DNA from: Massilia sp. METH4
GTDB lineage: Bacteria; Pseudomonadota; Gammaproteobacteria; Burkholderiales; Burkholderiaceae_D
Direction: 5' to 3'
Length of the DNA: 64,000 nucleotides
Assembly: GCF_037094685.1 (NCBI RefSeq)
Contig: NZ_CP146614.1
Coordinates: 1,302,001 to 1,366,000, forward strand
The translations under genes and the position numbers were made by a program. Positions within the stretch are counted from its first letter, which is position 1; each line of letters opens with the position of its first letter. This document shows positions 1 to 64,000 of the stretch, in pieces. The notes beneath the pieces are model-generated. The model ran no database searches. It saw only the letters and a program-made list of their open reading frames with translations, and had not been told where the DNA came from.

Positions 1-55
1 CATAGATGGCCAGCACGAAGATGATCAAGTTGATGATGGTGTGACTCACTTCCAC
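1..55 (-). CDS. pntAB: NAD(P) transhydrogenase subunit alpha part 2 (PntAb), N-terminal fragment
   Basis: Only the first 18 codons are inside the window, reading leftward from a GTG at 55. They give MEVSHTIINLIIFVLAIY, a hydrophobic start of the kind seen in the small membrane subunit of split-alpha proton-translocating transhydrogenases. A GGGGAG ribosome site lies six bases upstream. The gene follows pntAa by about 60 bases in the same direction, the usual order pntAa-pntAb-pntB. The subunit would form part of the proton channel in the inner membrane. The call rests mainly on context because so little sequence is present. Confidence 0.75.
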   Translation of the reverse strand, partial: MEVSHTIINLIIFVLAIY

Positions 56-117
56 GATGTTCTCCCCGTTTCCATGGTGGTACGGCTCACTTCCCGCATT
101 TTCATCGCGTGCTCCCT

Positions 118-1230
118 TTATTTTCCGAGTATGTCTCCGCCATGGGCCACCAGGGTGGCCTTGATGATCTCGTCCTCGCGGTCGATCGCCAGCTTGTCGT
201 CCTTGTCGATGATGAGCTTGAGGAAATCGAGCACGTTGCGGGCGTACAGCGCGGAAGCATCCGCGGCCACGTGGCAGGCGAGGTTGGGTTCGCCCACGAT
301 GTAGACGCCGTGCTTCACCACCGTCTTGCCCAGCTCCGAGAGCGGGCAATTGCCGCCCTGCTCCACCGCCAGGTCGACGATCACGGAACCCGGTTTCATG
401 GCCCGCACCGTCTCTTCCGAGATCAGCACCGGTGCCTTGCGGCCGGGGATCAGGGCGGTGGTGATGACGATGTCCGCCTGTCTGGCGCGCTCGTGCACGA
501 GTTCGGCCTGGCGGCGCATCCAGTCCGCCGGCATCGGCCGCGCGTAGCCGCCCACGCCCTGGGCGATTTCCTTTTCCTCGTCGGTGAGGAAGGGCACGTC
601 GATGAATTTCGCCCCCAGCGACTCGACCTGCTCCTTCACGGGCGGCCGCACGTCGGACGCCTCGATCACGGCGCCCAGCCGCTTGGCCGTGGCGATCGCC
701 TGCAAGCCGGCCACGCCCACGCCCATGATCAGCACGCGGGCGGCCTTCACGGTGCCGGCGGCCGTCATCAGCATCGGCATGAAGCGTTGATAGGTGTTCG
801 CCGCCACCATCACGGCCTTGTAGCCGGCGATGTTGGCCTGTGAAGACAGCACGTCCATCGACTGGGCCCGCGTGATGCGGGGCACGGCCTCCAGGGCGAA
901 GGCGGACAGGCCGGCCGTGGCCATCGCGGCGGTATTGTCCGTATCGAACGGGTTGAGCATCCCGATCAGCACCGTGCCCGGCTTCATCAGCGCGCGCTCG
1001 CCCGCATCCGGGGCGCGCACCTTGAGCACGATGTCCGCGCCGAAGGCATCGGCCGCACTGCCGACGGTGGCGCCGGCGGCCACGTAGGCATCATCGGGAA
1101 TGGAGGCGGCCGTGCCGGCTCCGGCTTGAACGACCAGCTGGTGCTTGCCCGCGAGTTTCTTGACCGTTTCGGGTGTCGCGGCGACCCGTGTTTCACCCGG
1201 CCGGGTTTCGGCCGGTATGCCTATCCTCAT
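118..1230 (-). CDS. pntAA: NAD(P) transhydrogenase subunit alpha part 1 (PntAa)
   Basis: A 370-residue protein that starts MRIGIPAETRPGETRVAATP, typical of the NAD(H)-binding alpha-1 subunit of proton-translocating transhydrogenase and of the related alanine dehydrogenases. A Rossmann glycine motif GVGVAG lies in the middle, followed by a dinucleotide-site segment around EASDVRPPVKEQVESLGAKF. It passes hydride between NADH and NADP+ at the inner membrane, coupled to proton movement. Length and the short hydrophobic gene downstream favour PntAa over alanine dehydrogenase. An in-frame ATG lies further upstream, but the start at 1230 has a GGAGG site seven bases away and gives the canonical N terminus. 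Palindromic sequences lie upstream and could be regulatory. Confidence 0.92.
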   Translation of the reverse strand: MRIGIPAETRPGETRVAATPETVKKLAGKHQLVVQAGAGTAASIPDDAYVAAGATVGSAADAFGADIVLKVRAPDAGERALMKPGTVLIGMLNPFDTDNTAAMATAGLSAFALEAVPRITRAQSMDVLSSQANIAGYKAVMVAANTYQRFMPMLMTAAGTVKAARVLIMGVGVAGLQAIATAKRLGAVIEASDVRPPVKEQVESLGAKFIDVPFLTDEEKEIAQGVGGYARPMPADWMRRQAELVHERARQADIVITTALIPGRKAPVLISEETVRAMKPGSVIVDLAVEQGGNCPLSELGKTVVKHGVYIVGEPNLACHVAADASALYARNVLDFLKLIIDKDDKLAIDREDEIIKATLVAHGGDILGK

Positions 1231-1256
1231 AAACCGCCTCCGAATTTCGTTAATGG

Positions 1257-1342
1257 AGTGTTGCGAGACTGTCTCAACACTAGCACGGAAATCTTGTCGA
1301 TTTATATTTTTCATATGACAACTGGCACTTGTCGATGACAAG
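1257..1342. promoter_or_regulatory. Palindromic, operator-like sequences between pntAa and the NUDIX gene
   Basis: The divergent spacer holds GAGAC-T-GTCTC at 1265-1275, nested in a longer imperfect dyad AGTGTTG..CAACACT (1257-1281). A second perfect dyad CTTGTC-GAT-GACAAG lies at 1328-1342, and its left half CTTGTCGAT is repeated near 1294. Such dyads often bind dimeric regulators, but no regulator is identified here. Confidence 0.35.
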
Positions 1343-1420
1343 CGGCTGCCGGTGTCACGCGGCAGTCACATGTGTCCTGGCGGAACAGGCTAAAATACCG
1401 GCTCTTTCAAGGATCCCCTC

Positions 1421-1903
1421 ATGCCGCGTACCTGGAAACCCAATGTGACCGTTGCCGCCGTCATCGAGCGCGACGGTAAATTCCTGCTGATCGAAGAAGA
1501 GACCAGCGACGGCATCCGCCTGAACCAGCCGGCCGGCCACCTGGACCCGTTCGAATCGCTGGAAGAGGCCGTGGTGCGTGAAACGCTGGAAGAAACGGGC
1601 CACGATTTCACGCCGACGGCGCTGGTGGGCATGTATATGTCGCGCTACCGCTCGGCGCGCACCGGTGAACTGGTGACTTACCTGCGCTTCGCATTCTGCG
1701 GCGAGGTGGGCACTTACTATCCTGACCGGCCGCTCGACGACGGCATCCTGCGCACGATGTGGCTGACGCGCGACGAGATCGCCGCCTGCCGCGAACGCCA
1801 CCGCAGCCCGCTGTTGATGACGTGCGTGGACGAATACCTGGCGGGCAAGCGCGCCCCGCTCGAACTGCTGCACACGCACTCCTCGGTGTACGAGGAAGTG
1901 TGA
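1421..1903 (+). CDS. NUDIX hydrolase (NudJ-like)
   Basis: A 160-residue NUDIX protein. The Nudix box lies at roughly residues 40-63 (GHLDPFESLEEA, then RETLEETGHD) and has the Gly, the Glu residues and the REXXEE core needed for metal-dependent hydrolysis of nucleoside-diphosphate compounds. The length and the position directly before mnmA match the NudJ-like phosphatase found next to mnmA in many proteobacteria; in E. coli NudJ acts on thiamin pyrophosphate precursors and other nucleotides. An AAGGATC ribosome site precedes the ATG, and mnmA starts 20 bases after the stop, so the two are probably co-transcribed. The substrate cannot be read from sequence. Confidence 0.88.
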   Translation: MPRTWKPNVTVAAVIERDGKFLLIEEETSDGIRLNQPAGHLDPFESLEEAVVRETLEETGHDFTPTALVGMYMSRYRSARTGELVTYLRFAFCGEVGTYYPDRPLDDGILRTMWLTRDEIAACRERHRSPLLMTCVDEYLAGKRAPLELLHTHSSVYEEV

Positions 1904-1923
1904 ACTGATTTGGATGTAATGAG

Positions 1924-3039
1924 ATGAGCAAGAAAAAAGTCGTGATCGGCATGTCCGGTGGCGTGGACTCCTCGGTGTCGGCATGGCTGCTGAAGGAACA
2001 GGGCTACGAAGTGGTGGGCCTGTTCATGAAGAACTGGGAAGACGACGACGATTCCGAATACTGTTCGACCCGCCAGGACTGGATCGACGCGGCCAGCGTG
2101 GCCGACGTGGTGGGCGTCGACATCGAGGCGGTGAACTTCGCCGCCGAATACAAGGACCGCGTGTTCGCCGAATTCCTGCGCGAGTACCAGGCCGGCCGCA
2201 CGCCGAACCCGGACGTGCTGTGCAACGCCGAAATCAAGTTCAAGGCCTTCCTGGATCACGCCATGCACCTCGGAGCGAACTTGATCGCCACCGGGCATTA
2301 CGCGCGGGTGCGGCATAACACCGCCACCGGCCGCCACGAGCTGCTCAAGGCGGTGGACCATACGAAGGACCAGAGCTACTTCCTGCACCGGCTGAACCAG
2401 GCGCAGTTGTCGAAGACGCTGTTCCCGCTGGGCGAGATCCCGAAGACGGAAGTGCGCCAGATCGCCGAAAAGCTGAAGCTGCCGAATGCCGCGAAGAAGG
2501 ATTCGACGGGCATCTGTTTCATCGGCGAGCGGCCGTTCCGCGAATTCCTGAACCGCTACCTGTCGTACAAGCCGGGCCCGATGAAGACGCCGGACGGCAA
2601 GATCGTCGGCGAGCACGTGGGGCTGTCGTTCTACACGCTGGGCCAGCGCAAGGGCATCGGCATCGGCGGCGTGAAGAGCTACCAGAAGGAAGACGGCAGC
2701 AGCGATGCCTGGTACGTGGCGCGCAAGGACGTGGCCACGAACACGCTGTGGGTGGTGCAGGGGCACGACCACCCGTGGCTGCTGTCGCCGGACCTGGCGG
2801 CTGACCAGGCCAGCTGGATCGCGGGCGTGCCGCCGGAGGCGGGCCGCATCGCCGCCAAGACGCGCTACCGGCAGGCCGACGTGGCCTGCGACGTGCTGCC
2901 GCGCGGTGCGGCCGATTTCGACCTGTCGTTCGTGGACCCGCAATGGGCCGTGACGCCGGGGCAGTCGGCCGTGCTGTATGACGGTGATGTTTGCCTGGGG
3001 GGCGGGATCATCGCCGGCCCGCGGGGCGCCTGCCCTTGA
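1924..3039 (+). CDS. mnmA: tRNA-specific 2-thiouridylase MnmA
   Basis: A 371-residue enzyme that thiolates U34 in the wobble position of Lys, Glu and Gln tRNAs. The ATP-pyrophosphatase loop SGGVDSS is at residues 11-17. The catalytic cysteine pair is present: Cys100 in TPNPDVLCN and Cys198 in [11 protein letters not shown]. The MnmA-specific segment [10 protein letters not shown] follows the first strand. The C-terminal barrel domain is complete. Length is normal for the family. The stop codon overlaps the first base of a twin-hairpin repeat element. Confidence 0.97.
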
Positions 3040-3128
3040 AAAGTTGCCTGAAAAATGGGGACAGACCCCATTTTTCGGGCAATGTTTCCATGAAAATGGG
3101 GTCTGTCCCCATTTTCGAAGCAACTTTT
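3039..3128. repeat. Twin-hairpin REP-like element, core GGGGACAGACCCC
   Basis: A 90-bp inverted repeat between the convergent genes mnmA and the receiver protein. Outer arms AAAAGTTGC and GCAACTTTT enclose two hairpins, AATGGGGACAGACCCCATT near 3053 and its exact reverse complement near 3094. The element starts on the last base of the mnmA stop codon. A sister element with a different core is at 61314, and a third with the same outer scaffold is at 20494. It could fold as a bidirectional transcription terminator. Confidence 0.85.
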
Positions 3129-3132
3129 CCGG

Positions 3133-3552
3133 TTATTCCTCGGCTGCCGGCTCCCCGCCGTTCTCGGCCTGCGCCTTCTGCTGCCGCTTGACCATCGCGA
3201 GCACGGTATTGCGAATCGTCTTCAGCACCGTGCCCCCGTTGAACGGCTTGACGATGAAGCCGTTGACGCCCATCGCGTGCGCGCGCTGCACGGTGGCGGC
3301 GTCGAATTCGCTGGACATCATGAAGATCAGCGCCTTCGGCCACTGCTTGCGCATCGCTTCCACCCCCGCTACGTCCTGCTCGACCTGGTCGCGGTTGATG
3401 CAGACGATCTGCGGGTTGAACTTGATCAGCAGCGCCGTGCCGGCCGCGCAGGTGTGGGCCTGGCCGACGACGTCGTAGCCGCCATCCACCAGCACCGTGT
3501 TGAGCAGGCCGCGCGCCACTGCGCTGCCGTCGATGATCACTGCCTTCAGCAT
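3133..3552 (-). CDS. Degenerate CheY-like receiver domain protein
   Basis: A 139-residue single-domain protein with a receiver fold. The acidic start is MLKAVIIDGS, keeping Asp8 but with Gly where the second acidic residue normally sits. The strand-3 segment FNPQIVCINRD puts Asn53 where the phosphorylated Asp is expected, although Asp55 lies two residues away. The switch Ser (MMSSEF, about 80) and the conserved Lys102 in GFIVKPFN are kept. A charged Gln/Glu/Ala tail follows. It may be an aspartate-less receiver that signals without phosphorylation, or it may use Asp55. The gene lies 26 bases after the exonuclease gene on the same strand. Confidence 0.8.
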   Translation of the reverse strand: MLKAVIIDGSAVARGLLNTVLVDGGYDVVGQAHTCAAGTALLIKFNPQIVCINRDQVEQDVAGVEAMRKQWPKALIFMMSSEFDAATVQRAHAMGVNGFIVKPFNGGTVLKTIRNTVLAMVKRQQKAQAENGGEPAAEE

Positions 3553-3578
3553 GTTGTTCTTCCGTTATCGTTGCCCGG

Positions 3579-4382
3579 TCACCGCTCCCAGGCCAGCATG
3601 TTCCAGCTGACGCCCACGGTGACATCCGTCTTCAGCTCCACGAGCTGCCGGGAAAGATACAGCATCTCCCGCTCTTTTCGTAGCGCCTCGCCTACCGCAT
3701 CCTTCAGGATGCCGGCGCCTGCCATGATCGCGTCCAGCGTCCCGTAGGTGCGCAGCAGCTTCGCCGCCGTCTTCAGGCCCACCTTCGACACGCCGGGAAT
3801 GCTGTCGGTGGCGTCGCCCATCAGCGCCAGCAGGTCCGGCAGCTGGGCGGGCGGCACGCCCCATTTGCTTTCCACCCACGCATGGTCGTGCCATTCGCTC
3901 CTGAAGTGGTCCCACACGAGCGCGCCATGGGCGATCAGGCAGTGCAGGTCCTTGTCGGTGGAGGCCACCACGGCCTCGCCGCGCTCCTGCTTCAGCCAGC
4001 GCATGACGACCGTGCCGATGACATCGTCGGCCTCCACCTCCGGCAGCGACACGGGGCGCAACCCGAACGTTTCCAGCTTCGCATAGAAGCCCGGCAGCGC
4101 GGCGCGCAGCGGCGCGGGCATGGGCGCCCTCGCCTCGCGGTAGCCGCCGTACAGCGCATGGCGCCAGGTAGTGCCGCCATAGTCGAACGCCGGCAGCACG
4201 TGCGTGGGCTCGTGGCCGTTGATCAGCGTGCGGAAGGAGTTCAGGGCGTGGCGCAGCGCGATCTCGGCCTTCAGGTCCGAGTCGGGCTCGGGGCTGGCCT
4301 CGTAGACGCGCCGCACGATGTTCAGGCCGTCGATGGCAAGCAGGCGTCCCATTGGCTGTGCGGTGAATACGGTGGCCGACAT
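3579..4382 (-). CDS. 5'-3' exonuclease, DNA polymerase I N-terminal domain family
   Basis: A 267-residue stand-alone flap/5'-nuclease without a polymerase domain. The metal-site motifs are present: LLAIDGLN near the N terminus, EADDVIG, STDKDLHCL, and the helix-3-turn-helix segment LMGDATDSIPGV followed by VGLKTA. This is the layout of the PolI 5'-nuclease and of Xni-like proteins. It would process 5' flaps or RNA primers. The chosen start at 4382 has GGGG five bases upstream and lies 13 bases after the GST stop codon. An internal start at MGRLLAID is possible and would shorten the protein by ten residues. Confidence 0.9.
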   Translation of the reverse strand: MSATVFTAQPMGRLLAIDGLNIVRRVYEASPEPDSDLKAEIALRHALNSFRTLINGHEPTHVLPAFDYGGTTWRHALYGGYREARAPMPAPLRAALPGFYAKLETFGLRPVSLPEVEADDVIGTVVMRWLKQERGEAVVASTDKDLHCLIAHGALVWDHFRSEWHDHAWVESKWGVPPAQLPDLLALMGDATDSIPGVSKVGLKTAAKLLRTYGTLDAIMAGAGILKDAVGEALRKEREMLYLSRQLVELKTDVTVGVSWNMLAWER

Positions 4383-4395
4383 TCTACCCCAGGCG

Positions 4396-5082
4396 TCAGC
4401 GCAGCAGTTCGTAGGGGCCGCCCTGTTCCAGCGCACGCTGGTAGGCCGGCCGGCCGTGGATGCGGGCCAGGAATGCCGTCAGCTGCGGATACGTGGCGGC
4501 GTCGAGCCCGCCGCGCGCGGCGGCCGCCTCGAGCGGAAAACTCATCTGGATATCGGCCGCGCTGAACACGGCGCCGGCAAACCACTCGTGCCGGCCCAGC
4601 TCGGCCTCGAGGAAATCGAGATGCTGGCGGATCTGCGGCAGGATGTAGTTGCCCTTCACCTTCTGCGCGATGCCGCGCGCGATCGGCTTGACGAAGAACG
4701 GCGCCGGCGCCGTTTCCACGCGGTCGAAGATCAGCTTCATCAGCAGCGGCGGCATCATCGAGCCTTCGGCGTAGTGCAGGAAGTAAGTCCAGCGGCGCTT
4801 TTCCGGCGTGCGCGCGGGCGGGCGCAGGGCGCCGTCATCGTAGTGGTCCATCAGGTATTCGATGATCGCGCCCGACTCGGCCACCGTGCATTCGCCATCC
4901 ACGATCACGGGCGATTTGCCCAGCGGGTGCACGGCTTTCAGCTCGGGCGGCGCCAGCATCGTGCGCGCATCGCGCTGGTAGCGCACGACCTGGTAAGCAA
5001 GGCCCAGTTCTTCCAGCAGCCACAGCACGCGCTGCGAGCGGGAATTGTTCAGGTGGTGGACGGTGATCATCGCGTTTTGCAT
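4396..5082 (-). CDS. Glutathione S-transferase family protein
   Basis: A 228-residue protein with a thioredoxin-like N-terminal domain (MITVHHLNNSRSQRVLWLLE, then PLGKSPVIVDGE and ESGAIIEYL, the usual cis-Pro and glutathione-contact segments) and an all-helical C-terminal domain. It probably conjugates or reduces small electrophiles with glutathione in the cytoplasm; the substrate is unknown. The start at 5082 is the longest option. A second ATG at 5070 would give MITVHHLN, the more usual beginning, and neither has a strong ribosome site. It is followed closely by the exonuclease gene. Confidence 0.85.
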   Translation of the reverse strand: MQNAMITVHHLNNSRSQRVLWLLEELGLAYQVVRYQRDARTMLAPPELKAVHPLGKSPVIVDGECTVAESGAIIEYLMDHYDDGALRPPARTPEKRRWTYFLHYAEGSMMPPLLMKLIFDRVETAPAPFFVKPIARGIAQKVKGNYILPQIRQHLDFLEAELGRHEWFAGAVFSAADIQMSFPLEAAAARGGLDAATYPQLTAFLARIHGRPAYQRALEQGGPYELLR

Positions 5083-5163
5083 GGCGGCAGGTTATGGAAA
5101 GGGCTCCCAGCTTAGCACTTCCCCGTCGCGATATTGCAACAGGCATAGCGCTACCACGAATGC

Positions 5164-5182
5164 GAATGATAACAATTCTCGT
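5164..5182. promoter_or_regulatory. Fur-box-like site upstream of a TonB-dependent receptor
   Basis: A 19-base AT-rich sequence beginning GAATGATAACAATTC resembles the Fur consensus GATAATGATAATCATTATC. It lies about 70 bases before the receptor ATG, where repression by Fe-Fur would be effective. Confidence 0.75.
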
Positions 5183-5249
5183 TTACATACTTTGCCACAA
5201 TTGCTAGACTCATCAGTCTTTACACAAATTTACACGGAAGCGTTTTGAA

Positions 5250-7553
5250 ATGACCAAGATCAAGAGTCGTAAGCACCCGACCCGTTTGCAGATGAGCACC
5301 GTACTGGCCTCGCTGCTGTTGCCGGCCGCCGCCGTCCATGCGGCCGACCCGCAGGAAAAGCAGATGTCCGAAGTCGTCGTCGATGCGGCGAAGGAGAACG
5401 ACTACAAGGCCGAGCGGGCAGCGTCGCCGAAGTACACGGAAAAGCTGGTGAATACGCCTCAGACGATCACCGTGATCAAGAAGGAGCTGTTCGAGCAGCA
5501 AACCGCCACCACGCTGACCGAGGCGCTGCGCAACTCGCCAGGCGTGGGCACCTTCTTCCTGGGCGAGAACGGCAACACGAACACGGGTGACGCGATCTTC
5601 ATGCGCGGCTTCGACACGTCCGCCAGCATCCACGTGGACGGGGTGCGCGACATCGGTTCGATCTCGCGCGACGTGTTCAACATCGAACAGATCGACGTGC
5701 TGAAAGGCCCGGCGGGCACCGATACGGGCCGCGGCGCGCCGACCGGCTCGATCAACCTGCAATCGAAGCAGGCCAACCTGGACAACGCGATCTCAGCCTC
5801 GCTGACGGGCGGCAGCGGCAGCCAGAAGCGCGCCACGGCCGACATCAACCGCGTGCTGGATGCGCAAAACGGCATCGCCTTCCGCCTGAACGTGATGGCG
5901 CAGGATTCGGGCAACCCCGGCCGCGACGTGGTGGAGAACAAGCGCTGGGGCGTGGCGCCGACGATCGCCTTCGGCCTGGGCAGCAAGACGCGCGCCCACC
6001 TCTCCTACCTGCATGTGAAGCAGGACAATGTTCCCGACGGCGGCGTGCCGACGATCGGCCTGCCCGGCTACTCGAGCCCGGACAGCCGCAATGCCGATCC
6101 CGCACTGCGCCGCACCTTCCTGGACAGCGCCCCGATGGTCGACCCGGAAGGCTTCTATGGCCACGTGACGGACCACGACGACGTGACGGCCGACATGGCC
6201 ACCGTGCGGATCGACCATGATTTCTCGCCGAACCTGCGCCTGCAGAACACCGCGCGCTACGGCAAGACGAAGCAGGATTACCTGCTGACCTTCCTGATGG
6301 CGAACGCCACCGCGCCGAATCGCGACGGGGTGCTGGTACCTTCGAACCTGATCACGCCCAACCCGAACGACCGCTCGACCTGGCTGCTGCGCCGTAATAA
6401 CCGCACCTTCAAGGATGTGGAGAACCGCATCGTTGCCAACCAGACCGTGGTGACGTGGGACGTGGCGACGGGCGCGCTGCAGCACACGCTGGTGGGCGGC
6501 CTGGAGTTCATCGACGAGAAGCAGAACACCTATGCCCGCACCGGCGGCGGCACGCTGACCGACACGCCGCTGTATGCGCCGAATCCGAGCGCGCCGATCA
6601 CCGGCCTGAACCCCGTGCGCACGGGTGCCGGCGCCCAGGGCAGCACCGATACCCAGGCGCTGTACCTGTTCGACACGATCAAGATCGGCGACCGGTGGAT
6701 GGTCAACGCCGGCCTGCGCGTGGACCACTACAGCCTCGACTACATGGCCACCACGCTGGCCAACAACGTGTTCGTGCCCACGGTGCTGTCGGACAGCGAC
6801 ACCCTCACGACCGGCAAGCTGTCGGTGCTGTACAAGCCTACCGCCAACAGCAGCGTGTATGCCACCGTCGCCAGCTCGAAGGCGCCGCCGGGCGTGCTGT
6901 CGTTCAGCCTGTCCAGCGCCGCCAGCAGCGCGGCCAACCCGTCGATGGACCCGCAGGAAACGGTGACCAGGGAAATCGGCACGAAGTGGGACTTGCTGGA
7001 CCAGAAGCTGGCCTTCACGGCGGCGCTGTACCGCACGGACGTGAAGAACGAGGTCGAGCAGGACCCGACCAATGCGAACGTCTACTACCAGACCGGCAGG
7101 AAGCGCGTGGAAGGCATCGAGCTGGCCGTGCAGGGTCAGGTCACGCCGAACTGGCTGGTCAGCGCCGGCTACACGCACATGAAGACGAGCGTGGAAGCGG
7201 GCCGTGTCGTCACCGCCAGCGGCGAGAACTACCTGTCCTACACGCCGAAGGATGCGTTCACCAGCTGGACCACGTACGCGTTTCCGTTCGGCCTGACCGT
7301 GGGTGGCGGCGTGCGCTGCAACGGCAAGCTGCTGCGCGGCACCGACGGCGCCGTGGGCACGCCGGCCTACGCGAAGAGCTACTGGGTGGGCGACCTGATG
7401 GCCACCTACACGCTCACGAAGAACGTCGACCTGCGCCTGAACGTGTTCAACGTGACGGACGAGCAGTACGTGGCGTCCATCAACAAGAGCGGCTACCGCT
7501 ACACGCCGGGTACGCCCCGCTCGGCCAGCCTGACCGCGAACTTCCGGTTCTGA
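5250..7553 (+). CDS. TonB-dependent siderophore receptor (catecholate, Fiu-like)
   Basis: A 767-residue outer-membrane receptor. A signal peptide ends near AAAVHAADP, and a TonB-box-like MSEVVVDA follows. The plug domain shows TPQTITVIKKELF, LRNSPGV and FMRGFDTSASIHVDGVRD. The beta-barrel ends with LTANFRF and a terminal Phe, as expected for outer-membrane insertion. It would import a ferric siderophore using TonB energy. Its mature-proximal start IKSRKH is shared with the second receptor at 12410-14722, so the two are probably paralogues of the Fiu type. The upstream Fur-like site suggests induction under iron limitation. Confidence 0.92.
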   Translation: MTKIKSRKHPTRLQMSTVLASLLLPAAAVHAADPQEKQMSEVVVDAAKENDYKAERAASPKYTEKLVNTPQTITVIKKELFEQQTATTLTEALRNSPGVGTFFLGENGNTNTGDAIFMRGFDTSASIHVDGVRDIGSISRDVFNIEQIDVLKGPAGTDTGRGAPTGSINLQSKQANLDNAISASLTGGSGSQKRATADINRVLDAQNGIAFRLNVMAQDSGNPGRDVVENKRWGVAPTIAFGLGSKTRAHLSYLHVKQDNVPDGGVPTIGLPGYSSPDSRNADPALRRTFLDSAPMVDPEGFYGHVTDHDDVTADMATVRIDHDFSPNLRLQNTARYGKTKQDYLLTFLMANATAPNRDGVLVPSNLITPNPNDRSTWLLRRNNRTFKDVENRIVANQTVVTWDVATGALQHTLVGGLEFIDEKQNTYARTGGGTLTDTPLYAPNPSAPITGLNPVRTGAGAQGSTDTQALYLFDTIKIGDRWMVNAGLRVDHYSLDYMATTLANNVFVPTVLSDSDTLTTGKLSVLYKPTANSSVYATVASSKAPPGVLSFSLSSAASSAANPSMDPQETVTREIGTKWDLLDQKLAFTAALYRTDVKNEVEQDPTNANVYYQTGRKRVEGIELAVQGQVTPNWLVSAGYTHMKTSVEAGRVVTASGENYLSYTPKDAFTSWTTYAFPFGLTVGGGVRCNGKLLRGTDGAVGTPAYAKSYWVGDLMATYTLTKNVDLRLNVFNVTDEQYVASINKSGYRYTPGTPRSASLTANFRF

Positions 7554-7593
7554 CGGCTGCCCAAGAGTTTCATCGTCTTATCCTTCAGACTTT

Positions 7594-7620
7594 GCGCCAC
7601 CTTCGGGTGGCGTTTTTTTT
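7594..7620 (+). terminator. Rho-independent terminator after the receptor
   Basis: A stem CGCCACC-TTCG-GGTGGCG is followed by eight T residues, about 40 bases after the receptor stop codon. The UUCG tetraloop makes this a strong terminator. Confidence 0.9.
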
Positions 7621-7732
7621 GATGGAGCACTCTACACGGGGATTGTTTTCTTGCACAGCCAGCGGGCCCGCGACGCATGAGTATCGTCGTTGCATTGACG
7701 TGTGCCTTCGGTTCGCATGATTGACCGCCATG

Positions 7733-7758
7733 AAAAAACCCGGGACACGCCCGGGTTT
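7733..7758 (-). terminator. Terminator of the feo operon
   Basis: Reading leftward, AAACCCGGG-CGTGT-CCCGGGTTT runs into a T tract. It lies about 20 bases after the stop of the last feo-operon gene. Confidence 0.8.
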
Positions 7759-7778
7759 CTCATCATCGGCAAGAAAGA

Positions 7779-8054
7779 TCACCGCTGCACATTCATCATG
7801 ATCACGCGCCGCTTCGTGCCGCCATCGTCCGCGGTATCGATCGGCACCGGCGTCGTCTCGCACGAGCCGCAGGAACCGCAGCCGCTGCCGCAATCCGACT
7901 GCACCTTGAAGAACCTGGCCAGCTTGTCCTGGTCGTAGCCCTTCTTCGCCAGCGCGTACACCATGCGCTGGCGCAGCGCGACGGGCAGCAGCTTCCTGCA
8001 TGCCTGGACCAGGGCGGCGATGACGATGAGGGCAACGATCAGTTCCTGCCACAT
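7779..8054 (-). CDS. Small Cys-rich membrane protein following FeoB (DUF6587-like)
   Basis: A 91-residue protein with one N-terminal membrane helix (about residues 4-20, ELIVALIVIAALVQACRKLL) and a soluble tail with a cysteine cluster C-G-S-G-C-G-S-C-G-S-C near residues 55-65. An AAGGAG ribosome site overlaps the end of feoB, ten bases away, so it is translated as the third gene of the feoA-feoB transcript. Small proteins of this kind occupy the FeoC position in many betaproteobacteria. The Cys cluster could bind iron or an Fe-S cluster, and a role in FeoB control or stability is inference. The family name is from memory. Confidence 0.72.
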   Translation of the reverse strand: MWQELIVALIVIAALVQACRKLLPVALRQRMVYALAKKGYDQDKLARFFKVQSDCGSGCGSCGSCETTPVPIDTADDGGTKRRVIMMNVQR

Positions 8055-8064
8055 GATGGACTCC

Positions 8065-9954
8065 TTACGCCCCCAGCAGGTGGGCGGTCTGATAGACGAT
8101 GAACGAGGCGACGTAGGCCAGCGTGAACATGTAGCCGGCCATCATCAGCGCATAACGGGTATGGCCCGTTTCGCGGCGCACCACCGACAGCGTGGCCAGG
8201 CACTGTGGCGCATACACGTACCAGGTGAGCAGCGACAGCGCGGTGGCCATCGACCACGTGCTGGCGAGCACCGGCGCCAGGGCGTTGGCCACCTCGTCGC
8301 CGGACTGGGACAGCGCATACACGGTGCCCAGCGCCCCCACGGCCACTTCGCGCGCGGCCATGCCCGGCACGAGGGCAATGCAGATCTGCCAGGTGAAGCC
8401 GATCGGCGCGAACACGAACTCCAGGGCGCGGCCGATCATGCCGGCCACGCTGTAGTAGATCGGCGGCTGGGTGGCGCCTTCCGGCGCGCCGGGGAAGCTG
8501 GACAGCGCCCACAGCAGGATCGTCAGCGACAGGATCAGCGTACCCACGCGCAGCAGGAAGATCTTGGCGCGTTCCCACAGGCCGATGGCCAGGTTGCGCA
8601 GGTTCGGCAGGTGGTAATTCGGCAGTTCCAGCATCAGCGTGTGCTTGCGCTTGGCGCCCATCGTGCGCTTCATGACCCAGGCCACCACCATGGCCGAGAT
8701 GATGCCGGCGAAGTACAGCACGAACAGCACCAGGCCTTGCAGGTTGAAAACGCCCCACACTTCGCGGTTTGGAATGAAAGCGGCGATCAGCAGCGCATAC
8801 ACGGGCAGGCGTGCCGAGCACGTCATCAGGGGGGCGATCATGATCGTCACCAGCCGGTCGCGCGGGTTCTGGATCGTGCGCGCCGCCATCACGCCGGGAA
8901 TCGCGCAGGCAAATGCCGACAGCAGCGGAATGAACGCGCGGCCCGACAGGCCCACGCCGCCCATCAGCCGGTCGAGCAGGAAGGCGGCGCGCGGCAGGTA
9001 GCCGCAATCCTCGAGCACGAGGATGAAGAAGAACAGGATCAGGATCTGCGGCAGGAACACGATCACCCCGCCGACGCCGGCGATCACGCCGTCGACCAGC
9101 AGGCTACGCAGCACGCCTTCGGCCATCACGCCCTGCACGGCTTCGCCGATGGCGCCGAAAGCGCCCTCGATCATGTCCATCGGTGCCTCGGCCCAGCTGA
9201 ACACGGCCTGGAAGATCAGGAACATCAGCACCGCCAGGATGACCGGGCCGGCAACGGGGTGCAGCACCACGTTGTCGATCTTGTCCGTATCCGTTTCGCT
9301 GCCATGCATGTTATTGGTGGCCACGGAAAGGATGCGGCGTACCTCGCGCTGCGTGTCTTCCACGGATACCGAATCGATGGCGGCCAGCGGACGGGCCTTC
9401 ACCGGCGCCAGCGGGCCCAGTTCGTCCAGCGCGCGCAGCAGCGACTTTTCGCCGCCGCTCTGCACGGCCACCGTCTCGACGACGGTCATGCCCAGTTCGC
9501 GGGCCAGTTTTTCCGCATCGATCTCGATGCCGCGGCGCTTGGCCACGTCCACCATGTTCAGGCACAGGATCATGGGCAGGCCGAGGCGCTGCACCTCGAG
9601 CACGAGGCGCAGGTTCAGGCGCAGGTTGGTGGCGTCCACCACGCACACGACCAGGTCGGGCGCCGTCTCGCCGGCGCGCAGGCCGGCCACCACGTCGCGC
9701 GTGATCTCCTCGTCCGGCGTGTGCGCCTTCAGGCTATAGGCGCCCGGCAGGTCCAGCACCTTGTAGGCGCGGCCGGCGGGCGACGTGAAATGGCCTTCCT
9801 TGCGGTCGATCGTCACGCCCGCATAGTTCGCCACTTTCTGGCGCGCGCCCGTCAGGCGGTTGAACAGCGCCGTCTTGCCGCAGTTCGGATTGCCCAGCAA
9901 GGCAATCATCGGCGCGCGGCCGACGGCCTGCACCACTTTCTCGGTAACACCCAT
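8065..9954 (-). CDS. feoB: Ferrous iron transport protein B (FeoB)
   Basis: About 629 residues. The N-terminal G domain has G1 GNPNCGKT at 21-28, a G2 Thr in NYAGVTIDRKEG, G3 DLPGAYSL and G4 NMVD, followed by the helical GDI-like linker and about eight to ten membrane helices with the two Gate segments. It moves Fe2+ into the cytoplasm. FeoB here is shorter than the roughly 770 residues of E. coli, as in many betaproteobacteria. The ATG at 9954 gives MGVTEKVV. An in-frame TTG at 9963 sits closer to a GAGG site and may be the true start. feoA lies just upstream and a small Cys-rich protein downstream. Confidence 0.95.
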   Translation of the reverse strand: MGVTEKVVQAVGRAPMIALLGNPNCGKTALFNRLTGARQKVANYAGVTIDRKEGHFTSPAGRAYKVLDLPGAYSLKAHTPDEEITRDVVAGLRAGETAPDLVVCVVDATNLRLNLRLVLEVQRLGLPMILCLNMVDVAKRRGIEIDAEKLARELGMTVVETVAVQSGGEKSLLRALDELGPLAPVKARPLAAIDSVSVEDTQREVRRILSVATNNMHGSETDTDKIDNVVLHPVAGPVILAVLMFLIFQAVFSWAEAPMDMIEGAFGAIGEAVQGVMAEGVLRSLLVDGVIAGVGGVIVFLPQILILFFFILVLEDCGYLPRAAFLLDRLMGGVGLSGRAFIPLLSAFACAIPGVMAARTIQNPRDRLVTIMIAPLMTCSARLPVYALLIAAFIPNREVWGVFNLQGLVLFVLYFAGIISAMVVAWVMKRTMGAKRKHTLMLELPNYHLPNLRNLAIGLWERAKIFLLRVGTLILSLTILLWALSSFPGAPEGATQPPIYYSVAGMIGRALEFVFAPIGFTWQICIALVPGMAAREVAVGALGTVYALSQSGDEVANALAPVLASTWSMATALSLLTWYVYAPQCLATLSVVRRETGHTRYALMMAGYMFTLAYVASFIVYQTAHLLGA

Positions 9955-9985
9955 ATTAATCAAGGACCTCGTTGTTGTGGCTGCG

Positions 9986-10264
9986 TCAGCCTGCTTCAGG
10001 CTGGACCGCGATCAGCGCCGCTTCGAAGCGGCGCAGCGCGAAGGTCGAGTTGCCGACCCGGATCGCCAGCGGCTCGCCGCCAGGCATGCCGCGCTTGAGC
10101 AGGCGGATTTTCTCGCCGGGCACGAAGCCCAGCTCCATCAGGCGGCGCGCGAGGTCGGCGCCATCTTCGGTATCGACCGGATTGCCCGGCGACACACGCA
10201 CCACCGTGCCACTTTTCCCGGTCGCCAGGGCGTCGAGATTGATCAGGGAGGGGGCTTGTGTCAT
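9986..10264 (-). CDS. feoA: Ferrous iron transport protein A (FeoA)
   Basis: A 92-residue SH3-like protein of the FeoA family. It contains the typical run LMELGFVPGEKIRLLKRG and ends with the strand LAIRVGNSTFALRRFEA. It is a cytoplasmic partner of FeoB. The frame is open further upstream, but the ATG at 10264 gives the normal family length. The upstream extension would run through the Fur-like site. The operon is feoA-feoB-small membrane protein. Confidence 0.92.
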   Translation of the reverse strand: MTQAPSLINLDALATGKSGTVVRVSPGNPVDTEDGADLARRLMELGFVPGEKIRLLKRGMPGGEPLAIRVGNSTFALRRFEAALIAVQPEAG

Positions 10265-10375
10265 GGCAATTCTCTGCGGGAAATCAATCTGGTCATTATA
10301 GAGGCTAATGCGAATGGTTTGTATTTGCAGGTAACGCTTGCATTGTACGCGCTCTTGAGTCAAAATAGGAACCGT

Positions 10376-10394
10376 AATGATAATGATTCTCATT
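10376..10394. promoter_or_regulatory. Fur box between feoA and bfd
   Basis: AATGATAATGATTCTCATT is the best Fur-box match in the window. It lies about 110 bases before feoA and 130 bases before bfd, between divergent promoters, so one site could control both iron uptake through Feo and the bfd-tonB operon. Confidence 0.85.
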
Positions 10395-10526
10395 AAGAAA
10401 GCGGCAAGATTGGCAGAGTAGCTACCCCTTCCGGTCTTCCTTCCGGCCCTGCCGGTTCTTCTTGATGAGCCGCCCTTGGCGGTACCCTAGTTTCCGTTTG
10501 TGTTTTCTCAGCCAGAAGGTGTTTCA

Positions 10527-10736
10527 ATGATCGTCTGCGTTTGCAACAACATCTCCGATCGCGAAATCCGTCAAGCCATTGACCTTGGTATCAGCACCAT
10601 GGACGGGCTGCGCGAGGCACTGGGTGTTTCCACGTGCTGTGGCAACTGCCTGGACTATGCCGTCGAAGTGCTGAACGAACACGTGGCAGCGCCGATCCAG
10701 GAAACGGTCCTGAAGCGCCCCACCCTCACTTCCTGA
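10527..10736 (+). CDS. bfd: Bacterioferritin-associated ferredoxin (Bfd)
   Basis: A 69-residue [2Fe-2S] protein beginning MIVCVCNNISDREIRQAI, with the second cysteine pair in VSTCCGNCLDYAVE. The spacing CxC plus CxxC and the helix-turn-helix-like fold are those of the BFD/Fer2 family. Bfd delivers electrons to bacterioferritin to release stored iron during starvation. An AGAAGG ribosome site supports the start at 10527 rather than the longer frame. It is probably co-transcribed with tonB eight bases downstream, and bacterioferritin is encoded 4 kb away. Confidence 0.93.
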   Translation: MIVCVCNNISDREIRQAIDLGISTMDGLREALGVSTCCGNCLDYAVEVLNEHVAAPIQETVLKRPTLTS

Positions 10737-10744
10737 GGATACTC

Positions 10745-11515
10745 ATGCAAACACTGCCCGGCCTTTCCCGGCCTGGCGTGTCGCGGCTCGGGCTGAATCT
10801 GAGCCTGCCCCGACTTACGTCCACACCTCCCGCCGCGCCCACTGAAGCGGCCATAGCGGCGGCCCCCGATTTCACCCTTGGCAGCAGCCGGAGCAAGACC
10901 GGCAAGATCGCCGTCATCGTCGCCCTCCACCTCGCCGCCGTCTGGGCCATGAAGGATGGCATGGTGTACCTGCCCAAGGAATTGCCGCGTGTCGTCGACG
11001 TGACCTTCGTGACGCCGCCCGCGCCGCCGGCCCCGCCCGCGCCGCCGAAAGTGGTGGAAGTGGCCATCAAGCCGCCCCCTGTCTTTACGCCCGAAATCCC
11101 GCAGCTGCCCGTCGTGATCGAGAACACGATCACCGTGCCGCCGGCACCGGTGAAGCCGGCCGAAGCCGCGCCGGTCGTGGCCGCCCCGCCCGCGCCGCCG
11201 GCCCCGCCCGTGGCCGCCCCGCCGGAGCCGGCCGCGCCGAAGCTCGTGCAGGGTGTCGAGTACGTGCGGCCACCGCAGCCTGTCTATCCGTCGATTTCCA
11301 GGCGCCTGGGCGAGACGGGCGTCGTGACCTTGCGCGTGCTCGTCAGCGAGAAAGGCACGCCGGAGCAGGCGACAGTGCACAAGACCTCCGGCTCGCAGAA
11401 CCTGGACGAAGCCGGCCGCACGGCCGCCATGCGCAGCCTGTTCAAGCCTTATATGGAAGATGGCAAGGCGGTGCCGGTGTATGTGCTGGTGCCGATCAAT
11501 TTCAAGCTGTCGTAA
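10745..11515 (+). CDS. tonB: Energy transducer TonB
   Basis: A 256-residue protein. An unusually long cytoplasmic N terminus of about 53 residues precedes the single membrane helix (KIAVIVALHLAAVWAM, about 54-69). A Pro/Ala-rich periplasmic rod follows (about 90-185, many PPAPPAPP and VAAPP units). The TonB C-terminal domain is at about 190-256, with YVRPPQPVYPSISRRLGE, then SSG-like KTSGSQNLDEAG and a final VPINFKLS. It carries proton-motive-force energy to the outer-membrane receptors. No exbB or exbD follows, so these partners must lie elsewhere. The start at 10745 has GAGG seven bases upstream, eight bases after bfd. Confidence 0.93.
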   Translation: MQTLPGLSRPGVSRLGLNLSLPRLTSTPPAAPTEAAIAAAPDFTLGSSRSKTGKIAVIVALHLAAVWAMKDGMVYLPKELPRVVDVTFVTPPAPPAPPAPPKVVEVAIKPPPVFTPEIPQLPVVIENTITVPPAPVKPAEAAPVVAAPPAPPAPPVAAPPEPAAPKLVQGVEYVRPPQPVYPSISRRLGETGVVTLRVLVSEKGTPEQATVHKTSGSQNLDEAGRTAAMRSLFKPYMEDGKAVPVYVLVPINFKLS

Positions 11516-11528
11516 GCGGCGGCGCGAT

Positions 11529-11571
11529 GAAAAAACGGGGACGGGCCTGGCGGCCTGTCCCCGTTTTTTTG
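11529..11571. terminator. Long bidirectional terminator after tonB
   Basis: A run of As, then ACGGGGACGGGCC-TGGC-GGCCTGTCCCCGT, then seven Ts. The symmetric A and T flanks let it work for tonB on the plus strand and for the piuC operon on the minus strand. Confidence 0.85.
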
Positions 11572-11592
11572 TCCAACTGGCGCCGAAGCGTC

Positions 11593-11695
11593 GGTGTCGG
11601 ACATATTTTCCGGGCGCTTCATCCGGAAAATGTGTCCGACACCGGTGGTCGGGCGGCGTTCTCGCCTCTTCAGGGGAACACCGGTGTCGGACACC
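11593..11695. repeat. Hairpin repeat with core GGTGTCGGACACC
   Basis: A 21-bp stem (11593-11613 with 11623-11643) that begins GGTGTCGGACATATTTTCC and returns as its reverse complement with one G-T mismatch. A free palindrome GGTGTCGGACACC follows at 11683-11695. The arrangement between convergent genes and the repeated core word resemble the other twin-hairpin elements of the window. Confidence 0.8.
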
Positions 11696-11717
11696 AAGAG
11701 ACCAGCGCAGGCGGATC

Positions 11718-12398
11718 TTACGTCTCCGCCCACATCCGCAACAGGTTGTGATAATGCCCCGTCAACCCCACGGTGGCCTGGCTGTCGCCATGCGCGGCGC
11801 GCACGGCCTGGATGTTCTGGTCCAGCTCGAACAGCATCGTGCGCTTCCAGTCGTCGCGCACCATGCTCTGCGTCCACAGGAACGAGGCAAGGCGTTCGCC
11901 GCGCGTCACCGGTTCCACACGATGCACCGTCGTCGACGGGTACAGGACCGCGTCGCCGGCCGGCAGCTTCACTTCATGCGTGCCGTAGGCGTCGGTGACG
12001 ATCAGCTCGCCGCCGTCATACTCGTCCGGATCGGACAGGAACACGGTGGTCGACACGTCCGCCCGCAGCGGCGCGGCGCCAGGCGATGCCACGCGGATGG
12101 CGCCGTCGATGTGGTCGCCATACGTTTCGCCACCGGCATAGCCGTTGAAGTAAGGCGGCAGGATGCGCAGCGGCAGCGCCGCCGCGAAGAACAGCGGGTT
12201 GGCCGTCAGCGCACGGGCGACGATGTTGCCCAGCTCGACGGCCAATGGCGAACCTTCCGCCAACTGGCGATTGCGCTTGACTGCCGCCCCCTGCGAACCG
12301 ACGCTCGCGCGCCCGTCGACCCAGTCCGCCTGGTCCAGGCGGCCGCGGAATTGCCGGACTTGCTCAGGCGTCAGCACGCCGGGGATGTGCAGTATCAC
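11718..12398 (-). CDS. piuC: Fe(II)/2-oxoglutarate-dependent dioxygenase, PKHD/PiuC type
   Basis: A 226-residue PKHD-type hydroxylase like E. coli YbiX and Pseudomonas PiuC. It starts [17 protein letters not shown]. The iron-binding facial triad is visible as HID in [10 protein letters not shown] and the later His in STTVHRVEP, followed by an Arg for 2-oxoglutarate in [14 protein letters not shown] at 12398 with AAGGAG six bases upstream gives exactly the family length. It lies 11 bases after the Fiu-like receptor gene, the same pairing as fiu-ybiX and piuA-piuC. The substrate is not known; a role in siderophore handling is inferred from that linkage. Confidence 0.9.
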
Positions 12399-12409
12399 GC
12401 AAGGCTCCT

Positions 12410-14722
12410 TTAGTACTTGAAGCTGGCGGTCAGCGATGCGCTGCGGCCGGCGCCCACGCCCGCATAGTGCGGCGAGGACACCTTGTCGAAGTACAGCTTG
12501 TCGGCCAGGTTCTGCACGTTCAGCTGCAGGCTCACGTTCTTGTTGAGCGTGTAGCTGGCCATCGCGTCGAAGCGGGTATAGCCCGGCGCCCACTTGTTGT
12601 TGTTGACGTTGGCGTACACCTTCGACATCGACGTGGCGCCGCCACCGATCGTCAGGTTCGGCAGCACGGCATAGGTGGTCCACAGCGAGGCGCTGTGCTT
12701 CGGCGTGGTCGGGAATACGTTGCCGTTGTAGGGCGACGGCGCGTAGACCGGCTTGGCGGTGGTGCCGGTGTTGACATAGCCGTTGTCATCCACACGACCG
12801 TCCAGCCACGTGTAGCCGCCGAAGACCTGCCAGGCGTTCGTGATGTTGCCCGTGGCGCCCACTTCGAAGCCACGCACGCTCTTCTTACCCACGTTCTGCG
12901 TGGTACCGTCCGGCGCCGTCACGCGCGCATTGTTCATGTCGCTCTTGAAGATCGCGGCGGACAGCGACAGGCGGCGCGCCAGCACTTCCCACTTCGTGCC
13001 CAGCTCCCAGTTCTTGCTCTCTTGCGGCTTCAGGTTCTGGATCGCCACGGTCAGGCCGTCCAGGCCGTCGCCGGCATCGTTGCCCGGCGGGGTCGACGAG
13101 GTGGCGTAGGACAGGTAGACGCTGCTGTTGGCGGCCGGCTTGTACACCACGCCGGCCTGGTAGTTGGCGAAGGTGGACTTCACTTCAGCGTGCGAAGCGG
13201 CGGTGGTGGTACCGTTCAGCGTGTACTGCGGCACGTCCAGCACGGAGCGATAGTCATCCCAGCGCACACCCAGGTTCACCAGCCACTGCGGCGTGAATTC
13301 GAGGGTGTCGAACACGTAGGCGCCACGGGTGTTGGTCTTCACATTGGTCACCGCCGGCGACAGGGCACGGCTGTAATTCCACGGGTCGTCCGGATTCGGG
13401 TTGACCACCGTGGTGCAGTTGTACAGCGTTTCGGCGCCCGCCGTCGGGCAGGTGAAGGTCTTCGTCAGCGGGTTGTTGGTGCCCGGCGTGAAGATGTACG
13501 AGCTGCGCTCGGTTTCCTCGCGCGAGAACTCGATGCCGGCACTGAAGTTGTGCTTGATGGTGCCGGTGCGCACCTCGCCGGACAGCGCGGTGGTATTGGC
13601 CAGCGTGTCGGTCTCGGTGACGCGCGAGTTCGCGCGGCGCCATACGGTGCCGTACAACACCACGTTACCCTTCGAATCGTCCGGCTGGGTCCACACATAA
13701 TCCTGGCTGGTCTTGCCGTAGCGCGTCACGTTGCGCAAGGTCAGGCCGTTACCGAAGTCGTGCTTGACGTCGACGGTGCCGATATCGGTTTCAGTGTCGC
13801 GGAAGTCGCGGTTGGTCAAGCCATAGAACGTGTCGCGCGGCACGGAGAGCGGCGTGCCGTTGCCGTTCCTGGCCACATTGGCGCCGGTGCTGAACGGGTT
13901 GTTGAACGGGATGCCGGTATCGGGCAGCTCGCTCGATTCCATGTGGTAGTAGGACAGGTTGACCTTGGTCGGGCCGGACAGGCCGAAGCCGATCGACGGC
14001 GCGATGCCCCAGCGGTCGCCGCCCACTGGGCCGCGGCCGGCCACGTCGGCCTCGAAGCCCATCAGCGCCACGCGGAAGGCGGAATCGCTGCCCAGCGTGC
14101 GGTTCACGTCGGCCGTTACGCGCTTGTAGTTGTCGGTGCCGAAGCCAACGGTGGCGTTGTAGAAGTTGTCGAGCTTGGGCGTCTTCGACACCATGTTCAG
14201 GCCGCCACCGGCGGAGGAACGGCCGCCGTAGGCGGAATTCGGGCCCTTCACGACTTCCACCTGCTCGAGCGCGAACACTTCGCGCGATTGCGAGCCGCTG
14301 TCGCGGATGCCGTCGATATACGTATCGGTCTGGGCGTTGTAGCCGCGGATGAACAGGTTATCGCCGACCGGGTTGCCGCCTTCGGCGGCGCCGATGGTGA
14401 TGCCGGGCACGGTGCGCAACGCATCGGCCAGCGACGTGGCGCCGGTTTGCGCGATCACCTCGCTCGGGATCACGGTGACGGATTTCGGCGAATCGAGCAG
14501 GGGGACGGTGAACTTGTCGGACGCGGAGCGCTGCGGGATCTCGAACTGGTTGCCCTTGTTGTGGCCGGCGACGGTCACTTCCGGGATCTTCTGGTCGCCC
14601 TGGGTGGCGACGGGGGCGTTGGCTTCCGCGGGATCGGCGGCGTGAACGACGAAAGGCATTGCGAGTGTTGCGACGGCGGCGAGCGCCGCTGGCCCGTGCT
14701 TGCGGCTCTTAATGTACGACAT
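12410..14722 (-). CDS. fiu: TonB-dependent catecholate siderophore receptor, Fiu/PiuA-like
   Basis: A 770-residue outer-membrane receptor. A signal peptide follows [10 protein letters not shown] and ends near FVVHAADP. A TonB-box-like PEVTVAG is at about 50. The plug has [28 protein letters not shown] and [20 protein letters not shown]. The barrel ends LTASFKY, with an aromatic last residue. Linkage to the PiuC-type dioxygenase supports the Fiu/PiuA assignment, whose ligands are catechol-type iron complexes. The start at 14722 has AAGG six bases upstream; an ATG six bases earlier has no such site. A Fur-like box lies about 35 bases upstream. Confidence 0.9.
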
Positions 14723-14755
14723 GTCCATCCTTATAGTTGTGCATGGGTAAAACGT

Positions 14756-14774
14756 AATGATAATGGTTTTCATT
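14756..14774. promoter_or_regulatory. Fur box upstream of the Fiu-like receptor operon
   Basis: AATGATAATGGTTTTCATT matches the Fur consensus well. It is close to the receptor start and also within 120 bases of the divergent bacterioferritin gene. Confidence 0.8.
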
Positions 14775-14890
14775 TGCTTTCGCAACGCCATTACACCATT
14801 TTGAGCACGAATGCAAGGACTTTTGCTTGGGCCGGCGGCCATTCTGTGGCAGAATGCCACGATCGATAATCACCAAGAAAAGGCTTCCCC

Positions 14891-15379
14891 ATGAAGGGCG
14901 ATAAAGACGTCATCCGCCTGCTGAATGCTCAGCTGACGAACGAGCTCACCGCGATCAACCAGTACTTCCTGCACGCGAAGATGTACCGCCATTGGGGCTT
15001 CGCGAAGCTGGCGAAGAAGGAATACGAGGAATCGATCGGCGAGATGAAGCATGCGGACAAGCTGATCGACCGCATCCTGATGCTGGACGGCCTGCCGAAC
15101 CTGCAGGCGCTGCACAAGCTGCTGATCGGTGAAAACACGCAGGAAATGCTGGAAGCGGACCTGAAACTGGAACGCGCCGCCCAGCTGACCGTCAAGGAAG
15201 GCATCGCCCAGGCGGAAAAAGTGGCCGACTACGTGTCGCGCGAACTGCTGGTGGAAATCCTGGACGACACCGAAGAGCACATCGACTTCCTGGAAACGCA
15301 GCTGGACCTGATCGGCAAGGTCGGCATCCAGAACTACCTGCAAACGCAGATGGCACCCGCCGACGAGGCGCACGGCTGA
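14891..15379 (+). CDS. bfr: Bacterioferritin
   Basis: A 162-residue four-helix protein. The di-iron ferroxidase residues are in place: Glu18 (LTNELTAI), Glu51 and His54 (GEMKHADK), and later Glu residues in ILDDTEEHIDF. Met52, the haem ligand of bacterioferritins, is present, which separates it from plain ferritin. It forms a 24-subunit iron store in the cytoplasm. An AAAGG site precedes the ATG. A perfect small dyad GTGGCA-GAA-TGCCAC lies 30-45 bases upstream and might be regulatory. Bfd, its electron donor, is encoded at 10.5 kb. Confidence 0.95.
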   Translation: MKGDKDVIRLLNAQLTNELTAINQYFLHAKMYRHWGFAKLAKKEYEESIGEMKHADKLIDRILMLDGLPNLQALHKLLIGENTQEMLEADLKLERAAQLTVKEGIAQAEKVADYVSRELLVEILDDTEEHIDFLETQLDLIGKVGIQNYLQTQMAPADEAHG

Positions 15380-15418
15380 GACCGCGTCGTATCGGGCGGC
15401 CGATAGCCGACGAAGACC

Positions 15419-15447
15419 AAACGCCAGGCAATGCCTGGCGTTTTTTT
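15419..15447. terminator. Terminator after bfr
   Basis: AACGCCAGGC-AAT-GCCTGGCGTT followed by a T tract, about 40 bases after the bfr stop codon and close to the stop of the convergent sugar kinase gene. Confidence 0.9.
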
Positions 15448-15465
15448 ATCCGAGTGCAAGCCGGG

Positions 15466-16410
15466 TCAGGCTGGCACTTCCTCGCGCGCCCACTGGTCCA
15501 GCCAGCGCGCGTAGCACGACAAGTCCTGCGGCACCGCCCCCGCATAGCCGCAGGCAGCCGCCGCGAACGCGTTCGCGCGCGCCAGCGTGCGCTCCATCGT
15601 CCAGCCGCGCAGCCGGCCCAGCAGGAACACGGCGTTGAACGCATCCCCCGCCCCCACCGAATCGACGAAGCAGTCGCTCATGGCCGTGCCGTGATCGGCC
15701 AGGTGGGCGCCGTCGGCCGACAGGTACAGCGCGCCGCGCGCCCCCATCGTGACCACCAGCGCCGACAGCGAGAAGTTGTGCATCATCGCGCGGCACTCGC
15801 TGTCGACCGTGATGCATTCCATGTTCACCGTGTCCGGGCAGGTATGGCAGTACCACTTGAACAGCTGCTGCAACTCCTCTTCGTTGACCTTCACGATATC
15901 GGCCTGCTGCAGCGAGTCGAAGACGATCGCTTCATCCACGTGGCCGGCGCGCAGGTTCAGGTCGAGGAAGCGCACGGCCTGGGTCTGCTCCAGCAAGCCG
16001 TGCAGGGCGGCGCGCGAGATCGGGTCGCGCTGGGCCAGCGTGCCGAAGCAGAAGATGCCGGGCTGGGCGGCCTGTACCGCGGCCAGCGCCGCGGTCCCTT
16101 CGATGTGGTCGTAGGCCTGGTTGGGCACGATCCTGTAGCGGTGGCTGCCGTTCGCGCCCACTTCGACGTGCACGGCACCGGTCGGCTCGCCGGCGCCCGT
16201 CTGCAAGCCCGAGTCGGACATGCCGTAACGCGTGAATTCATTGCGCACCAGGGCGCCGTTATCGTCGTCGCCGATGCGGGTGACCATCGTGACGGGCAGG
16301 CCGAAGCCGGCCAGGTGCCGCGCCAGGTTGAACGGCGCGCCGCCGACGACCCGCCGGGTGCTGAAATCGTCCACCAGTGCTTCGCCGAAAACCGCTACAG
16401 ATTGTTCCAT
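15466..16410 (-). CDS. PfkB-family carbohydrate kinase (fructokinase-like)
   Basis: A 314-residue ribokinase-fold sugar kinase. The N-terminal substrate segment is VAVFGEALVDDF, then GGAPFNLARHLAGFG. The catalytic signature is DSVGAGDAFNAVFLLG near residue 265, where the Asp is the base. Between the strand NEEELQQLF and the following LVVTMGARGAL there is an extra segment of about 25 residues with four cysteines (WYCHTCPDTV and onward) that is not usual in this family. Fructose is the likely substrate but is not proven. A GAGGGG ribosome site precedes the start. The gene stands alone between a terminator and a GST gene. Confidence 0.88.
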   Translation of the reverse strand: MEQSVAVFGEALVDDFSTRRVVGGAPFNLARHLAGFGLPVTMVTRIGDDDNGALVRNEFTRYGMSDSGLQTGAGEPTGAVHVEVGANGSHRYRIVPNQAYDHIEGTAALAAVQAAQPGIFCFGTLAQRDPISRAALHGLLEQTQAVRFLDLNLRAGHVDEAIVFDSLQQADIVKVNEEELQQLFKWYCHTCPDTVNMECITVDSECRAMMHNFSLSALVVTMGARGALYLSADGAHLADHGTAMSDCFVDSVGAGDAFNAVFLLGRLRGWTMERTLARANAFAAAACGYAGAVPQDLSCYARWLDQWAREEVPA

Positions 16411-16507
16411 GGCCGCCCCTCGATTGTGACCGGCACAGTGTAACGCAATGATTTGACGGCCGACGCGCGCCCCGCTCAGCGGTGCCGGCCGCGTTCACAC
16501 CATTGGT

Positions 16508-17119
16508 TCAGGCTTGCGGCACCGTATCGCGGAACGACGCCCGCTCATGCAGCTTGTCGTGCAGCCTGGCCAGGTTAGGGTGCGGCGTGCGCCAGTCGAT
16601 CTCGGGGAAGCGGAAGTCCAGCCAGCCGAGCGCACAGCCAACGGCCACGTCGGCCAGCGAATAGTGGATGCCGGCGCAGAACGGCGAATCGGCCAGGCGG
16701 TCCGACAGCGACGCCAGGCCGCGCGTGACCTTGGTGAGGTGCCGGTCGATATAGGCCGCGCTCTGCTGCTCCGGCGGGCGCTGCGTGCGCTCCAGGCGCA
16801 CGGCCACGCCGGCATCCAGCACGCCATCCGCCAGCGCTTCCCAGTTCTTGATTTCCATGCGCTCGCGCCCGTTCGGCGGCAGCAGCTTGCAGACGGGCGT
16901 GAGCGTGTCGAGGTATTCCACGATCACGCGCGAGTCGTACATCACGTAGCCGTCTTCCATCACCAGGCAGGGCACCTTGCCGAGTGGGTTGACCCGGTGG
17001 ATGCTGGTATCCGCGCTCCACACATTCTCGAGCTGGATCTGGTAATCGAGCTTTTTTTCCGCAAGCACGACGCGCACCTTGCGCACATAGGGACTGGCGA
17101 GCGAACCGATCAGTTTCAT
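16508..17119 (-). CDS. Glutathione S-transferase family protein (YibF-like)
   Basis: A 203-residue GST-fold protein that starts MKLIGSLASPYVRKVRVVLAEKK, the typical opening of the YibF/GstB-like group. The cis-Pro segment is NPLGKVPCLVMEDG, followed by YDSRVIVEYLD. The C-terminal domain is helical. Its substrate is unknown. The start at 17119 gives the canonical N terminus, while an ATG three codons upstream is also open. It is divergent from purB, about 125 bases away. Confidence 0.86.
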   Translation of the reverse strand: MKLIGSLASPYVRKVRVVLAEKKLDYQIQLENVWSADTSIHRVNPLGKVPCLVMEDGYVMYDSRVIVEYLDTLTPVCKLLPPNGRERMEIKNWEALADGVLDAGVAVRLERTQRPPEQQSAAYIDRHLTKVTRGLASLSDRLADSPFCAGIHYSLADVAVGCALGWLDFRFPEIDWRTPHPNLARLHDKLHERASFRDTVPQA

Positions 17120-17176
17120 GGGAAGCACCGGGTGGGAATGAAGCCCAGTATAGCATCCGCCTCCCCGGGCAAGTAA

Positions 17177-18619
<1,443 letters not shown>

Positions 18620-18645
18620 GCATCCTCTCACCATCGGCCCCTATG

Positions 18646-18690
18646 ACGGCGGCTCCTTATCCTGTAGGGTAAGGGCTGCCGTTTTTTATT
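18646..18690 (+). terminator. Terminator after purB
   Basis: GGCGGCTCCTTATCC-TGTA-GGGTAAGGGCTGCC is a long stem with minor mismatches followed by a run of six Ts, starting about 27 bases after the purB stop. Confidence 0.85.
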
Positions 18691-18766
18691 GCCTGCCAGC
18701 AGATACTTCGTTTCTTTGCTACAGTGACGGGCTATTAGTTCTAATAAGTACTAAACAGGGGAAGTC

Positions 18767-19291
18767 ATGGAACGCTACACGAGAACCGCGATGGTGCTGC
18801 ACTGGCTCATCGCGCTGCTGATCATCGCGGCCTTCACGATGGGGCTCGTGATGGTCGATATTCCCGGCTTCACGCCGACCAAGCTGAAGTACTATTCCTG
18901 GCATAAATGGATGGGCGTGACCGTGCTGGCACTGGCCGCGCTGCGCCTGCTGTGGCGCCGCGCGAACCGCCCGCCGGCGCACCCGGCCGGCGTGGCGCGA
19001 TGGCAGGCCAGGGCGGCGGACGTGACCCATGTTCTGCTATACGTGCTGATGTTCGCCGTGCCGCTGTCCGGCTACCTGTACACGACCGCGGCCGGGGTGC
19101 CCGTCGTCTACCTGGGCATGTGGCAGATTCCGGCCGCGTTCGAGGCGGATCCGGCATGGAAGGAGGCGCTCAAGCCCGTCCACTACTGGCTGAACATGGC
19201 GCTCGCCGCCCTCGTGGCGGTGCACGTGGCCGCCGCGCTGAAACACCATTTCGTCGATCGGGACAATGTCCTGAAACGCATGCTTCCTTAA
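18767..19291 (+). CDS. Cytochrome b561 (YceJ-like)
   Basis: A 174-residue four-helix membrane protein of the bacterial cytochrome b561 family. Haem-ligand histidines appear in each helix region: MVLHWL, YSWHKWMG, VTHVLLY and KPVHYW/VAVHVA. It would move electrons between quinol and periplasmic partners in the inner membrane. A GGGGAAG site precedes the ATG. Two YceI-type genes follow, the first 14 bases after the stop; the yceJ-yceI pairing is also known in E. coli. Function in detail is unknown, but quinol oxidation tied to superoxide or acid stress has been proposed for this group. Confidence 0.9.
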   Translation: MERYTRTAMVLHWLIALLIIAAFTMGLVMVDIPGFTPTKLKYYSWHKWMGVTVLALAALRLLWRRANRPPAHPAGVARWQARAADVTHVLLYVLMFAVPLSGYLYTTAAGVPVVYLGMWQIPAAFEADPAWKEALKPVHYWLNMALAALVAVHVAAALKHHFVDRDNVLKRMLP

Positions 19292-19305
19292 CCGTTGGAG
19301 AGTTC

Positions 19306-19860
19306 ATGAAGACGCAGTTGAAACCATTCCTTCTCGCTTCCCTGGTCGGCCTGTCGCTGACGGCCGGCGCCGCCGTGCTGAAGACCGATCCCGCCAAGAC
19401 CACCGTCTCGGCCACGTTCAAGCAGATGAACGTGCCGGTCGAATCGAAGTTCAAGAAGCACAGCGTGACGATCGACTACGATGCAGCCAGGCCGGACGCG
19501 TCGAAGGCCACCGTGGAAGTGGACACGGCAAGCCTCGACATGGGCGACCCGGAATACAACCGCGAAGTGGCGAAGAAGGAGTGGTTCAACTCGGCGCAGT
19601 TCCCGAAGGCGACCTTCGTCTCGACCGCGATCAAGAGCGCCGGCCCGGGCAAGCTGAACGTGACCGGCAGGCTGACGATCAAGGGCAAGGCCACCGACGT
19701 CACCTTCCCCGTCACCGTCAAGACCGAGGCCGGCAAGCAGGTGTTCGACGGCGCCGTGCCGATCAAGCGCCTGACCTACAACATCGGCGAAGGCGAATGG
19801 AAGGACACCAGCATGGTGGCCGATGAAGTGACGATCAAGTTCCACGTCGTATCCCAATAA
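19306..19860 (+). CDS. YceI-family periplasmic lipid-binding protein, first copy
   Basis: A 184-residue exported protein. A signal peptide covers about residues 1-22 (KPFLLASLVGLSLTAGAA). The mature part is the YceI beta-barrel, with VSATFKQMNVPVESKF, FPKATFVSTAIK and LTIKGKATDVTFPVTVK, ending VTIKFHVVSQ. Family members bind long isoprenoid-type lipids such as quinone precursors. Co-transcription with cytochrome b561 suggests the two act together. The ATG at 19306 has TTGGAGAG upstream. The following gene is a diverged paralogue. Confidence 0.9.
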   Translation: MKTQLKPFLLASLVGLSLTAGAAVLKTDPAKTTVSATFKQMNVPVESKFKKHSVTIDYDAARPDASKATVEVDTASLDMGDPEYNREVAKKEWFNSAQFPKATFVSTAIKSAGPGKLNVTGRLTIKGKATDVTFPVTVKTEAGKQVFDGAVPIKRLTYNIGEGEWKDTSMVADEVTIKFHVVSQ

Positions 19861-19877
19861 TCCCCGAAGGAGACCGC

Positions 19878-20450
19878 ATGAAATCCACGTTGTTCGCCGC
19901 CCTGTTCGCCGCGCTGTTGCCCCTGTCCGGCCTGGCCGGCGCCACCACCTACAACATCGATCCGAGCCACACCTACCCCAGCTTCGAGGCCGACCACAAG
20001 GGCCTGTCGCTGTGGCGCGGCAAGTTCAACAGCACGAAAGGCACGATCACGATGGACCGCGCCGCCAAGACCGGCAACCTGGACATCACGATCGACATGG
20101 CCTCGGTCGACTTCGGCCACGACAAGATGAATTCGCACGCGAAGGCGCCGGATATCTTCAACGTCGAGAAATTCCCCACCGCCACCTACAAGGGCAAGTC
20201 GCTCAAGTTCAACGGCGACCAGCTGGTGGGCGTGGACGGCGAGCTCACGCTGAACGGCGTGACGAAACCGGTGGAACTGAAGGTGGACCGCTTCAAGTGC
20301 GTGCAGGACCAGCGCCTGAAGCGCGAAGTCTGCGGCGCCAACGCCACCGCCGAATTCAAGCGCACCGACTTCGGCATCAACTTCGGCATCCCGAACTTCG
20401 CGCCGGAAGTGAAGCTGGCGATCCAGGTCGAAGCCATCGCCGCCGAGTAA
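19878..20450 (+). CDS. YceI-family periplasmic lipid-binding protein, second copy
   Basis: A 190-residue exported paralogue of the preceding gene. The signal peptide is about residues 1-23, ending LAGATTYN. YceI hallmarks are YNIDPSHTYPSFEADHKG at the mature N terminus, FNVEKFPTATYKGKS and LTLNGVTKPVELKVDRF. Two cysteines (FKCVQD and KREVCGAN) are absent from the first copy and may form a disulfide in the periplasm. A GAAGGAG site lies 17 bases after the previous stop, so all three genes form one operon. A terminator follows directly. Confidence 0.92.
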   Translation: MKSTLFAALFAALLPLSGLAGATTYNIDPSHTYPSFEADHKGLSLWRGKFNSTKGTITMDRAAKTGNLDITIDMASVDFGHDKMNSHAKAPDIFNVEKFPTATYKGKSLKFNGDQLVGVDGELTLNGVTKPVELKVDRFKCVQDQRLKREVCGANATAEFKRTDFGINFGIPNFAPEVKLAIQVEAIAAE

Positions 20451-20468
20451 CCGGCCGGCGCCCTGCCC

Positions 20469-20493
20469 AACCCCGCCGCGCGCGGGGTTTTTT
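20469..20493 (+). terminator. Terminator after the cytochrome b561-YceI operon
   Basis: AACCCCGC-CGC-GCGCGGGGTT followed by TTTT, 18 bases after the last stop. A REP-like element starts immediately after it. Confidence 0.85.
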
Positions 20494-20604
20494 GTTGCCT
20501 GAACCCCGGTGACAGGCTCCGGCTTTTTTGCAACATTTCCCGAAACCCGGTGACAGGCTCCGGGTTTTTCGCAACTTTCCCGGAAAACGGAGCCTGTCAC
20601 CGGG
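20494..20604. repeat. Twin-hairpin REP-like element, core CCGGTGACAGGCTCCGG
   Basis: Two direct copies of the word CCGGTGACAGGCTCCGG (20505 and 20548 regions) and one inverted copy GGAGCCTGTCACCGGGG (20588-20604). The outer framework GTTGCCTGAA, GCAACATTTCCCGAAA and CGCAACTTTCCCGG matches that of the elements at 3039 and 61314, although the core word is unrelated. Confidence 0.82.
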
Positions 20605-20658
20605 GTTCTCCCACCGGGGTTCTCGCCGGCTCTCTGCGCCGCGCCCCGTCATCTTTTG

Positions 20659-20680
20659 TTGACGATTCCGATATCGTCAA
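20659..20680. promoter_or_regulatory. Dyad operator-like sequence before the small HTH gene
   Basis: TTGACGAT and ATCGTCAA form an exact 8-bp inverted repeat separated by six bases, ending 13 bases before the HTH gene. The site is suitable for an autoregulatory dimer, but no binding evidence is available. Confidence 0.5.
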
Positions 20681-20693
20681 CTAAGATTGACGC

Positions 20694-20903
20694 ATGATCG
20701 ATACCCAATCCCTCCCCCGTCCCGACGATCCCGCCGAAGCGCTGGCGGCCGTCGTTGCGCTGCGCCTTGCGGCGGACCAGCTCGAGCGCCAGGCGGTAGC
20801 GGCGGCCATCGCCCAGGGCTGGTCCTGGAGCCAGGTCGCCGATGCGCTGGGCGTGTCGAAGCAGGCGGCGCACAAGCGCCTTGCCCCGTTGATTCAATCC
20901 TGA
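20694..20903 (+). CDS. Small helix-turn-helix protein
   Basis: A 69-residue protein made almost entirely of helices. The C-terminal half has a clear helix-turn-helix, GWSWSQVADALGVSKQAAHK, resembling region 4 of sigma factors and small RNA-polymerase-associated regulators. It would bind DNA in the cytoplasm. It is directly followed, 11 bases later, by a Clp-N-domain gene with a strong ribosome site, and such pairs are known in other bacteria. A dyad sequence just upstream may be its own operator. The target genes are unknown. Confidence 0.8.
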   Translation: MIDTQSLPRPDDPAEALAAVVALRLAADQLERQAVAAAIAQGWSWSQVADALGVSKQAAHKRLAPLIQS

Positions 20904-20914
20904 AAGGAGCCTTC

Positions 20915-21430
20915 ATGCTGCAGCGCCTGAAACAGCGCATCGCCGATATGCGCACCATCAAAACCCTGTGCGAGGCGGCCGAGCGGCACGCCAATGCGAT
21001 GGGGGAACGCGAACCCGGCCCGGAGCACTTCCTGCTGGCGGCGCTCGACCTGCCGGACGGCCTGGCGCGGCGTGCGTTCGAACATGCCGGCGCCGACCCG
21101 TCCCGGCTGCGCGCGGGCATCACGGCGGCGCACGGCGCGGCGCTGGCAGCGGCCGGTATCGATCCGGCCGTACTGGCCGCCCCCGCACCCGTGCCGCCCG
21201 CCACTGGCGCCTACCAGGCCAAGGGATCGATGGAATCGGTGATGCGCGCGCTGTCCGACTGGCCGCGTTCGGCCGGCGAACCGCTGACGGGTGCGCATGT
21301 GGCGGCCGTCGTGGCCGCCAGTGCGCACGGCACGGCGGCAAGGGCCTTGCAGGCCATCGGCGTCGAGCCGGCCGCCCTGGCCGCCGCGGCGCGCGCGGAG
21401 ATCGCCTCGGCAACGCGCCACGCGGCCTGA
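20915..21430 (+). CDS. Clp N-terminal-domain protein without ATPase
   Basis: A 171-residue protein carrying two Clp-N-like repeats and no AAA+ module. Repeat segments include RTIKTLCEAAERHANAMG with GPEHFLLAALDLPDG, and the second half shows VMRALSDWPRSAGEPLTGAH. Clp-N repeats recognise substrates for ClpA, ClpB or ClpC. A stand-alone form could act as an adaptor or as the sensor partner of the HTH protein encoded just before it. An AAAGGAG site precedes the ATG. The regulatory role is inference from linkage. Confidence 0.78.
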   Translation: MLQRLKQRIADMRTIKTLCEAAERHANAMGEREPGPEHFLLAALDLPDGLARRAFEHAGADPSRLRAGITAAHGAALAAAGIDPAVLAAPAPVPPATGAYQAKGSMESVMRALSDWPRSAGEPLTGAHVAAVVAASAHGTAARALQAIGVEPAALAAAARAEIASATRHAA

Positions 21431-21564
21431 CGGGAGCGGTTTTCGCCGCACTGTTGCGCCAGGCCGCCATTGCCGCTGCCGAGCCTTGCTTCGCCGCTGC
21501 TACCGTCGTACATTTTGGTTAATAAAAAAGCAAACAATTTCACAACCAAAATAACGGGAACGTC

Positions 21565-22614
21565 ATGGAGAGGCACCAGAACAATTTCAACCTGCTGCGC
21601 CTGCTGCTCGCCCTGCTCGTGCTGCTGTCGCACGCGCCCGAGCTGCAGGATGGCGACCGCCACCGCGAGCTGCTGACGCAGCTGTTCCACACCCTGTCCT
21701 TCGGCGAGCTGGCGGTCGACGGCTTCTTCCTGCTGAGCGGCTACCTGATCGTGCAGAGCTGGGATCTCGATCCCGTGCCGGTACATTTCCTGCGCAAGCG
21801 GGTGCTGCGCATCTATCCCGGCTTCATCGTCGCGAGCCTCGTCTGCGTCTACCTCGTGGCGCCGCTCGGCGCCGACCCGGCGCGCTACTTCAGCGAGCTG
21901 TCCACGGCCACGGTCGCCCTGTGCATCGCCGTGCTGCACGGCCCCATTACCCCGCCCGTGTTCGAAGGCTTGCCGGAACCGCAGGTGAATGGTTCGATGT
22001 GGACGATCATGCGCGAGTTCGCCTGCTACCTGGCGGTGATGCTGCTGGGCGTTGCCGGCGGCATCCGCCACCGGGCCATCTGGCTGGCGCTGACGGTCGC
22101 GGGCTTCACCGCCTACCTGTATGCCTCGTTCGGCCTGCCGCTGCCATGGGCACCGCTGGGCATGCTGCTGCAAGATCCGATCGTGCGGCTCGGTTCGCTG
22201 TTCTTCGCGGGGGGCTGCTTCTACCTGTACCGCGATTGCTACCGCTTCACGCGGCGCGGTGCGCTGATCTCGGCCGTGGCGCTGCTGGCCCTGATGTTCT
22301 CGCGCCGTTATGCCGAGCTGGGCCTGGCTACCTTCGGCGGCTACCTGCTGTTCTACTTCGCGTTCCGCCCCATGTGGCTGACGGAGGCATTCAACAAGCT
22401 GCCCGACATTTCCTATGGCGTCTACCTGTACGGCTGGCCCGTGCAGACGCTGCTGGTCGCTTACCTGCCGCCGCTGTCGCCGTGGGTCAAGCTGGGCCTG
22501 GCCTGCCTGATCGTGCTGCCGGTCAGCGTGCTCAGCTGCTACCTCGTGGAACAGCCGCTGCTCAAGCTGAAGAACGCGCGGCGCCGCGCGCTGGCCGCCG
22601 GCGCCCGCGCATGA
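21565..22614 (+). CDS. Membrane acyltransferase (acyltransferase 3 family)
   Basis: A 349-residue multi-spanning protein of the acyltransferase 3 / OafA-like group. It starts NNFNLLRLLLALLVLLSHA, where the His is the conserved catalytic residue, and continues VDGFFLLSGYLI and FLRKRVLRIYPGFI. About ten membrane helices follow. Such enzymes add acetyl groups to surface sugars. An AT-rich spacer with a GGGAAC site precedes it. Its stop codon lies inside the 8-bp target duplication of the IS1595 element, so the insertion left the protein intact but separated it from the hairpin at 23748. Confidence 0.88.
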   Translation: MERHQNNFNLLRLLLALLVLLSHAPELQDGDRHRELLTQLFHTLSFGELAVDGFFLLSGYLIVQSWDLDPVPVHFLRKRVLRIYPGFIVASLVCVYLVAPLGADPARYFSELSTATVALCIAVLHGPITPPVFEGLPEPQVNGSMWTIMREFACYLAVMLLGVAGGIRHRAIWLALTVAGFTAYLYASFGLPLPWAPLGMLLQDPIVRLGSLFFAGGCFYLYRDCYRFTRRGALISAVALLALMFSRRYAELGLATFGGYLLFYFAFRPMWLTEAFNKLPDISYGVYLYGWPVQTLLVAYLPPLSPWVKLGLACLIVLPVSVLSCYLVEQPLLKLKNARRRALAAGARA

Positions 22615-22618
22615 AAAA
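22611..22618. repeat. IS1595 target-site duplication, left copy
   Basis: ATGAAAAA directly precedes the left inverted repeat and is repeated exactly after the right inverted repeat. The acyltransferase stop TGA is within it. Confidence 0.9.
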
Positions 22619-23742
22619 GGCGCTGTTCGCGGACGCTAGGCTTTCCCGTAATCACGGAACTTCTGAATCCGGTCGCTGTCAGTAGCGGCCTGAGCCTTGC
22701 TTGCTCGGCGCCACCCCGACGCCCAGCCAGTGCGACGGCGTGGTGAGCGCGCCAGCGTCCAGCACGCGTTGCCAGCCGGTGTAATTGGCCAGGTAGCGGC
22801 TGGCCACACCGTTGAACCGGCGCAGCCATGTCTTGAAGCGACTATGCCAGCCGTTAACATTTTGAATGTGGATGGCCTCTCGAACCCTCTCGCCGCGCTG
22901 CACGTTGACTGATTCGTGCGTGATGCCGGCCTGCCGCGCGAACGCCTGGTAAGCATTGGCGCCATCGCTGATAAGAATGACGTCCCGCGCCAGTACGGGC
23001 AGCAGGTGCCTGGCCAGTTGCCCCGCGCTGACCGGTCCGCGCCCGGTCACGAAGTCGTACGTGAGCTTGTTGCGGTCGCGGGCGACGAGAATGCAGTCGA
23101 GCTCGCAGCTGATGCCGCGCCGGGTCGCCTTGCCGCCCCGCTTGCGGGCCGGGCGGTCCAAGTGGCGCGATCCCTTCTGCGATTCCAAGTGATAGGTTTC
23201 ATCGGCCTCCACGACCGTTGACAATTCGGGGCGCCGCTCCTGCCGGACGGCGGCAATGAACCGGTGCCGCCATCGAAAACTGGTCGACTTGGCCACCGAC
23301 ACCCGCTTGGCCGCGCCGCGCACGGTCGTCGATTCGATCAGGCATTGCAGGTACGCCAGCCATTTGTCACGCCGCTTGAGGTGGGCCAGGGGCGTGCCGG
23401 TCAACGCGTTATAACTGCTTCTGCATCCCATGCACCGATAGCGCTGCAAGCCGTTGGCCTTGCCGCTGCGGTGGCAATGGGGGCAGGCGCAATGCGGGCA
23501 AGGAGGTCTTCCCGCCGCCGCCTCGATCAGGGCGAGGCACTGGCCAGGGTGCGCGATCGTGGCCAGGAATTCCCGCAAGGTCGCTACTTCGCCTGCTGCC
23601 AACTGCAGTTGGCACAGCGCCTTGAACACCACTTGAAAATCCGCCGTCCCCATTTCGGCCTCCTGATATGCATGAAGTAGCTCAACAGGAGGTCAGACAG
23701 GGTTTCGCGGTGGAAGTTCCCCAAGCATTGACGAACAGCGCC
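22619..23742 (-). mobile_element. Complete IS1595-family insertion sequence
   Basis: A 1124-bp element. The terminal inverted repeats begin GGCGCTGTTCG at both ends and match at about 17 of 22 bases. It carries one transposase gene on the minus strand and is flanked by an exact 8-bp direct repeat, the duplication length typical of IS1595. The open frame and perfect duplication suggest a recent insertion. A 130-bp relic of its left end lies at 42955-43084. Confidence 0.93.
22679..23653 (-). CDS. IS1595-family transposase
   Basis: A 324-residue transposase. The N-terminal zinc ribbon has CPHCACPHCHRSGKANG and RYRCMGC. The DDE-type catalytic core includes VEADETYHLES, LISDGANAYQAF and a C-terminal segment NVNGWHSRFKTWLRRF, where this family often shows an Asn/His variant before the final acidic position. 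A strong AGGAGG site lies seven bases before the ATG. The frame is intact from end to end, so the element may still be active. It lies entirely within the two inverted repeats. Confidence 0.92.
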   Translation of the reverse strand: MGTADFQVVFKALCQLQLAAGEVATLREFLATIAHPGQCLALIEAAAGRPPCPHCACPHCHRSGKANGLQRYRCMGCRSSYNALTGTPLAHLKRRDKWLAYLQCLIESTTVRGAAKRVSVAKSTSFRWRHRFIAAVRQERRPELSTVVEADETYHLESQKGSRHLDRPARKRGGKATRRGISCELDCILVARDRNKLTYDFVTGRGPVSAGQLARHLLPVLARDVILISDGANAYQAFARQAGITHESVNVQRGERVREAIHIQNVNGWHSRFKTWLRRFNGVASRYLANYTGWQRVLDAGALTTPSHWLGVGVAPSKQGSGRY

Positions 23743-23750
23743 ATGAAAAA
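23743..23750. repeat. IS1595 target-site duplication, right copy
   Basis: ATGAAAAA, identical to the left copy at 22611-22618. It is followed directly by the hairpin that originally lay just after the acyltransferase gene. Confidence 0.9.
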
Positions 23751-23778
23751 AGGCCGGGAAAATTTCCCGGCCTTTCAT
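23748..23778. terminator. Bidirectional terminator displaced by the IS
   Basis: AAAGGCCGGGAAA-TTTCCCGGCCTTT is a perfect palindrome with flanking A and T runs. It ends about 15 bases after the minus-strand stress gene stop, and before the insertion it would also have followed the acyltransferase gene. Confidence 0.8.
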
Positions 23779-23792
23779 CGCATCGTCACATC

Positions 23793-24926
23793 TTACTTGC
23801 CGTCGCGATCCGAATCGCCCGGAATCCGGCGTTCGATACGGTCCCAGGCGGCACGGGTCGCGCTCTTCGCTTCGTTCCAGGACAGGCGCGACTGCCCCTT
23901 CGTGCGCTCCCACTCGTTCTGCAGGTTCGACTCGTTGGTATTCCAGTCACCCGGGTAGTTGGCGCGGCCGTTGTAGCCCAGCGAGTAAGCGGGGTCGTAG
24001 TCGTTGTATTGGTATGCAGGGTTGTAGTACGACTCCTTGCTGTGCTGTTCTTCCCAGTATGTTTTTTCCTCGGCCGGGTTGACCAGGCCGCCGATCCCCT
24101 TGCCGGCCATGCCGCCGGCCAGCGCGCCGATCGCACCGCCGGCCGCCATGCCGACCGGACCGGCCGCGGCACCCATGGCCATGCCGGCCATCGCGCCGCC
24201 GCCCGCGCCCACGCCCGTCGCCAGGTGGTGGTCGCTCAGGTCGTCACCCGATTTCGGGTTCACCACTTCGGCCGCGCCCTTGCCGGCCAGGCCGCCGGCA
24301 ATGCCGCCCACGACGGCACCTGCCGCCATGCCGATCGGGCCGCCCGGCGTGCCGACTGCCGCACCCGCGGCGGCGCCGCCTGCCGCACCGAGGCCGGTGC
24401 CGATCACGTGCTGGCCGGCACTATCTTTCCAGCTCGATTCGATGTGTGCCGCATCGTCGTCGGAACGGGCGTTCACACCCATCACGATGCCGCCTTTCTT
24501 CAAGCCTTCCTCGTAGTGCTGCACGCGCTCTTCCGGAATGCCGGCGCCGATCAGCGCGCCCAGCAGGCCGCCGGTGAGGCCGCCCGCACCGGCACCTGCC
24601 AGCGCGGCGGCCAGCGGGCCGGCCACCACGACGCCCAGGCCCGGCAGGACCAGCGTGGTGCCCACGGCGGCAACGGCCGCCAGCGCGGCACCGATCGCGC
24701 CGCCCACGCCGGCGCCGATACCGGCACCTTCGGCAGCCTTGCTGCCCAGTTCCGTTTCGATCTGGTCGCCGCTGAAGTAGCGTTTGCGGGTTTCATCGGA
24801 CATCAGCACATTGATGTCATCCTTGCCGTAGCCACGCGACGTGACATGGTGATAGGCACGCTCGGCGCTTTCGCGGTCATTGAACAGGCCCGTGACCAGG
24901 CGGGAATTCTGATTGGTTTGGCTCAT
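23793..24926 (-). CDS. Stress-associated protein with glycine-zipper segments
   Basis: A 377-residue protein. The N-terminal part (about 1-60) resembles the general-stress YflT-type domain, with LVTGLFNDRESAERAYHHV and GYGKDDINVLMSDE. Two long Gly/Ala-rich hydrophobic stretches follow (about 65-140 and 180-280), rich in GxxxG steps like glycine zippers, for example GAGIGAGVGGAIGAAL. Between them is a short soluble domain with GGIVMGVNARSDDDAAHIE. The C-terminal tail is polar and Tyr/Asn/Trp-rich. It is probably membrane-inserting or self-associating; its role is unknown beyond a likely stress link. The start at 24926 has AAAGGA upstream. Confidence 0.75.
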   Translation of the reverse strand: MSQTNQNSRLVTGLFNDRESAERAYHHVTSRGYGKDDINVLMSDETRKRYFSGDQIETELGSKAAEGAGIGAGVGGAIGAALAAVAAVGTTLVLPGLGVVVAGPLAAALAGAGAGGLTGGLLGALIGAGIPEERVQHYEEGLKKGGIVMGVNARSDDDAAHIESSWKDSAGQHVIGTGLGAAGGAAAGAAVGTPGGPIGMAAGAVVGGIAGGLAGKGAAEVVNPKSGDDLSDHHLATGVGAGGGAMAGMAMGAAAGPVGMAAGGAIGALAGGMAGKGIGGLVNPAEEKTYWEEQHSKESYYNPAYQYNDYDPAYSLGYNGRANYPGDWNTNESNLQNEWERTKGQSRLSWNEAKSATRAAWDRIERRIPGDSDRDGK

Positions 24927-24971
24927 GGCTGTATTCCTTTCATAGGGTCGATGGACACTTGCACAATAGTC

Positions 24972-24984
24972 GTGCGGACCGCAC
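24972..24984. promoter_or_regulatory. Short perfect dyad upstream of the stress gene
   Basis: GTGCGG-A-CCGCAC lies about 46 bases before the stress-protein start, in a 231-bp spacer between divergent stress genes. It may be an operator. The spacer holds no other gene that I can see. Confidence 0.3.
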
Positions 24985-25117
24985 CTTTCTGTACGCTTAC
25001 GCACCAAGTGCGCGCAACCGAGCGCTCGTGCGGCGAACGTACGCTGGCGCACGGACCACGCGCTTCTCCAGCCGTTACACTTTTTTCCATGGCAGGGCTG
25101 ATGGCCCGGTCTCTATT

Positions 25118-25143
25118 CTCAACGATATGTCTCAACGATATGT
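25118..25143. repeat. 13-bp tandem duplication in the leader of the GlsB-like gene
   Basis: CTCAACGATATGT occurs twice without a gap, ending 14 bases before the ATG and directly before the ribosome site. Confidence 0.8.
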
Positions 25144-25157
25144 AAGGGGGAACGAGC

Positions 25158-25427
25158 ATGAACTTCATTATCTGGATCGTTATCGGCGGCATCATTGGCT
25201 GGCTTGCCAGCCTGGTCATGAAAACGGACGCCCAACAAGGGCTGTTCCTGAACGTGGTGGTCGGCATCGTCGGCGCACTGCTGGGCGGCTGGCTGCTGTC
25301 GCCCCTGTTCGGCACGGGCACCATCAATTCCGACGATTTCAGTCCACTCTCGCTGCTGGTGTCGTTCCTCGGCGCCGTGATCCTGCTGGCCATCGTCAAC
25401 CTGGTCTTCCGCGGACGAGCACGCTAA
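25158..25427 (+). CDS. GlsB/YeaQ/YmgE-family stress membrane protein
   Basis: An 89-residue protein with three predicted membrane helices (NFIIWIVIGGIIGWLASLVM, the middle VVVGIVGALLGGWLL and the last LVSFLGAVILLAIVNLVF). This is the transglycosylase-associated protein family, whose name does not reflect a proven enzyme. Members are induced by general or envelope stress. A strong AAGGGGG site precedes the ATG. It is divergent from the glycine-zipper stress gene and is followed by a terminator. Confidence 0.9.
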   Translation: MNFIIWIVIGGIIGWLASLVMKTDAQQGLFLNVVVGIVGALLGGWLLSPLFGTGTINSDDFSPLSLLVSFLGAVILLAIVNLVFRGRAR

Positions 25428-25448
25428 CCAACCTGGCGCAAGCCACGC

Positions 25449-25475
25449 AAGCCGGCCCACGGGCCGGCTTTTTTC
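25449..25475 (+). terminator. Terminator after the GlsB-like gene
   Basis: AAGCCGGCCC-AC-GGGCCGGCTT followed by Ts, about 22 bases past the stop codon. Confidence 0.9.
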
Positions 25476-25615
25476 ATGCCTGAACACCAAATTTCATGCG
25501 GTTTTGCCATCAAAATTCCTGATTGACGAATCTCAGTGCGATGCGGATACTTGCACGCGCCACGTAACCCGCGCGGCAAATCCAGGGACGCCTACAACTA
25601 CTCCTATACCATCGC

Positions 25616-27772
25616 ATGAAAAAATCACTTCTCGCGCTCGCCATCCTGAGCATCACGTCCGCCCATGCCGACGAAGGCATGTGGATGCCGCAGCAGTTGC
25701 CGCAGATCGCCAAGCAACTGAAAGCGGCCGGCCTGAAACTCGATCCGAACAGCCTGACCCGCCTGACCGAATTCCCCGCTGGCGCCATCGTCAGCCTGGG
25801 CGGCTGCTCCGCGTCGTTCGTGTCGCCGCAAGGGCTCGTCGTCACCAATCACCATTGCGTGTACAACAGCGTGGCGCAGAACTCCACGCCGGAACGCGAC
25901 CTGCTGGCCAACGGTTTCGTGGCGCGCACGCTGGCCGAGGAAGTGCCCGCGGCGCCCGGCACGCGCGTGTTCGTGACGAAGGAAGTGCTGAACGTGACGG
26001 ACAAGGTGGTGACCCCGGAAGTGGCCAAGCTGTCCGGCAAGGCCCGCAGCGATGCGATCGAGAAGAACCAGAAAGCCCTGGTGGCGGCCTGCGAGCAGGA
26101 CCCCGGCCACCGCTGCACCGTGCCGTCGTTCTACGGCGGCCTCGAGTTCTACCAGATCAAGCAGCTGGAAATCCGCGACGTGCGCCTGGTGCACGCGCCG
26201 CCCGAAGGCGTGGGCAAGTTCGGCGGCGATACCGACAACTGGATGTGGCCGCGCCACACGGGCGACTACGGCTTCTACCGCGCCTACGTGAGCAAGGATG
26301 GCAAGGCCGCGGACTACAGCAAGGATAACGTTCCCTACCAGCCCAAGCACGTGCTCAAGCTGGCCAAGGAAGGCGTGAAGGAAGGCGACTTCGTGATGGT
26401 GATGGGTTACCCGGGCCGCACCAACCGCCACCGCCTGCCTTCGGAAGTGCAGTTCACCTTCGACTGGTTCTACCCTGCATTCGTGAAGGCTTCAGCCGAC
26501 AACCTGGCGATCATCGATCGTGAGACCAGGGACAACAAGGACCTGGCGCTGAAGTACGCCGGCCAGGTTGCCAGCATCAACAACTACTACAAGAACCGCC
26601 AGGGCATGATCGACTCGTATGCCGGCAGCGACCTGCTGCAGCGCAAGACGGCCGAGCACGAGCAACTGAAGACGTGGATCAACGCCGACACCAAGCGCAA
26701 GGCCGAGTTCGGCGACGATATCGCCAAGGTCGAGCACCTGATCGCCGAGCGCGACGCTGGCGTGAAGCGCGACTTCCACTACAGCTATGCGCAGCCGCGC
26801 CTCTTGACCACCGCGCGCACGCTGTACCGCCTGGCCAACGAAACGCAAAAACCGGATGCCGAACGCAAGCTGGGCTACCAGGTGCGCGACCTGCCGCGCA
26901 TCAAGGCCGGCGTGGCGTCGCTGGTGCGCACCTTCGATCCGAAGGTGGACAAGGCGATCTCCATGCACCACCTGAAGAACTACCTGGCGCAACCTGCCGC
27001 CGAGCAGAAGAGCGCATTCAACGCCGCGCTGGGCATCCGCTCTGGCATGAGCGACGCGGAACTGTCCGCCGCGCTGGACAAGCTGTATGCCGGCACGAAG
27101 TTGAACGACGCCGCCGAGCGCAATGCCTGGCTGGAGAAGAAACCGGCCGATTTCCAGGCCAGCAACGATGCCTTCATCAAGGCCGCCGTCGCCCTGTACG
27201 ACACCGACCTGAAGGAAGAGGCGCAAGAGGAAGAGCTGGGCGGCAAGCTGCAGCAAGCCTACGCCAGCTACATGAAGGCCAAGATCGCCTACATGAAGTC
27301 GCAGGGCCGCGCCGTGTATCCGGACGCGAACAGCACGCTGCGTGTCACCTACGGCAACGTGGCCGGCCGCGACCACGGCTCCGACGGTTCCGCATGGACG
27401 GCATTCACCACCGTCAAGGGCGTGCTGGCCAAGCATACCGGCACGGGCGAATTCAATGCGCCGAAAGCGCAGCTGGCCGCGATCAAGTCGAGGGACTTCG
27501 GCAAGTTCGTCGATCCGAAACTGAAGACGGTACCCGTGAACTTCCTGGCCACGCTGGACATCACCGGCGGAAACTCCGGTTCGGCCGCGCTGAACGCGAA
27601 GGGCGAGCTGGTAGGCCTGGCGTTCGACGGCACGCTGGACTCGATCATCTCGGACTGGGACTTCAACAAGGCCAACACCCGCGATATCCAGGTCGACCTG
27701 CGCTACATGCTGTGGAACATGAAGCATGTGGACAATGCCGACAACCTGCTGCGCGAGATGGGCGCGGAATAA
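25616..27772 (+). CDS. S46-family dipeptidyl-peptidase (DPP7/DPP11 type)
   Basis: A 718-residue exported serine peptidase. The signal peptide ends near SAHADEG. The chymotrypsin-like triad is visible: His in VVTNHHCVYNSV (about 80), Asp in GDTDNWMWPRHTGDYGFY (about 215) and Ser in ITGGNSGSAALN (about 650). It removes dipeptides from the N terminus of oligopeptides in the periplasm. The residue after FD in LAFDGTLDS is Gly, which in this family tends to go with hydrophobic P1 preference (DPP7) rather than the Arg of DPP11; this is a family-based inference. It stands alone with its own terminator. Confidence 0.92.
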   Translation: MKKSLLALAILSITSAHADEGMWMPQQLPQIAKQLKAAGLKLDPNSLTRLTEFPAGAIVSLGGCSASFVSPQGLVVTNHHCVYNSVAQNSTPERDLLANGFVARTLAEEVPAAPGTRVFVTKEVLNVTDKVVTPEVAKLSGKARSDAIEKNQKALVAACEQDPGHRCTVPSFYGGLEFYQIKQLEIRDVRLVHAPPEGVGKFGGDTDNWMWPRHTGDYGFYRAYVSKDGKAADYSKDNVPYQPKHVLKLAKEGVKEGDFVMVMGYPGRTNRHRLPSEVQFTFDWFYPAFVKASADNLAIIDRETRDNKDLALKYAGQVASINNYYKNRQGMIDSYAGSDLLQRKTAEHEQLKTWINADTKRKAEFGDDIAKVEHLIAERDAGVKRDFHYSYAQPRLLTTARTLYRLANETQKPDAERKLGYQVRDLPRIKAGVASLVRTFDPKVDKAISMHHLKNYLAQPAAEQKSAFNAALGIRSGMSDAELSAALDKLYAGTKLNDAAERNAWLEKKPADFQASNDAFIKAAVALYDTDLKEEAQEEELGGKLQQAYASYMKAKIAYMKSQGRAVYPDANSTLRVTYGNVAGRDHGSDGSAWTAFTTVKGVLAKHTGTGEFNAPKAQLAAIKSRDFGKFVDPKLKTVPVNFLATLDITGGNSGSAALNAKGELVGLAFDGTLDSIISDWDFNKANTRDIQVDLRYMLWNMKHVDNADNLLREMGAE

Positions 27773-27794
27773 GCGCTTCCCTGGCTACGCCATG

Positions 27795-27829
27795 AAAGCC
27801 GCGTCCCCTCGGGGGCGCGGCTTTTTTCA
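27795..27829. terminator. Terminator between the S46 and SMR genes
   Basis: AAGCCGCGTCCCC-TC-GGGGGCGCGGCTT followed by a T run. It lies between two convergent genes and touches the end of the SMR gene. Confidence 0.85.
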
Positions 27830-28141
27830 TGCCGTCCACTTCAGGCCGGCAATGCACAACGCGATACCCGCAATGAGCGCCAGCCGCAACGGCGCGGCGC
27901 TCTCGCCATACAGCGCAATGCCGGCGGCGGCCACGCCGGCCGCGCCGATCCCGGTGAACACGGCGAACGCGGTACCGACCGGCAACTGCCGCAGCGCGAG
28001 CGTCAGCAGCACGATGGCGCCGTTCGCGCACACCAGGCCAAGAAGGGCGGGCCAGGGCCGCGTCCAGCCATCGGCATGCTTCAAGGCCAGCGCCATCGCC
28101 ACGTCCGCCAGCGCCGCCGCCAGCACCAACAGCCAGGCCAT
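27827..28141 (-). CDS. Small multidrug resistance (SMR) family transporter with Asp in place of the key Glu
   Basis: A 104-residue protein with four membrane helices. It aligns with EmrE and Gdx through ALKHADGWTRPWPALLG, LRQLPVGTAFAVFTGIGA and the last helix. The single membrane-embedded Glu of helix 1, essential for proton and drug binding in the family, is replaced by Asp13 in ALADVAMALALK. The Trp of helix 3 is replaced by Phe. It probably exports a small cation or serves a lipid-type role as in DMT relatives. It starts two bases after the GST stop and is likely co-translated with it. Confidence 0.85.
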   Translation of the reverse strand: MAWLLVLAAALADVAMALALKHADGWTRPWPALLGLVCANGAIVLLTLALRQLPVGTAFAVFTGIGAAGVAAAGIALYGESAAPLRLALIAGIALCIAGLKWTA

Positions 28142-28142
28142 G

Positions 28143-28748
28143 TCACGCCCCCTGCGCCACCAGCGCCGCCACTACGGCGGGCCGCGCGCCGATCTTCTCC
28201 AGCCACGCCGCAGTGGCCGGATAATCGGCTATCGGAATGCCCAGCGTACCGTGCTCGCGCAGCCAGGGCCAGGCGGCGATGTCGGCGATCGAATACGCGT
28301 CGCCGGCCAGCCAGCCGTGCCGCACCAGTTGCCCTTCGACGACGCCGTACAGCCGGCGCGCTTCATTCCCATAGCGCTGCAATGCACCCTCGTTCGGCGC
28401 GCCGCCGGCATGGCGGAAGTACCACAGCTGGCCCAGCATGGGCCCGATGTGCGCGGCCTGCAGGAACAGCCATTGCAGCACGGCGCTGCGTCCGGCGGCG
28501 TTTTCCGGGAGCAGCTTTCCGGCCTTGTCGGCCAGGTGGACCAGAATGGCGCCCGATTCGAAAATCGGCCGGCCGCCGTCCACGATCAGCGGGATCTTGT
28601 GGTTGGGGCTCATGTCGCTGAACGGCGGCAGGTGCTGTTCGCCGGCGGCGAGGTCCACCTTGTGCACTTCATGACCGATGCCCAGTTCGTGCAGCGCGAT
28701 GGCGATCTTGTGGCCGTTCGGCGTGGCGGCCGTGTAGAACGTGATCAT
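28143..28748 (-). CDS. Glutathione S-transferase (YfcG/Nu-class-like)
   Basis: A 201-residue GST. It begins MITFYTAATPNGHKIAIALHELG, where the TPNGHK motif is typical of the YfcG/Ure2p-like Nu class, and continues PNHKIPLIVDGG and FESGAILVHLAD. These enzymes often have disulfide reductase rather than transferase activity. A GGAG site eight bases upstream supports the ATG at 28748 over a longer frame. It is divergent from a LysR gene about 90 bases away and is followed by the SMR gene, so the regulator may control both. Confidence 0.9.
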   Translation of the reverse strand: MITFYTAATPNGHKIAIALHELGIGHEVHKVDLAAGEQHLPPFSDMSPNHKIPLIVDGGRPIFESGAILVHLADKAGKLLPENAAGRSAVLQWLFLQAAHIGPMLGQLWYFRHAGGAPNEGALQRYGNEARRLYGVVEGQLVRHGWLAGDAYSIADIAAWPWLREHGTLGIPIADYPATAAWLEKIGARPAVVAALVAQGA

Positions 28749-28835
28749 GGGGTTCTCCGTGAATGGTATGCGATGAGTATGCATGCGGCACGAACGCATT
28801 AGAATTCCCTATTTCCGCATAGCGATCCTGCACCA

Positions 28836-29720
28836 ATGCATAACTGGGAAGAGCTGCACACTTTCGCCGCCGTGGTGCGCACGGGCGGCATCGCTGCCGC
28901 GGCGCGCGAGCTGAAGGTCAACCATTCGACGGTGCTGCGCCGGCTGGACAGCCTGGAACGCGCGCTCGGTGTTCGCCTGTTCGAGCGGCTGCAGACCGGC
29001 TATGTGCCCACCGGCGCCGGCGAGGAACTGCGCGAGCGCCTGCTGCCCGTCGAGGAACAGATCGACGCGGCCGCGCGCACGCTGGCCGGGCTCGACGAAG
29101 CGCTGTCCGGCACGATCCGGCTGACGACCACCGACACGTTGGCCCCGCTGCTGGTGCCGTTGCTCAAGCGCTTCCGCGACCTGCATCCGAACGTGATCCT
29201 GCAACTGGTGGTCAACAACAGCTTCCTGAACCTGACACGACGCGAAGCCGACGTGGCGCTGCGGCCGTCCAACACGTCGCCTCCCAACCTCGTCGGCCGC
29301 GAAGTCGGCAGCGTGGCGACTGCACTGTATGCGTCGCAGGCTTACCTGGACGAGGTGCAGGGTACCGCCCACGGTGAATGGTCGCGCCACCGCTGGGTGG
29401 GCCTGGACGACAGCCTGGCCCACCTTGCCGCCGCGCAGTGGATGGCGCAGCACGTGCCGCCGGCGTGCGTGGCCGTGCGTGTCGACAGCCTGGTGGCGAT
29501 GGCGGACGCCGTGGCCGCCGGCTTCGGCGTCGCGCCGCTGCTCTGCCTTCTGGCGGAAGCACGGCCTGGCCTGGTGCAACTGGCGGAACCCGATCCCCGT
29601 TTCGCCACCCGGCTATGGTTACTATGCCACCGCGACCTGCGCGGTGCGGCGCGGGTCCGCACGCTGATGCGCTTCCTGCATGACGAGCTGGCACAATCGC
29701 GGCACATCTCGGCTGCTTGA
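28836..29720 (+). CDS. LysR-family transcriptional regulator
   Basis: A 294-residue regulator. The winged helix-turn-helix is at about residues 1-62 (LHTFAAVVRTGGIAAAARELKVNHSTVLRRLDSLE in outline). The substrate-binding domain follows from about 90, with GTIRLTTTDTLAPLLVPL. It is transcribed divergently from the GST-SMR pair, the classical arrangement of a LysR regulator with its target. The inducer cannot be predicted. The FMN reductase gene downstream starts 52 bases after its stop. Confidence 0.9.
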   Translation: MHNWEELHTFAAVVRTGGIAAAARELKVNHSTVLRRLDSLERALGVRLFERLQTGYVPTGAGEELRERLLPVEEQIDAAARTLAGLDEALSGTIRLTTTDTLAPLLVPLLKRFRDLHPNVILQLVVNNSFLNLTRREADVALRPSNTSPPNLVGREVGSVATALYASQAYLDEVQGTAHGEWSRHRWVGLDDSLAHLAAAQWMAQHVPPACVAVRVDSLVAMADAVAAGFGVAPLLCLLAEARPGLVQLAEPDPRFATRLWLLCHRDLRGAARVRTLMRFLHDELAQSRHISAA

Positions 29721-29771
29721 GGTAGATTGGCTTTTTTACACGCGTTTTTATTGACACCTCAGGAGAAAAGC

Positions 29772-30329
29772 ATGGCAAAGAAAGTCGCTGTCCTCGTCGG
29801 CAGCCTGCGCAAGGAATCGCTGACCCGCAAATATGCCCAGGCCGTCGCGAAAATGCTGCCACCGTCGCTGGAAGCGGAACTGGTGGAGCTGGACATGCCG
29901 CTGTACAACCAGGACCTCGACGATGCCAACACGCCGCCCGAGTCGTGGACGGCATTCCGCGACAAGCTCAAGGCCGCCGACGCGGTGCTGTTCTTCACGC
30001 CCGAATACAACCGCACGATTTCCGGCGCGCTGAAGAACGCGATCGACGTGGGTTCGCGGCCCTGGGGCCAGAGCGTGTGGGATGGCAAGCCGGCCGCCGT
30101 CGTATCGCAATCGCCCGGCGCCCAGGGCGGCTTCGGCGCCAACCACAACACCCGGCAGGCCGTGGTTTTCCTGAACGTGCCGGTGATGCCGGCACCGGAG
30201 CTGTACATCGGCGGCTCGGCCAACTACCTGGCCGAGGACGGCAGCATCAACAACGAGCAGACGAAGGAGCTGATCGGCAAGTTCCTGGCCTCGTTCGAGA
30301 AGTGGGTCGAGGCGAACGCGAAGAAGTAA
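29772..30329 (+). CDS. NADPH-dependent FMN reductase / quinone reductase (ChrR-like)
   Basis: A 185-residue flavodoxin-fold enzyme. The FMN-phosphate loop is LVGSLRKESLTRKYA. The conserved FFTPEYNRTISGALKNAID followed by GSRPWG is diagnostic of the NAD(P)H-dependent FMN reductase family, including ChrR-type quinone and chromate reductases. It reduces quinones by two electrons and protects against redox stress. An AGGAGAAAAG ribosome site supports the ATG at 29772. Confidence 0.92.
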   Translation: MAKKVAVLVGSLRKESLTRKYAQAVAKMLPPSLEAELVELDMPLYNQDLDDANTPPESWTAFRDKLKAADAVLFFTPEYNRTISGALKNAIDVGSRPWGQSVWDGKPAAVVSQSPGAQGGFGANHNTRQAVVFLNVPVMPAPELYIGGSANYLAEDGSINNEQTKELIGKFLASFEKWVEANAKK

Positions 30330-30340
30330 GCCGGGCAAGG

Positions 30341-31078
30341 CTACTGGCAGGTCGGCGTGCCGAAGCGGTAAGGCTCGCCGCGCGCGACCGGATGCGACGG
30401 CACCGGTTCGCGGCCATCCTTGTCCATGGCCAGCAGCAGCGGCGTGCCGGCCTGGCGCAGCAGTGCCAGCCGGGCGCCTGGAAAGCGCTGCGGAATCAGG
30501 CCGATCTCCGCGGCCGACAGTTCCCCGTGGTTGACCAGCACGCGGCAGCCCGGCCCGAAATCGAGCATCGCCGCCATCAGCGCGGGCCGCAGGCCGCGCG
30601 GGTCGGGCATCGAGGTCAGGCGCAGGCGCGTATCGCCCTTGCGCACCGTGATGCCTTCCCAGGTGTCGAGCGGATACACGCTGTGCACGCCGTGGCTGCG
30701 CAGGCGTTCCGCCGTGCCCGTCATCGCCACCACGGGCCGCGCGCTCCATCCCACCGCCGCCATGCCCTGCCAGTCGGGATTCGACAGCAGCACGAGGTCG
30801 GCACGGGCCATGTCATGCGGCAAGGCGTCGCCGTCGATGCCGGGATCGATCAGCACCGACAGCCCGCGCACGCGCAGCAACGCGGTTGCCGTGCCGAAGA
30901 ATTGCACGACACCGCCGGGGTCCTGGCGCGCCGCGCCGGACGGAATGGTGATGCGGTAGCGGGGCACGTCGGCAGCCTGCGCTCGCGTGGCGGCGAACAG
31001 CAGAGAAAAGAATGCAAGCGAGAATGCAAGCGACAACGCAAGCGACAACGCAAGCAACCAAGCGCGCGGCATCTTCAT
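30341..31078 (-). CDS. Exported MBL-fold pseudo-enzyme, paralogue of the next gene
   Basis: A 245-residue exported protein. Its signal peptide core is a repetitive LALSLALSLAFSLAF made by a 12-bp tandem repeat. The rest aligns with the neighbouring MBL hydrolase (YRITIP, GGVVQFFGTATALLRV, LSVLIDPGIDG, YPLDTWEGITVRKGDTRLRLTSMP), but the HxHxDH zinc motif is replaced by LLSNPDWQGM and the later His and Asp ligands are also missing. It is shorter at the C terminus by about 60 residues. It can hardly bind zinc and may be a binding or regulatory protein, or may be decaying. GGAGG five bases upstream fixes the start at 31078. Confidence 0.78.
   Translation of the reverse strand: MKMPRAWLLALSLALSLAFSLAFFSLLFAATRAQAADVPRYRITIPSGAARQDPGGVVQFFGTATALLRVRGLSVLIDPGIDGDALPHDMARADLVLLSNPDWQGMAAVGWSARPVVAMTGTAERLRSHGVHSVYPLDTWEGITVRKGDTRLRLTSMPDPRGLRPALMAAMLDFGPGCRVLVNHGELSAAEIGLIPQRFPGARLALLRQAGTPLLLAMDKDGREPVPSHPVARGEPYRFGTPTCQ
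31011..31058. repeat. 12-bp tandem repeat, four copies, inside a signal-peptide coding region
   Basis: Four consecutive 12-mers of the form AAYGCAAGCRAS encode, on the minus strand, repeated Leu-Ala/Ser units of the signal peptide core. Units differ at one or two bases. Length change by one unit keeps the frame and alters only the hydrophobic core. Confidence 0.85.
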
Positions 31079-31183
31079 CGTGACCTCCATGGAAAAGCCC
31101 ACAGATAGCATGCCCGCCTGCGAGCGAGGATGAAGTGCCGCAATGCCTCGTGCGTTGCAACATGCCGGCAACGCCACGGCGGT

Positions 31184-32125
31184 TCAACGTGACCGCTTCA
31201 CCGGCTCGTACCGGTAGGTCTCGCCATGCTTCAGGTAACTGACCTTCTCCGCCAGCCCCGCTTCCTGCACCGCCTTCTGGAAGTCCGACAACGGCGACTT
31301 GAACACGTCGTAATCGTTATAGTGGATCGGGATCGCCCGATGCGGCGCGATCAGCTTGAGCATCTTCACGCCCTCCTTGGCATCCATCGTCACCGTCACG
31401 ATGCCGAGGATGCGCGTGCCGCCCAGGTGCAGCAGCGCCAGGTCGACGCCGGGGAAGCGGCGCGGGATTTCCTCGATGTCGCCGTAGACCATCGTATCGC
31501 CGGAAACATAGATGCGGTAGCGCCCCGCGGCCGATGAAAAGTCCAGCATGGAGCCCATCACGGACGGCAACATGGCGGCCACGGGCAACGGACCGTGGCG
31601 GCCCGGCATCGCCGTCAGCCGCAGCGTCGTGTCGCCCTTGGTCACCTCCAGATCTTGCCAGGTGCCCAGGCCAACCACGGCCGTGAAACCCCGCTTGCGC
31701 AATTCATCCGCCGCCGCCGAGGTGGTGACGATGGGCGTGGAGCGCTTGAGCTTCTCGTACACCACCCGGTCGAAATGGTCTTCGTGCAGGTGCGACACCA
31801 GCACGAGATCGATCGGCGGCAGTGCCTCGAATTCGATGGCCGGATCGGTCTGCCGTTCGGAACTGAGGCCATAGCCCAGGTGCACGTGCTCGCCCTTGTG
31901 CAGGAAGTTGGGGTCGGTCAGGATCGTCAGTCCGCCATGGCGGATCAGCACCGTCGCCGTGCCGATGAACTGCACCGAGTGCCCGGCTTGCGCCGCCGGG
32001 GTGCTCACGGGAATGTTCAGGGTGTAGCGCGCCGCCGTGGCCGGCTGCTGCGCGCTGGTACTGCCAGCAACTGCCAGGGCCAGCATGCAGAGAATTTTCG
32101 CGGTGAAAGTCAGCATCCGTTCCAT
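31184..32125 (-). CDS. Exported MBL-fold metallo-hydrolase (UlaG-like)
   Basis: A 313-residue exported hydrolase. The signal peptide ends near GSTSAQQ. Zinc ligands are present: HLHEDHFD, a His in MPGRHGPLP, Asp in YVSGDTMVY and His in IPIHYNDYD. The layout is that of the beta-lactamase-like UlaG/L-ascorbate-6-phosphate lactonase and N-acyl-phosphatidylethanolamine hydrolase relatives. The substrate is unknown. A GGAGGAGG ribosome site fits the ATG at 32125. The next gene on the strand is its zinc-less paralogue, about 105 bases on. Confidence 0.86.
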   Translation of the reverse strand: MERMLTFTAKILCMLALAVAGSTSAQQPATAARYTLNIPVSTPAAQAGHSVQFIGTATVLIRHGGLTILTDPNFLHKGEHVHLGYGLSSERQTDPAIEFEALPPIDLVLVSHLHEDHFDRVVYEKLKRSTPIVTTSAAADELRKRGFTAVVGLGTWQDLEVTKGDTTLRLTAMPGRHGPLPVAAMLPSVMGSMLDFSSAAGRYRIYVSGDTMVYGDIEEIPRRFPGVDLALLHLGGTRILGIVTVTMDAKEGVKMLKLIAPHRAIPIHYNDYDVFKSPLSDFQKAVQEAGLAEKVSYLKHGETYRYEPVKRSR

Positions 32126-32292
32126 CGGTTTCCTCCTCCTGAAAACGCCGTTGATAGCATGGTTTCCGCCACCTCGTCCGCACGTTTCCCTGCCGCTGCG
32201 GCGCCCTCGCCACAGATGACGCGATGCTACAATCCCGGCTCGGCCGCCTACCCGGCGCCACCGTTCCCGTCATTGCTCCTGAGATCCAGACC

Positions 32293-33990
32293 ATGCACCC
32301 CGAATCGCTCACTCCCATGCTCACGCCCTACGAAAAAGGCAACCAGAACCAGACCACGCTGTGGACCGAATGCATCGCGTTCTATGAAGAACTGGCGCGG
32401 CGCTTCCCCAATGTGCTGCGCTTCGGGCAGGCCGGCGTGTCCGATGCCGGCATCCCGCTGCACGTGGGCGTGGTGAGCGCGGACGGTGTGTTCGACCGCG
32501 AGGCGATCAAGCGCGCAGGCCGCCCGGTCTACTTCAACAACAACGGCATCCACCCGGGCGAGCCCGAAGGCATCGATGCATGCATGGCGATCGTGCGCGA
32601 CTTCTGCTTCGATCCGGCCAGGCTGGCCACGCTGGGCGACACCGTCCTGCTGTTCGTGCCGGTCTACAACGTGGACGGCGCGCTGAACCGCGCCAACACC
32701 TCGCGCCCGAACCAGGAGGGCCCGGAACTGTTCGGCTTCCGCGGCAACAGCCGCCACCTGGACCTGAACCGCGACTTCATCAAGTGCGACACCCTGAACG
32801 CGCGCTTCTTCAACGAATTGATCACGGCCTGGGACCCGGACGTGATGGTGGACACCCATACCTCTAACGGCGCCGACTACACGTACACGATGACGCTGAT
32901 CCACACGCAGGCCGACAAGCTGGGCTCAAGCCTCGGCCCGTTCCTGCGCGACACGATGCTGCCCCACATCTACAGCGAGATGGCCGCACGCGGCTGGCCC
33001 ACCTGCCCGTACGTGAATCCCGTGCAGGACACGCCGGACGACGGCATCGCCGAATTCCTCGAAGTGCCCCGCTTCTCGACCGGCTTCACGGCGCTGCACA
33101 ACGTGATCGGCTTCATGCCCGAGACGCACATGCTGAAACCGTTCAAGGACCGCTACGAATCGATGCGCACGCTGCTGGACGTGACGCGCGAGTTCACCGT
33201 GGCGCACGCCCCGCAGATCCAGCGCCTGCGCCGCGAAGCGAAAGAAACGCAGCGCCGGCAGAAGGAATGGACGGTCACGTGGAAGATGTCGGACACGCCA
33301 TCGACATTCCGCTTCAAGGGCTACGAAGCGCGCCGCCACCCCAGCGTGCTGGGCAACTACATGCGCCTCTCGTACGACCGTAGCAAGCCCTATGAAAAGG
33401 ACATCCCCTACTTCAACCGCTTCCTGCCGGACACGGTGGTCCAGGTGCCGAACGCCTACGCGATCCCGCAGGCGTGGCGCGAAGTCATCGAGCGCCTGCA
33501 ATGGAACGGCGTGCGGATGACCCGCGTGCAGGCCGAACGCCAGGTCGAGGCCCGCTACTACCAGATCGGCGAGCTGTCGACCCGCGCCACCGCCTACGAG
33601 GGCCACATGTTCCACGACACGGTGGACGTGGAGGCCCGCACCGGCACCTTCACGCTGAACGCGGGCGACTGGATCGTGCCGCTGGACCAGGACAATGCCC
33701 GCTACGCCGTGGAGACGCTGGAACCGCAGGCGCACGACAGCTTCTTCCGCTGGGGTTTCTTCAATTCCGTACTGGAGAAGAAGGAAGCGATCTCGGACTA
33801 CGTGTTCGAAGACCTGGCCGTGCAACTGCTGGAGGAAGAGCCGGAACTGCGCGCGAAATTCGACGCATGGAAGGCCGCCAACCCGGACCTGCTGTCGAAC
33901 CAGGAAGCGGTGCTGCACTTCATCCTGCACCACTGCGCGCGCCATGCGGAGCCGGAATGGCGCCGCTATCCGGTACTGGGGCTGCTGTAA
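32293..33990 (+). CDS. M14-family zinc carboxypeptidase
   Basis: A 565-residue peptidase with no evident signal peptide. Zinc ligands are His87 and Glu90 in NNGIHPGEPEG and His189 in MVDTHTSNGADYTYT. The arginine and substrate segments (RGNSRHLDLNRDF) follow the M14 pattern. The C-terminal half is a long extra region found in a bacterial subgroup. The specificity is not clear. A longer open frame begins at 32224, but the ATG at 32293 gives the typical start. The FUSC-type gene begins 13 bases after its stop. Confidence 0.85.
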   Translation: MHPESLTPMLTPYEKGNQNQTTLWTECIAFYEELARRFPNVLRFGQAGVSDAGIPLHVGVVSADGVFDREAIKRAGRPVYFNNNGIHPGEPEGIDACMAIVRDFCFDPARLATLGDTVLLFVPVYNVDGALNRANTSRPNQEGPELFGFRGNSRHLDLNRDFIKCDTLNARFFNELITAWDPDVMVDTHTSNGADYTYTMTLIHTQADKLGSSLGPFLRDTMLPHIYSEMAARGWPTCPYVNPVQDTPDDGIAEFLEVPRFSTGFTALHNVIGFMPETHMLKPFKDRYESMRTLLDVTREFTVAHAPQIQRLRREAKETQRRQKEWTVTWKMSDTPSTFRFKGYEARRHPSVLGNYMRLSYDRSKPYEKDIPYFNRFLPDTVVQVPNAYAIPQAWREVIERLQWNGVRMTRVQAERQVEARYYQIGELSTRATAYEGHMFHDTVDVEARTGTFTLNAGDWIVPLDQDNARYAVETLEPQAHDSFFRWGFFNSVLEKKEAISDYVFEDLAVQLLEEEPELRAKFDAWKAANPDLLSNQEAVLHFILHHCARHAEPEWRRYPVLGLL

Positions 33991-34003
33991 CGAAGGCGGG
34001 TCC

Positions 34004-36187
34004 ATGTCCCAGTCCTTACACTATGCACTGAGCCCGCGCACCTTCTTCCACAGTCACTACTTCCACCTCGGCCTGCGCTTCGGCGCGGGCCTGATCGGCA
34101 TCACCTGGGCCACGCTCGCGTTCACCGACATGGCCACGGCGATGTCGGTCGGCATCGGCGCGCTGTGCACGGCGCTGATGGACATGCCCAGCCCGTTGCG
34201 CCACAAGCTCAACGAGATGCTGGCGTCGGTACTGCTGTGCAGTCTGGTGACGCTGCTGGTGAGCCTGTGCGCGCCCCACTTCGCCCTGTTGATGGTGGTG
34301 CTCGTGCTGCTGTCGTTCTTCGCCAGCATGATGATCGTGTACGGCAAGAAGTCGATGCCGCTGCAGCTCGCCACGCTGTTCATCATGACCATGTCGATGG
34401 AGCACCACCTCACGCCGCTGCAGGCGCTGGCCCATGCCGGCCTGTTCACGCTGGGCGGCATGGCCTACCTCGCGTATGCGATGGGCATCGCGTGGCTGCT
34501 GCGGCACCGCATCAAGCAGCAGGTGCTGGCCGAGGCGCTGTTCGAGCTGGCCGCCTACATCGACATCAAGGCCGACTTCTACGACACGCGCTACAACCTC
34601 ACGGAGCAGTTCAACCGGCTGGTGCGGCACCAGGCCGCGCTGGCGGACAAGCAGCAGGCTTCGCGCGACCTGATCCTGCGCTCGCACCAGAACCGCAAGG
34701 ATGCGATCGTGGTACAGATCCACGTGTGCATGCTGGACCTGTACGAGCAGATCCTCTCCACGCATACCGACTACGCCCAGCTGCGCGTGCACCTGGCCGG
34801 CTCGCCCGCGCTGGACGCGCTGCGGGGACTGGCATACAAGTGCGCACGCGATATCGAATCGGTGGCTTACGCCGTCACGCGCAAGAAGGCGTCGTTCCCG
34901 GCGATCAGCTACGAGCCCGAACTCGCCGCCATCGAGGCCGAACTGGCCGAGCTGCAGCGCCGCGTGGATGCCGGCAAGCCCGCGCACGAGGCGCTGGCCG
35001 TGCTGCGCGCCCAGCGCAACAAGGTGCGGGCGATCATCCGCATGGTGGGCGAGCTGCACGTCGCCAGCCAGCGCGTGTCCGAGAGCACGCCGTTCTGGCT
35101 GGACGCCGACATGCAACCCTTCCTGTCCCAGCAGAAGTACGAGCTGCAGGTGATGTTGTCGCACTTCCGCATAGACTCGCCGATCTTGCGCTTTTCGCTG
35201 CGGGTGGCGATGGCGATCGCCGTGGGGCTGTCGATCGGCACGCTGCTGCCGTATTCGGCGCACAGCTACTGGATCATCCTCACCATCGTGATCATCCTGC
35301 GGCCCAGTTTCTCGATGACGAAGCAGCGCCGCGGCGACCGCATCACGGGCACCGTGATCGGCTGCGTGATCACGGCCGTGATCCTGCTGTTCTTCAACCA
35401 TCCGGCCGTGATCCTCACCGCGCTGGTGCTCGCCACCATCGCCACGCCCACCTTCGTCTACCTGCGCTACCGCTACACGGCGATCGCCGTGTCGATCATG
35501 ATCCTGCTGCAGATGAACCTGGCCGCCGGCGGCAGCATCCACGTGATCACCGAGCGGCTGGTGGACACGTTCATCGGCGCCGCGGTGGCCACCGTGTTCA
35601 GCTTCGTGCTGGCGAGCTGGGAATACCAGTCGCTGCCCAAGCTGGTGCAGCAAGTGCTGGCCGCAAACCTGCGCTACATGGAGGCGGCGTTCGAGCTGTT
35701 GCAGGGCAAGTGCCGCAACGACTTCCCCTACCGCATCCAGCGCAAGGGCCTGATGGATGCGCTGGCGATGCTGTCCGCCGCCATGGTGCGGATGCTGGAC
35801 GAGCCGGCAAGCAAGCGCCGCGCCGTGGAAGACATCAACCTGTTCGTGGTGCAGAACTACCTGCTGGTGGCGCACGTGGCCGCCCTGCGGGCGATCCTGC
35901 GCCGGCACGTGAAGGATATTCCCGCGCGCGAGGTGAACCGCATGCTGGCGGCCAGCCACGTGCAGGTCTGCCGCGCTCTCTCCAGCGCGCTGGGCAGGCA
36001 CGGCGTGCAGGTGGCGGTACCGAACCTGGAAGACGACCTGGCGTGGTCGGAAACGATCGCGCCAGCCGGGTCGGTGGACTGGCCCGGCTGGCCCGTGGTG
36101 CAGCGGCGCGTGCGGCTGCTGCAGGCCGACGCGGAAAAGATCCTCGTGCACAGCGAGGCGATCGAGAGGAATGTCGTGAGGGTGTGA
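34004..36187 (+). CDS. FUSC/YccS-family inner-membrane protein
   Basis: A 727-residue protein with two blocks of about five to six membrane helices (roughly 20-165 and 385-520), each followed by a long helical cytoplasmic part. This is the layout of YccS/YhfK and the fusaric-acid/aromatic-acid efflux group; the second block has FSMTKQRRGDRITGTVIGC, a typical FUSC loop. It probably exports an organic anion or acts with a membrane-fusion partner, but none is encoded next to it. A GAAGGCGGG site precedes the ATG. Confidence 0.85.
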   Translation: MSQSLHYALSPRTFFHSHYFHLGLRFGAGLIGITWATLAFTDMATAMSVGIGALCTALMDMPSPLRHKLNEMLASVLLCSLVTLLVSLCAPHFALLMVVLVLLSFFASMMIVYGKKSMPLQLATLFIMTMSMEHHLTPLQALAHAGLFTLGGMAYLAYAMGIAWLLRHRIKQQVLAEALFELAAYIDIKADFYDTRYNLTEQFNRLVRHQAALADKQQASRDLILRSHQNRKDAIVVQIHVCMLDLYEQILSTHTDYAQLRVHLAGSPALDALRGLAYKCARDIESVAYAVTRKKASFPAISYEPELAAIEAELAELQRRVDAGKPAHEALAVLRAQRNKVRAIIRMVGELHVASQRVSESTPFWLDADMQPFLSQQKYELQVMLSHFRIDSPILRFSLRVAMAIAVGLSIGTLLPYSAHSYWIILTIVIILRPSFSMTKQRRGDRITGTVIGCVITAVILLFFNHPAVILTALVLATIATPTFVYLRYRYTAIAVSIMILLQMNLAAGGSIHVITERLVDTFIGAAVATVFSFVLASWEYQSLPKLVQQVLAANLRYMEAAFELLQGKCRNDFPYRIQRKGLMDALAMLSAAMVRMLDEPASKRRAVEDINLFVVQNYLLVAHVAALRAILRRHVKDIPAREVNRMLAASHVQVCRALSSALGRHGVQVAVPNLEDDLAWSETIAPAGSVDWPGWPVVQRRVRLLQADAEKILVHSEAIERNVVRV

Positions 36188-36271
36188 CGGGCGGGAGGCA
36201 TCCCGGTCCCCTGGCTCGTCCGTGGTCATCCTGATATCATTGGCGGTCAAGCCTTCATCGACCTGCCGACG

Positions 36272-36610
36272 ATGTCCGAATCCACTTCCGACGTTTGCCA
36301 GGACTGCGGCGCCTGCTGCGCGCATTACCGCGTGTCCTTCTACTGGGGCGAAAGCGACGCCCACCCCGGCGGCACCGTGCCGCGCCGCATGACCATTCCC
36401 ATCACGCCGCACCGCATCGCCATGCGCGGCACCGAACGGTCGCCGGTGCGCTGCGTGGCGCTCGAGGGGGAAGTGGGTCGCAGGGTCGGCTGCTCGATCT
36501 ATCCGCTGCGCTCGACCACCTGCCGCGACTTCGCCGCCTATACGCCCGAGTGCGACAAGGCGCGCGGCGCCTATGGACTGGCGCCGCTGGCCGAGCCTTC
36601 GGTGGTTTAG
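36272..36610 (+). CDS. YkgJ-family cysteine-cluster protein
   Basis: A 112-residue small protein with a CxxCxxCC motif (CQDCGACCAHYRV) at residues 9-16 and further cysteines in VRCVALEG, GCSIYPLR, TTCRDFAAYTPEC. The pattern matches the YkgJ/Fe-S-cluster-binding family related to CxxCxxCC zinc or iron proteins. Function is unknown. TATCAT about 30 bases upstream could be the -10. Its stop codon overlaps an inverted-repeat element. Confidence 0.88.
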   Translation: MSESTSDVCQDCGACCAHYRVSFYWGESDAHPGGTVPRRMTIPITPHRIAMRGTERSPVRCVALEGEVGRRVGCSIYPLRSTTCRDFAAYTPECDKARGAYGLAPLAEPSVV

Positions 36611-36711
36611 AGCGCCTAACAAAACCCCCATGGCTGCGTTGCAACGTCTCGCCGTACAGGTGTACTGTCTTCGACGCCGCGCCTTGCCCTGCGGGTTTTG
36701 TTAGGCACTCT
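36609..36711. repeat. 103-bp inverted-repeat element between convergent genes
   Basis: Terminal arms AGAG[C/T]GCCTAACAAAACCC (19 bp with one mismatch) face each other. An inner palindrome GTACA-GG-TGTAC lies at 36654-36665. The arms overlap the stop codon of the YkgJ gene at one side and of the FecA-like receptor at the other. The size and ends suggest a MITE-like or ERIC-like repeat that can also fold as a bidirectional terminator. Confidence 0.8.
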
Positions 36712-38786
36712 TAGAAGGTTACCCGCGCCTGCACGTAGGCCGTGCGCGGGGCGCCCACCATGCGCCCGGCATTGCCATCCACATTGCGCGTGTAGTAGCG
36801 CTTGTCGGCGAGGTTGTTCATGCCGGCCAGCAGTTGCACGCCGGGCTTGCCCGGCAATTTCCAGCCCACCTGAGCGTTGACGGTGCCGAAGCCGGGAATG
36901 CGCCCCACGCCGCCGTTGGCCGACTCGGCGACGGTGTTTTCCGCATCCGAGAATTGCTTGCCCTGCGCCGTGCCCGACAGGCTGGCGGAGAACCGGCCGA
37001 TCTCGTAGCGGGCGCCGATGGTGCCGGTGCGGCGCGCGTAGAACGGCACGTCCAGTCCGGCCGTGGCGCCCGATTCCTGGATCGCCTTCGTGTAATTCCA
37101 GTTGGCGTAGGCGGACAAGCCTTCCAGCACGCCGGCGAAACGGTAGTCGACGGCCGTCTCGATGCCTTCGTGCTCCGTGGCGCCGATGTTGCGGAACACG
37201 GGCGGGTTACTGCCCGGCACTTGCAGGATCTGGTTGTCGAAGCGCAGGCGATACAGCGTGGCCTCGGCGGTCAAGCCGTTCGCCTTCCAGCGCGCGCCCA
37301 GTTCCACCGTCCTGGCCAGTTCCGGCTTCAGCGGATTGGCCGCGGTCTGGGAATTCAGCTGGGTGTTCTGCACCGGGCCGAACGAGGTGCCGTAGTTGCC
37401 GAACACGGTCAGCGCGGGCGTGGCCAGGTAGGCCACGTTCAGCGACGGCAGCGCCTTGTCGTTGGACGTGTCGAACGCGCGCTTATCGCTGCGTTCGGCG
37501 CGCTCTGTGCGCCGGGAATCGATCTTCTCGAAGCGCACGCCTGGCGTGATGCGCCAGGCGCCATAGGCGATGCGGTCGTCCACGTAAATGGCGTGGGCGT
37601 CGGTTTCATTGTCGAAGGTGGTGACGGCGCCCTGCGCGCCGGTCGCCACGGCGACCGTGTAGTTGTTGTCGTCGCCGCGCTCGCGCAGGTAGCGGTAGCC
37701 GGCCGTGATGTCGTGCGTGGTGGCGCCCCATTGCACGCGCTGCGTGTAGCGCGGCTCGATGCCCAGCACCTGGTAGTTGCGCGGCTGGACGGTGTTAGAC
37801 GTGCGCGCCGCATTGATCAGCGAGCTGCGGCGCTCGCTCTCGTTGTAGTACACCTTCACTTCCACTTCCTGCGTAGCCGACAGCGTGTTCAGGTAGCCCA
37901 GGTCGATGCCCTTGCGCTGGCCATCCCAGAAGTCGGTCGGGCGCGTGTTCTGGAACGGGTCGGCGCCGTACTGGGCCACGGTCAGGCCGCCGGGCGTCAT
38001 CGACTTCACGTCGTAGTAGGACAGTTTGCCGTACACCTGTGCCGTGGGGCTCAGGAGATAGCGCCACTTCAGCGCGAAGTCGTTTACTTTCTCGTCGCTG
38101 CCGGCGCGCCAGGTCGTGCCGTCGATGCCCGAGTACAGCAGCGCCAGGCCGAAGCCGTTGTCCAGCTGGGTGCCGAGGAAGGCGCTGTACTGCGTGCTGT
38201 GGCCGCCCTCGCCGAAGTCCGTGTAGCGGAGCGACGCGTCGCCCGCGACACCCGGCGCATCGGGGATCGACCGGCTGGTGAAGTTGATGATGCCGCCCAC
38301 GTTCTGCGGGCCATAGCGCACCGCGCCGCCGCCGCGCACCACGTCGATGGCTTCGATATTGTTCAGGCTCACGGGCGCGAACGACAAATGCGGCTGGCCG
38401 TAAGGCGCGACCGCCAGCGGCACGCCGTCCAGCAGCACCGTGGAGCGCGGCGAATAGCGCCCGGTCAGCCCGCGCACGCCGATGTTCAGCGAAATCGCGC
38501 TGCCGGCGGTGCCCGAGTTGTCCGTTGCCTGCACGCCGGGAATGCGGCGCATCACGTCGCCGATGCTCGAGGCGCCGGTTGCTTCGATGTCTTCCTTCTG
38601 CACCACGGTGCGCGCACCGGCAAAGTTCTTGACGCTGTTCTGCAGGCCCGAACCGAGCCAGTTGCCGGTGACGGTCACGGTTTCCAGCGGCTCGTTCGCT
38701 TCCTGGGCGAGCGCTGGGTGCGAAGAGGCGAAGGCGGCGCACACAGCCAGGGCGCCGCGGGTGAGGTGGAAGCGTTGGACAGGCAT
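36711..38786 (-). CDS. TonB-dependent receptor, FecA-like
   Basis: A 691-residue outer-membrane receptor. A signal peptide ends near HPALAQEAN. A TonB box LETVTVTG follows at once, so it lacks the N-terminal signalling domain of true FecA. The plug shows EDIEATGASSIGDVMRRIPGV and VRGLTGRYSPRSTVLLDGVPL. The barrel ends AYVQARVTF. It is closest in style to ferric-dicitrate or ferric-carboxylate receptors. The start at 38786 (MPVQRFHL) was chosen because the signal peptide is then normal; a longer frame exists. A Fur-like box lies 30 bases upstream. Confidence 0.88.
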   Translation of the reverse strand: MPVQRFHLTRGALAVCAAFASSHPALAQEANEPLETVTVTGNWLGSGLQNSVKNFAGARTVVQKEDIEATGASSIGDVMRRIPGVQATDNSGTAGSAISLNIGVRGLTGRYSPRSTVLLDGVPLAVAPYGQPHLSFAPVSLNNIEAIDVVRGGGAVRYGPQNVGGIINFTSRSIPDAPGVAGDASLRYTDFGEGGHSTQYSAFLGTQLDNGFGLALLYSGIDGTTWRAGSDEKVNDFALKWRYLLSPTAQVYGKLSYYDVKSMTPGGLTVAQYGADPFQNTRPTDFWDGQRKGIDLGYLNTLSATQEVEVKVYYNESERRSSLINAARTSNTVQPRNYQVLGIEPRYTQRVQWGATTHDITAGYRYLRERGDDNNYTVAVATGAQGAVTTFDNETDAHAIYVDDRIAYGAWRITPGVRFEKIDSRRTERAERSDKRAFDTSNDKALPSLNVAYLATPALTVFGNYGTSFGPVQNTQLNSQTAANPLKPELARTVELGARWKANGLTAEATLYRLRFDNQILQVPGSNPPVFRNIGATEHEGIETAVDYRFAGVLEGLSAYANWNYTKAIQESGATAGLDVPFYARRTGTIGARYEIGRFSASLSGTAQGKQFSDAENTVAESANGGVGRIPGFGTVNAQVGWKLPGKPGVQLLAGMNNLADKRYYTRNVDGNAGRMVGAPRTAYVQARVTF

Positions 38787-38815
38787 CGGAAGCTCGAAAA
38801 AGTTAAGCAAACGAA

Positions 38816-38834
38816 AATGATAACACTTCTCATT
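38816..38834. promoter_or_regulatory. Fur-box-like site upstream of the FecA-like receptor
   Basis: AATGATAACACTTCTCATT resembles the Fur consensus and the other three sites in the window. It lies between the receptor and the permease stop codon. Confidence 0.75.
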
Positions 38835-38858
38835 TACAAGATCGAGCTGCTGGATGAG

Positions 38859-41264
38859 CTAGTCCTCCTGGCGCAACACCGTTGCCGGCGCCATCCGCAT
38901 CGCCGCCAACGCATGGCGCAGCGTGGCGCCGAACACCGTCAGCGCGCCGACCAGCAAGGCGCCCGGCAATGCCCACCATGCCTGTTGGGTGGCGGCGCTG
39001 AAGCCGGCCAGGTAGCGGGCGATCGCCAGGCCTGCCGGCGGCAAGGCCAGCATGGCCGCCGCCAGCAGCAACAGCGCGAACTCGGTGCCGACCAGCAGCG
39101 CGATGGCGCCGCCGCCCGCGCCGTGCAACTTGCGCAGCGCGATTTCCCGGCCGCGCCGCCGCATGCTGCCGGCCGCCAGCACATAGATACCCGACGCCGC
39201 AATGCCCGTCGCGACCAGCGCGCCCAAGGTCAGCAGGCTGGCGATGCGCCGGTCGTCCGCACTGCCATCCTCGAACACGGCGCGGGCGCGCTGCACCCAC
39301 ACGGGCGGGCCGGGGAAGTAGCGCCGCAGCAGCGGCGCCACCGCCTTTTGCAAATCTTCCGCATCCAGGCCGGCACGCACCATGACCACGTTCGCATTGC
39401 CCTGCTCGACCATGTACACCATTGCCTGCGGCGGCTGGCGCAAGCCCTTGTGGCGCAGCGGCGGAACGATGCCGATCACGCGCAGCGGCACGCTCGCGCC
39501 CATCGCGACGACCTGGCCAACAGCGGCCGCGCCGGAGGCAAATCCAAGGGCGCGCGCCGCCGCCTCGTTGAGCATCACGTCGCCTTTTTGCACCGCAGCT
39601 GGACGGGCGGCATCGAAAGCCCCGCCGGCCATCGGCGCGATGCCCGTCACCGCGAAAAAGCTGGGGCTGACCAGGCTCATCTCGACACGCCGCTCGACGC
39701 CCGCGGGGCCGCGAAACGCCGTACTGCTGCGCACCATCGCATGGCCGAAAGGCAGGTCGATGGCGGCTATGCCCTGCACGCCGGGCACGCGCTCGAGCGC
39801 CGCGAAGAATGACTGGCGGGAATCGACGGTGGCCCCGTCGCGCAGGTGCAGCAGCACGAAATCGTCCAGCGCGAGGCCGGGATCGGCCTGCGCGGCGAAG
39901 CGCGCCTGCCAGCCGATGGCCAGGGCCAGCGCGCACAGTGCGATGGCGGCGGTGAACTGGAATACCGTCAGTATCCGGCGCAGCCACGCGTTGCCGGCCG
40001 GTTCGCTGCCCGCCCTGCCCGCCAGCGCTTGAGCGGGCAGCACGCGCAGCGCCATGCGCGCGGGCCAGATGCCGCAGGCCAGACCCACGGCCAGCCCGAG
40101 CACCAGCGCCACCAGCAGTGACGATGGCGACAGGAAGGCATCCAGCGGGCGGCCCATCAATTCGGAGAACAGGGGCAGCAACAGCCAGGCCAGCAGCATG
40201 CCCAGGGCGGTGGCGCCGAGCGCGACAGCGACCGACTCGGCCACGAACTGCGCGGCGAGCCGCCCGGTGCCGGCGCCAAGCGTCTTGCGGACGGCGATTT
40301 CGCGGCCCCGCGCCAGCACGCCAACGGTGGCGAGATTGACGTAATTGGTGCCGGCAAGCGCGAGGATCAGGAAAGCCAGTGCGGCGAGCGCCAGCACGCG
40401 TGGCTTCGATGCGCGTTCGCCGCCGTGGAACACCGCTACGTCGGTGTCGAAATACGCTTCCGACAGCGGGGTGACGGCCACCTCCACCATCTTGCCACCG
40501 GCACGGCGCATGGCATCGGCTCCGACGGTCGCCGCGACCACGCGGTTCGCTTCCTGCCGCAACGGTGCGGCGAGCGCCTCCGGTTTCACGCCGGGAGCAT
40601 GCGCATACAGCTTGCCGGCCAGGGCCATCCAGTTATGGCGCGCCTTTTCCCGCTCGCCCGGCGCCCACAGCACCGTGCCCTCGCCGACCAGCGCCGTGTA
40701 CGGCAGCGTGGTGTTCGATGGCGGTTCGGGCAACAGCGCCAGCACGCGCAGCACGCGGCCATTGACGTCGACCGTGCGCCCCAGGGCGCCCGCGGTACCG
40801 AACAGGTGCCGCGCCCCGCGCGGCGTGAGCGCCAATCCGTCCGGCCGCGCCAGCGCCGCCGCCAGGTCGCCTGCCGCCGCGTCGACGCCGAACATGGCAG
40901 GGAACGTGGCACTGACCTCGGTGAACGTCATTTCCCGCACTTCGCCATCGGCCTTCACCATTTCCCGGTGCGGTATCGCCGTGCACAGCGTGACCGGCAG
41001 GCCGCTGCGAGCCAGCACATCACGGGCCGGCAGCGGCATCTGCTCGATCCAATGGGGCTGCGCCAGCAGGTGAAGCCTGTGCTTGACCACGTGGACGTTG
41101 CGGTTGTCCGGCACCGTGCTGTCATAGCTGAACGAGTAATGGACGAATGCGAGCAGCAGGAAGGCGGCAGCCAGGCCGATGGCCAGTCCGAGCAGCATGG
41201 TCGCCGTGTGCAGCGGCTGGCGGGCCAGCACGCGCCAGCCGCTGCGGAAGTCGCGCAAGCGCAT
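38859..41264 (-). CDS. ABC transporter permease of the FtsX/MacB type
   Basis: An 801-residue protein with two repeats of MacB-like periplasmic domain plus FtsX domain. The first helix is at about 20-40 (TATMLLGLAIGLAAAFLLLA). The FtsX motifs appear twice: VGVLARGREIAVRKTLGAG with NYVNLATV, and GSMRRRGREIALRKLHGAG near the C terminus. No ATPase gene is adjacent, so the partner must be encoded elsewhere. It lies 72 bases upstream of the FecA-like receptor on the same strand, with a Fur-like site between them. A role in export or in mechano-transmission is possible. A GGAG site precedes the ATG at 41264. Confidence 0.85.
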   Translation of the reverse strand: MRLRDFRSGWRVLARQPLHTATMLLGLAIGLAAAFLLLAFVHYSFSYDSTVPDNRNVHVVKHRLHLLAQPHWIEQMPLPARDVLARSGLPVTLCTAIPHREMVKADGEVREMTFTEVSATFPAMFGVDAAAGDLAAALARPDGLALTPRGARHLFGTAGALGRTVDVNGRVLRVLALLPEPPSNTTLPYTALVGEGTVLWAPGEREKARHNWMALAGKLYAHAPGVKPEALAAPLRQEANRVVAATVGADAMRRAGGKMVEVAVTPLSEAYFDTDVAVFHGGERASKPRVLALAALAFLILALAGTNYVNLATVGVLARGREIAVRKTLGAGTGRLAAQFVAESVAVALGATALGMLLAWLLLPLFSELMGRPLDAFLSPSSLLVALVLGLAVGLACGIWPARMALRVLPAQALAGRAGSEPAGNAWLRRILTVFQFTAAIALCALALAIGWQARFAAQADPGLALDDFVLLHLRDGATVDSRQSFFAALERVPGVQGIAAIDLPFGHAMVRSSTAFRGPAGVERRVEMSLVSPSFFAVTGIAPMAGGAFDAARPAAVQKGDVMLNEAAARALGFASGAAAVGQVVAMGASVPLRVIGIVPPLRHKGLRQPPQAMVYMVEQGNANVVMVRAGLDAEDLQKAVAPLLRRYFPGPPVWVQRARAVFEDGSADDRRIASLLTLGALVATGIAASGIYVLAAGSMRRRGREIALRKLHGAGGGAIALLVGTEFALLLLAAAMLALPPAGLAIARYLAGFSAATQQAWWALPGALLVGALTVFGATLRHALAAMRMAPATVLRQED

Positions 41265-41408
41265 CTTTGTCTCCGTTGTTGTTGGTTCTTGCCAGCGTTG
41301 CAATCATTGTGCCAGTAGTTGTCGCGCCCGCAATGCCGGGCCATGCGTTCGAAGCCGGACAGTTGCGTTGTCCACTTGCGGACACCAAGAGAGTTATACA
41401 TTTGACGC

Positions 41409-41474
41409 ATGGCCAACATCACGAATGAAAAGTTTATTTATGACTGGGACACCCCTATACTGCACTGCATCAAC
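41409..41474 (+). promoter_or_regulatory. Cassette promoter module, copy 1
   Basis: A 66-bp block shared with copies at 41880 and 42556. It has ATCACGAATGAAAAGTTT upstream and CCTATACTGCACTGCA downstream. CTATACT (41455-41461) matches the -10 preferred by the stationary-phase sigma factor RpoS, with no good -35. Block similarity continues a few bases upstream. The block can also be read as a frame M-x-x-ITNEKF. Confidence 0.7.
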
Positions 41475-41497
41475 ATTTATTTTTTCAGGAGTGTGCC

Positions 41498-41740
41498 ATG
41501 TCGACCGTTCTTACTACCCCAGCTACCCGCGGTACCCTGGACAACGTCGGCCGCGCCTTGATGGATTTCGCGAGCAAGATGCTGGCCTTCGCACCGTTCG
41601 CCGCCGCAGCCAGCCATGGCAGCGCATCGCAGGCGTCCACGCTGAGCGAGCGGGAAGCCATTCTCCGTCTTGCCAAGAAATTCGAGACCCTGTCGCCGAA
41701 CCAGGCCGCCGAGTTGCGCAATCTCGCGGGCCGCGACTGA
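41498..41740 (+). CDS. Small cassette protein A, unknown function
   Basis: An 80-residue protein that I do not recognise. It starts MSTVLTTPATRGTLDNVGRALM and has two helix-forming parts: an amphipathic stretch FASKMLAFAPFAAAA at about 24-38 and a C-terminal LSEREAILRLAKKFETLSPNQAAELRNL. It is a paralogue of the protein at 42644-42904: both begin MST, share a following LD..GR..M pattern, and end with a P-x-x-AA-x-LR helix. An AGGAG ribosome site precedes the ATG. The shared promoter module and the terminator make it the first of three cassettes. Confidence 0.75.
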   Translation: MSTVLTTPATRGTLDNVGRALMDFASKMLAFAPFAAAASHGSASQASTLSEREAILRLAKKFETLSPNQAAELRNLAGRD

Positions 41741-41762
41741 TCGCTCCAGCCCCGCAGTGAAA

Positions 41763-41790
41763 GAAGCCGGCTAAGCCGGCTTTTTTATTT
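41763..41790 (+). terminator. Terminator of cassette 1
   Basis: AAGCCGGC-TAA-GCCGGCTT followed by Ts, about 22 bases after the stop. The same stem word recurs after cassettes 2 and 3. Confidence 0.9.
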
Positions 41791-41879
41791 TCCGGACCGT
41801 TTATTTGCATGGCGAGTGGCCATCATGCCGTGACATGATGAAATGCCTTTATTTCCCGCTCAGCTCATTCATCGCGCGT

Positions 41880-41945
41880 ATGGATCACATCACAAACGAA
41901 AAGTTTTGTTATGTCTTCCACCAGCCTATACTGCATTGCAACAAC
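41880..41945 (+). promoter_or_regulatory. Cassette promoter module, copy 2
   Basis: The same 66-bp block as at 41409 and 42556, with ATCACAAACGAAAAGTTT and CCTATACTGCATTGCA at identical spacing. TTCAGGAG follows at 41951, but unlike the other two copies no ATG comes next, and the gene begins about 50 bases further on. Confidence 0.7.
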
Positions 41946-42009
41946 GTTAATTCAGGAGACAACCGCGACAATCCGCGGCCAACTGTCATTAACTTCAAGG
42001 GAAAAAAAA

Positions 42010-42360
42010 ATGATCACGAAACTGTCCGCCAAACACTGCCTTACCCTGGTCGCCACGGTCCTTGTCTCCACCAGCGCCTGTGCCATCGAAGTGCCCGCCA
42101 CGCCGGACACACGCAATTGCAAGGCCGAATATCCGCGCTCTTCGATCGCGAATGAAGAACAAGGCACCGTATCGATGTCGCTGCTCGTTTCGGCCAATGG
42201 CGAAGTGAAGGATTCGCGCCTGAACAAATCCAGCGGCTACAGGACGCTCGATTCCGCGGCAATGCGCAAGATGGCTGCCTGCAGATTCGCGCCGGGCACG
42301 AAGGATGGCGCGCCGGCCGATACCTGGACGCGCGTCGATTACGCCTGGAAGATCGACTGA
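42010..42360 (+). CDS. Small exported protein with a TonB-C-like domain
   Basis: A 116-residue protein. A signal peptide covers about 1-25 (LTLVATVLVSTSACAIE). The mature part reads like the TonB C-terminal fold: AEYPRSSIANEEQGTVSMSLLVSANGEVKDSRL in outline, then NKSSGYRTLDSAAMRKMAACRFAP. It lacks the membrane anchor and Pro-rich rod of TonB. Two cysteines (NCKAEYP and AACRFAP) could pair. It may act as a periplasmic protein-protein adaptor; no energy-transducing role can be claimed. The ATG at 42010 follows GGGAAAAAAAA; a longer frame from 41911 would hide the signal peptide. Confidence 0.78.
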   Translation: MITKLSAKHCLTLVATVLVSTSACAIEVPATPDTRNCKAEYPRSSIANEEQGTVSMSLLVSANGEVKDSRLNKSSGYRTLDSAAMRKMAACRFAPGTKDGAPADTWTRVDYAWKID

Positions 42361-42386
42361 TTCACGAATTTCTGCTTTCCTCGTTG

Positions 42387-42412
42387 AAGCCGGCGATTGC
42401 CGGCTTTTTTTA
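42387..42412 (+). terminator. Terminator of cassette 2
   Basis: AAGCCGGC-GATT-GCCGGCTT followed by Ts, about 27 bases after the stop, with the same stem as in cassettes 1 and 3. Confidence 0.9.
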
Positions 42413-42555
42413 TGGCGTTATTGCCCGATCCGCACGCCGAAACCTTTTGTTTCCACGACAACCGAAGGCTTGCCATATACCGGCAGCGCATTGCCAGTTA
42501 TTCGCCGGCGTTATGATTGATTGCAATGAGGAAACAACAACCATACGTTTTACGT

Positions 42556-42621
42556 ATGGCTCACATCACAAACGAAAAGTTTTTTTATTTCTGCGCGCGC
42601 CCTATACTGCACTGCATCAAC
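42556..42621 (+). promoter_or_regulatory. Cassette promoter module, copy 3
   Basis: The third copy of the 66-bp block, with ATCACAAACGAAAAGTTT and CCTATACTGCACTGCA at the same spacing. The bases just upstream, ATACGTTTTACGT, also resemble the ATACATTTGACGC that precedes copy 1. Confidence 0.7.
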
Positions 42622-42643
42622 GAACAAATTTCAGGAGCTAATC

Positions 42644-42904
42644 ATGTCGACCGCCACCATCACCACCACCGCAGGTTCCCTGGACAGCACCGGCCGTTCC
42701 GTGATGAATTGGCTGCGCTCCCTGCTGCGCACCACGCCGGCCGCACTGGCCGAAGTCCACGGCAGCAAGTCGAAGCAGGAAGAGGAACTGCCGTCGTACT
42801 ACAAGGTCGGTGTGCGCATGGCCCTGCTGCGCCAGGCTGACGCGCTGGAAGCGGAAGCCCCGCACGAAGCGGCCAAGCTGCGTGCCCGCGCCGCCGCGAT
42901 CTGA
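42644..42904 (+). CDS. Small cassette protein B, paralogue of protein A
   Basis: An 86-residue protein of unknown function. It begins MSTATITTTAGSLDSTGRSVM, has a central helix NWLRSLLRTTPAALAEV, and ends in a charged helix VRMALLRQADALEAEAPHEAAKLRARAA. The N-terminal pattern, the P-x-x-AA-x-LR ending, the promoter and the terminator all match cassette 1. A CAGGAG ribosome site precedes the ATG. The similarity of flanks as well as protein points to duplication of a whole cassette. Confidence 0.75.
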   Translation: MSTATITTTAGSLDSTGRSVMNWLRSLLRTTPAALAEVHGSKSKQEEELPSYYKVGVRMALLRQADALEAEAPHEAAKLRARAAAI

Positions 42905-42925
42905 ATTTCGACGCTCGTTGCAAAG

Positions 42926-42950
42926 AAAAGCCGGCATTGCCGGCTTTTTG
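42926..42950 (+). terminator. Terminator of cassette 3
   Basis: AAAGCCGGC-ATT-GCCGGCTTTTT, about 22 bases past the stop codon. The IS1595 relic starts five bases after its T run. Confidence 0.9.
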
Positions 42951-42954
42951 TTTT

Positions 42955-43084
42955 GGCGCTGTTCGCGGACGCCAGGCTTTCCCCTAATCACGGAACTTCT
43001 GGATCCTGTCGCTGTCGGTAGCGGTCTGAGCCTTGCTTGCCCGGCGCCGCCCTGACACGCAGCCAGTGCGACGGCGTGGTGAGC
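42955..43084. mobile_element. 130-bp relic of the IS1595 left end
   Basis: This block aligns without gaps to the left end of the complete element (22619-22748), starting GGCGCTGTTCGCGGACGC and ending GGTGAGC, with roughly 15 substitutions. It holds the left inverted repeat, the end of the transposase gene and nothing of the right end. It abuts the stop codon of the S9 peptidase gene. The divergence indicates an older insertion that lost most of its length. Confidence 0.9.
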
Positions 43085-45019
43085 TCACAGGTACTTGTCG
43101 AACCACGCGACGATGCGCTTCCTCAGGTCCTGCTGGTGCTCCGGCTTGCGGATCGCGTGCCCTTCATCCTGGTAGACCACGAACGTGGTCGGCACATCCA
43201 GCGCCTTGAGCGCGTGCCAGAATTCCATCGACTGGGCCGCGGGCGTTTCCACGTCGCGCTCGCCCACGTAGACGAGGGTCGGCGTCTTCGCATTCTTCAC
43301 GTACTCGATCGGCGACAGCTTGCGGTAGATGGCCGGGTCGTCGTACATGGTGGCGCCGAAGAACGGCAGCATCCACTGGTCGATGCCGTTCTGGCCGTAG
43401 TAGCTGATCCAGTTCGCCACCCCGGCGCCGGCCACGGCGGCCTTGAAGCGGTCGCTGTGCGTCACGCCCCACATCGTCATGAACCCGCCGTAGGAATGGC
43501 CCATCAGGCCGAGGCGCCGCACGTCGACGGGCACCGCCTTGGCCAGCGCATCCACGCCGGCCAGGATGTCGCGCAGGTCGCCGCCGCCGAAATCGCGGCG
43601 GTTGGCGCCGGCGAACGCCTGGCCCTGGCCGAAACTGCCGCGCGGATTCGGCATGAACACGAAGTAGCCCGCGTCGACCAGCGCGCGCACGGTCGGATTG
43701 CCCGCCGCGCCGGCCGAGATGTAGCGCGGCGTCGCGGCCGACGCGGGACCGCCGTGCACCTGCACGATCAGCGGATATTTCTTTCCGGGCTCCGGCCGCA
43801 ACGGCCCGACCACCCAGCCCTGGTTGCTGAAACCCTCGTTCCCCCAGCCCACGCTGGCGACCGAGACGTGGGCGGCAAGGTTGTCGTTGTCGTGCGTGAG
43901 CTGCGCGGGCTGCTCCAGCGGCCCGGCAAGGAGGCGCGGCGCACTGGTGAAGTCTTCGACGGCACCGGCCACCCGCGTGCCGTCGGCGCTGAACGAGAAG
44001 CGGCCATCGGTGCCGCCGGCGGCCGTCACCGCGGCCGACCACTGCTTTTTCGTCGCGCCGGTGCCCGCATCGATGGCCAGCACGGCCAGCTGGTCGCCCA
44101 TCAACGCCGAGCCGACCAGGCCGGCGCCGCTGCTTGCCCACTTCAAGCCGTTGAACGTGCCCTTGAAACCGGGCGTGAGGTTCTTCGGCTCGCCGCCGGC
44201 GAGCGGCACCGTCCAGATATCGCCGCCGATCGAGCCGAAGTCGCTCATCAGGCCGCCCACATAGGCGACGGTGGTGCCGTCCGGCGACACGCGCGGCAGG
44301 TTCAATTGCGTGCCGGGCGATGCGATCACGCGCAGCGCGCCGCTGGCCGCATCCACGTAGGCCAGCCTGGCCACCCACCAGTTGTTGTCGCCATTGCCCT
44401 TGGCGCCGGTGGCAACGAAGCCCTTGCCGTTTGGTGCCCAGTCGTATTCGTAGATGAAGGTGTCGGCGGGCGACAGCAGCGCGAGCGTGCCGCCGCTTGC
44501 CGGCACGGTGGCGATGCGCTGCGCGTCTTCGCTGCTGCCGATCTCGCCCACCAGCCGGGCGCCGGCCGCGGTGGCGCCGGTTTCCTTGCGCGCGCCCACG
44601 GTGGCCAGCAGCGCCAGCGTGCGGCCGTCCGGCGACCAGCGCGCCGTGTTGGCATTGCCTTCGACGGTGGCAAGTGCCCTGGTGTCGACGTACAGCATGG
44701 CCTTGCCGCCCGCGCTGCCGATGAAGGCAACGCGCTTGCCGTCCGGCGACCAGCTGGGGCGATCGTAGGTGCATGCCTGGCATGGATCGAATTCGTGCAC
44801 GATCTTGCCGGTGGCCGCGTCGCGCACCACCACGACGGCGTGCGGCCGCTTGCCAGGCACGCCCGCGTCCACCGCCTCGATCGCCGCGATACGCTCGCCC
44901 GCCGGCGACATGGCAACGGCCTTGTAGTCGCGCATGGCCATGTCAGCCGCCGGGGCAACCGCCCCTGCCGAGGTGGCCGCGGCCACGAAACTTGTGAGGG
45001 CGATTGCTTTCAACTGCAT
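43085..45019 (-). CDS. S9-family prolyl oligopeptidase-like peptidase
   Basis: A 644-residue exported peptidase. The signal peptide is about residues 1-20. The N-terminal two-thirds is a WD40-like beta-propeller with TolB-type repeats (WSPDGKRVAFIG, WSPDGRTLALLA, VSPDGTTVAYVG). The C-terminal alpha/beta-hydrolase has the nucleophile elbow LMGHSYGGFMTM, an acid in VYVGERDVETP and a final His in YQDEGHAIRKPEH. It would cut short peptides outside the cytoplasm. It starts one base after the stop of the amino acid permease, so the two are translationally coupled. Its stop codon touches the IS1595 relic. Confidence 0.92.
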   Translation of the reverse strand: MQLKAIALTSFVAAATSAGAVAPAADMAMRDYKAVAMSPAGERIAAIEAVDAGVPGKRPHAVVVVRDAATGKIVHEFDPCQACTYDRPSWSPDGKRVAFIGSAGGKAMLYVDTRALATVEGNANTARWSPDGRTLALLATVGARKETGATAAGARLVGEIGSSEDAQRIATVPASGGTLALLSPADTFIYEYDWAPNGKGFVATGAKGNGDNNWWVARLAYVDAASGALRVIASPGTQLNLPRVSPDGTTVAYVGGLMSDFGSIGGDIWTVPLAGGEPKNLTPGFKGTFNGLKWASSGAGLVGSALMGDQLAVLAIDAGTGATKKQWSAAVTAAGGTDGRFSFSADGTRVAGAVEDFTSAPRLLAGPLEQPAQLTHDNDNLAAHVSVASVGWGNEGFSNQGWVVGPLRPEPGKKYPLIVQVHGGPASAATPRYISAGAAGNPTVRALVDAGYFVFMPNPRGSFGQGQAFAGANRRDFGGGDLRDILAGVDALAKAVPVDVRRLGLMGHSYGGFMTMWGVTHSDRFKAAVAGAGVANWISYYGQNGIDQWMLPFFGATMYDDPAIYRKLSPIEYVKNAKTPTLVYVGERDVETPAAQSMEFWHALKALDVPTTFVVYQDEGHAIRKPEHQQDLRKRIVAWFDKYL

Positions 45020-45020
45020 G

Positions 45021-46532
45021 TCAGGCCTTGACGTTAGGTCTATTGAGACGGGAGTGGCGGATGCCGTAGGCGAAATACGTGAGGATCGCCGCGGCCATCC
45101 AGATCGAGAAAATCACGCGGGTGGTGTGCGACAGGCCGACCATCAGGTACAGGCAGGCCGCCACCGACAGGCCCGGAACGAGCCAGGGACCGAGCGGCAC
45201 GCGGAAACCGCCCTTTTTATACGTGCCGGCCCGGCGTTCCTTGACGCGCATGACCGGCACCGCGATCGAGACCACGATGAAGGCCGTCAGGGTGCCCATG
45301 CTCACCATGTCCCACAGGAACGTGGCGTCGACGAAGCCGGCTACCAGGCCGACCACGATACTGACGATGATCGTGTTCAGCACCGGCGCGGCCGTGCGCT
45401 GGCTCACCTTGGCGAAACCTTTCGAGATCAGGCCGTCGCGGGAGATCGCATAGAGGATGCGGGTCTGGCCGTAGATCGTTACCAGGGTCACGGAAAACAC
45501 GGAGATCACGGCGCCGGCCGAGAGCACCAGCGCCGGCCAGGCATGGCCGGTGACGTTCTGCAGGATCACGGCCAGGCCGGCTTCCTGCCCTTCGAACATG
45601 TGCGCCGGCTGGGCGCCCATCGCGGCCACGGCGACGAGCAGGTAGAACACGGTGACGATGCCCAGCGCGGCGAGGATCCCGAGGGGCACGTTGCGCTTCG
45701 GGTTGTGCACTTCCTCGCCGGCGGTGGCCACGGTGTCCAGGCCGATGAAGGAGAAGAACACGGTGCCGGCGGCAGCCGTCACGCCCGCCATGCCCAGCAG
45801 GCCCTTCTCGCCCTCGCCCTTGAAGAACGGCGTGAAGTTGTTCGCGTCGAAGCCCGTGAAGGCGATGGCGACGAAGAACAGCAGGATGACGAGCTTGATG
45901 ATCACCATGATCGCGTTGGTACGCGCCGATTCCTTCGCGCCGCGCGCCAGCAGGAGGCAGCACAGCGCCACCAGGATGATCGGCGGCAGGTTGACGTGGC
46001 CCCAGTTGAACACCACGCCCTCCGGCGTGGAGACGATCATGGGCGTGCGCAGCAGCGTGGGGATTTGCCAGCCGAACGCGTTGCCCAGGAAGTTGTTCAG
46101 GTAATCGGACCAGCCGATCGCCGTGGCGCTGGCAGCGAGCCCGTATTCGAGCAGCAGGCAGGCGGCCATGATGAAGGCCAGGAATTCGCCGACCGTCGCA
46201 TAGGCGAAGGAATACGACGAGCCCGAGGCGGGAATGCGGAAAGCCAGCTCGGCGTAGCACAGCGCCGTCAGGCCCGCCGTCAGCGCGGCCAGCAGGAAGG
46301 ACAGGACCACGGCCGGTCCCGCCTTGGGCACCGCTTCCACCATCGTGAAGAAGATGCCGGTGCCGATGGTGGCGCCGACGCCGATCATCGTCAGCGAGAA
46401 CAGGCCCATCGAGCGGGCCAGGCCGCCTGCGACGTGCCCCGTATCGTGATCATGGCCAGTTTCGGGGTGGGTTCCGGCAGTCGCGTCGATCGCCTTGGTA
46501 CGGGTCAGTTTCTGGACGAGCGTCTGGCTCAC
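45021..46532 (-). CDS. APC-family amino acid permease
   Basis: A 503-residue transporter with about 12 to 13 membrane helices. The first helix has the glycine-rich binding segment LTMIGVGATIGTGIFF. Later segments AGTVFFSFIGLDTVATAGEEVHNPKRNVP are typical of cationic or neutral amino acid transporters (YfnA/CAT type). A His-rich N terminus (PETGHDHDTGH) is unusual. The substrate is not fixed by sequence. The start is a GTG with AAGGAAACCCT upstream. Co-transcription with the S9 peptidase suggests uptake of amino acids released from peptides. Confidence 0.9.
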   Translation of the reverse strand: MSQTLVQKLTRTKAIDATAGTHPETGHDHDTGHVAGGLARSMGLFSLTMIGVGATIGTGIFFTMVEAVPKAGPAVVLSFLLAALTAGLTALCYAELAFRIPASGSSYSFAYATVGEFLAFIMAACLLLEYGLAASATAIGWSDYLNNFLGNAFGWQIPTLLRTPMIVSTPEGVVFNWGHVNLPPIILVALCCLLLARGAKESARTNAIMVIIKLVILLFFVAIAFTGFDANNFTPFFKGEGEKGLLGMAGVTAAAGTVFFSFIGLDTVATAGEEVHNPKRNVPLGILAALGIVTVFYLLVAVAAMGAQPAHMFEGQEAGLAVILQNVTGHAWPALVLSAGAVISVFSVTLVTIYGQTRILYAISRDGLISKGFAKVSQRTAAPVLNTIIVSIVVGLVAGFVDATFLWDMVSMGTLTAFIVVSIAVPVMRVKERRAGTYKKGGFRVPLGPWLVPGLSVAACLYLMVGLSHTTRVIFSIWMAAAILTYFAYGIRHSRLNRPNVKA

Positions 46533-46584
46533 AGGGTTTCCTTGTCAGGGTGTTCAAGGCCGTGGCGCTCGTGACGCCGGGCAA

Positions 46585-46615
46585 AGTCGCGATTATAGGG
46601 CCAAGTTTCGCGACT
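46585..46615 (-). promoter_or_regulatory. Promoter of the permease-peptidase operon with a flanking inverted repeat
   Basis: On the minus strand TATAAT (46592-46597) sits between the exact inverted repeat arms AGTCGCGA and TCGCGACT (15-bp loop). The permease GTG is about 60 bases downstream. Arms around a -10 suggest an operator. Confidence 0.5.
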
Positions 46616-46691
46616 CCCCTACAGGAATTTTGTGTGCAAATAACAAGTGGTAATAATGTTACGTCATCACCAATACGTCGGCGCCGACACG

Positions 46692-47333
46692 TCAATGTTC
46701 GACGGGCATGGCGAGGTGCGCCGCCATCTCGGCCACGCTGCCGAACATCAGCTTGGGCGCGCGGGCGTGCAGCGCTTCCGGCCTTGCGTAGCCCCAGCCC
46801 ACGGCGCCGAAGTCCAGGCCCTCGGCATGGGCCGCGTCGATGTCGCGCACTTCATCGCCCACGCACAGCACGCGCTCGCCCGGCACGCCGCTGCCCCGCA
46901 CCACGCGGCGCAGGCGGCGGCGCTTGCCGAACAGCGAAGCGCCGCATTCGAAGTGCGAGAACAGACGCGCATTGTCTCCCAGCACGGCGCGCACGTTGTG
47001 CTCCGAGTTGGAGCTCACGATCGCCAGCAGCACGCCGTCGGCCGCCGCTGCGCGCAGCACGTCGGGCACGCCGTCGAACAGCCGGATGCGGCCGATGCTC
47101 TGCGCCATCAGGGTGCGGAAGTGCATGGCCACCGGCACGAGCTTCCAGCGCGGCATGCCGAGGTGGCGCATGATCTGCGGCAGGTCGCAGCCGCGCAATT
47201 CGTCGAGGCGCGCACGGTCCAGGCGATTGAAACGGTGGGCGTCGGCCAGCGTGTCGAACACTTCGAGGAAGAAGGGGAAGCTGTCGGCCAGTGTGCCATC
47301 GAAATCGAAGATCAGCAGGTCGTAGCGGCGCAT
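46692..47333 (-). CDS. HAD-family hydrolase (phosphoglycolate phosphatase-like)
   Basis: A 213-residue HAD phosphatase. Motif I is IFDFDGTLADS with both Asp residues. Motif II Ser is in LLAIVSSNSEHN. The Lys region is LFGKRRRLRR and motif IV is LCVGDEVRDIDAA. A helical cap domain lies between motif I and II (about 18-85), as in Gph/PGP-type enzymes. The substrate is unknown. An AAGGGG site precedes the start, 19 bases after the OYE stop. The pair forms an operon. Confidence 0.9.
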   Translation of the reverse strand: MRRYDLLIFDFDGTLADSFPFFLEVFDTLADAHRFNRLDRARLDELRGCDLPQIMRHLGMPRWKLVPVAMHFRTLMAQSIGRIRLFDGVPDVLRAAAADGVLLAIVSSNSEHNVRAVLGDNARLFSHFECGASLFGKRRRLRRVVRGSGVPGERVLCVGDEVRDIDAAHAEGLDFGAVGWGYARPEALHARAPKLMFGSVAEMAAHLAMPVEH

Positions 47334-47352
47334 CGTTCCCCTTTTGTCATTG

Positions 47353-48465
47353 TCAGCGCTGCCCGAGGCGCGTTTCGCCGAACAGCTGTTTCTGCTCATG
47401 CGGCTGGCAGCGCCAGTATTGCGGCGGCGCGTCCACCTGCGCGCCCAGCTGCGCGGCCGCGTGCCAGGGCCAGCGCGGATCGTACAGGATGCCCCGTGCC
47501 AGCGCCACCATGTCGGCCTGCCCTTGCGCCACGATGGCCTCGGCCTGCTCCGCCTCGGTAATCAGGCCCACGCCGATCGTCGGCAAGCCGGTCTCGCGGC
47601 GAATGCGCTCGGCGAAGCCGATCTGGTAGTTCGGCCCGACCGGGATCTTCTGCCGCGGCGAGACGCCACCGCTCGAAACGTGCATGAAGTCCGTGCCCAG
47701 CTTTTTCAGCTCGTTGGCCAGCACCACGCTCTGCTCGACATCCCAGCCGCCCTCGACCCAGTCGGAAGCGGAAATCCGCATGCCGACCGCCACCTCGCGC
47801 GGCACCGCAGCGCGCACTGCCTCGAATACTTCGAGCGGGAAGCGCATGCGGTTTTCCAGCGAGCCGCCATAGCGGTCTTCACGCTGGTTGGACAACGGCG
47901 AGAGGAATTGGTGCAGCAGGTAGCCGTGCGCACCGTGCAGTTCGATCGCTTCAATGCCCAGTTCGTGCACGCGGCGTGCCGCCATCACGAAATCCTGCTT
48001 CACTTTCGCCAGGCCGGCCTCGTCGAGGGCGATGGGCACGGTTTCGCCTTCCGCGTGGGGCACGGCCGATGGCGCGACGGTCTGCCAGCCGCCGGCGTCA
48101 AGCTTGATGTTGGCGCCACCTTCCCATGGCACCGCCGACGACGCCTTGCGCCCCGCGTGCGCGATCTGCACGGCCAGCTTGATGGGCGAATACTTGCGCA
48201 CCGCGGCCACGATCGGCTGCAAGGCCTGCCGGTGCTCGTCCGACCACAGGCCCAGGTCCTGCGGCGAAATGCGGCCTTCCGGCGACACGGCCGTCGCTTC
48301 CAGGATCAGCAGCGCGGCGCCCGACAGTGCGAGGTTGCCGAGGTGGATCATGTGCCAGTCGGTCGGCAAGCCCGCAGTGGCGGAATACTGGCACATCGGC
48401 GCGATGGCGATGCGGTTCTTCAGTTGCAACGGGCCGAGCGTTGTCGGCGTGAAAAGCTGGCTCAT
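47353..48465 (-). CDS. Old Yellow Enzyme family NADH:flavin oxidoreductase (YqjM-like)
   Basis: A 370-residue flavin-dependent ene-reductase. The YqjM-type Cys is in IAPMCQYSATAG. The substrate-binding His pair occurs in IELHGAHGYLLHQFLSP, and SNQREDRYGGSLENRMRF is the signature of the family. It reduces activated C=C bonds using NAD(P)H and FMN. An AAAGGG site supports the ATG at 48465. The HAD gene follows in the same operon. Confidence 0.93.
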   Translation of the reverse strand: MSQLFTPTTLGPLQLKNRIAIAPMCQYSATAGLPTDWHMIHLGNLALSGAALLILEATAVSPEGRISPQDLGLWSDEHRQALQPIVAAVRKYSPIKLAVQIAHAGRKASSAVPWEGGANIKLDAGGWQTVAPSAVPHAEGETVPIALDEAGLAKVKQDFVMAARRVHELGIEAIELHGAHGYLLHQFLSPLSNQREDRYGGSLENRMRFPLEVFEAVRAAVPREVAVGMRISASDWVEGGWDVEQSVVLANELKKLGTDFMHVSSGGVSPRQKIPVGPNYQIGFAERIRRETGLPTIGVGLITEAEQAEAIVAQGQADMVALARGILYDPRWPWHAAAQLGAQVDAPPQYWRCQPHEQKQLFGETRLGQR

Positions 48466-48620
48466 GGAATCCCTTTCTCGAAAAAGCGGCGAGTGTAGCC
48501 ACATTCGCTCGGACGCGTCGTTACATGTGCTTACCTTTGATACAGGGAAACGGTAGATCGCTTATTGGTACAAGGTTAATCTTGTCACACGCCAATAGAC
48601 GACGAGAACAGGAGGAAGAG

Positions 48621-48908
48621 ATGACGCTGTACCAGAAGATCCCGACCACTTCTTCGCGCATCGACCCGATGATGCTGTTGGCTGCCGCCGGCATCGTCCT
48701 GCTTTCCGTCGTTGCCACCGCGGTGATCGTCCAGTGGCTGCCGGACGGCGACCGCGCCGGCGAACCCTCAGTTTCGTCGCCTGTCCCGGCCACGGCCGCG
48801 CGGGCGTCGTCTGCTTCCACGGACGCCGACCTGCCGGCGGCACCGGTCACGCGCAAGGTGCGCGAGCAGAATTCCCAGGCGCGGGCAACGCAGTTTGCCT
48901 CGGCCTGA
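48621..48908 (+). CDS. Small single-pass membrane protein, unknown function
   Basis: A 95-residue protein. One membrane helix lies at about residues 17-36 (MMLLAAAGIVLLSVVATAVIV), with a short cytoplasmic N terminus and a Ser/Ala/Pro-rich tail that carries several charged residues at the end (TRKVREQNSQAR). I do not recognise a family. An AGGAGGAAGAG ribosome site fixes the start at 48621, although the frame is open further upstream. It is divergent from the OYE operon and followed by a terminator. Confidence 0.75.
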   Translation: MTLYQKIPTTSSRIDPMMLLAAAGIVLLSVVATAVIVQWLPDGDRAGEPSVSSPVPATAARASSASTDADLPAAPVTRKVREQNSQARATQFASA

Positions 48909-48939
48909 ATCGCATCACACCGGTTTCACACGCCCTCTT

Positions 48940-48966
48940 GAGCCACCCTTGCGGTGGCTCTTTTTT
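48940..48966. terminator. Terminator between the small membrane protein and astE
   Basis: GAGCCACC-CTTGC-GGTGGCTC followed by Ts. It lies between two convergent transcription units and touches the last codon of astE. Confidence 0.9.
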
Positions 48967-49966
48967 ATGCCTGGCCCACGCGCACGACCATCATGCCGGC
49001 ACGCAGCCCGACCCGCACATCGGGATTGGGAAACACCACGAACTCCTCGTCGTGCCGCACCCGATAGACGGTATCGCCGTCGCGGGCGATCTCTTCGCCC
49101 CGCTTCAGCGGCGTGAAGTTCTGCGTCTCCTTGCCGAAGGCCATCGAAAAGGCGTCGGACAGCTTGAGGATGTTCTGCGCCACGCGGAACAGGTGGGGCG
49201 TCCGCGCCGCCGGTTGCGGCGCCTGCCCGCGCAGCAGCCGGTCCAGCGCGGCGGAGGCGGCGGCGAATTGCGTCAGGTCGTTGCGGCCCAGCGTGCCGAT
49301 GCGGCCCAGTTCCACGGTGGTGCCGGCGGCACCGTGATGTTCGGCGGTGTGATAGCTGTAGGTACCCGCCGATTCGCGGTTCAGGATCACCGCGCCGATG
49401 CCCGCCTCGCCCAGCCAGTCGACGAGCCGTTCACGCGCCGGCGGCTCGATCAGTTCCGGCACGATCGCGAACGTCGGGTAGACCGAGGCGCGGATGGCCG
49501 TGTGCAGGTCGAGGTGCCAGCGCTCCGGTCCCGCCTCGGCGAAGAAGGCCGCCGTGGCGGCGATCATCTCGTCGGCCCGGCTCGACTCGGCGGTGCCGGC
49601 CAGGCTGCCCCGCTCCGCGCGGAACATGCGGTTCAGGTCCGCGTCGATGAAGCGCTTGCCGGCGCGGATCGCGCCGATATTGCCGACACAGAGCATCAGG
49701 TCTACCGCCAGCGCGGCCGGTTCCTTCACCAGGGCGTCGAGCAGCCAGGCCGTCAGTTCGATCGGCCCGGTCTCGTCGCCATGCACACCGACCGACAGCA
49801 GCACGGCCGGCCGCCGTTCGCCGGGCCGGCGGATGGTCACGATGCCATCGGCCGGTTCGGCAACCGCGAAGCCGGCAGCGCCGAACGCGTGCGCGACGGC
49901 CGTGAAATCCGCCTCGGCCAGCGCCCGCACCGCGGGCGGCAGGCCCTCCTGCAAGACTTCCACCAT
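48965..49966 (-). CDS. astE: Succinylglutamate desuccinylase (AstE)
   Basis: A 333-residue zinc enzyme that makes the last AST step, cutting N-succinylglutamate into glutamate and succinate. Zinc ligands appear in GVHGDETGPIE (His and Glu) and LDLHTAIRAS (His). A catalytic Glu lies in TTVELGRIG. The start at 49966 gives MVEVLQEGLPP and lies one base after the dehydrogenase stop codon, so the genes are translationally coupled. A longer frame upstream is only the shadow of that gene. Confidence 0.93.
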   Translation of the reverse strand: MVEVLQEGLPPAVRALAEADFTAVAHAFGAAGFAVAEPADGIVTIRRPGERRPAVLLSVGVHGDETGPIELTAWLLDALVKEPAALAVDLMLCVGNIGAIRAGKRFIDADLNRMFRAERGSLAGTAESSRADEMIAATAAFFAEAGPERWHLDLHTAIRASVYPTFAIVPELIEPPARERLVDWLGEAGIGAVILNRESAGTYSYHTAEHHGAAGTTVELGRIGTLGRNDLTQFAAASAALDRLLRGQAPQPAARTPHLFRVAQNILKLSDAFSMAFGKETQNFTPLKRGEEIARDGDTVYRVRHDEEFVVFPNPDVRVGLRAGMMVVRVGQA

Positions 49967-49967
49967 C

Positions 49968-52900
49968 TCAGGCCGCCTTCCGCACGCCGTAGCCGCCGCT
50001 CGCACCACTGCCACCATTAGCGGCCTCGGACAAGGTCCACACATCCAGCATCGCCTGTTCCAGGTCCGCCGGCGCGGCGAACACGGGCAGGTTCAGCGAC
50101 GCGATCACGGCATCGACCGCGCCCTCGCCATGATCGGCCGCGCGCGCCAGTACTTGCGCTAGCAAGCGCTGCTGCGTGCGCCGCAGGGCTTGCTGCGCAT
50201 AGCTGCGCAACTGTTCCTGCGAACGGCTGGTGGCGGGCAGGTTGAGACCCCGCTCCAGCGTACCGATGCCGGCCTGCGCGCGCAGCCTGGTGCCCAGCGC
50301 CAGGAACGCGGGCAGGTCCATGCCATCCGGCCGCTGCACGGACAGCGCCGCGAACAGGAAGGCGGACACGCCCTCGATGCCTTCCAGCGCCTTCCACGCT
50401 TGCGCGAATTCCGGCTTCAGGTCGGGCACCGCATCGGCTTCCGACGCGGTGCCGGCCGGAGCGAGGCGGCCCGCCATGCCCGGCTCCGCGAACAGGCGGG
50501 AAAGCTCGGCGACGCCGCCGCTGCCGCTCAGTTGCTCCTTCGGCACGGCCAGCACGCCTTCCATCACGGCGCGCAGCGCGGAACGGCTGCGCGCATCGGC
50601 GGCCATCGCCACTTCGCGCGGCACGTTCAATGCATCCGCGTCGAGCGTGTCGAACACCGGATTCAGGTTCAGCGCCGACCAGGCCTGGCCCCAGGCCAGG
50701 ATCACGTCCGTCTCGGCCACGCCATGTTCCGTTGCCAGGTTGCGGATCATCAGCGGGCCGCAGCGGTTCACCACTTCGTTGGCCAGTACGGTGGCCAGGA
50801 TCGCATTGGCCAGCGGATGTGCCAGCGGCGAGCGCGTAGCCACCAGCAGCTCCGGGAAGTACGGCCGCAGCACGGATTCGGCCCAGCTTTCGTCGGTCAG
50901 CGGCAACGCGCCCAGCAGGCGCTTGTAGCGGTTCTTCACGTTGGCGATCACGACCGCCAGCTCCGGCGTCGTCAGGCCTCGGTTGTCGCCCTTCCGGCGT
51001 GCGAGCTCGGCCACCGACGGCAACATTTCCAGTTCACGCGACAGCGCGCCCTCTTCTTCCAGGCTGGCGATCAGCGCGGCGTACCCCTTCTGCACCGCCA
51101 CGTCGGACTGCGCTTGCAACTCGCGCACCAGGAGCCGCGTCTGCTGGGTATTGTCGCGCAGGACGAGGCGCACGATATCGTCCGTCATCTCGTTCAACGT
51201 GCGGTTGCGCTGCTCTTCGGTGATCAGGCCGGCGTTCACTTCCACGTCCAGCCAGATCTTCGCGTTCACCTCGTGGTCCGAGCAATCCACGCCGGCCGAG
51301 TTGTCGATCGCATCGGTGAAGATGTGTCCGCCCGCCAGCGCGAACTCGATGCGGCCAGCCTGCGTGGCGCCCAGGTTGCCGCCCTCGCCCACGACCTTGC
51401 AGCGCAATGCGTTGCCGTTGACGCGGATATGGTCGTTGGCGCGGTCCTTCACCTGGGCATTCGTTTCGGTGGATGCCTTGATGTAGGTGCCGATGCCGCC
51501 GTTATAGAACAGGTCCACGGGCGCCAGCAGGATACGGTGCATCAGCTCTTCGGGGCTGAGGGATGTCTCCTGGATGTCGAGCCCGGCGCGCACCTGCGGC
51601 GACAGCTCGATCGTCCGCAGCGAGCGCGGATACACGCCGCCGCCTTCGGAAATCAGGCTCTTGTCGTAGTCGTCCCACGACGAGCGGGGCAGCGCGAACA
51701 GGCGCTGGCGCTCGGCGAACGATTTTTCCGTGTCCGGATTCGGGTCGAGGAAGATGTGCCGATGGTCGAACGCGGCCAGCAGCCGGATCTTGTCGGACAG
51801 GAGCATGCCGTTGCCGAACACGTCACCCGACATGTCGCCCACACCGACCACGGTGAACGGCGTGGTCGCCATGTCATGGCCCATCTCGTAGAAGTGGCGC
51901 TTGACGGCTTCGAACGCGCCCTTGGCCGTGATGCCCAGCTTCTTGTGGTCGTAGCCGTTCGAGCCGCCGGAAGCGAACGCGTCACCCAGCCAGAAGCCGC
52001 GCTGCACGGCGATGCTGTTGGCGATGTCGGAGAACGTGGCCGTCCCCTTGTCGGCCGCCACCACCAGGTAGGGGTCGTCGCCGTCGTAGCGCACCGTGCA
52101 CTCGGGCGGCACGATCTTGCCCAGCACGCGGTTGTCCGTCACCTCCAGCAGGCTGGCGATGAACATGCGGTACACGGCTTCGCCTTCGGCCGCGATCACT
52201 TCGCGGGTGGCGCCGGCCGGCATTTGCTTGCACACGAAACCGCCTTTCGCGCCTGCGGGCACGATCACGGCATTCTTCACCATCTGCGCCTTCACCAGGC
52301 CCAGCACCTCGGTGCGGTAATCCTCCATGCGGTCCGACCAGCGCAGGCCGCCGCGGGCAACCGGGCCGCCGCGCAGGTGCACGCCCTCGAAGCGGCGCGA
52401 GAACACGTAGATCTCGCGGTACGGCTTCGGTTCCGGCAGCAGCGCGAGGTTGCTGGTGTCGAACTTGAAGATGATCTTGTCGCGCGGGTCCAGCACGCCC
52501 TGGTTGTGCACGTCCGGGCTCGGGTGGAAGTAATTCGTGCGCACGGTGGCCAGGATCAGGTCCAGCAGCGCCGCGAGGATCACTTCCAGGTCGGCATGAT
52601 TAACCTGCGGCAGGCGTGCCTTCAGCGCCACCAGCTGTTCGCGGGCGGCGGCGTGCTCTTCCTCGCTGCGCCCCGGATTGAAGCGCTGTTCGAAGGCGTC
52701 GACGATTTCCTTCACCAGCGCCGGCTGGCGGCGCAGGCTTTCGGCGATGTAGCGCACCGAGAATTGCGTGCCGGTCTGGCGCCAGTAGCTCATGTAGGCG
52801 CGCACCAGCTGCACCTGCCGGGGATTCAGGCCGCCTTCGACGACGAGGCCGTTCAGGCGGCCATCCTCGATATCATCGTTGAACAGGGCGGCGAACAGGT

Positions 52901-54737
52901 CTTCGGCCACCTGGGCCACGCCGGGGCGCGCCAGCTTTTCGGCCGACGTGGCGTCCACGGCCAGGCTGGTCACGTAATGGCGCTGGCCGTCGCTGGTCCT
53001 GATCGTGTGCGCCCGTTCGCGGTCGATCAGCACGCCGGCATTGTGCAGCGCGGGCATGATCGAAGACAGCGTGGGCGTGCGGTCCAGCGTGTAGATGCGG
53101 ATCGTGGTGACCGGGTTCTGCGCCGAGCCAAGTTCGATGCGCACCGCGGCGCGGTTCGACGTGCCGTTGCGCAGGATCTTTTCCAGGTCGTGGAAGGCCA
53201 CCGCGGGCGACGTGGCGGCCACGTAGTCGACCGGCAGCGTGGAGCACAGCCGGCGCAGGTTGTTGCGCAGGTGTTCGTCCGGCACCGCGTCGGCCAGTTC
53301 CGAGAAGCCCTCATGCCAGCCGTCGAGGATGGCCAGCAGCGGGCGCTGCACGTCGGTTTCCAGGTCGAGCGGGTAGCGGGCCGCGTGAGCGATCAGGTAC
53401 AGGCGGGCCAGCGGGCCGTCCGCCACCAGCGTGTGTGAGCTGACGTGCGTGGCGCCCGAGCTGTCCTGCAGGGCACGCGACAGCGCGGATGCCACGCTGG
53501 CGCTGTAGCGCTCGCGCGGCAGGTAGACCAGCACGTTCAGGTGGCGCGCATACACGTCGCGCCGCGCGAACACCTTGGTACGCGGCTGCTTGTACAGCGA
53601 CACGACGGCGCTGCACACTTCGGCCAGCCATTCGGGGTCCGCTTCCAGCGCCTCGGTGCGCGGCAGCGATTCCAGGATCTCGATGAATTTCTCGGCGCGG
53701 AAGCCTTCCTGGCGCAGGTTGGCGATCTTCAGCACCTGGGCGATGCGGCCGCGCGCGAACGGCAGCCGGGCCAGCGGGGTGAGCATGGCCGCGCGGGTGA
53801 ACAGGCCGATGAAGCAGTGTTCGCCCATCACGTTACCGCCGGCATCCGCGGCGCGCACGCCGATGAAGTCCAGCTGCTGGTCTCGGTGCAGCGTGCCGCC
53901 CACGTCGGCCTTCACGATCGAGAGGATGTGGCCGCGGCGGTTCAAGGTATCGAGGTCGCCCGGGATATTCGCCAGGCAGGTGCCGTACACGGGGTGCGCG
54001 GTATCCTGCAGCACGCCGATGCGGCTGGGCAGGTCGCGTTCCAGCTCGCGCGTGCCGGGCTTCACGTGGTAATAGGCGTAGCCGTGCACCTCGAAGCCTT
54101 CGTCGCGCGCCCATTGCAGGAAGGCGGCCGCCTCGGCCCCCTCCTCGCCCTGGCCCTGCACGGAAGTGGCGACAGTGGTGAAGCGGTCCTTCATCGTCTG
54201 CAGGTCGCGCTTCACGACGGCCGCGTCGCGTGCCACCATCTCGATGCCGCCGGTGAGCTGGCGCAGCGCCGCCTCGTCCGGTTCCTCGGCCAGCAGGCAA
54301 AGCACATAGGATTCGAGCCGCGCGCCCGCTTCGCCCACGGCGATGACGTTGCCGCCAGCGTCGCGCGTGACCGGCAGCACGGCATTCAGAACGCCGTTCA
54401 CCTGCACCTTCTGGCGCCGCAGCACCATCACGATCGAGTCGACGAGATACGGCATGTCGTCGTTCACGATCAGGAGCGCGGTGGCATGGCCGCCGCGGCC
54501 GTCGGCGTAGCGCAGCGTGGCGATCTGCGCACCCGGCGTCGAGCGGTGCGCCGCCTGCGTAAACCCTTCCACCAGCACCGGCGCCAGGCTTTCCGGCAGC
54601 GTGTCGGCGAGGTCTTCGTCATCGAGCGATTTCAGCCAGGCGGCGATCAGCGCCTGCACGGGCGTACCCTCGGTGGTCTTGCCTGCGTTGACGAGTTCAA
54701 GGGTCTCTTTACGCAGTTGCTGCGGCATCTTTGTCAT
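49968..54737 (-). CDS. gdhB: NAD-specific glutamate dehydrogenase, large (180 kDa) type
   Basis: A 1589-residue protein of the L-GDH class known from Streptomyces and Pseudomonas aeruginosa. The N-terminal half contains ACT-like regulatory repeats. The catalytic core begins around residue 800, with GGPVARGGLRWSDRMEDYRTE and the Lys-containing VKNAVIVPAGAKGGFV. A nucleotide-binding segment follows (VVGEGGNLGATQAGR). It oxidises glutamate to 2-oxoglutarate and ammonia, in P. aeruginosa under allosteric control by arginine. A GGAG site fixes the start at 54737. Position between astB and astE links it to arginine breakdown. Confidence 0.92.
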   Translation of the reverse strand: MTKMPQQLRKETLELVNAGKTTEGTPVQALIAAWLKSLDDEDLADTLPESLAPVLVEGFTQAAHRSTPGAQIATLRYADGRGGHATALLIVNDDMPYLVDSIVMVLRRQKVQVNGVLNAVLPVTRDAGGNVIAVGEAGARLESYVLCLLAEEPDEAALRQLTGGIEMVARDAAVVKRDLQTMKDRFTTVATSVQGQGEEGAEAAAFLQWARDEGFEVHGYAYYHVKPGTRELERDLPSRIGVLQDTAHPVYGTCLANIPGDLDTLNRRGHILSIVKADVGGTLHRDQQLDFIGVRAADAGGNVMGEHCFIGLFTRAAMLTPLARLPFARGRIAQVLKIANLRQEGFRAEKFIEILESLPRTEALEADPEWLAEVCSAVVSLYKQPRTKVFARRDVYARHLNVLVYLPRERYSASVASALSRALQDSSGATHVSSHTLVADGPLARLYLIAHAARYPLDLETDVQRPLLAILDGWHEGFSELADAVPDEHLRNNLRRLCSTLPVDYVAATSPAVAFHDLEKILRNGTSNRAAVRIELGSAQNPVTTIRIYTLDRTPTLSSIMPALHNAGVLIDRERAHTIRTSDGQRHYVTSLAVDATSAEKLARPGVAQVAEDLFAALFNDDIEDGRLNGLVVEGGLNPRQVQLVRAYMSYWRQTGTQFSVRYIAESLRRQPALVKEIVDAFEQRFNPGRSEEEHAAAREQLVALKARLPQVNHADLEVILAALLDLILATVRTNYFHPSPDVHNQGVLDPRDKIIFKFDTSNLALLPEPKPYREIYVFSRRFEGVHLRGGPVARGGLRWSDRMEDYRTEVLGLVKAQMVKNAVIVPAGAKGGFVCKQMPAGATREVIAAEGEAVYRMFIASLLEVTDNRVLGKIVPPECTVRYDGDDPYLVVAADKGTATFSDIANSIAVQRGFWLGDAFASGGSNGYDHKKLGITAKGAFEAVKRHFYEMGHDMATTPFTVVGVGDMSGDVFGNGMLLSDKIRLLAAFDHRHIFLDPNPDTEKSFAERQRLFALPRSSWDDYDKSLISEGGGVYPRSLRTIELSPQVRAGLDIQETSLSPEELMHRILLAPVDLFYNGGIGTYIKASTETNAQVKDRANDHIRVNGNALRCKVVGEGGNLGATQAGRIEFALAGGHIFTDAIDNSAGVDCSDHEVNAKIWLDVEVNAGLITEEQRNRTLNEMTDDIVRLVLRDNTQQTRLLVRELQAQSDVAVQKGYAALIASLEEEGALSRELEMLPSVAELARRKGDNRGLTTPELAVVIANVKNRYKRLLGALPLTDESWAESVLRPYFPELLVATRSPLAHPLANAILATVLANEVVNRCGPLMIRNLATEHGVAETDVILAWGQAWSALNLNPVFDTLDADALNVPREVAMAADARSRSALRAVMEGVLAVPKEQLSGSGGVAELSRLFAEPGMAGRLAPAGTASEADAVPDLKPEFAQAWKALEGIEGVSAFLFAALSVQRPDGMDLPAFLALGTRLRAQAGIGTLERGLNLPATSRSQEQLRSYAQQALRRTQQRLLAQVLARAADHGEGAVDAVIASLNLPVFAAPADLEQAMLDVWTLSEAANGGSGASGGYGVRKAA

Positions 54738-54950
54738 CTGCTTCTCCAGTTTTCCAGTATCCGTGATGTGTGCTGCGCACCGGCTCGTGGCCGGCGCATG
54801 TGCAATGGGGCCGAGGATCGCCCAGCCCCATCGGTTCTTCAATCTGCCAAATTGGTCAAGACTTTCGCTGCCAGCGAGCCGAAACGCATGCACTCACCCC
54901 AAAAGCGGAAGGCAGGGGCAAGAGCATGCAGTACCGGCTCGCACGCAATA

Positions 54951-56291
54951 TCAATTCAGATCATACAACCCCGGCAACCCCAGCAGGCGCTCCAGTTCCT
55001 CCAGTGCGGCGGCAATCTCGATCGCCAGCGCGGGATCGGCCAGGTCCTGTGGCGCCAGCTGGTCCCGATAGTGTTTTTCCACCCAGGCCACAAGTCGGTG
55101 ATACAGGTCTTCCGTCATGATCACGCCCTGGCGCATGGCGGCCGCTTCCTCGTCGGTCAGTGCCACGCGCAGGCGCAGGCACGCCGGGCCGCCGCCGTTG
55201 CGCATGCTCTGGCGCAGGTCGAAGTGCACCAGCTCATCCACGGGGCCGCCGCCGGTCACCAGGCCTTGCAGGTACCTGGCCACCGCGGCGTTTTCCTCGC
55301 ATTCGCGCGGGATCACCAGCGCCATCTTGCCATCCGGCTTGGACAGCAGCTGGCTGTTGAACAGGTAGCTCTGCACCGCATCCGCCACCGACACCATGCC
55401 GGTGTCGACACGGATCGGGCGCAGTTCGGCATCGACGCCGTCGAGCGCCTGGCGCAGCTTCAGCAGCGCACCCTGCTCGTCCGCGAACGCCTGTTCGTGG
55501 TAGAACAGCACGTCGGCATTGCCGACGGCGATCACGTCGTTGTGGAACACGCCCTGGTCGATCACTTCCGGATTCTGCTGCACGAACACGGTGCGCGCTT
55601 CCGGCAAGCCGTGCAGGCGGGCGATGGCTTCCGACGCTTCCAGCGTCTGGCGCGCCGGGTAGCGCTTCGGCGCCGGCGCATTCGGGTCGAATTCGACGCG
55701 GCCGTAGACGAACAGCTCGACGGCATCGGCGCCGTGCTCGCGGCACAGGCGCGTGTGATTGGCGGCGCCTTCGTCGCCGAACGCCGGGGTGGGCGGCAGC
55801 GCGTCGTGCACGGCGAAGCGGACTTCGTCATGGAAGATCGCGCGCAGCGCGCGGCCCGACTGAACGTGCTCGTGCGAGCGATGCAGCTTGTTGTTCAGGT
55901 TTGCCGGCGTGAAGTGCACGCGGCCATCCTGCGTATCGCGCGACGGACTGACCGTGGCCGCGTTCGCCGTCCACATCGGCGATGCCGAATAGGCGCTGGC
56001 CAGGATCACCGGCGATTCCTTGTACGCGCGCGCCAGCACGTCGGCATCGCTGCCCGTGAAGCCCAGGCTGCGCAGCAGCCGGAAGTTCGGGCGCGCTTGC
56101 GGCGGCAGCACACCCTGCGCGAAACCGCGCGCGGCCAGGGCGCGCATCTTGGCCAGGCCCTGCAAGGCGGCCTGCCGCGGATTCGACGCGCTTTTCACGT
56201 TGTTGAACGAGGCCACGTTGCCGAAGGACAGGCCGGCATAGTTGTGCGACGGGCCCACCAGGCCGTCGAAATTGAATTCACGCGTGCTCAT
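54951..56291 (-). CDS. astB: N-succinylarginine dihydrolase (AstB)
   Basis: A 446-residue enzyme of the guanidino-group-modifying fold. It turns N-succinylarginine into N-succinylornithine, ammonia and CO2. The N terminus [21 protein letters not shown] is diagnostic. Catalytic residues fall in [11 protein letters not shown] (His) and in [12 protein letters not shown] (Cys). Length equals E. coli AstB. An AAGGAG site supports the ATG at 56291, eight bases after astD. The 213-bp gap to gdhB has no gene and may hold a secondary promoter. Confidence 0.95.
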
Positions 56292-56299
56292 GGAACTCC

Positions 56300-57781
56300 T
56301 TAAAACGTCAGGCCCGGGGAGAGCTTCTCGGGCATGGCCAGCGTGCCGTTCTCGATCGAGGCGACCGGGTAGGCGCAGTAATCGGCCGCGTAATACGCGC
56401 TGGGCCGGTGGTTGCCGGATTTGCCGACGCCGCCGAACGGCGCCGTGCTGGCCGCGCCCGTGGTGGGGCGGTTCCAGTTGACGATGCCGGCGCGGGCGCG
56501 CAGCTGGAATTTCTTCCACAGGCTTTCCTCGTTCGACAGCAGGCCGGCGGCCAGGCCGAATTCGGTATTGTTGGCAATGCGCAGCGCGGTGTCGAAATCG
56601 TCGGTGCGATACACCTGCAACAAGGGGCCGAACCATTCCTCGTCGGGAATGCCCTGGGCATCGGTCACGTCGACGATGCCGGCCGAGACGAAGCCCGTCT
56701 CCGGTTTCAATTGCTTCATTTCCAGCAGCAGCTTGCCGCCCTTGGCCACCATGTCGTGCTGCGCCTGCACCAGTTTTCCGGCCACGGCGGCGGATACCAC
56801 GGGGCCCATGAACGGCTGCGGTTCGGCGTGCGATTCACCCACCTGGATTTTCGCGGCCACCTCGACCAGGCGCTCGATGAAGGCGTCGCCCTTCTCGCCT
56901 TTCTGCACAACGAGCCGGCGCGCGCACGTGCAGCGCTGGCCGGCCGAGATGAACGCCGACTGGATCGCCATGAACACGGCGGCGTCGATATCCTGCACGT
57001 CCCATACGACGAGCGGGTTGTTGCCGCCCATTTCCAGCGCCAGCAACTTGCCCGGCTGCCCGCCGAACTGGCGGTGCAGCGCGGCGCCCGTCTGGCTGCT
57101 GCCGGTGAACAGCACGCCGTCGATGTCGGCGTTCTGGCCGAGCGCCACGCCGGTATCGCGGCCGCCGTTGACGAGGTTGATCACGCCCGCGGGCAGGCCC
57201 GCCTGCTCCCACAGCTGCACGGTCTTGATCGCCGTGCGCGGCGCGTATTCGCTGGGCTTGAACACCACGGTGTTCCCGGCGATCAGTGCCGGCACGATGT
57301 GGCCGTTCGGCAGGTGGCCGGGGAAGTTGTACGGGCCAAACACGGCGAATACGCCGTGCGGGCGGTGGCGCAGCACCGCTTCGCCGTCGGCCACCTTGTT
57401 GTGCACTTCGCCGGTGCGCGCGTTGTACGACTGGATCGAGATGTCGACCTTGTTCGCCATCGTCGTCACCTCGGTGCGCGCTTCCCACATCGGCTTGCCC
57501 ACCTCCTGGGCGATCAGCTCGGCCAGGGCCTCGTTGTTTTCCTTGAGCAGGTCGCGGAAACGCGTAGCGATGGCGATGCGCTCTTCCAGCGCCCGTTCGG
57601 CCCAGGGTTCGAAGGCCGCGCGGGCGGCGCTGCATGCCGCGGCCACGTCGTCGGGCGAAGCGGCCTTGCCGCGCCACGTTTCCCTGCCGGTGGCCGGGTC
57701 GATGGTGATCAGCTCGGCACCTTGGCCCGCTTGCCAGCGGCCGGCGATGTAGTTGGACAGGACTTGTTCGGTCATGGGCAT
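56300..57781 (-). CDS. astD: Succinylglutamate-semialdehyde dehydrogenase (AstD)
   Basis: A 493-residue aldehyde dehydrogenase. The NAD site is [18 protein letters not shown] and [11 protein letters not shown]. The general base Glu is in [10 protein letters not shown] and the catalytic Cys is in [12 protein letters not shown]. These segments are those of the AstD group within the ALDH superfamily, and the neighbours confirm the role: oxidation of succinylglutamate semialdehyde. The start at 57781 overlaps the preceding gene region; an ATG two codons later is equally possible. Confidence 0.95.
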
Positions 57782-57782
57782 C

Positions 57783-58829
57783 TCACTGGTTTTTCTTGAC
57801 GTTCAGCGGCAGCGTGCGCACGGTGGCGCCGGTACCGCAATGCAGCAGCTGTTGTTCGGCGGTGGACAGGTCGATGCTGCCGTTCACGTTGACCGCCTCG
57901 CTGACGATCATGCGGAAGTCGCGCAGCGTGGTGTTCGACACCAGCGTGGGTTCCACGTTGGCCGGCGCGCAGGCGTGCACCATGTCGTCGTCCGGCGCCA
58001 CGATTGCCAGCTCGCTGTCGCGCAGCGCGCGCAGTTCGGACACGCGGGCCTGCAAGACGGGGCCGGCATCGAAGATGTCGACGTAGCCCTCGTAGTGCAT
58101 GCCTTCCTGCTCCAGCAGGCGGCGCGCCGGCGCGGTGGACTTGTGCACGGCGCCGACGACGTCCTGCGCATCCTGCGGCAGGTAGGCGATGTACAGCGGC
58201 TGGCGCGGCATCAGCTCGGCGATGAAGGATTTCTTGCCCAGCGCCGTCAGGTCGTCCACGTGGTGGAAATCCATCTTGAAGAAGTGCCGGCCCAGGCCTT
58301 CGTAGAACGGCGAGCTGCCATCCTCGGCCTGGTAGCCGCGCATCTCGGCGATGATCTTTTCCGTGAACAGGTGCGGGAACTGGGCGATGAACAGGAAGCG
58401 GCTTTTCGACAGCAGCTTGCCGTTGTGGCCGACGCGGTAGTCCGGGTGCAGGAACAGCGAACACAGTTCCGACGAGCCGGTGAGGTCGTTGGACAGGTAC
58501 AGCGTTTCCATCCTGGTAAACACGTTCAGCTCGCGGCTCGAATGCACGAGCGTGCCGATGCGGTAGTTGTAGAACGGTTCCGTCAGGCCCACGGCGCCCT
58601 TGATGGCGCACACGCCGGCCAGGCGCTTGTTCACCGTGTCTTCCATCACGAACACATAGTCGCGCTCTTCCGGCGGAATGGTTTCGGCGAATGAGGCGCA
58701 CGCGGTGGCCAGGCGGTCGCCCAGCATTTTCATGTCCGGCTTCAGCGTGGTCATGCCGGTGCCGACCTGGCTCGCCAGGTCGTACAGGCCTTGCAGGTCG
58801 TTCCCGTTGATGGCGCGTACAACAAGCAT
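57783..58829 (-). CDS. astA: Arginine N-succinyltransferase, second subunit (AstA/AruG)
   Basis: A 348-residue GNAT-related acyltransferase. It begins MLVVRAINGNDLQGLYDLA and contains FYNYRIGTLVHSS, DLTGSSELCSLFLHPDYR and FFKMDFHHVDDLTALG, typical of the AstA family. It transfers succinyl from succinyl-CoA to the alpha-amino group of arginine. It is one of two tandem paralogues, as in the AruF-AruG heteromer of Pseudomonas. A GAGGAG site precedes the start, 10 bases after the first subunit. Confidence 0.93.
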   Translation of the reverse strand: MLVVRAINGNDLQGLYDLASQVGTGMTTLKPDMKMLGDRLATACASFAETIPPEERDYVFVMEDTVNKRLAGVCAIKGAVGLTEPFYNYRIGTLVHSSRELNVFTRMETLYLSNDLTGSSELCSLFLHPDYRVGHNGKLLSKSRFLFIAQFPHLFTEKIIAEMRGYQAEDGSSPFYEGLGRHFFKMDFHHVDDLTALGKKSFIAELMPRQPLYIAYLPQDAQDVVGAVHKSTAPARRLLEQEGMHYEGYVDIFDAGPVLQARVSELRALRDSELAIVAPDDDMVHACAPANVEPTLVSNTTLRDFRMIVSEAVNVNGSIDLSTAEQQLLHCGTGATVRTLPLNVKKNQ

Positions 58830-58839
58830 GAATGTCTCC

Positions 58840-59871
58840 TCAGATGCGTACGCAGGTCACGCTGTCGCCCTCGGCGACGCGCAGGATGTCCTGGACTTCG
58901 GGCGGCAGCGCCACGGCGTCGCAGCCCTCCAGGTCGGGGCAGGGAAGCGTCACGGCGCGGAAGGCCGCGCTGTCGGCGTTCGACACCGCATAGTTGAACA
59001 GCGGGCCTTCCCTGGTGCGGGCCGCGCCGGTGCGCACGCGCAGCTTTTGCGAGCTGGTGAAGGTGCGCAGCGAATGCTTGTGGGCCTGCAGGATCGGGCC
59101 GCCGTCGAAGATGTCGATGTATTCGTCGGCCTCGAAGCCTTCGGCCGTGAGCAGGTTGAACGCCAGCTCGCCGGACGGGTGGATCTGGCCCATCACCGCC
59201 TGGGCATCGCCCGGCAGCAACGGCACGTACACCGGGTAGTGCGGCATCAGCTCGACGATCAGCGTGCGGTTGCGCGCTCCGCCGATCGTGCGTTCGGCAT
59301 CGAGGAAATCCATCTTGAAGAACTTGCGGCCGACAGCGTTCCAGAACGGCGACTGGCCGTCTTCGTCGGTCACCCCGGCCAGCGGCACGAAGAAGCGGTC
59401 GCCGAAACGCTGCGGGTGCTGCGCCGCATACAGGAGACGGGAACGCGACAGCAGCGCCGCTTCCGGCCCGCCCTGCACTTCCGGCGCCACGTAGAACGAC
59501 GACAGTTGCGAATACGCCGTGAGTTCCGAGCACAGGGTGAGCGCGTGCACGCTGTGGCAGATGTTCAGGTCACGGGAGACCTGCTGGATCACATCGTTGC
59601 GGAAGGCGAAATAGGTGCCGTTGGAGCCGGCGGAGGCGAAGATGGCGGCCGTGCCGCGGATCTGGCGTTCCTTCACCGATTCGAGCACGAACAGGTAGGA
59701 CTCTTCGCTGGGAATGTCGACCTGGGCGGCCATCGATGCCAGCGAACGCTCGACGGCCATCACGATCTTGTCGCGGCTGCGGGGCAGCGTGTGCACCCCC
59801 GGGATGTTCACCGCGGCCAGCGATTCGAGCGCGGGAATATCCGTGGTTTCCACCGGACGGACGACGTACAT
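58840..59871 (-). CDS. aruF: Arginine N-succinyltransferase, first subunit (AstA/AruF)
   Basis: A 343-residue paralogue of the following gene. It begins MYVVRPVETTDIPALESLA and has FAFRNDVIQQVSRDLNIC, LSSFYVAPEVQGG and FFKMDFLDAERTIGG. In Pseudomonas the two subunits, alpha (AruF) and beta (AruG), make one enzyme that acts on arginine and ornithine. An AGGAG site supports the start at 59871. It follows astC by about 80 bases. Confidence 0.9.
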   Translation of the reverse strand: MYVVRPVETTDIPALESLAAVNIPGVHTLPRSRDKIVMAVERSLASMAAQVDIPSEESYLFVLESVKERQIRGTAAIFASAGSNGTYFAFRNDVIQQVSRDLNICHSVHALTLCSELTAYSQLSSFYVAPEVQGGPEAALLSRSRLLYAAQHPQRFGDRFFVPLAGVTDEDGQSPFWNAVGRKFFKMDFLDAERTIGGARNRTLIVELMPHYPVYVPLLPGDAQAVMGQIHPSGELAFNLLTAEGFEADEYIDIFDGGPILQAHKHSLRTFTSSQKLRVRTGAARTREGPLFNYAVSNADSAAFRAVTLPCPDLEGCDAVALPPEVQDILRVAEGDSVTCVRI

Positions 59872-59950
59872 AGGCACTCCTGGTTTGAATGAAACCGCCG
59901 GCGCAACGGGTGGCCGCGCCGGCGGCATGAACGACGTCGGTAAGGCGCGA

Positions 59951-61195
59951 TTACTTGGCGGCCAGCAGCTTGTCGAGGCCCTTGCGCATCAGCGCCACGG
60001 CTTCGTCGATCTGCGCGTCGGTGACGATCAGCGCGGGCGCCAGGCGCACCACGTCCGGGCCGGCGATCAGCACCATCAGGCCTTCGGCTTCCACGGCGCG
60101 CTGGATGTCCTTCGAACGGCCCTTGAATTCCTCGGTCACGACGAGGCCCAGCAGCAGGCCGGCGCCGCGCACGGTGGTGAACACCTGCGGGTAATCGCGG
60201 ATCAGTTCTTCCAGCTTGTCGATCAGGTACAGGCTTGCTTCCTTCACGCGCGCCAGGAAGGCCGGCTGGTTGATCGTTTCCAGCACCGTCAGCGCCACCG
60301 TGGCGGCCAGCGGATTACCGCCATACGTGGTGCCGTGCGTGCCGACGGACAGGTTCTTCGCCAGCTCTTCGGTGGTCAGCATGGCGGCGACCGGGAAGCC
60401 GTTGCCCAGCGCTTTCGCGGAGGTCAGCACGTCCGGCGTCACGCCATAGCCCATGTAGGCGAACAGCGAGCCGGTACGGCCCATGCCGCACTGCACTTCG
60501 TCGAAGATCAGCAGGGCGCCGGTCTTGTCGCACAGTGCGCGCAGCTCCTGCAGGTATTCCGGGCTGCCAGGCATCACGCCGCCCTCGCCCTGCACCGGTT
60601 CGACGATCACGGCGCATACGTCGTCGCCGATGGCGGCGCGTGCCGCCTCGATGTCGTTGTATGGGATGTGGTCGATCGATGGCGGCAGCGGCTCGAAGCC
60701 TTCCGTGTATTTCGGCTGGCCGCCGACGGAAACCGTGAATAGCGTGCGGCCGTGGAAGGAATTCAGGCAAGACACGATGCGCGACTTGTGCGCGCCGAAC
60801 TTGGCGTGCGCGTGCTTGCGGGCCAGCTTCAGCGCGGCCTCGTTGGCTTCAGCACCGGAGTTGCAGAAGAAGGCGCGGTCGGCGAAGGTGGCTTCCGTGA
60901 TCGCCAGGCCCAGGCGCAGCACGGGCTCGTTCGTGTAGCCGTTGCCCAGGTGCCAGACGGTATTGGCCTGGCGAGTCAGCGCCTCGACGACGACCGGGTT
61001 GCAGTGGCCCAGGGCGGCGACGGCGATGCCCGAGGTGAAGTCCAGGTAACGCTTGCCTTCCTGGTCCCACAGGTCCAGGCCCGCGGCTCGCACCGGTACC
61101 ATCTGCGCCGGCGCGTAAGTGGGCACCAGTACTTCGTCATAAGTCTGCCTGGTGACAGGGCGAGTGGTAACAGTCGAATCCAGCTTGGCGTTCAT
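59951..61195 (-). CDS. astC: Succinylornithine / acetylornithine aminotransferase (AstC/ArgD)
   Basis: A 414-residue class-III PLP aminotransferase. It has the ornithine-transaminase segments FTSGIAVAALGHCNP, NSGAEANEAALKLAR, FHGRTLFTVS and IFDEVQCGMGRTG, with the PLP Lys in TSAKALGNGFP. First gene of the ast set here, it converts succinylornithine to succinylglutamate semialdehyde. The protein also resembles biosynthetic ArgD, and position in the operon decides for AstC. GGGG upstream fits the start at 61195. Confidence 0.93.
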   Translation of the reverse strand: MNAKLDSTVTTRPVTRQTYDEVLVPTYAPAQMVPVRAAGLDLWDQEGKRYLDFTSGIAVAALGHCNPVVVEALTRQANTVWHLGNGYTNEPVLRLGLAITEATFADRAFFCNSGAEANEAALKLARKHAHAKFGAHKSRIVSCLNSFHGRTLFTVSVGGQPKYTEGFEPLPPSIDHIPYNDIEAARAAIGDDVCAVIVEPVQGEGGVMPGSPEYLQELRALCDKTGALLIFDEVQCGMGRTGSLFAYMGYGVTPDVLTSAKALGNGFPVAAMLTTEELAKNLSVGTHGTTYGGNPLAATVALTVLETINQPAFLARVKEASLYLIDKLEELIRDYPQVFTTVRGAGLLLGLVVTEEFKGRSKDIQRAVEAEGLMVLIAGPDVVRLAPALIVTDAQIDEAVALMRKGLDKLLAAK

Positions 61196-61313
61196 TGGCA
61201 ATCCCCAGAAATAGAAGAGGTACGGCCGCGGCAAGTCCACGGTGAGTACAAATTGTAAAAGCGGGGATGCTAAAACTCTTTTGAAGATGCGACAAGAAAT
61301 TTCAAATTTCCAT

Positions 61314-61400
61314 AGTTGCCATAAAAATGGGGACGTACCCCATTTTTCGGGAAACATTTCCTGGAAAATGGGGTACGTCCCCATTTTCGAAGCAACTTTT
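61314..61400. repeat. Twin-hairpin REP-like element, core GGGGACGTACCCC
   Basis: The sister of the element at 3039: AGTTGC arm, hairpin AATGGGGACGTACCCCATT, spacer TTCGGGAAACATTTCC, inverted hairpin AATGGGGTACGTCCCCATT, and the arm CGAAGCAACTTTT. Only the two central bases of the core differ from the first element. It ends on the first base of the argR-like stop codon and separates that gene from astC, where it could terminate or attenuate transcription. Confidence 0.87.
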
Positions 61401-62341
61401 TACGCGGCGGCGAGTTTGCGCTGCCGCTCTTCGCGCGGCGTGTTGCCGAACAGGGTGCCGAAGGCGGTGGAGAAGTGCGAGCCGGAGGAGAAGCCGCACA
61501 TCAGGCCCACCTGCACGATCGAGTGGTTGGTTTCCAGCAGCAGTTGCCGGGCGCGCTGCAGGCGCAGTTCCAGGTAGTAGCGCGATGGCAGGCTGCCCAG
61601 GTATTGCTTGAACAGGCGTTCGAGCTGCCGGCGCGACAGGCCGACCAGTTGCGCGATGTCGTCGGTGGACAGCGGTTCCTCGATATTGGCCTCCATCAGC
61701 GTGACGGCCTCGGAGAGCTTCGGCTGCAGCGCGCCGAAGCGGGCTTGCAGGGCCACGCGCTGCCTTTCTTCGGCGCCGCGCACGCGGTCGATGCACAACG
61801 CTTCCTTGACGGCCGCGCAGGTGCCGCCGCCGAACAGCTGGTCGAGCAGCGTGATGGCGAAGTCGATGCTGGCGGCGCCGCCGCAGCAAGTCAGGTGCCG
61901 GCCGTCGAATTCGAACAGGTGCTGGGTGAGGATCGCCCGCTCGGTGACCTCGTCGGCATCGCCGTACAGTGCCCACGGCAGCGCGATGCGCACGCCGGCG
62001 GCGTACCCCGCCTTCGCCAGCCACAGCACGGCCGCGCCGACGCCGCCCCAGCACGCGGCGCCGCGGCAGCGCTCGAGCGCCGCGTGCAGCAGGGCGGGCG
62101 GTGGCGGGGCTTGCTGCTCGTCCGCGACCAGCAGCGCCACATGGCATTCGGCGCCCGGATCGGCGGCGATCGCATCGAGGGTGCGGATGTCGAGCACGAA
62201 CGCGTCGCCGAGCATGCGCTGCGCCAGCCGCAGCGGCTGGGCCAGGCCGGACCATGTCAGGCTCTCGGCATCGCCGGCATTCACGAGCAGCATGCGCAGC
62301 GGCTGTTCGCGGCAGGGGCGGACGAGGTTAGCGAGCGACAT
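61400..62341 (-). CDS. argR: AraC/GlxA-family regulator, ArgR-type of Pseudomonas
   Basis: A 313-residue regulator with a DJ-1/PfpI-like N-terminal ligand domain (about 15-185) and a C-terminal AraC HTH (about 215-313, with PLSTDDIAQLVGLSRRQLERLFKQ and FSSGSHFSTAFGTLFG). In Pseudomonas aeruginosa a regulator of this type, ArgR, sits with the aru genes and activates arginine catabolism including NAD-GDH. Its location directly before astC supports the same job here. It is unrelated to the E. coli ArgR repressor. Confidence 0.87.
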   Translation of the reverse strand: MSLANLVRPCREQPLRMLLVNAGDAESLTWSGLAQPLRLAQRMLGDAFVLDIRTLDAIAADPGAECHVALLVADEQQAPPPPALLHAALERCRGAACWGGVGAAVLWLAKAGYAAGVRIALPWALYGDADEVTERAILTQHLFEFDGRHLTCCGGAASIDFAITLLDQLFGGGTCAAVKEALCIDRVRGAEERQRVALQARFGALQPKLSEAVTLMEANIEEPLSTDDIAQLVGLSRRQLERLFKQYLGSLPSRYYLELRLQRARQLLLETNHSIVQVGLMCGFSSGSHFSTAFGTLFGNTPREERQRKLAAA

Positions 62342-62426
62342 CGGACATGGCGTATCGGGGGCCGGGCGGACTGGGGACCGCTATGGTAACAGTTCGAAGC
62401 GCCGCCGCGCCGGGCAGCCGCCCCGC

Positions 62427-62432
62427 TATAAT
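62427..62432 (+). promoter_or_regulatory. TATAAT box six bases before the MarR gene
   Basis: A perfect -10 hexamer lies six bases before the ATG, which puts the expected transcription start at or next to the first base of the start codon. No ribosome site is visible, so the mRNA is probably leaderless. Confidence 0.6.
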
Positions 62433-62438
62433 CCGCCC

Positions 62439-62885
62439 ATGGGTGAACGTTATCTGAAAAGTATCCGGTTGCTGGCGGAATGCATGCAAGCCTTCGAGCG
62501 CCTGTCCGGCCGCCACGTGCGCGAGAATGGCCTGACGCACGCCCAGTTCGACATCATCGCGACGCTGGGCAATACGCCGGGCATGTCCTACAAGGAGCTC
62601 GGCGAGCGCACGCTGATCACGAAAGGCACGCTGACGGGCGTGATCGAACGCCTGGAACAAAAGGGCCTCGTGACGCGCGAGCGCAGCACGCTCGACGCGC
62701 GCAGCTGGTTCATCCGGCTCACCCCGCAGGGCGGAGACGTATTCCGTGACGTGTTCCCACGCGTAATCGCGCGTGGCAGCGCCGTCTTCTCCCATTACAC
62801 CGAGGCCGATTACGTGGAGCTGGAACGGGCGCTGGCGCGCCTGAAAAGCGTGATCGATGCCTCGCCCGAACCCACCTCTTCCTGA
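62439..62885 (+). CDS. MarR-family transcriptional regulator
   Basis: A 148-residue winged-helix regulator. The DNA-binding core is GMSYKELGERTLITKGTLTGVIERLEQKGLV, followed by the wing RERSTLDARSWFIRLTPQG. Flanking helices form the dimer interface. The ligand is unknown. It is divergent from the argR-like gene. The small unknown gene begins seven bases after its stop. Confidence 0.92.
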   Translation: MGERYLKSIRLLAECMQAFERLSGRHVRENGLTHAQFDIIATLGNTPGMSYKELGERTLITKGTLTGVIERLEQKGLVTRERSTLDARSWFIRLTPQGGDVFRDVFPRVIARGSAVFSHYTEADYVELERALARLKSVIDASPEPTSS

Positions 62886-62892
62886 CTAGACG

Positions 62893-63180
62893 ATGCTGAA
62901 AACTACCCTGATCGCCGGCGTGAAGCCCGCCAAGTACGACAAAGACATCTCCGGCAACCTGCTGCTGGAAACCACCACCGAGGACGAAGTGCGCGCCCAG
63001 AAATTCCTGATCGGCGTGCGCAACGAGGATGGCGACATCTACCGCCTGATCGGCGCCACCAAGCACAACAGCTTCACCAATGCCGTCGAGGAGCTGGAAG
63101 ACCTGGAGCTCACCGACGAGCTGGCCGACATGGACGGCACCACGCACGAGGGTTGCGACGCCATCTTCCGGCAGGAGTGA
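62893..63180 (+). CDS. Small acidic conserved protein, unknown function
   Basis: A 95-residue acidic protein. It begins MLKTTLIAGVKPAKYDKD and ends in an acidic segment VEELEDLELTDELADMDG. Predicted secondary structure is mixed beta and alpha. I do not recognise a family. Translational coupling with the MarR gene upstream is likely, since only seven bases separate them and no strong ribosome site is seen. Confidence 0.7.
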   Translation: MLKTTLIAGVKPAKYDKDISGNLLLETTTEDEVRAQKFLIGVRNEDGDIYRLIGATKHNSFTNAVEELEDLELTDELADMDGTTHEGCDAIFRQE

Positions 63181-63276
63181 GCCGCAGCGCGGCGAACGGC
63201 GCGCGCCCGCAGCGGCATCCGCGCAACATCACACCCCGGCCATCGATAAATTGTTTCCACGCGGCAATATTGTGGG

Positions 63277-63282
63277 TATAAT
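63277..63282 (+). promoter_or_regulatory. TATAAT box six bases before the HDOD gene
   Basis: TATAAT is followed after six bases by the ATG, exactly the spacing seen at 62427. TTTCCA 17 bases upstream is a weak -35. This predicts a leaderless transcript. Confidence 0.65.
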
Positions 63283-63288
63283 TTTTCG

Positions 63289-64000
63289 ATGGACAAATTT
63301 GAAGCCTTCAATACGATCGCGGCCCAGGCCGGCCGCGGCGAGCTCGCTTTTCCCGCCAGCGTGGAGGCTTCCATCAAGCTCCAGCAGGCCCTCGTCGATC
63401 CCGATTGCCACGTGGACCTCGCGGCGCGCCTGATCGGCGCCGACCCGCTGCTGGCCGCGCGCACCGTGGCCATCGCCAATTCCGTTGCCTTCAACCGGTC
63501 CGGCACGCCGATCTCCAGCGTGCGTGCCGCCGTGCAGCGCCTGGGCGTGCGCACGCTGCAATCACTGGTGGCCGCGCTGATCGTGCGCCAGCTCGGCGGC
63601 ACCCTGCCGCCCGGCGCGCGCGCCATGGCGGACCGGTTGTGGGCGCACACGGCCCACGTGGCCGCGCTGGCCCAGGTGATCGCGCGCCGCGTGACGCACG
63701 TGGACCCGGATACGGCGCTGTTCGCGGGCATCGTGCACGAGGTGGGCGCGTTCTACGCCCTGTCGCGCGCGGAAGAATTCCCCGGCCTGTTCGATGGCGA
63801 GCCGGACACCTGGATCGCGCATGGCGAGGCGGCGATCGGCCGCGGCGTGCTGGCCGCGCTGATGGTGCCCGAACCGGTGGTGCGCGCCGTCGAAGCGATG
63901 TGGACCGGCCTGCGCGCACTGCCGCCGGAAACGCTGGGCGACACGCTGCTGCTGGCGGACGACCTGGCTCCCGAACCTTCGCCCATGCACGTGCCGCCCG
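63289..64000 (+). CDS. HDOD-domain protein, N-terminal part
   Basis: The first 237 residues of a protein that runs off the right edge. An HDOD domain occupies about residues 15-210, with FPASVEASIKLQQALVDPD at the start, DPLLAARTVAIANSVAF in the middle and a central IVHEVGAFYALSRA that retains one His of the HD site. HDOD proteins lack complete HD catalytic residues and act in signalling, often with GGDEF or EAL domains. A fused output domain may follow outside the window. Confidence 0.85.
   Translation, partial: MDKFEAFNTIAAQAGRGELAFPASVEASIKLQQALVDPDCHVDLAARLIGADPLLAARTVAIANSVAFNRSGTPISSVRAAVQRLGVRTLQSLVAALIVRQLGGTLPPGARAMADRLWAHTAHVAALAQVIARRVTHVDPDTALFAGIVHEVGAFYALSRAEEFPGLFDGEPDTWIAHGEAAIGRGVLAALMVPEPVVRAVEAMWTGLRALPPETLGDTLLLADDLAPEPSPMHVPP

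Follow-up and report, generated by a model that had tools for sequence, protein, structure and literature searches.

In Alphaproteobacteria, the LysR-type regulator VtlR activates nutrient-uptake sRNAs together with short proteins of unknown role, according to the accessible portion of its description (PMC7486931). BysR from Burkholderia sp. JP2-270 is a LysR-type regulator of 327 aa with the DAP-seq motif AT-N11-AT (PMC10100970, accessible text), and BsrA from Pseudomonas aeruginosa has a T-N11-A motif and controls the sRNA gene PA1112.1 (PMC8407307, accessible text). As far as the available sections of PMC5688073 report, ncS03, ncS05 and ncS27 of B. cenocepacia increase in biofilm, starvation and glucose medium, overexpression of ncS27 slows growth, and an upstream motif is common to three of the four double-hairpin RNAs (ncS03, ncS05, ncS27 and ncS62); these sections name no regulator for the double-hairpin RNAs. 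Bordetella S17, a relative, has a sigma-70-type promoter and is BvgA-dependent (PMC11722255, in excerpt), so not every relative need share the operator control considered below. Further related literature, likewise in excerpt, comprises NcS25 (PMC10117139), a review of Bcc sRNAs (PMC10987360), PMC4603805 and PMC7011215. No publication joining LysR with RF02278 was found by full-text search, and no title or abstract opening returned by literature searches, with most subscription papers outside their scope, described an array of the present layout in Betaproteobacteria. The statement in a preliminary description of the locus that no described system has this layout was nevertheless too strong, since VtlR, in the accessible text of PMC7486931, governs both sRNAs and small proteins in a comparable way.

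The window, that is, the whole 64,000-nucleotide stretch of Massilia sp. METH4 DNA under analysis, contains an array that, judged from sequence comparison, probably consists of monocistronic small genes activated by one conserved BsrA/LeuO-like LysR-type regulator (Table 1). Three 79-nt direct repeats start at 41396, 41867 and 42543, the later ones with 72-81% identity to the first, and GAAAAGTTT-N18-CCTATACTGCA stands at equal spacing in all three units. No further copy of this pattern with up to 3 mismatches was found in the 6.88-Mb genome, and the reversed-pattern control gave 0. The preliminary description had recognized three cassettes of block, short ORF and hairpin, and all of these elements were found. 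Its reading of the outer ORFs as paralogues agrees with their 41% identity, and the middle ORF, which it called TonB-C-like, matches Pfam TonB_C (PF03544) with 57.2 bits against a cut-off of 24.6 (E 2.4e-15). The three repeated blocks bear out its single shared promoter module multiplied by duplication, and the coding part has changed under the conserved promoter, as it proposed, with the TonB-C gene in mid-array and several small-protein classes under the block elsewhere. The block length of 66 bp had to be revised, as conservation extends from -76 to roughly +17 relative to the predicted starts.

Table 1. Features of the three-unit array (positions in the window).
Feature	Position	Strand	Remarks
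Unit 1 promoter block (-76 to +17)	41392..41484	+	17-position operator skeleton, 0 mismatches
Unit 1 operator half-sites	AT 41396-41397, AT 41409-41410	+	followed by ATCAC ladder to TTAT
Unit 1 -10 TATACT	41456-41461	+	predicted start 41468
ORF A, 80 aa	41498..41740	+	tail SPNQAAELRNLAGRD; dN/dS 0.10-0.38, 15 pairs
Unit 1 terminator-like hairpin	41764..41786	+	
Unit 2 promoter block	41863..41955	+	0 mismatches; -10 41927-41932; predicted start 41939
Conserved structured leader, TonB-C unit	41946..41993	+	GTTAATTCAGGAGACARCC ... AACTGTCATTAAC; 6/6 TonB-C units compared
TonB_C single-domain protein, 116 aa	42010..42360	+	Pfam; dN/dS 0.11-0.41, 15 pairs
Unit 2 terminator-like hairpin	42387..42410	+	
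Unit 3 promoter block	42539..42631	+	0 mismatches; -10 42603-42608; predicted start 42615
ORF B, 86 aa, ORF A paralogue	42644..42904	+	dN/dS 0.06-0.89, 21 pairs
Unit 3 terminator-like hairpin	42928..42950	+	

The AAGCCGGC form of the hairpin occurs at 9 places genome-wide, 3 of which belong to the array (about 41764, 42387 and 42928), and another hairpin of this type terminates an RF02278 RNA (4548601); the terminator similarity is real, yet adds little on function. A TonB-dependent receptor and an FtsX/MacB-type permease adjoin the array (window 36711-41264), and the receptor cluster was seen at 5 of the 21 compared loci, all with the three-unit array, among the loci listed.

Alignment of 104 distinct blocks, with identical ones collapsed, outlined the operator; the copies are related rather than independent, and the set excludes L111-L113 as well as blocks with more than 3 mismatches or too near a locus end. 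A-72 T-71 and A-59 T-58 are invariant in 104/104 copies and lie outside the search pattern, so that every copy has an AT-N11-AT dyad whose centre lies at -65 relative to the predicted start. ATCA at -50, AA at -44 and -38, T-35 and AT at -28 are also invariant, and the whole half-site ladder of ATCA, AA, AA, T and TTAT is invariant or nearly so; because columns -50 to -4 belonged to the search pattern, invariance there is partly selected. A-11, ACT at -9 to -7 and A-4 are likewise invariant, as are A+2 and A+5, the latter two outside the pattern, and variation is greatest between -22 and -15. The block contains no TTGACA and no good -35. Covariation within the dyad at the pair -70/-60 amounts to 54 observed against 39 expected, a value that unrelated columns exceed. 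A dyad of the T-N11-A type centred at -65 is a LysR-type feature, and the layout, as far as the aligned letters can tell, is that of a LysR-type operator with its recognition site at -65 and its activation site at about -50 to -27. An IHF-like reading of AATCAAAAGTTTA by the IHF consensus was discarded, as only some copies fit by eye.

The possibility that the block occurs only at this locus was examined across relatives, and the block proved widespread among them. With up to 3 mismatches it is present in 55/74 same-genus genomes (control 0) and in 52/294 genomes of a family sample, representing 4/44 genera (control 0). A stricter pattern matched 13/61 genomes, all of the same genus, and none among 24 genomes from other families, and a pattern scan of genome contigs gave 3 matches, in unrelated metagenome assemblies and not in relatives. 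By pattern search, most positive genomes hold a single copy; the 7 exceptions in the genus hold three copies (G000, G003, G020, G032 and G068) or two (G071 and G076). A sequence profile built from 67 of the 104 copies matched 310/392 family genomes and 30/44 genera at E 0.01 or better, with rough E-values and many weak matches. Overall, four genera of the family have the block in front of small proteins that evolve fast, and weaker forms are widespread.

Among 29 loci inspected, weak profile matches precede other small ORFs, of which many share the tail motif described below, and in three loci they precede RNAs that Rfam assigns to RF02278, its family of betaproteobacterial toxic sRNA (the double-hairpin RNAs). 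When RF02278 was taken as the starting point, the profile was found directly upstream in 9/20 loci, three of which had originally been found via the profile itself, and was absent in 11/20. In a second set of 20 RF02278 loci, hand-picked from the genome match list, 18 carry 12-15 of the 17 operator positions, in the same register, with the operator beginning 66-73 nt before the RNA start, and the operator is missing upstream of the other two, L263 (10/17) and L273 (9/17). RF02278 sRNAs are abundant, with 3-21 matches each in 23/23 genomes examined; the window's genome has 14 at E 0.01, 6 of which entered the skeleton test, and one more came from the operator scan. That scan found 12 operator sites with up to 3 mismatches genome-wide (control 0 forward, 1 reverse), and the three array units are the only ones with 0 mismatches. 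Among the other nine, 3 precede RF02278 RNAs (one below the gathering score), a fourth falls in the region separating the regulator from its small gene and a fifth precedes a 48-aa ORF; 4/12 sites have no assigned feature. The 48-aa ORF lies behind a 2-mismatch operator (L293 about 1607-1753, G000:C1 near 5662532), and its end resembles that of a 45-aa ORF in G021 (L196), which likewise follows an operator. Considering that the operator is common to the growth-slowing RF02278 sRNAs, the array is tied to a probable nutrient-limitation regulon.

Pairing of the array leaders with RF02278 sRNAs was considered and rejected, since 19/21 pairs fall short of the median strength for 49 control start regions; the remaining two slightly exceed it, and none is near the strongest controls. 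In G262, two RF02278-like matches of 45.9 and 44.5 bits against a gathering score of 50 (L193 975-1036 and 227-289) follow closely, in the same orientation, after the two small genes that the operator drives, so the sRNA may form the 3' part of some small mRNAs.

The candidate regulator was spotted by eye at first, as a divergent LysR-type gene beside the operator-bearing gene in genera with weaker profile matches. A clear best match to it, at 68-100% identity, was found in 18/18 genomes, and G208 holds a second copy at 63%. In 10 genomes (G262, G177, G293, G222, G270, G208, G099, G113, G226 and G101), a profile match divergent from the regulator stands at a distance of 28-296 bp from its aligned start; in G262, G177, G222 and G270 this link was the one first noticed by eye. 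In 8 other genomes, including the window's and G374, the operator between the two genes has 14-17 of 17 positions when read toward the small gene and 10-13 when read toward the regulator, with 17/17 in the G374 region. The profile detects the regulator-side operator in 3 of these 8 skeleton-scored loci, weakly, and gives no match at the regulator at E 0.01 in G374 and G386, which belong to one genus. The tail motif is present in 5/8 of the small proteins divergent from the regulator, nearly so in 2 and absent in 1. An order sample of 150 genomes yielded the regulator at E 1e-70 or better in 13. Of these, 9 lie outside the family, with regulators of 50-61% identity, and a clear divergent operator accompanies 2/9 of the latter, one leading into RF02278. 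G110, a family genome without the regulator, is likewise without a profile match. The best NCBIfam models for the protein are BsrA (NF050187) and LeuO (NF007063), with 226 bits below the cut-off of 480 and 160 bits below that of 262, respectively.

The operator might instead belong to another regulator, with the linked LysR-type gene merely one more target. This is unlikely. In its favour, the LysR-type gene does not stand beside the array in the window's genus (in the window's genome it lies at G000:C1:1825778-1826743, outside the window). Against it stand the divergent LysR-type gene beside the operator in the 10 genomes found by profile and the 8 found by skeleton, and the AT-N11-AT dyad with its -65 centre, both LysR-type features.

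The sigma-S -10 consensus combines TAYRCT, which TATACT fits, with C at -13. On this ground the array might be an RpoS stationary-phase module, read from CTATACT with no special activator. The increase of ncS03, ncS05 and ncS27 in biofilm and starvation (PMC5688073, available sections) would suit this reading, which is nonetheless improbable: TATACT is conserved but suits sigma-70 equally, C-13 is found in only 56/104 copies, and some operator-bearing RF02278 genes have another -10, such as CATAAT (read by eye). A sigma factor alone is insufficient because conservation extends up to -72. What stands of the proposed stationary-phase or stress module is a plausible link to starvation or growth arrest through the sRNAs sharing the operator, for which RpoS is not needed, and activation by the LysR-type regulator remains the preferred reading.

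The ORFs under the 104 blocks, with starts assigned by rule, comprise a family whose members mostly have 73-98 aa, versions of it shortened to 35-39 aa, tiny hydrophobic proteins and proteins of the TonB-C type. Of these ORFs, 69/104 carry the tail P..xAxEL[RK], against 0/339 other proteins of the 21 same-genus loci. ORF A has no Pfam match above the cut-off and no NCBIfam match; its AlphaFold model, with four helical segments, is too weak (mean pLDDT 64.7, pTM 0.37) to support a fold search. The TonB_C protein has, by eye, an N-terminus resembling a signal peptide. Its leader is almost perfectly conserved, folds into a closed stem whose tip varies (z -2.1 for the window's copy), and could be a cis-regulatory RNA; it has no Rfam match, and the stem is without covariation support because its outer pairs are invariant. 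A match to sX6 in unit 3 (24 bits, gathering score 40) was set aside as chance, being absent from nine related loci.

Considering that the operator is common to RF02278 sRNAs, that the transcripts are short and that the cargo often changes, the units might be sRNA genes whose functional product is RNA, with incidental ORFs. This is very improbable, since by pairwise dN/dS (with synonymous sites partly saturated), which is 0.10-0.38 in ORF A, 0.11-0.41 in the TonB-C ORF and 0.06-0.89 in ORF B, the ORFs look translated and also constrained, with B the least constrained. Shine-Dalgarno-like sequences seen by eye before the start codons also speak against it, and within the window no match to the Rfam covariance models, RF02278 included, reached the gathering score.

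Among the loci listed, 21 same-genus loci (20 fetched plus the window) share one syntenic neighbourhood, with an amino-acid permease (20 proteins in the cluster) and an S9 peptidase (11) as partners; L066 is without the permease side. In three other genera the neighbourhood is different, and the block and small ORF are still there. Mean block identity is 0.74 for the same unit across species and 0.65 for other units within a genome, and the nearest neighbour is the same unit for 18/19 blocks, the exception being AG071. Since a block is thus closest to its counterpart in other species, the duplication is old and has not been homogenised. A mobile, integron- or transposon-like cassette array spreading the block, as the repeated block and varying cargo might suggest, is scarcely credible against this shared neighbourhood and unit-specific kinship.

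Among the loci listed, a HAMP-GGDEF diguanylate cyclase gene often lies divergent from the block (L060-L065, L067-L069 and other same-genus loci), hinting at a c-di-GMP link, and an FtsX-type permease replaces it in 6/7 multi-copy genomes, G076 being the exception. Its reading as a two-component kinase or cognate regulator was dropped, the domains being HAMP-GGDEF in 3/3 tested, and the neighbour was rejected because it is missing at the block-bearing loci L056-L058 and L066. Riboswitches above gathering score near block loci were a c-di-GMP-I (L101 7311-7399) and a guanidine-II (L188 995-1041). G121 has nine profile matches, two of which (L182 and L189) stand ahead of identical 48-aa ORFs. 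A block-driven small gene at L102 adjoins a tandem row of five ORFs, each 231-239 aa long (10349-13959), and the three listed starts read GWWNAPDNP.

For the favoured LysR-type activation, a regulator tetramer would bind the recognition and activation sites and recruit sigma-70 polymerase. This would yield the small proteins together with the anti-Shine-Dalgarno, growth-slowing sRNAs, probably at nutrient limitation. An ancestral single target, composed of promoter, small ORF and terminator, was probably duplicated in place in one clade, and the TonB-C gene recruited under the middle copy. On balance, although with less assurance than the activation itself, the whole can be viewed as a counterpart, in Betaproteobacteria, to the VtlR circuit, in which one LysR-type regulator, present in all family genomes sought but one, co-activates RF02278 sRNAs and small proteins with P-x-x-AAELR tails, and in which this clade tripled one target and captured a TonB-C gene with its own structured leader. 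If so, a regulator would be named behind the shared upstream motif of the 'toxic' sRNAs, and the small proteins would be protein partners in an sRNA-led shutdown of nutrient uptake. A candidate regulator, a base-readable operator and a short target list make control of RF02278 directly testable, and the operator gives regulatory context to a family of small proteins that match neither Pfam nor NCBIfam.

Compared with known systems, the closest analogue, in the accessible text of PMC7486931, is the VtlR/LsrB regulon of AbcR/VrsA sRNAs and small proteins, which likewise has one conserved LysR-type activator. It differs in its proposed VtlR box, GCAT-N3-TG-N3-T as against AT-N11-AT here, and RF02278 is a different sRNA family, with BsrA and LeuO, both below cut-off, as the best models of the present regulator. 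BsrA resembles the latter as its best NCBIfam model, in its T-N11-A motif and in having an sRNA target (PMC8407307, accessible text), but by the score test the regulator is not a member of the BsrA family. BysR shares the AT-N11-AT motif, by which alone the two were compared, and differs in that a term search of the text of PMC10100970 found neither small proteins nor sRNAs. Like the array, the RF02278 genes inspected have the operator upstream; unlike the double-hairpin RNAs ncS03, ncS05, ncS27 and ncS62, the array encodes proteins.
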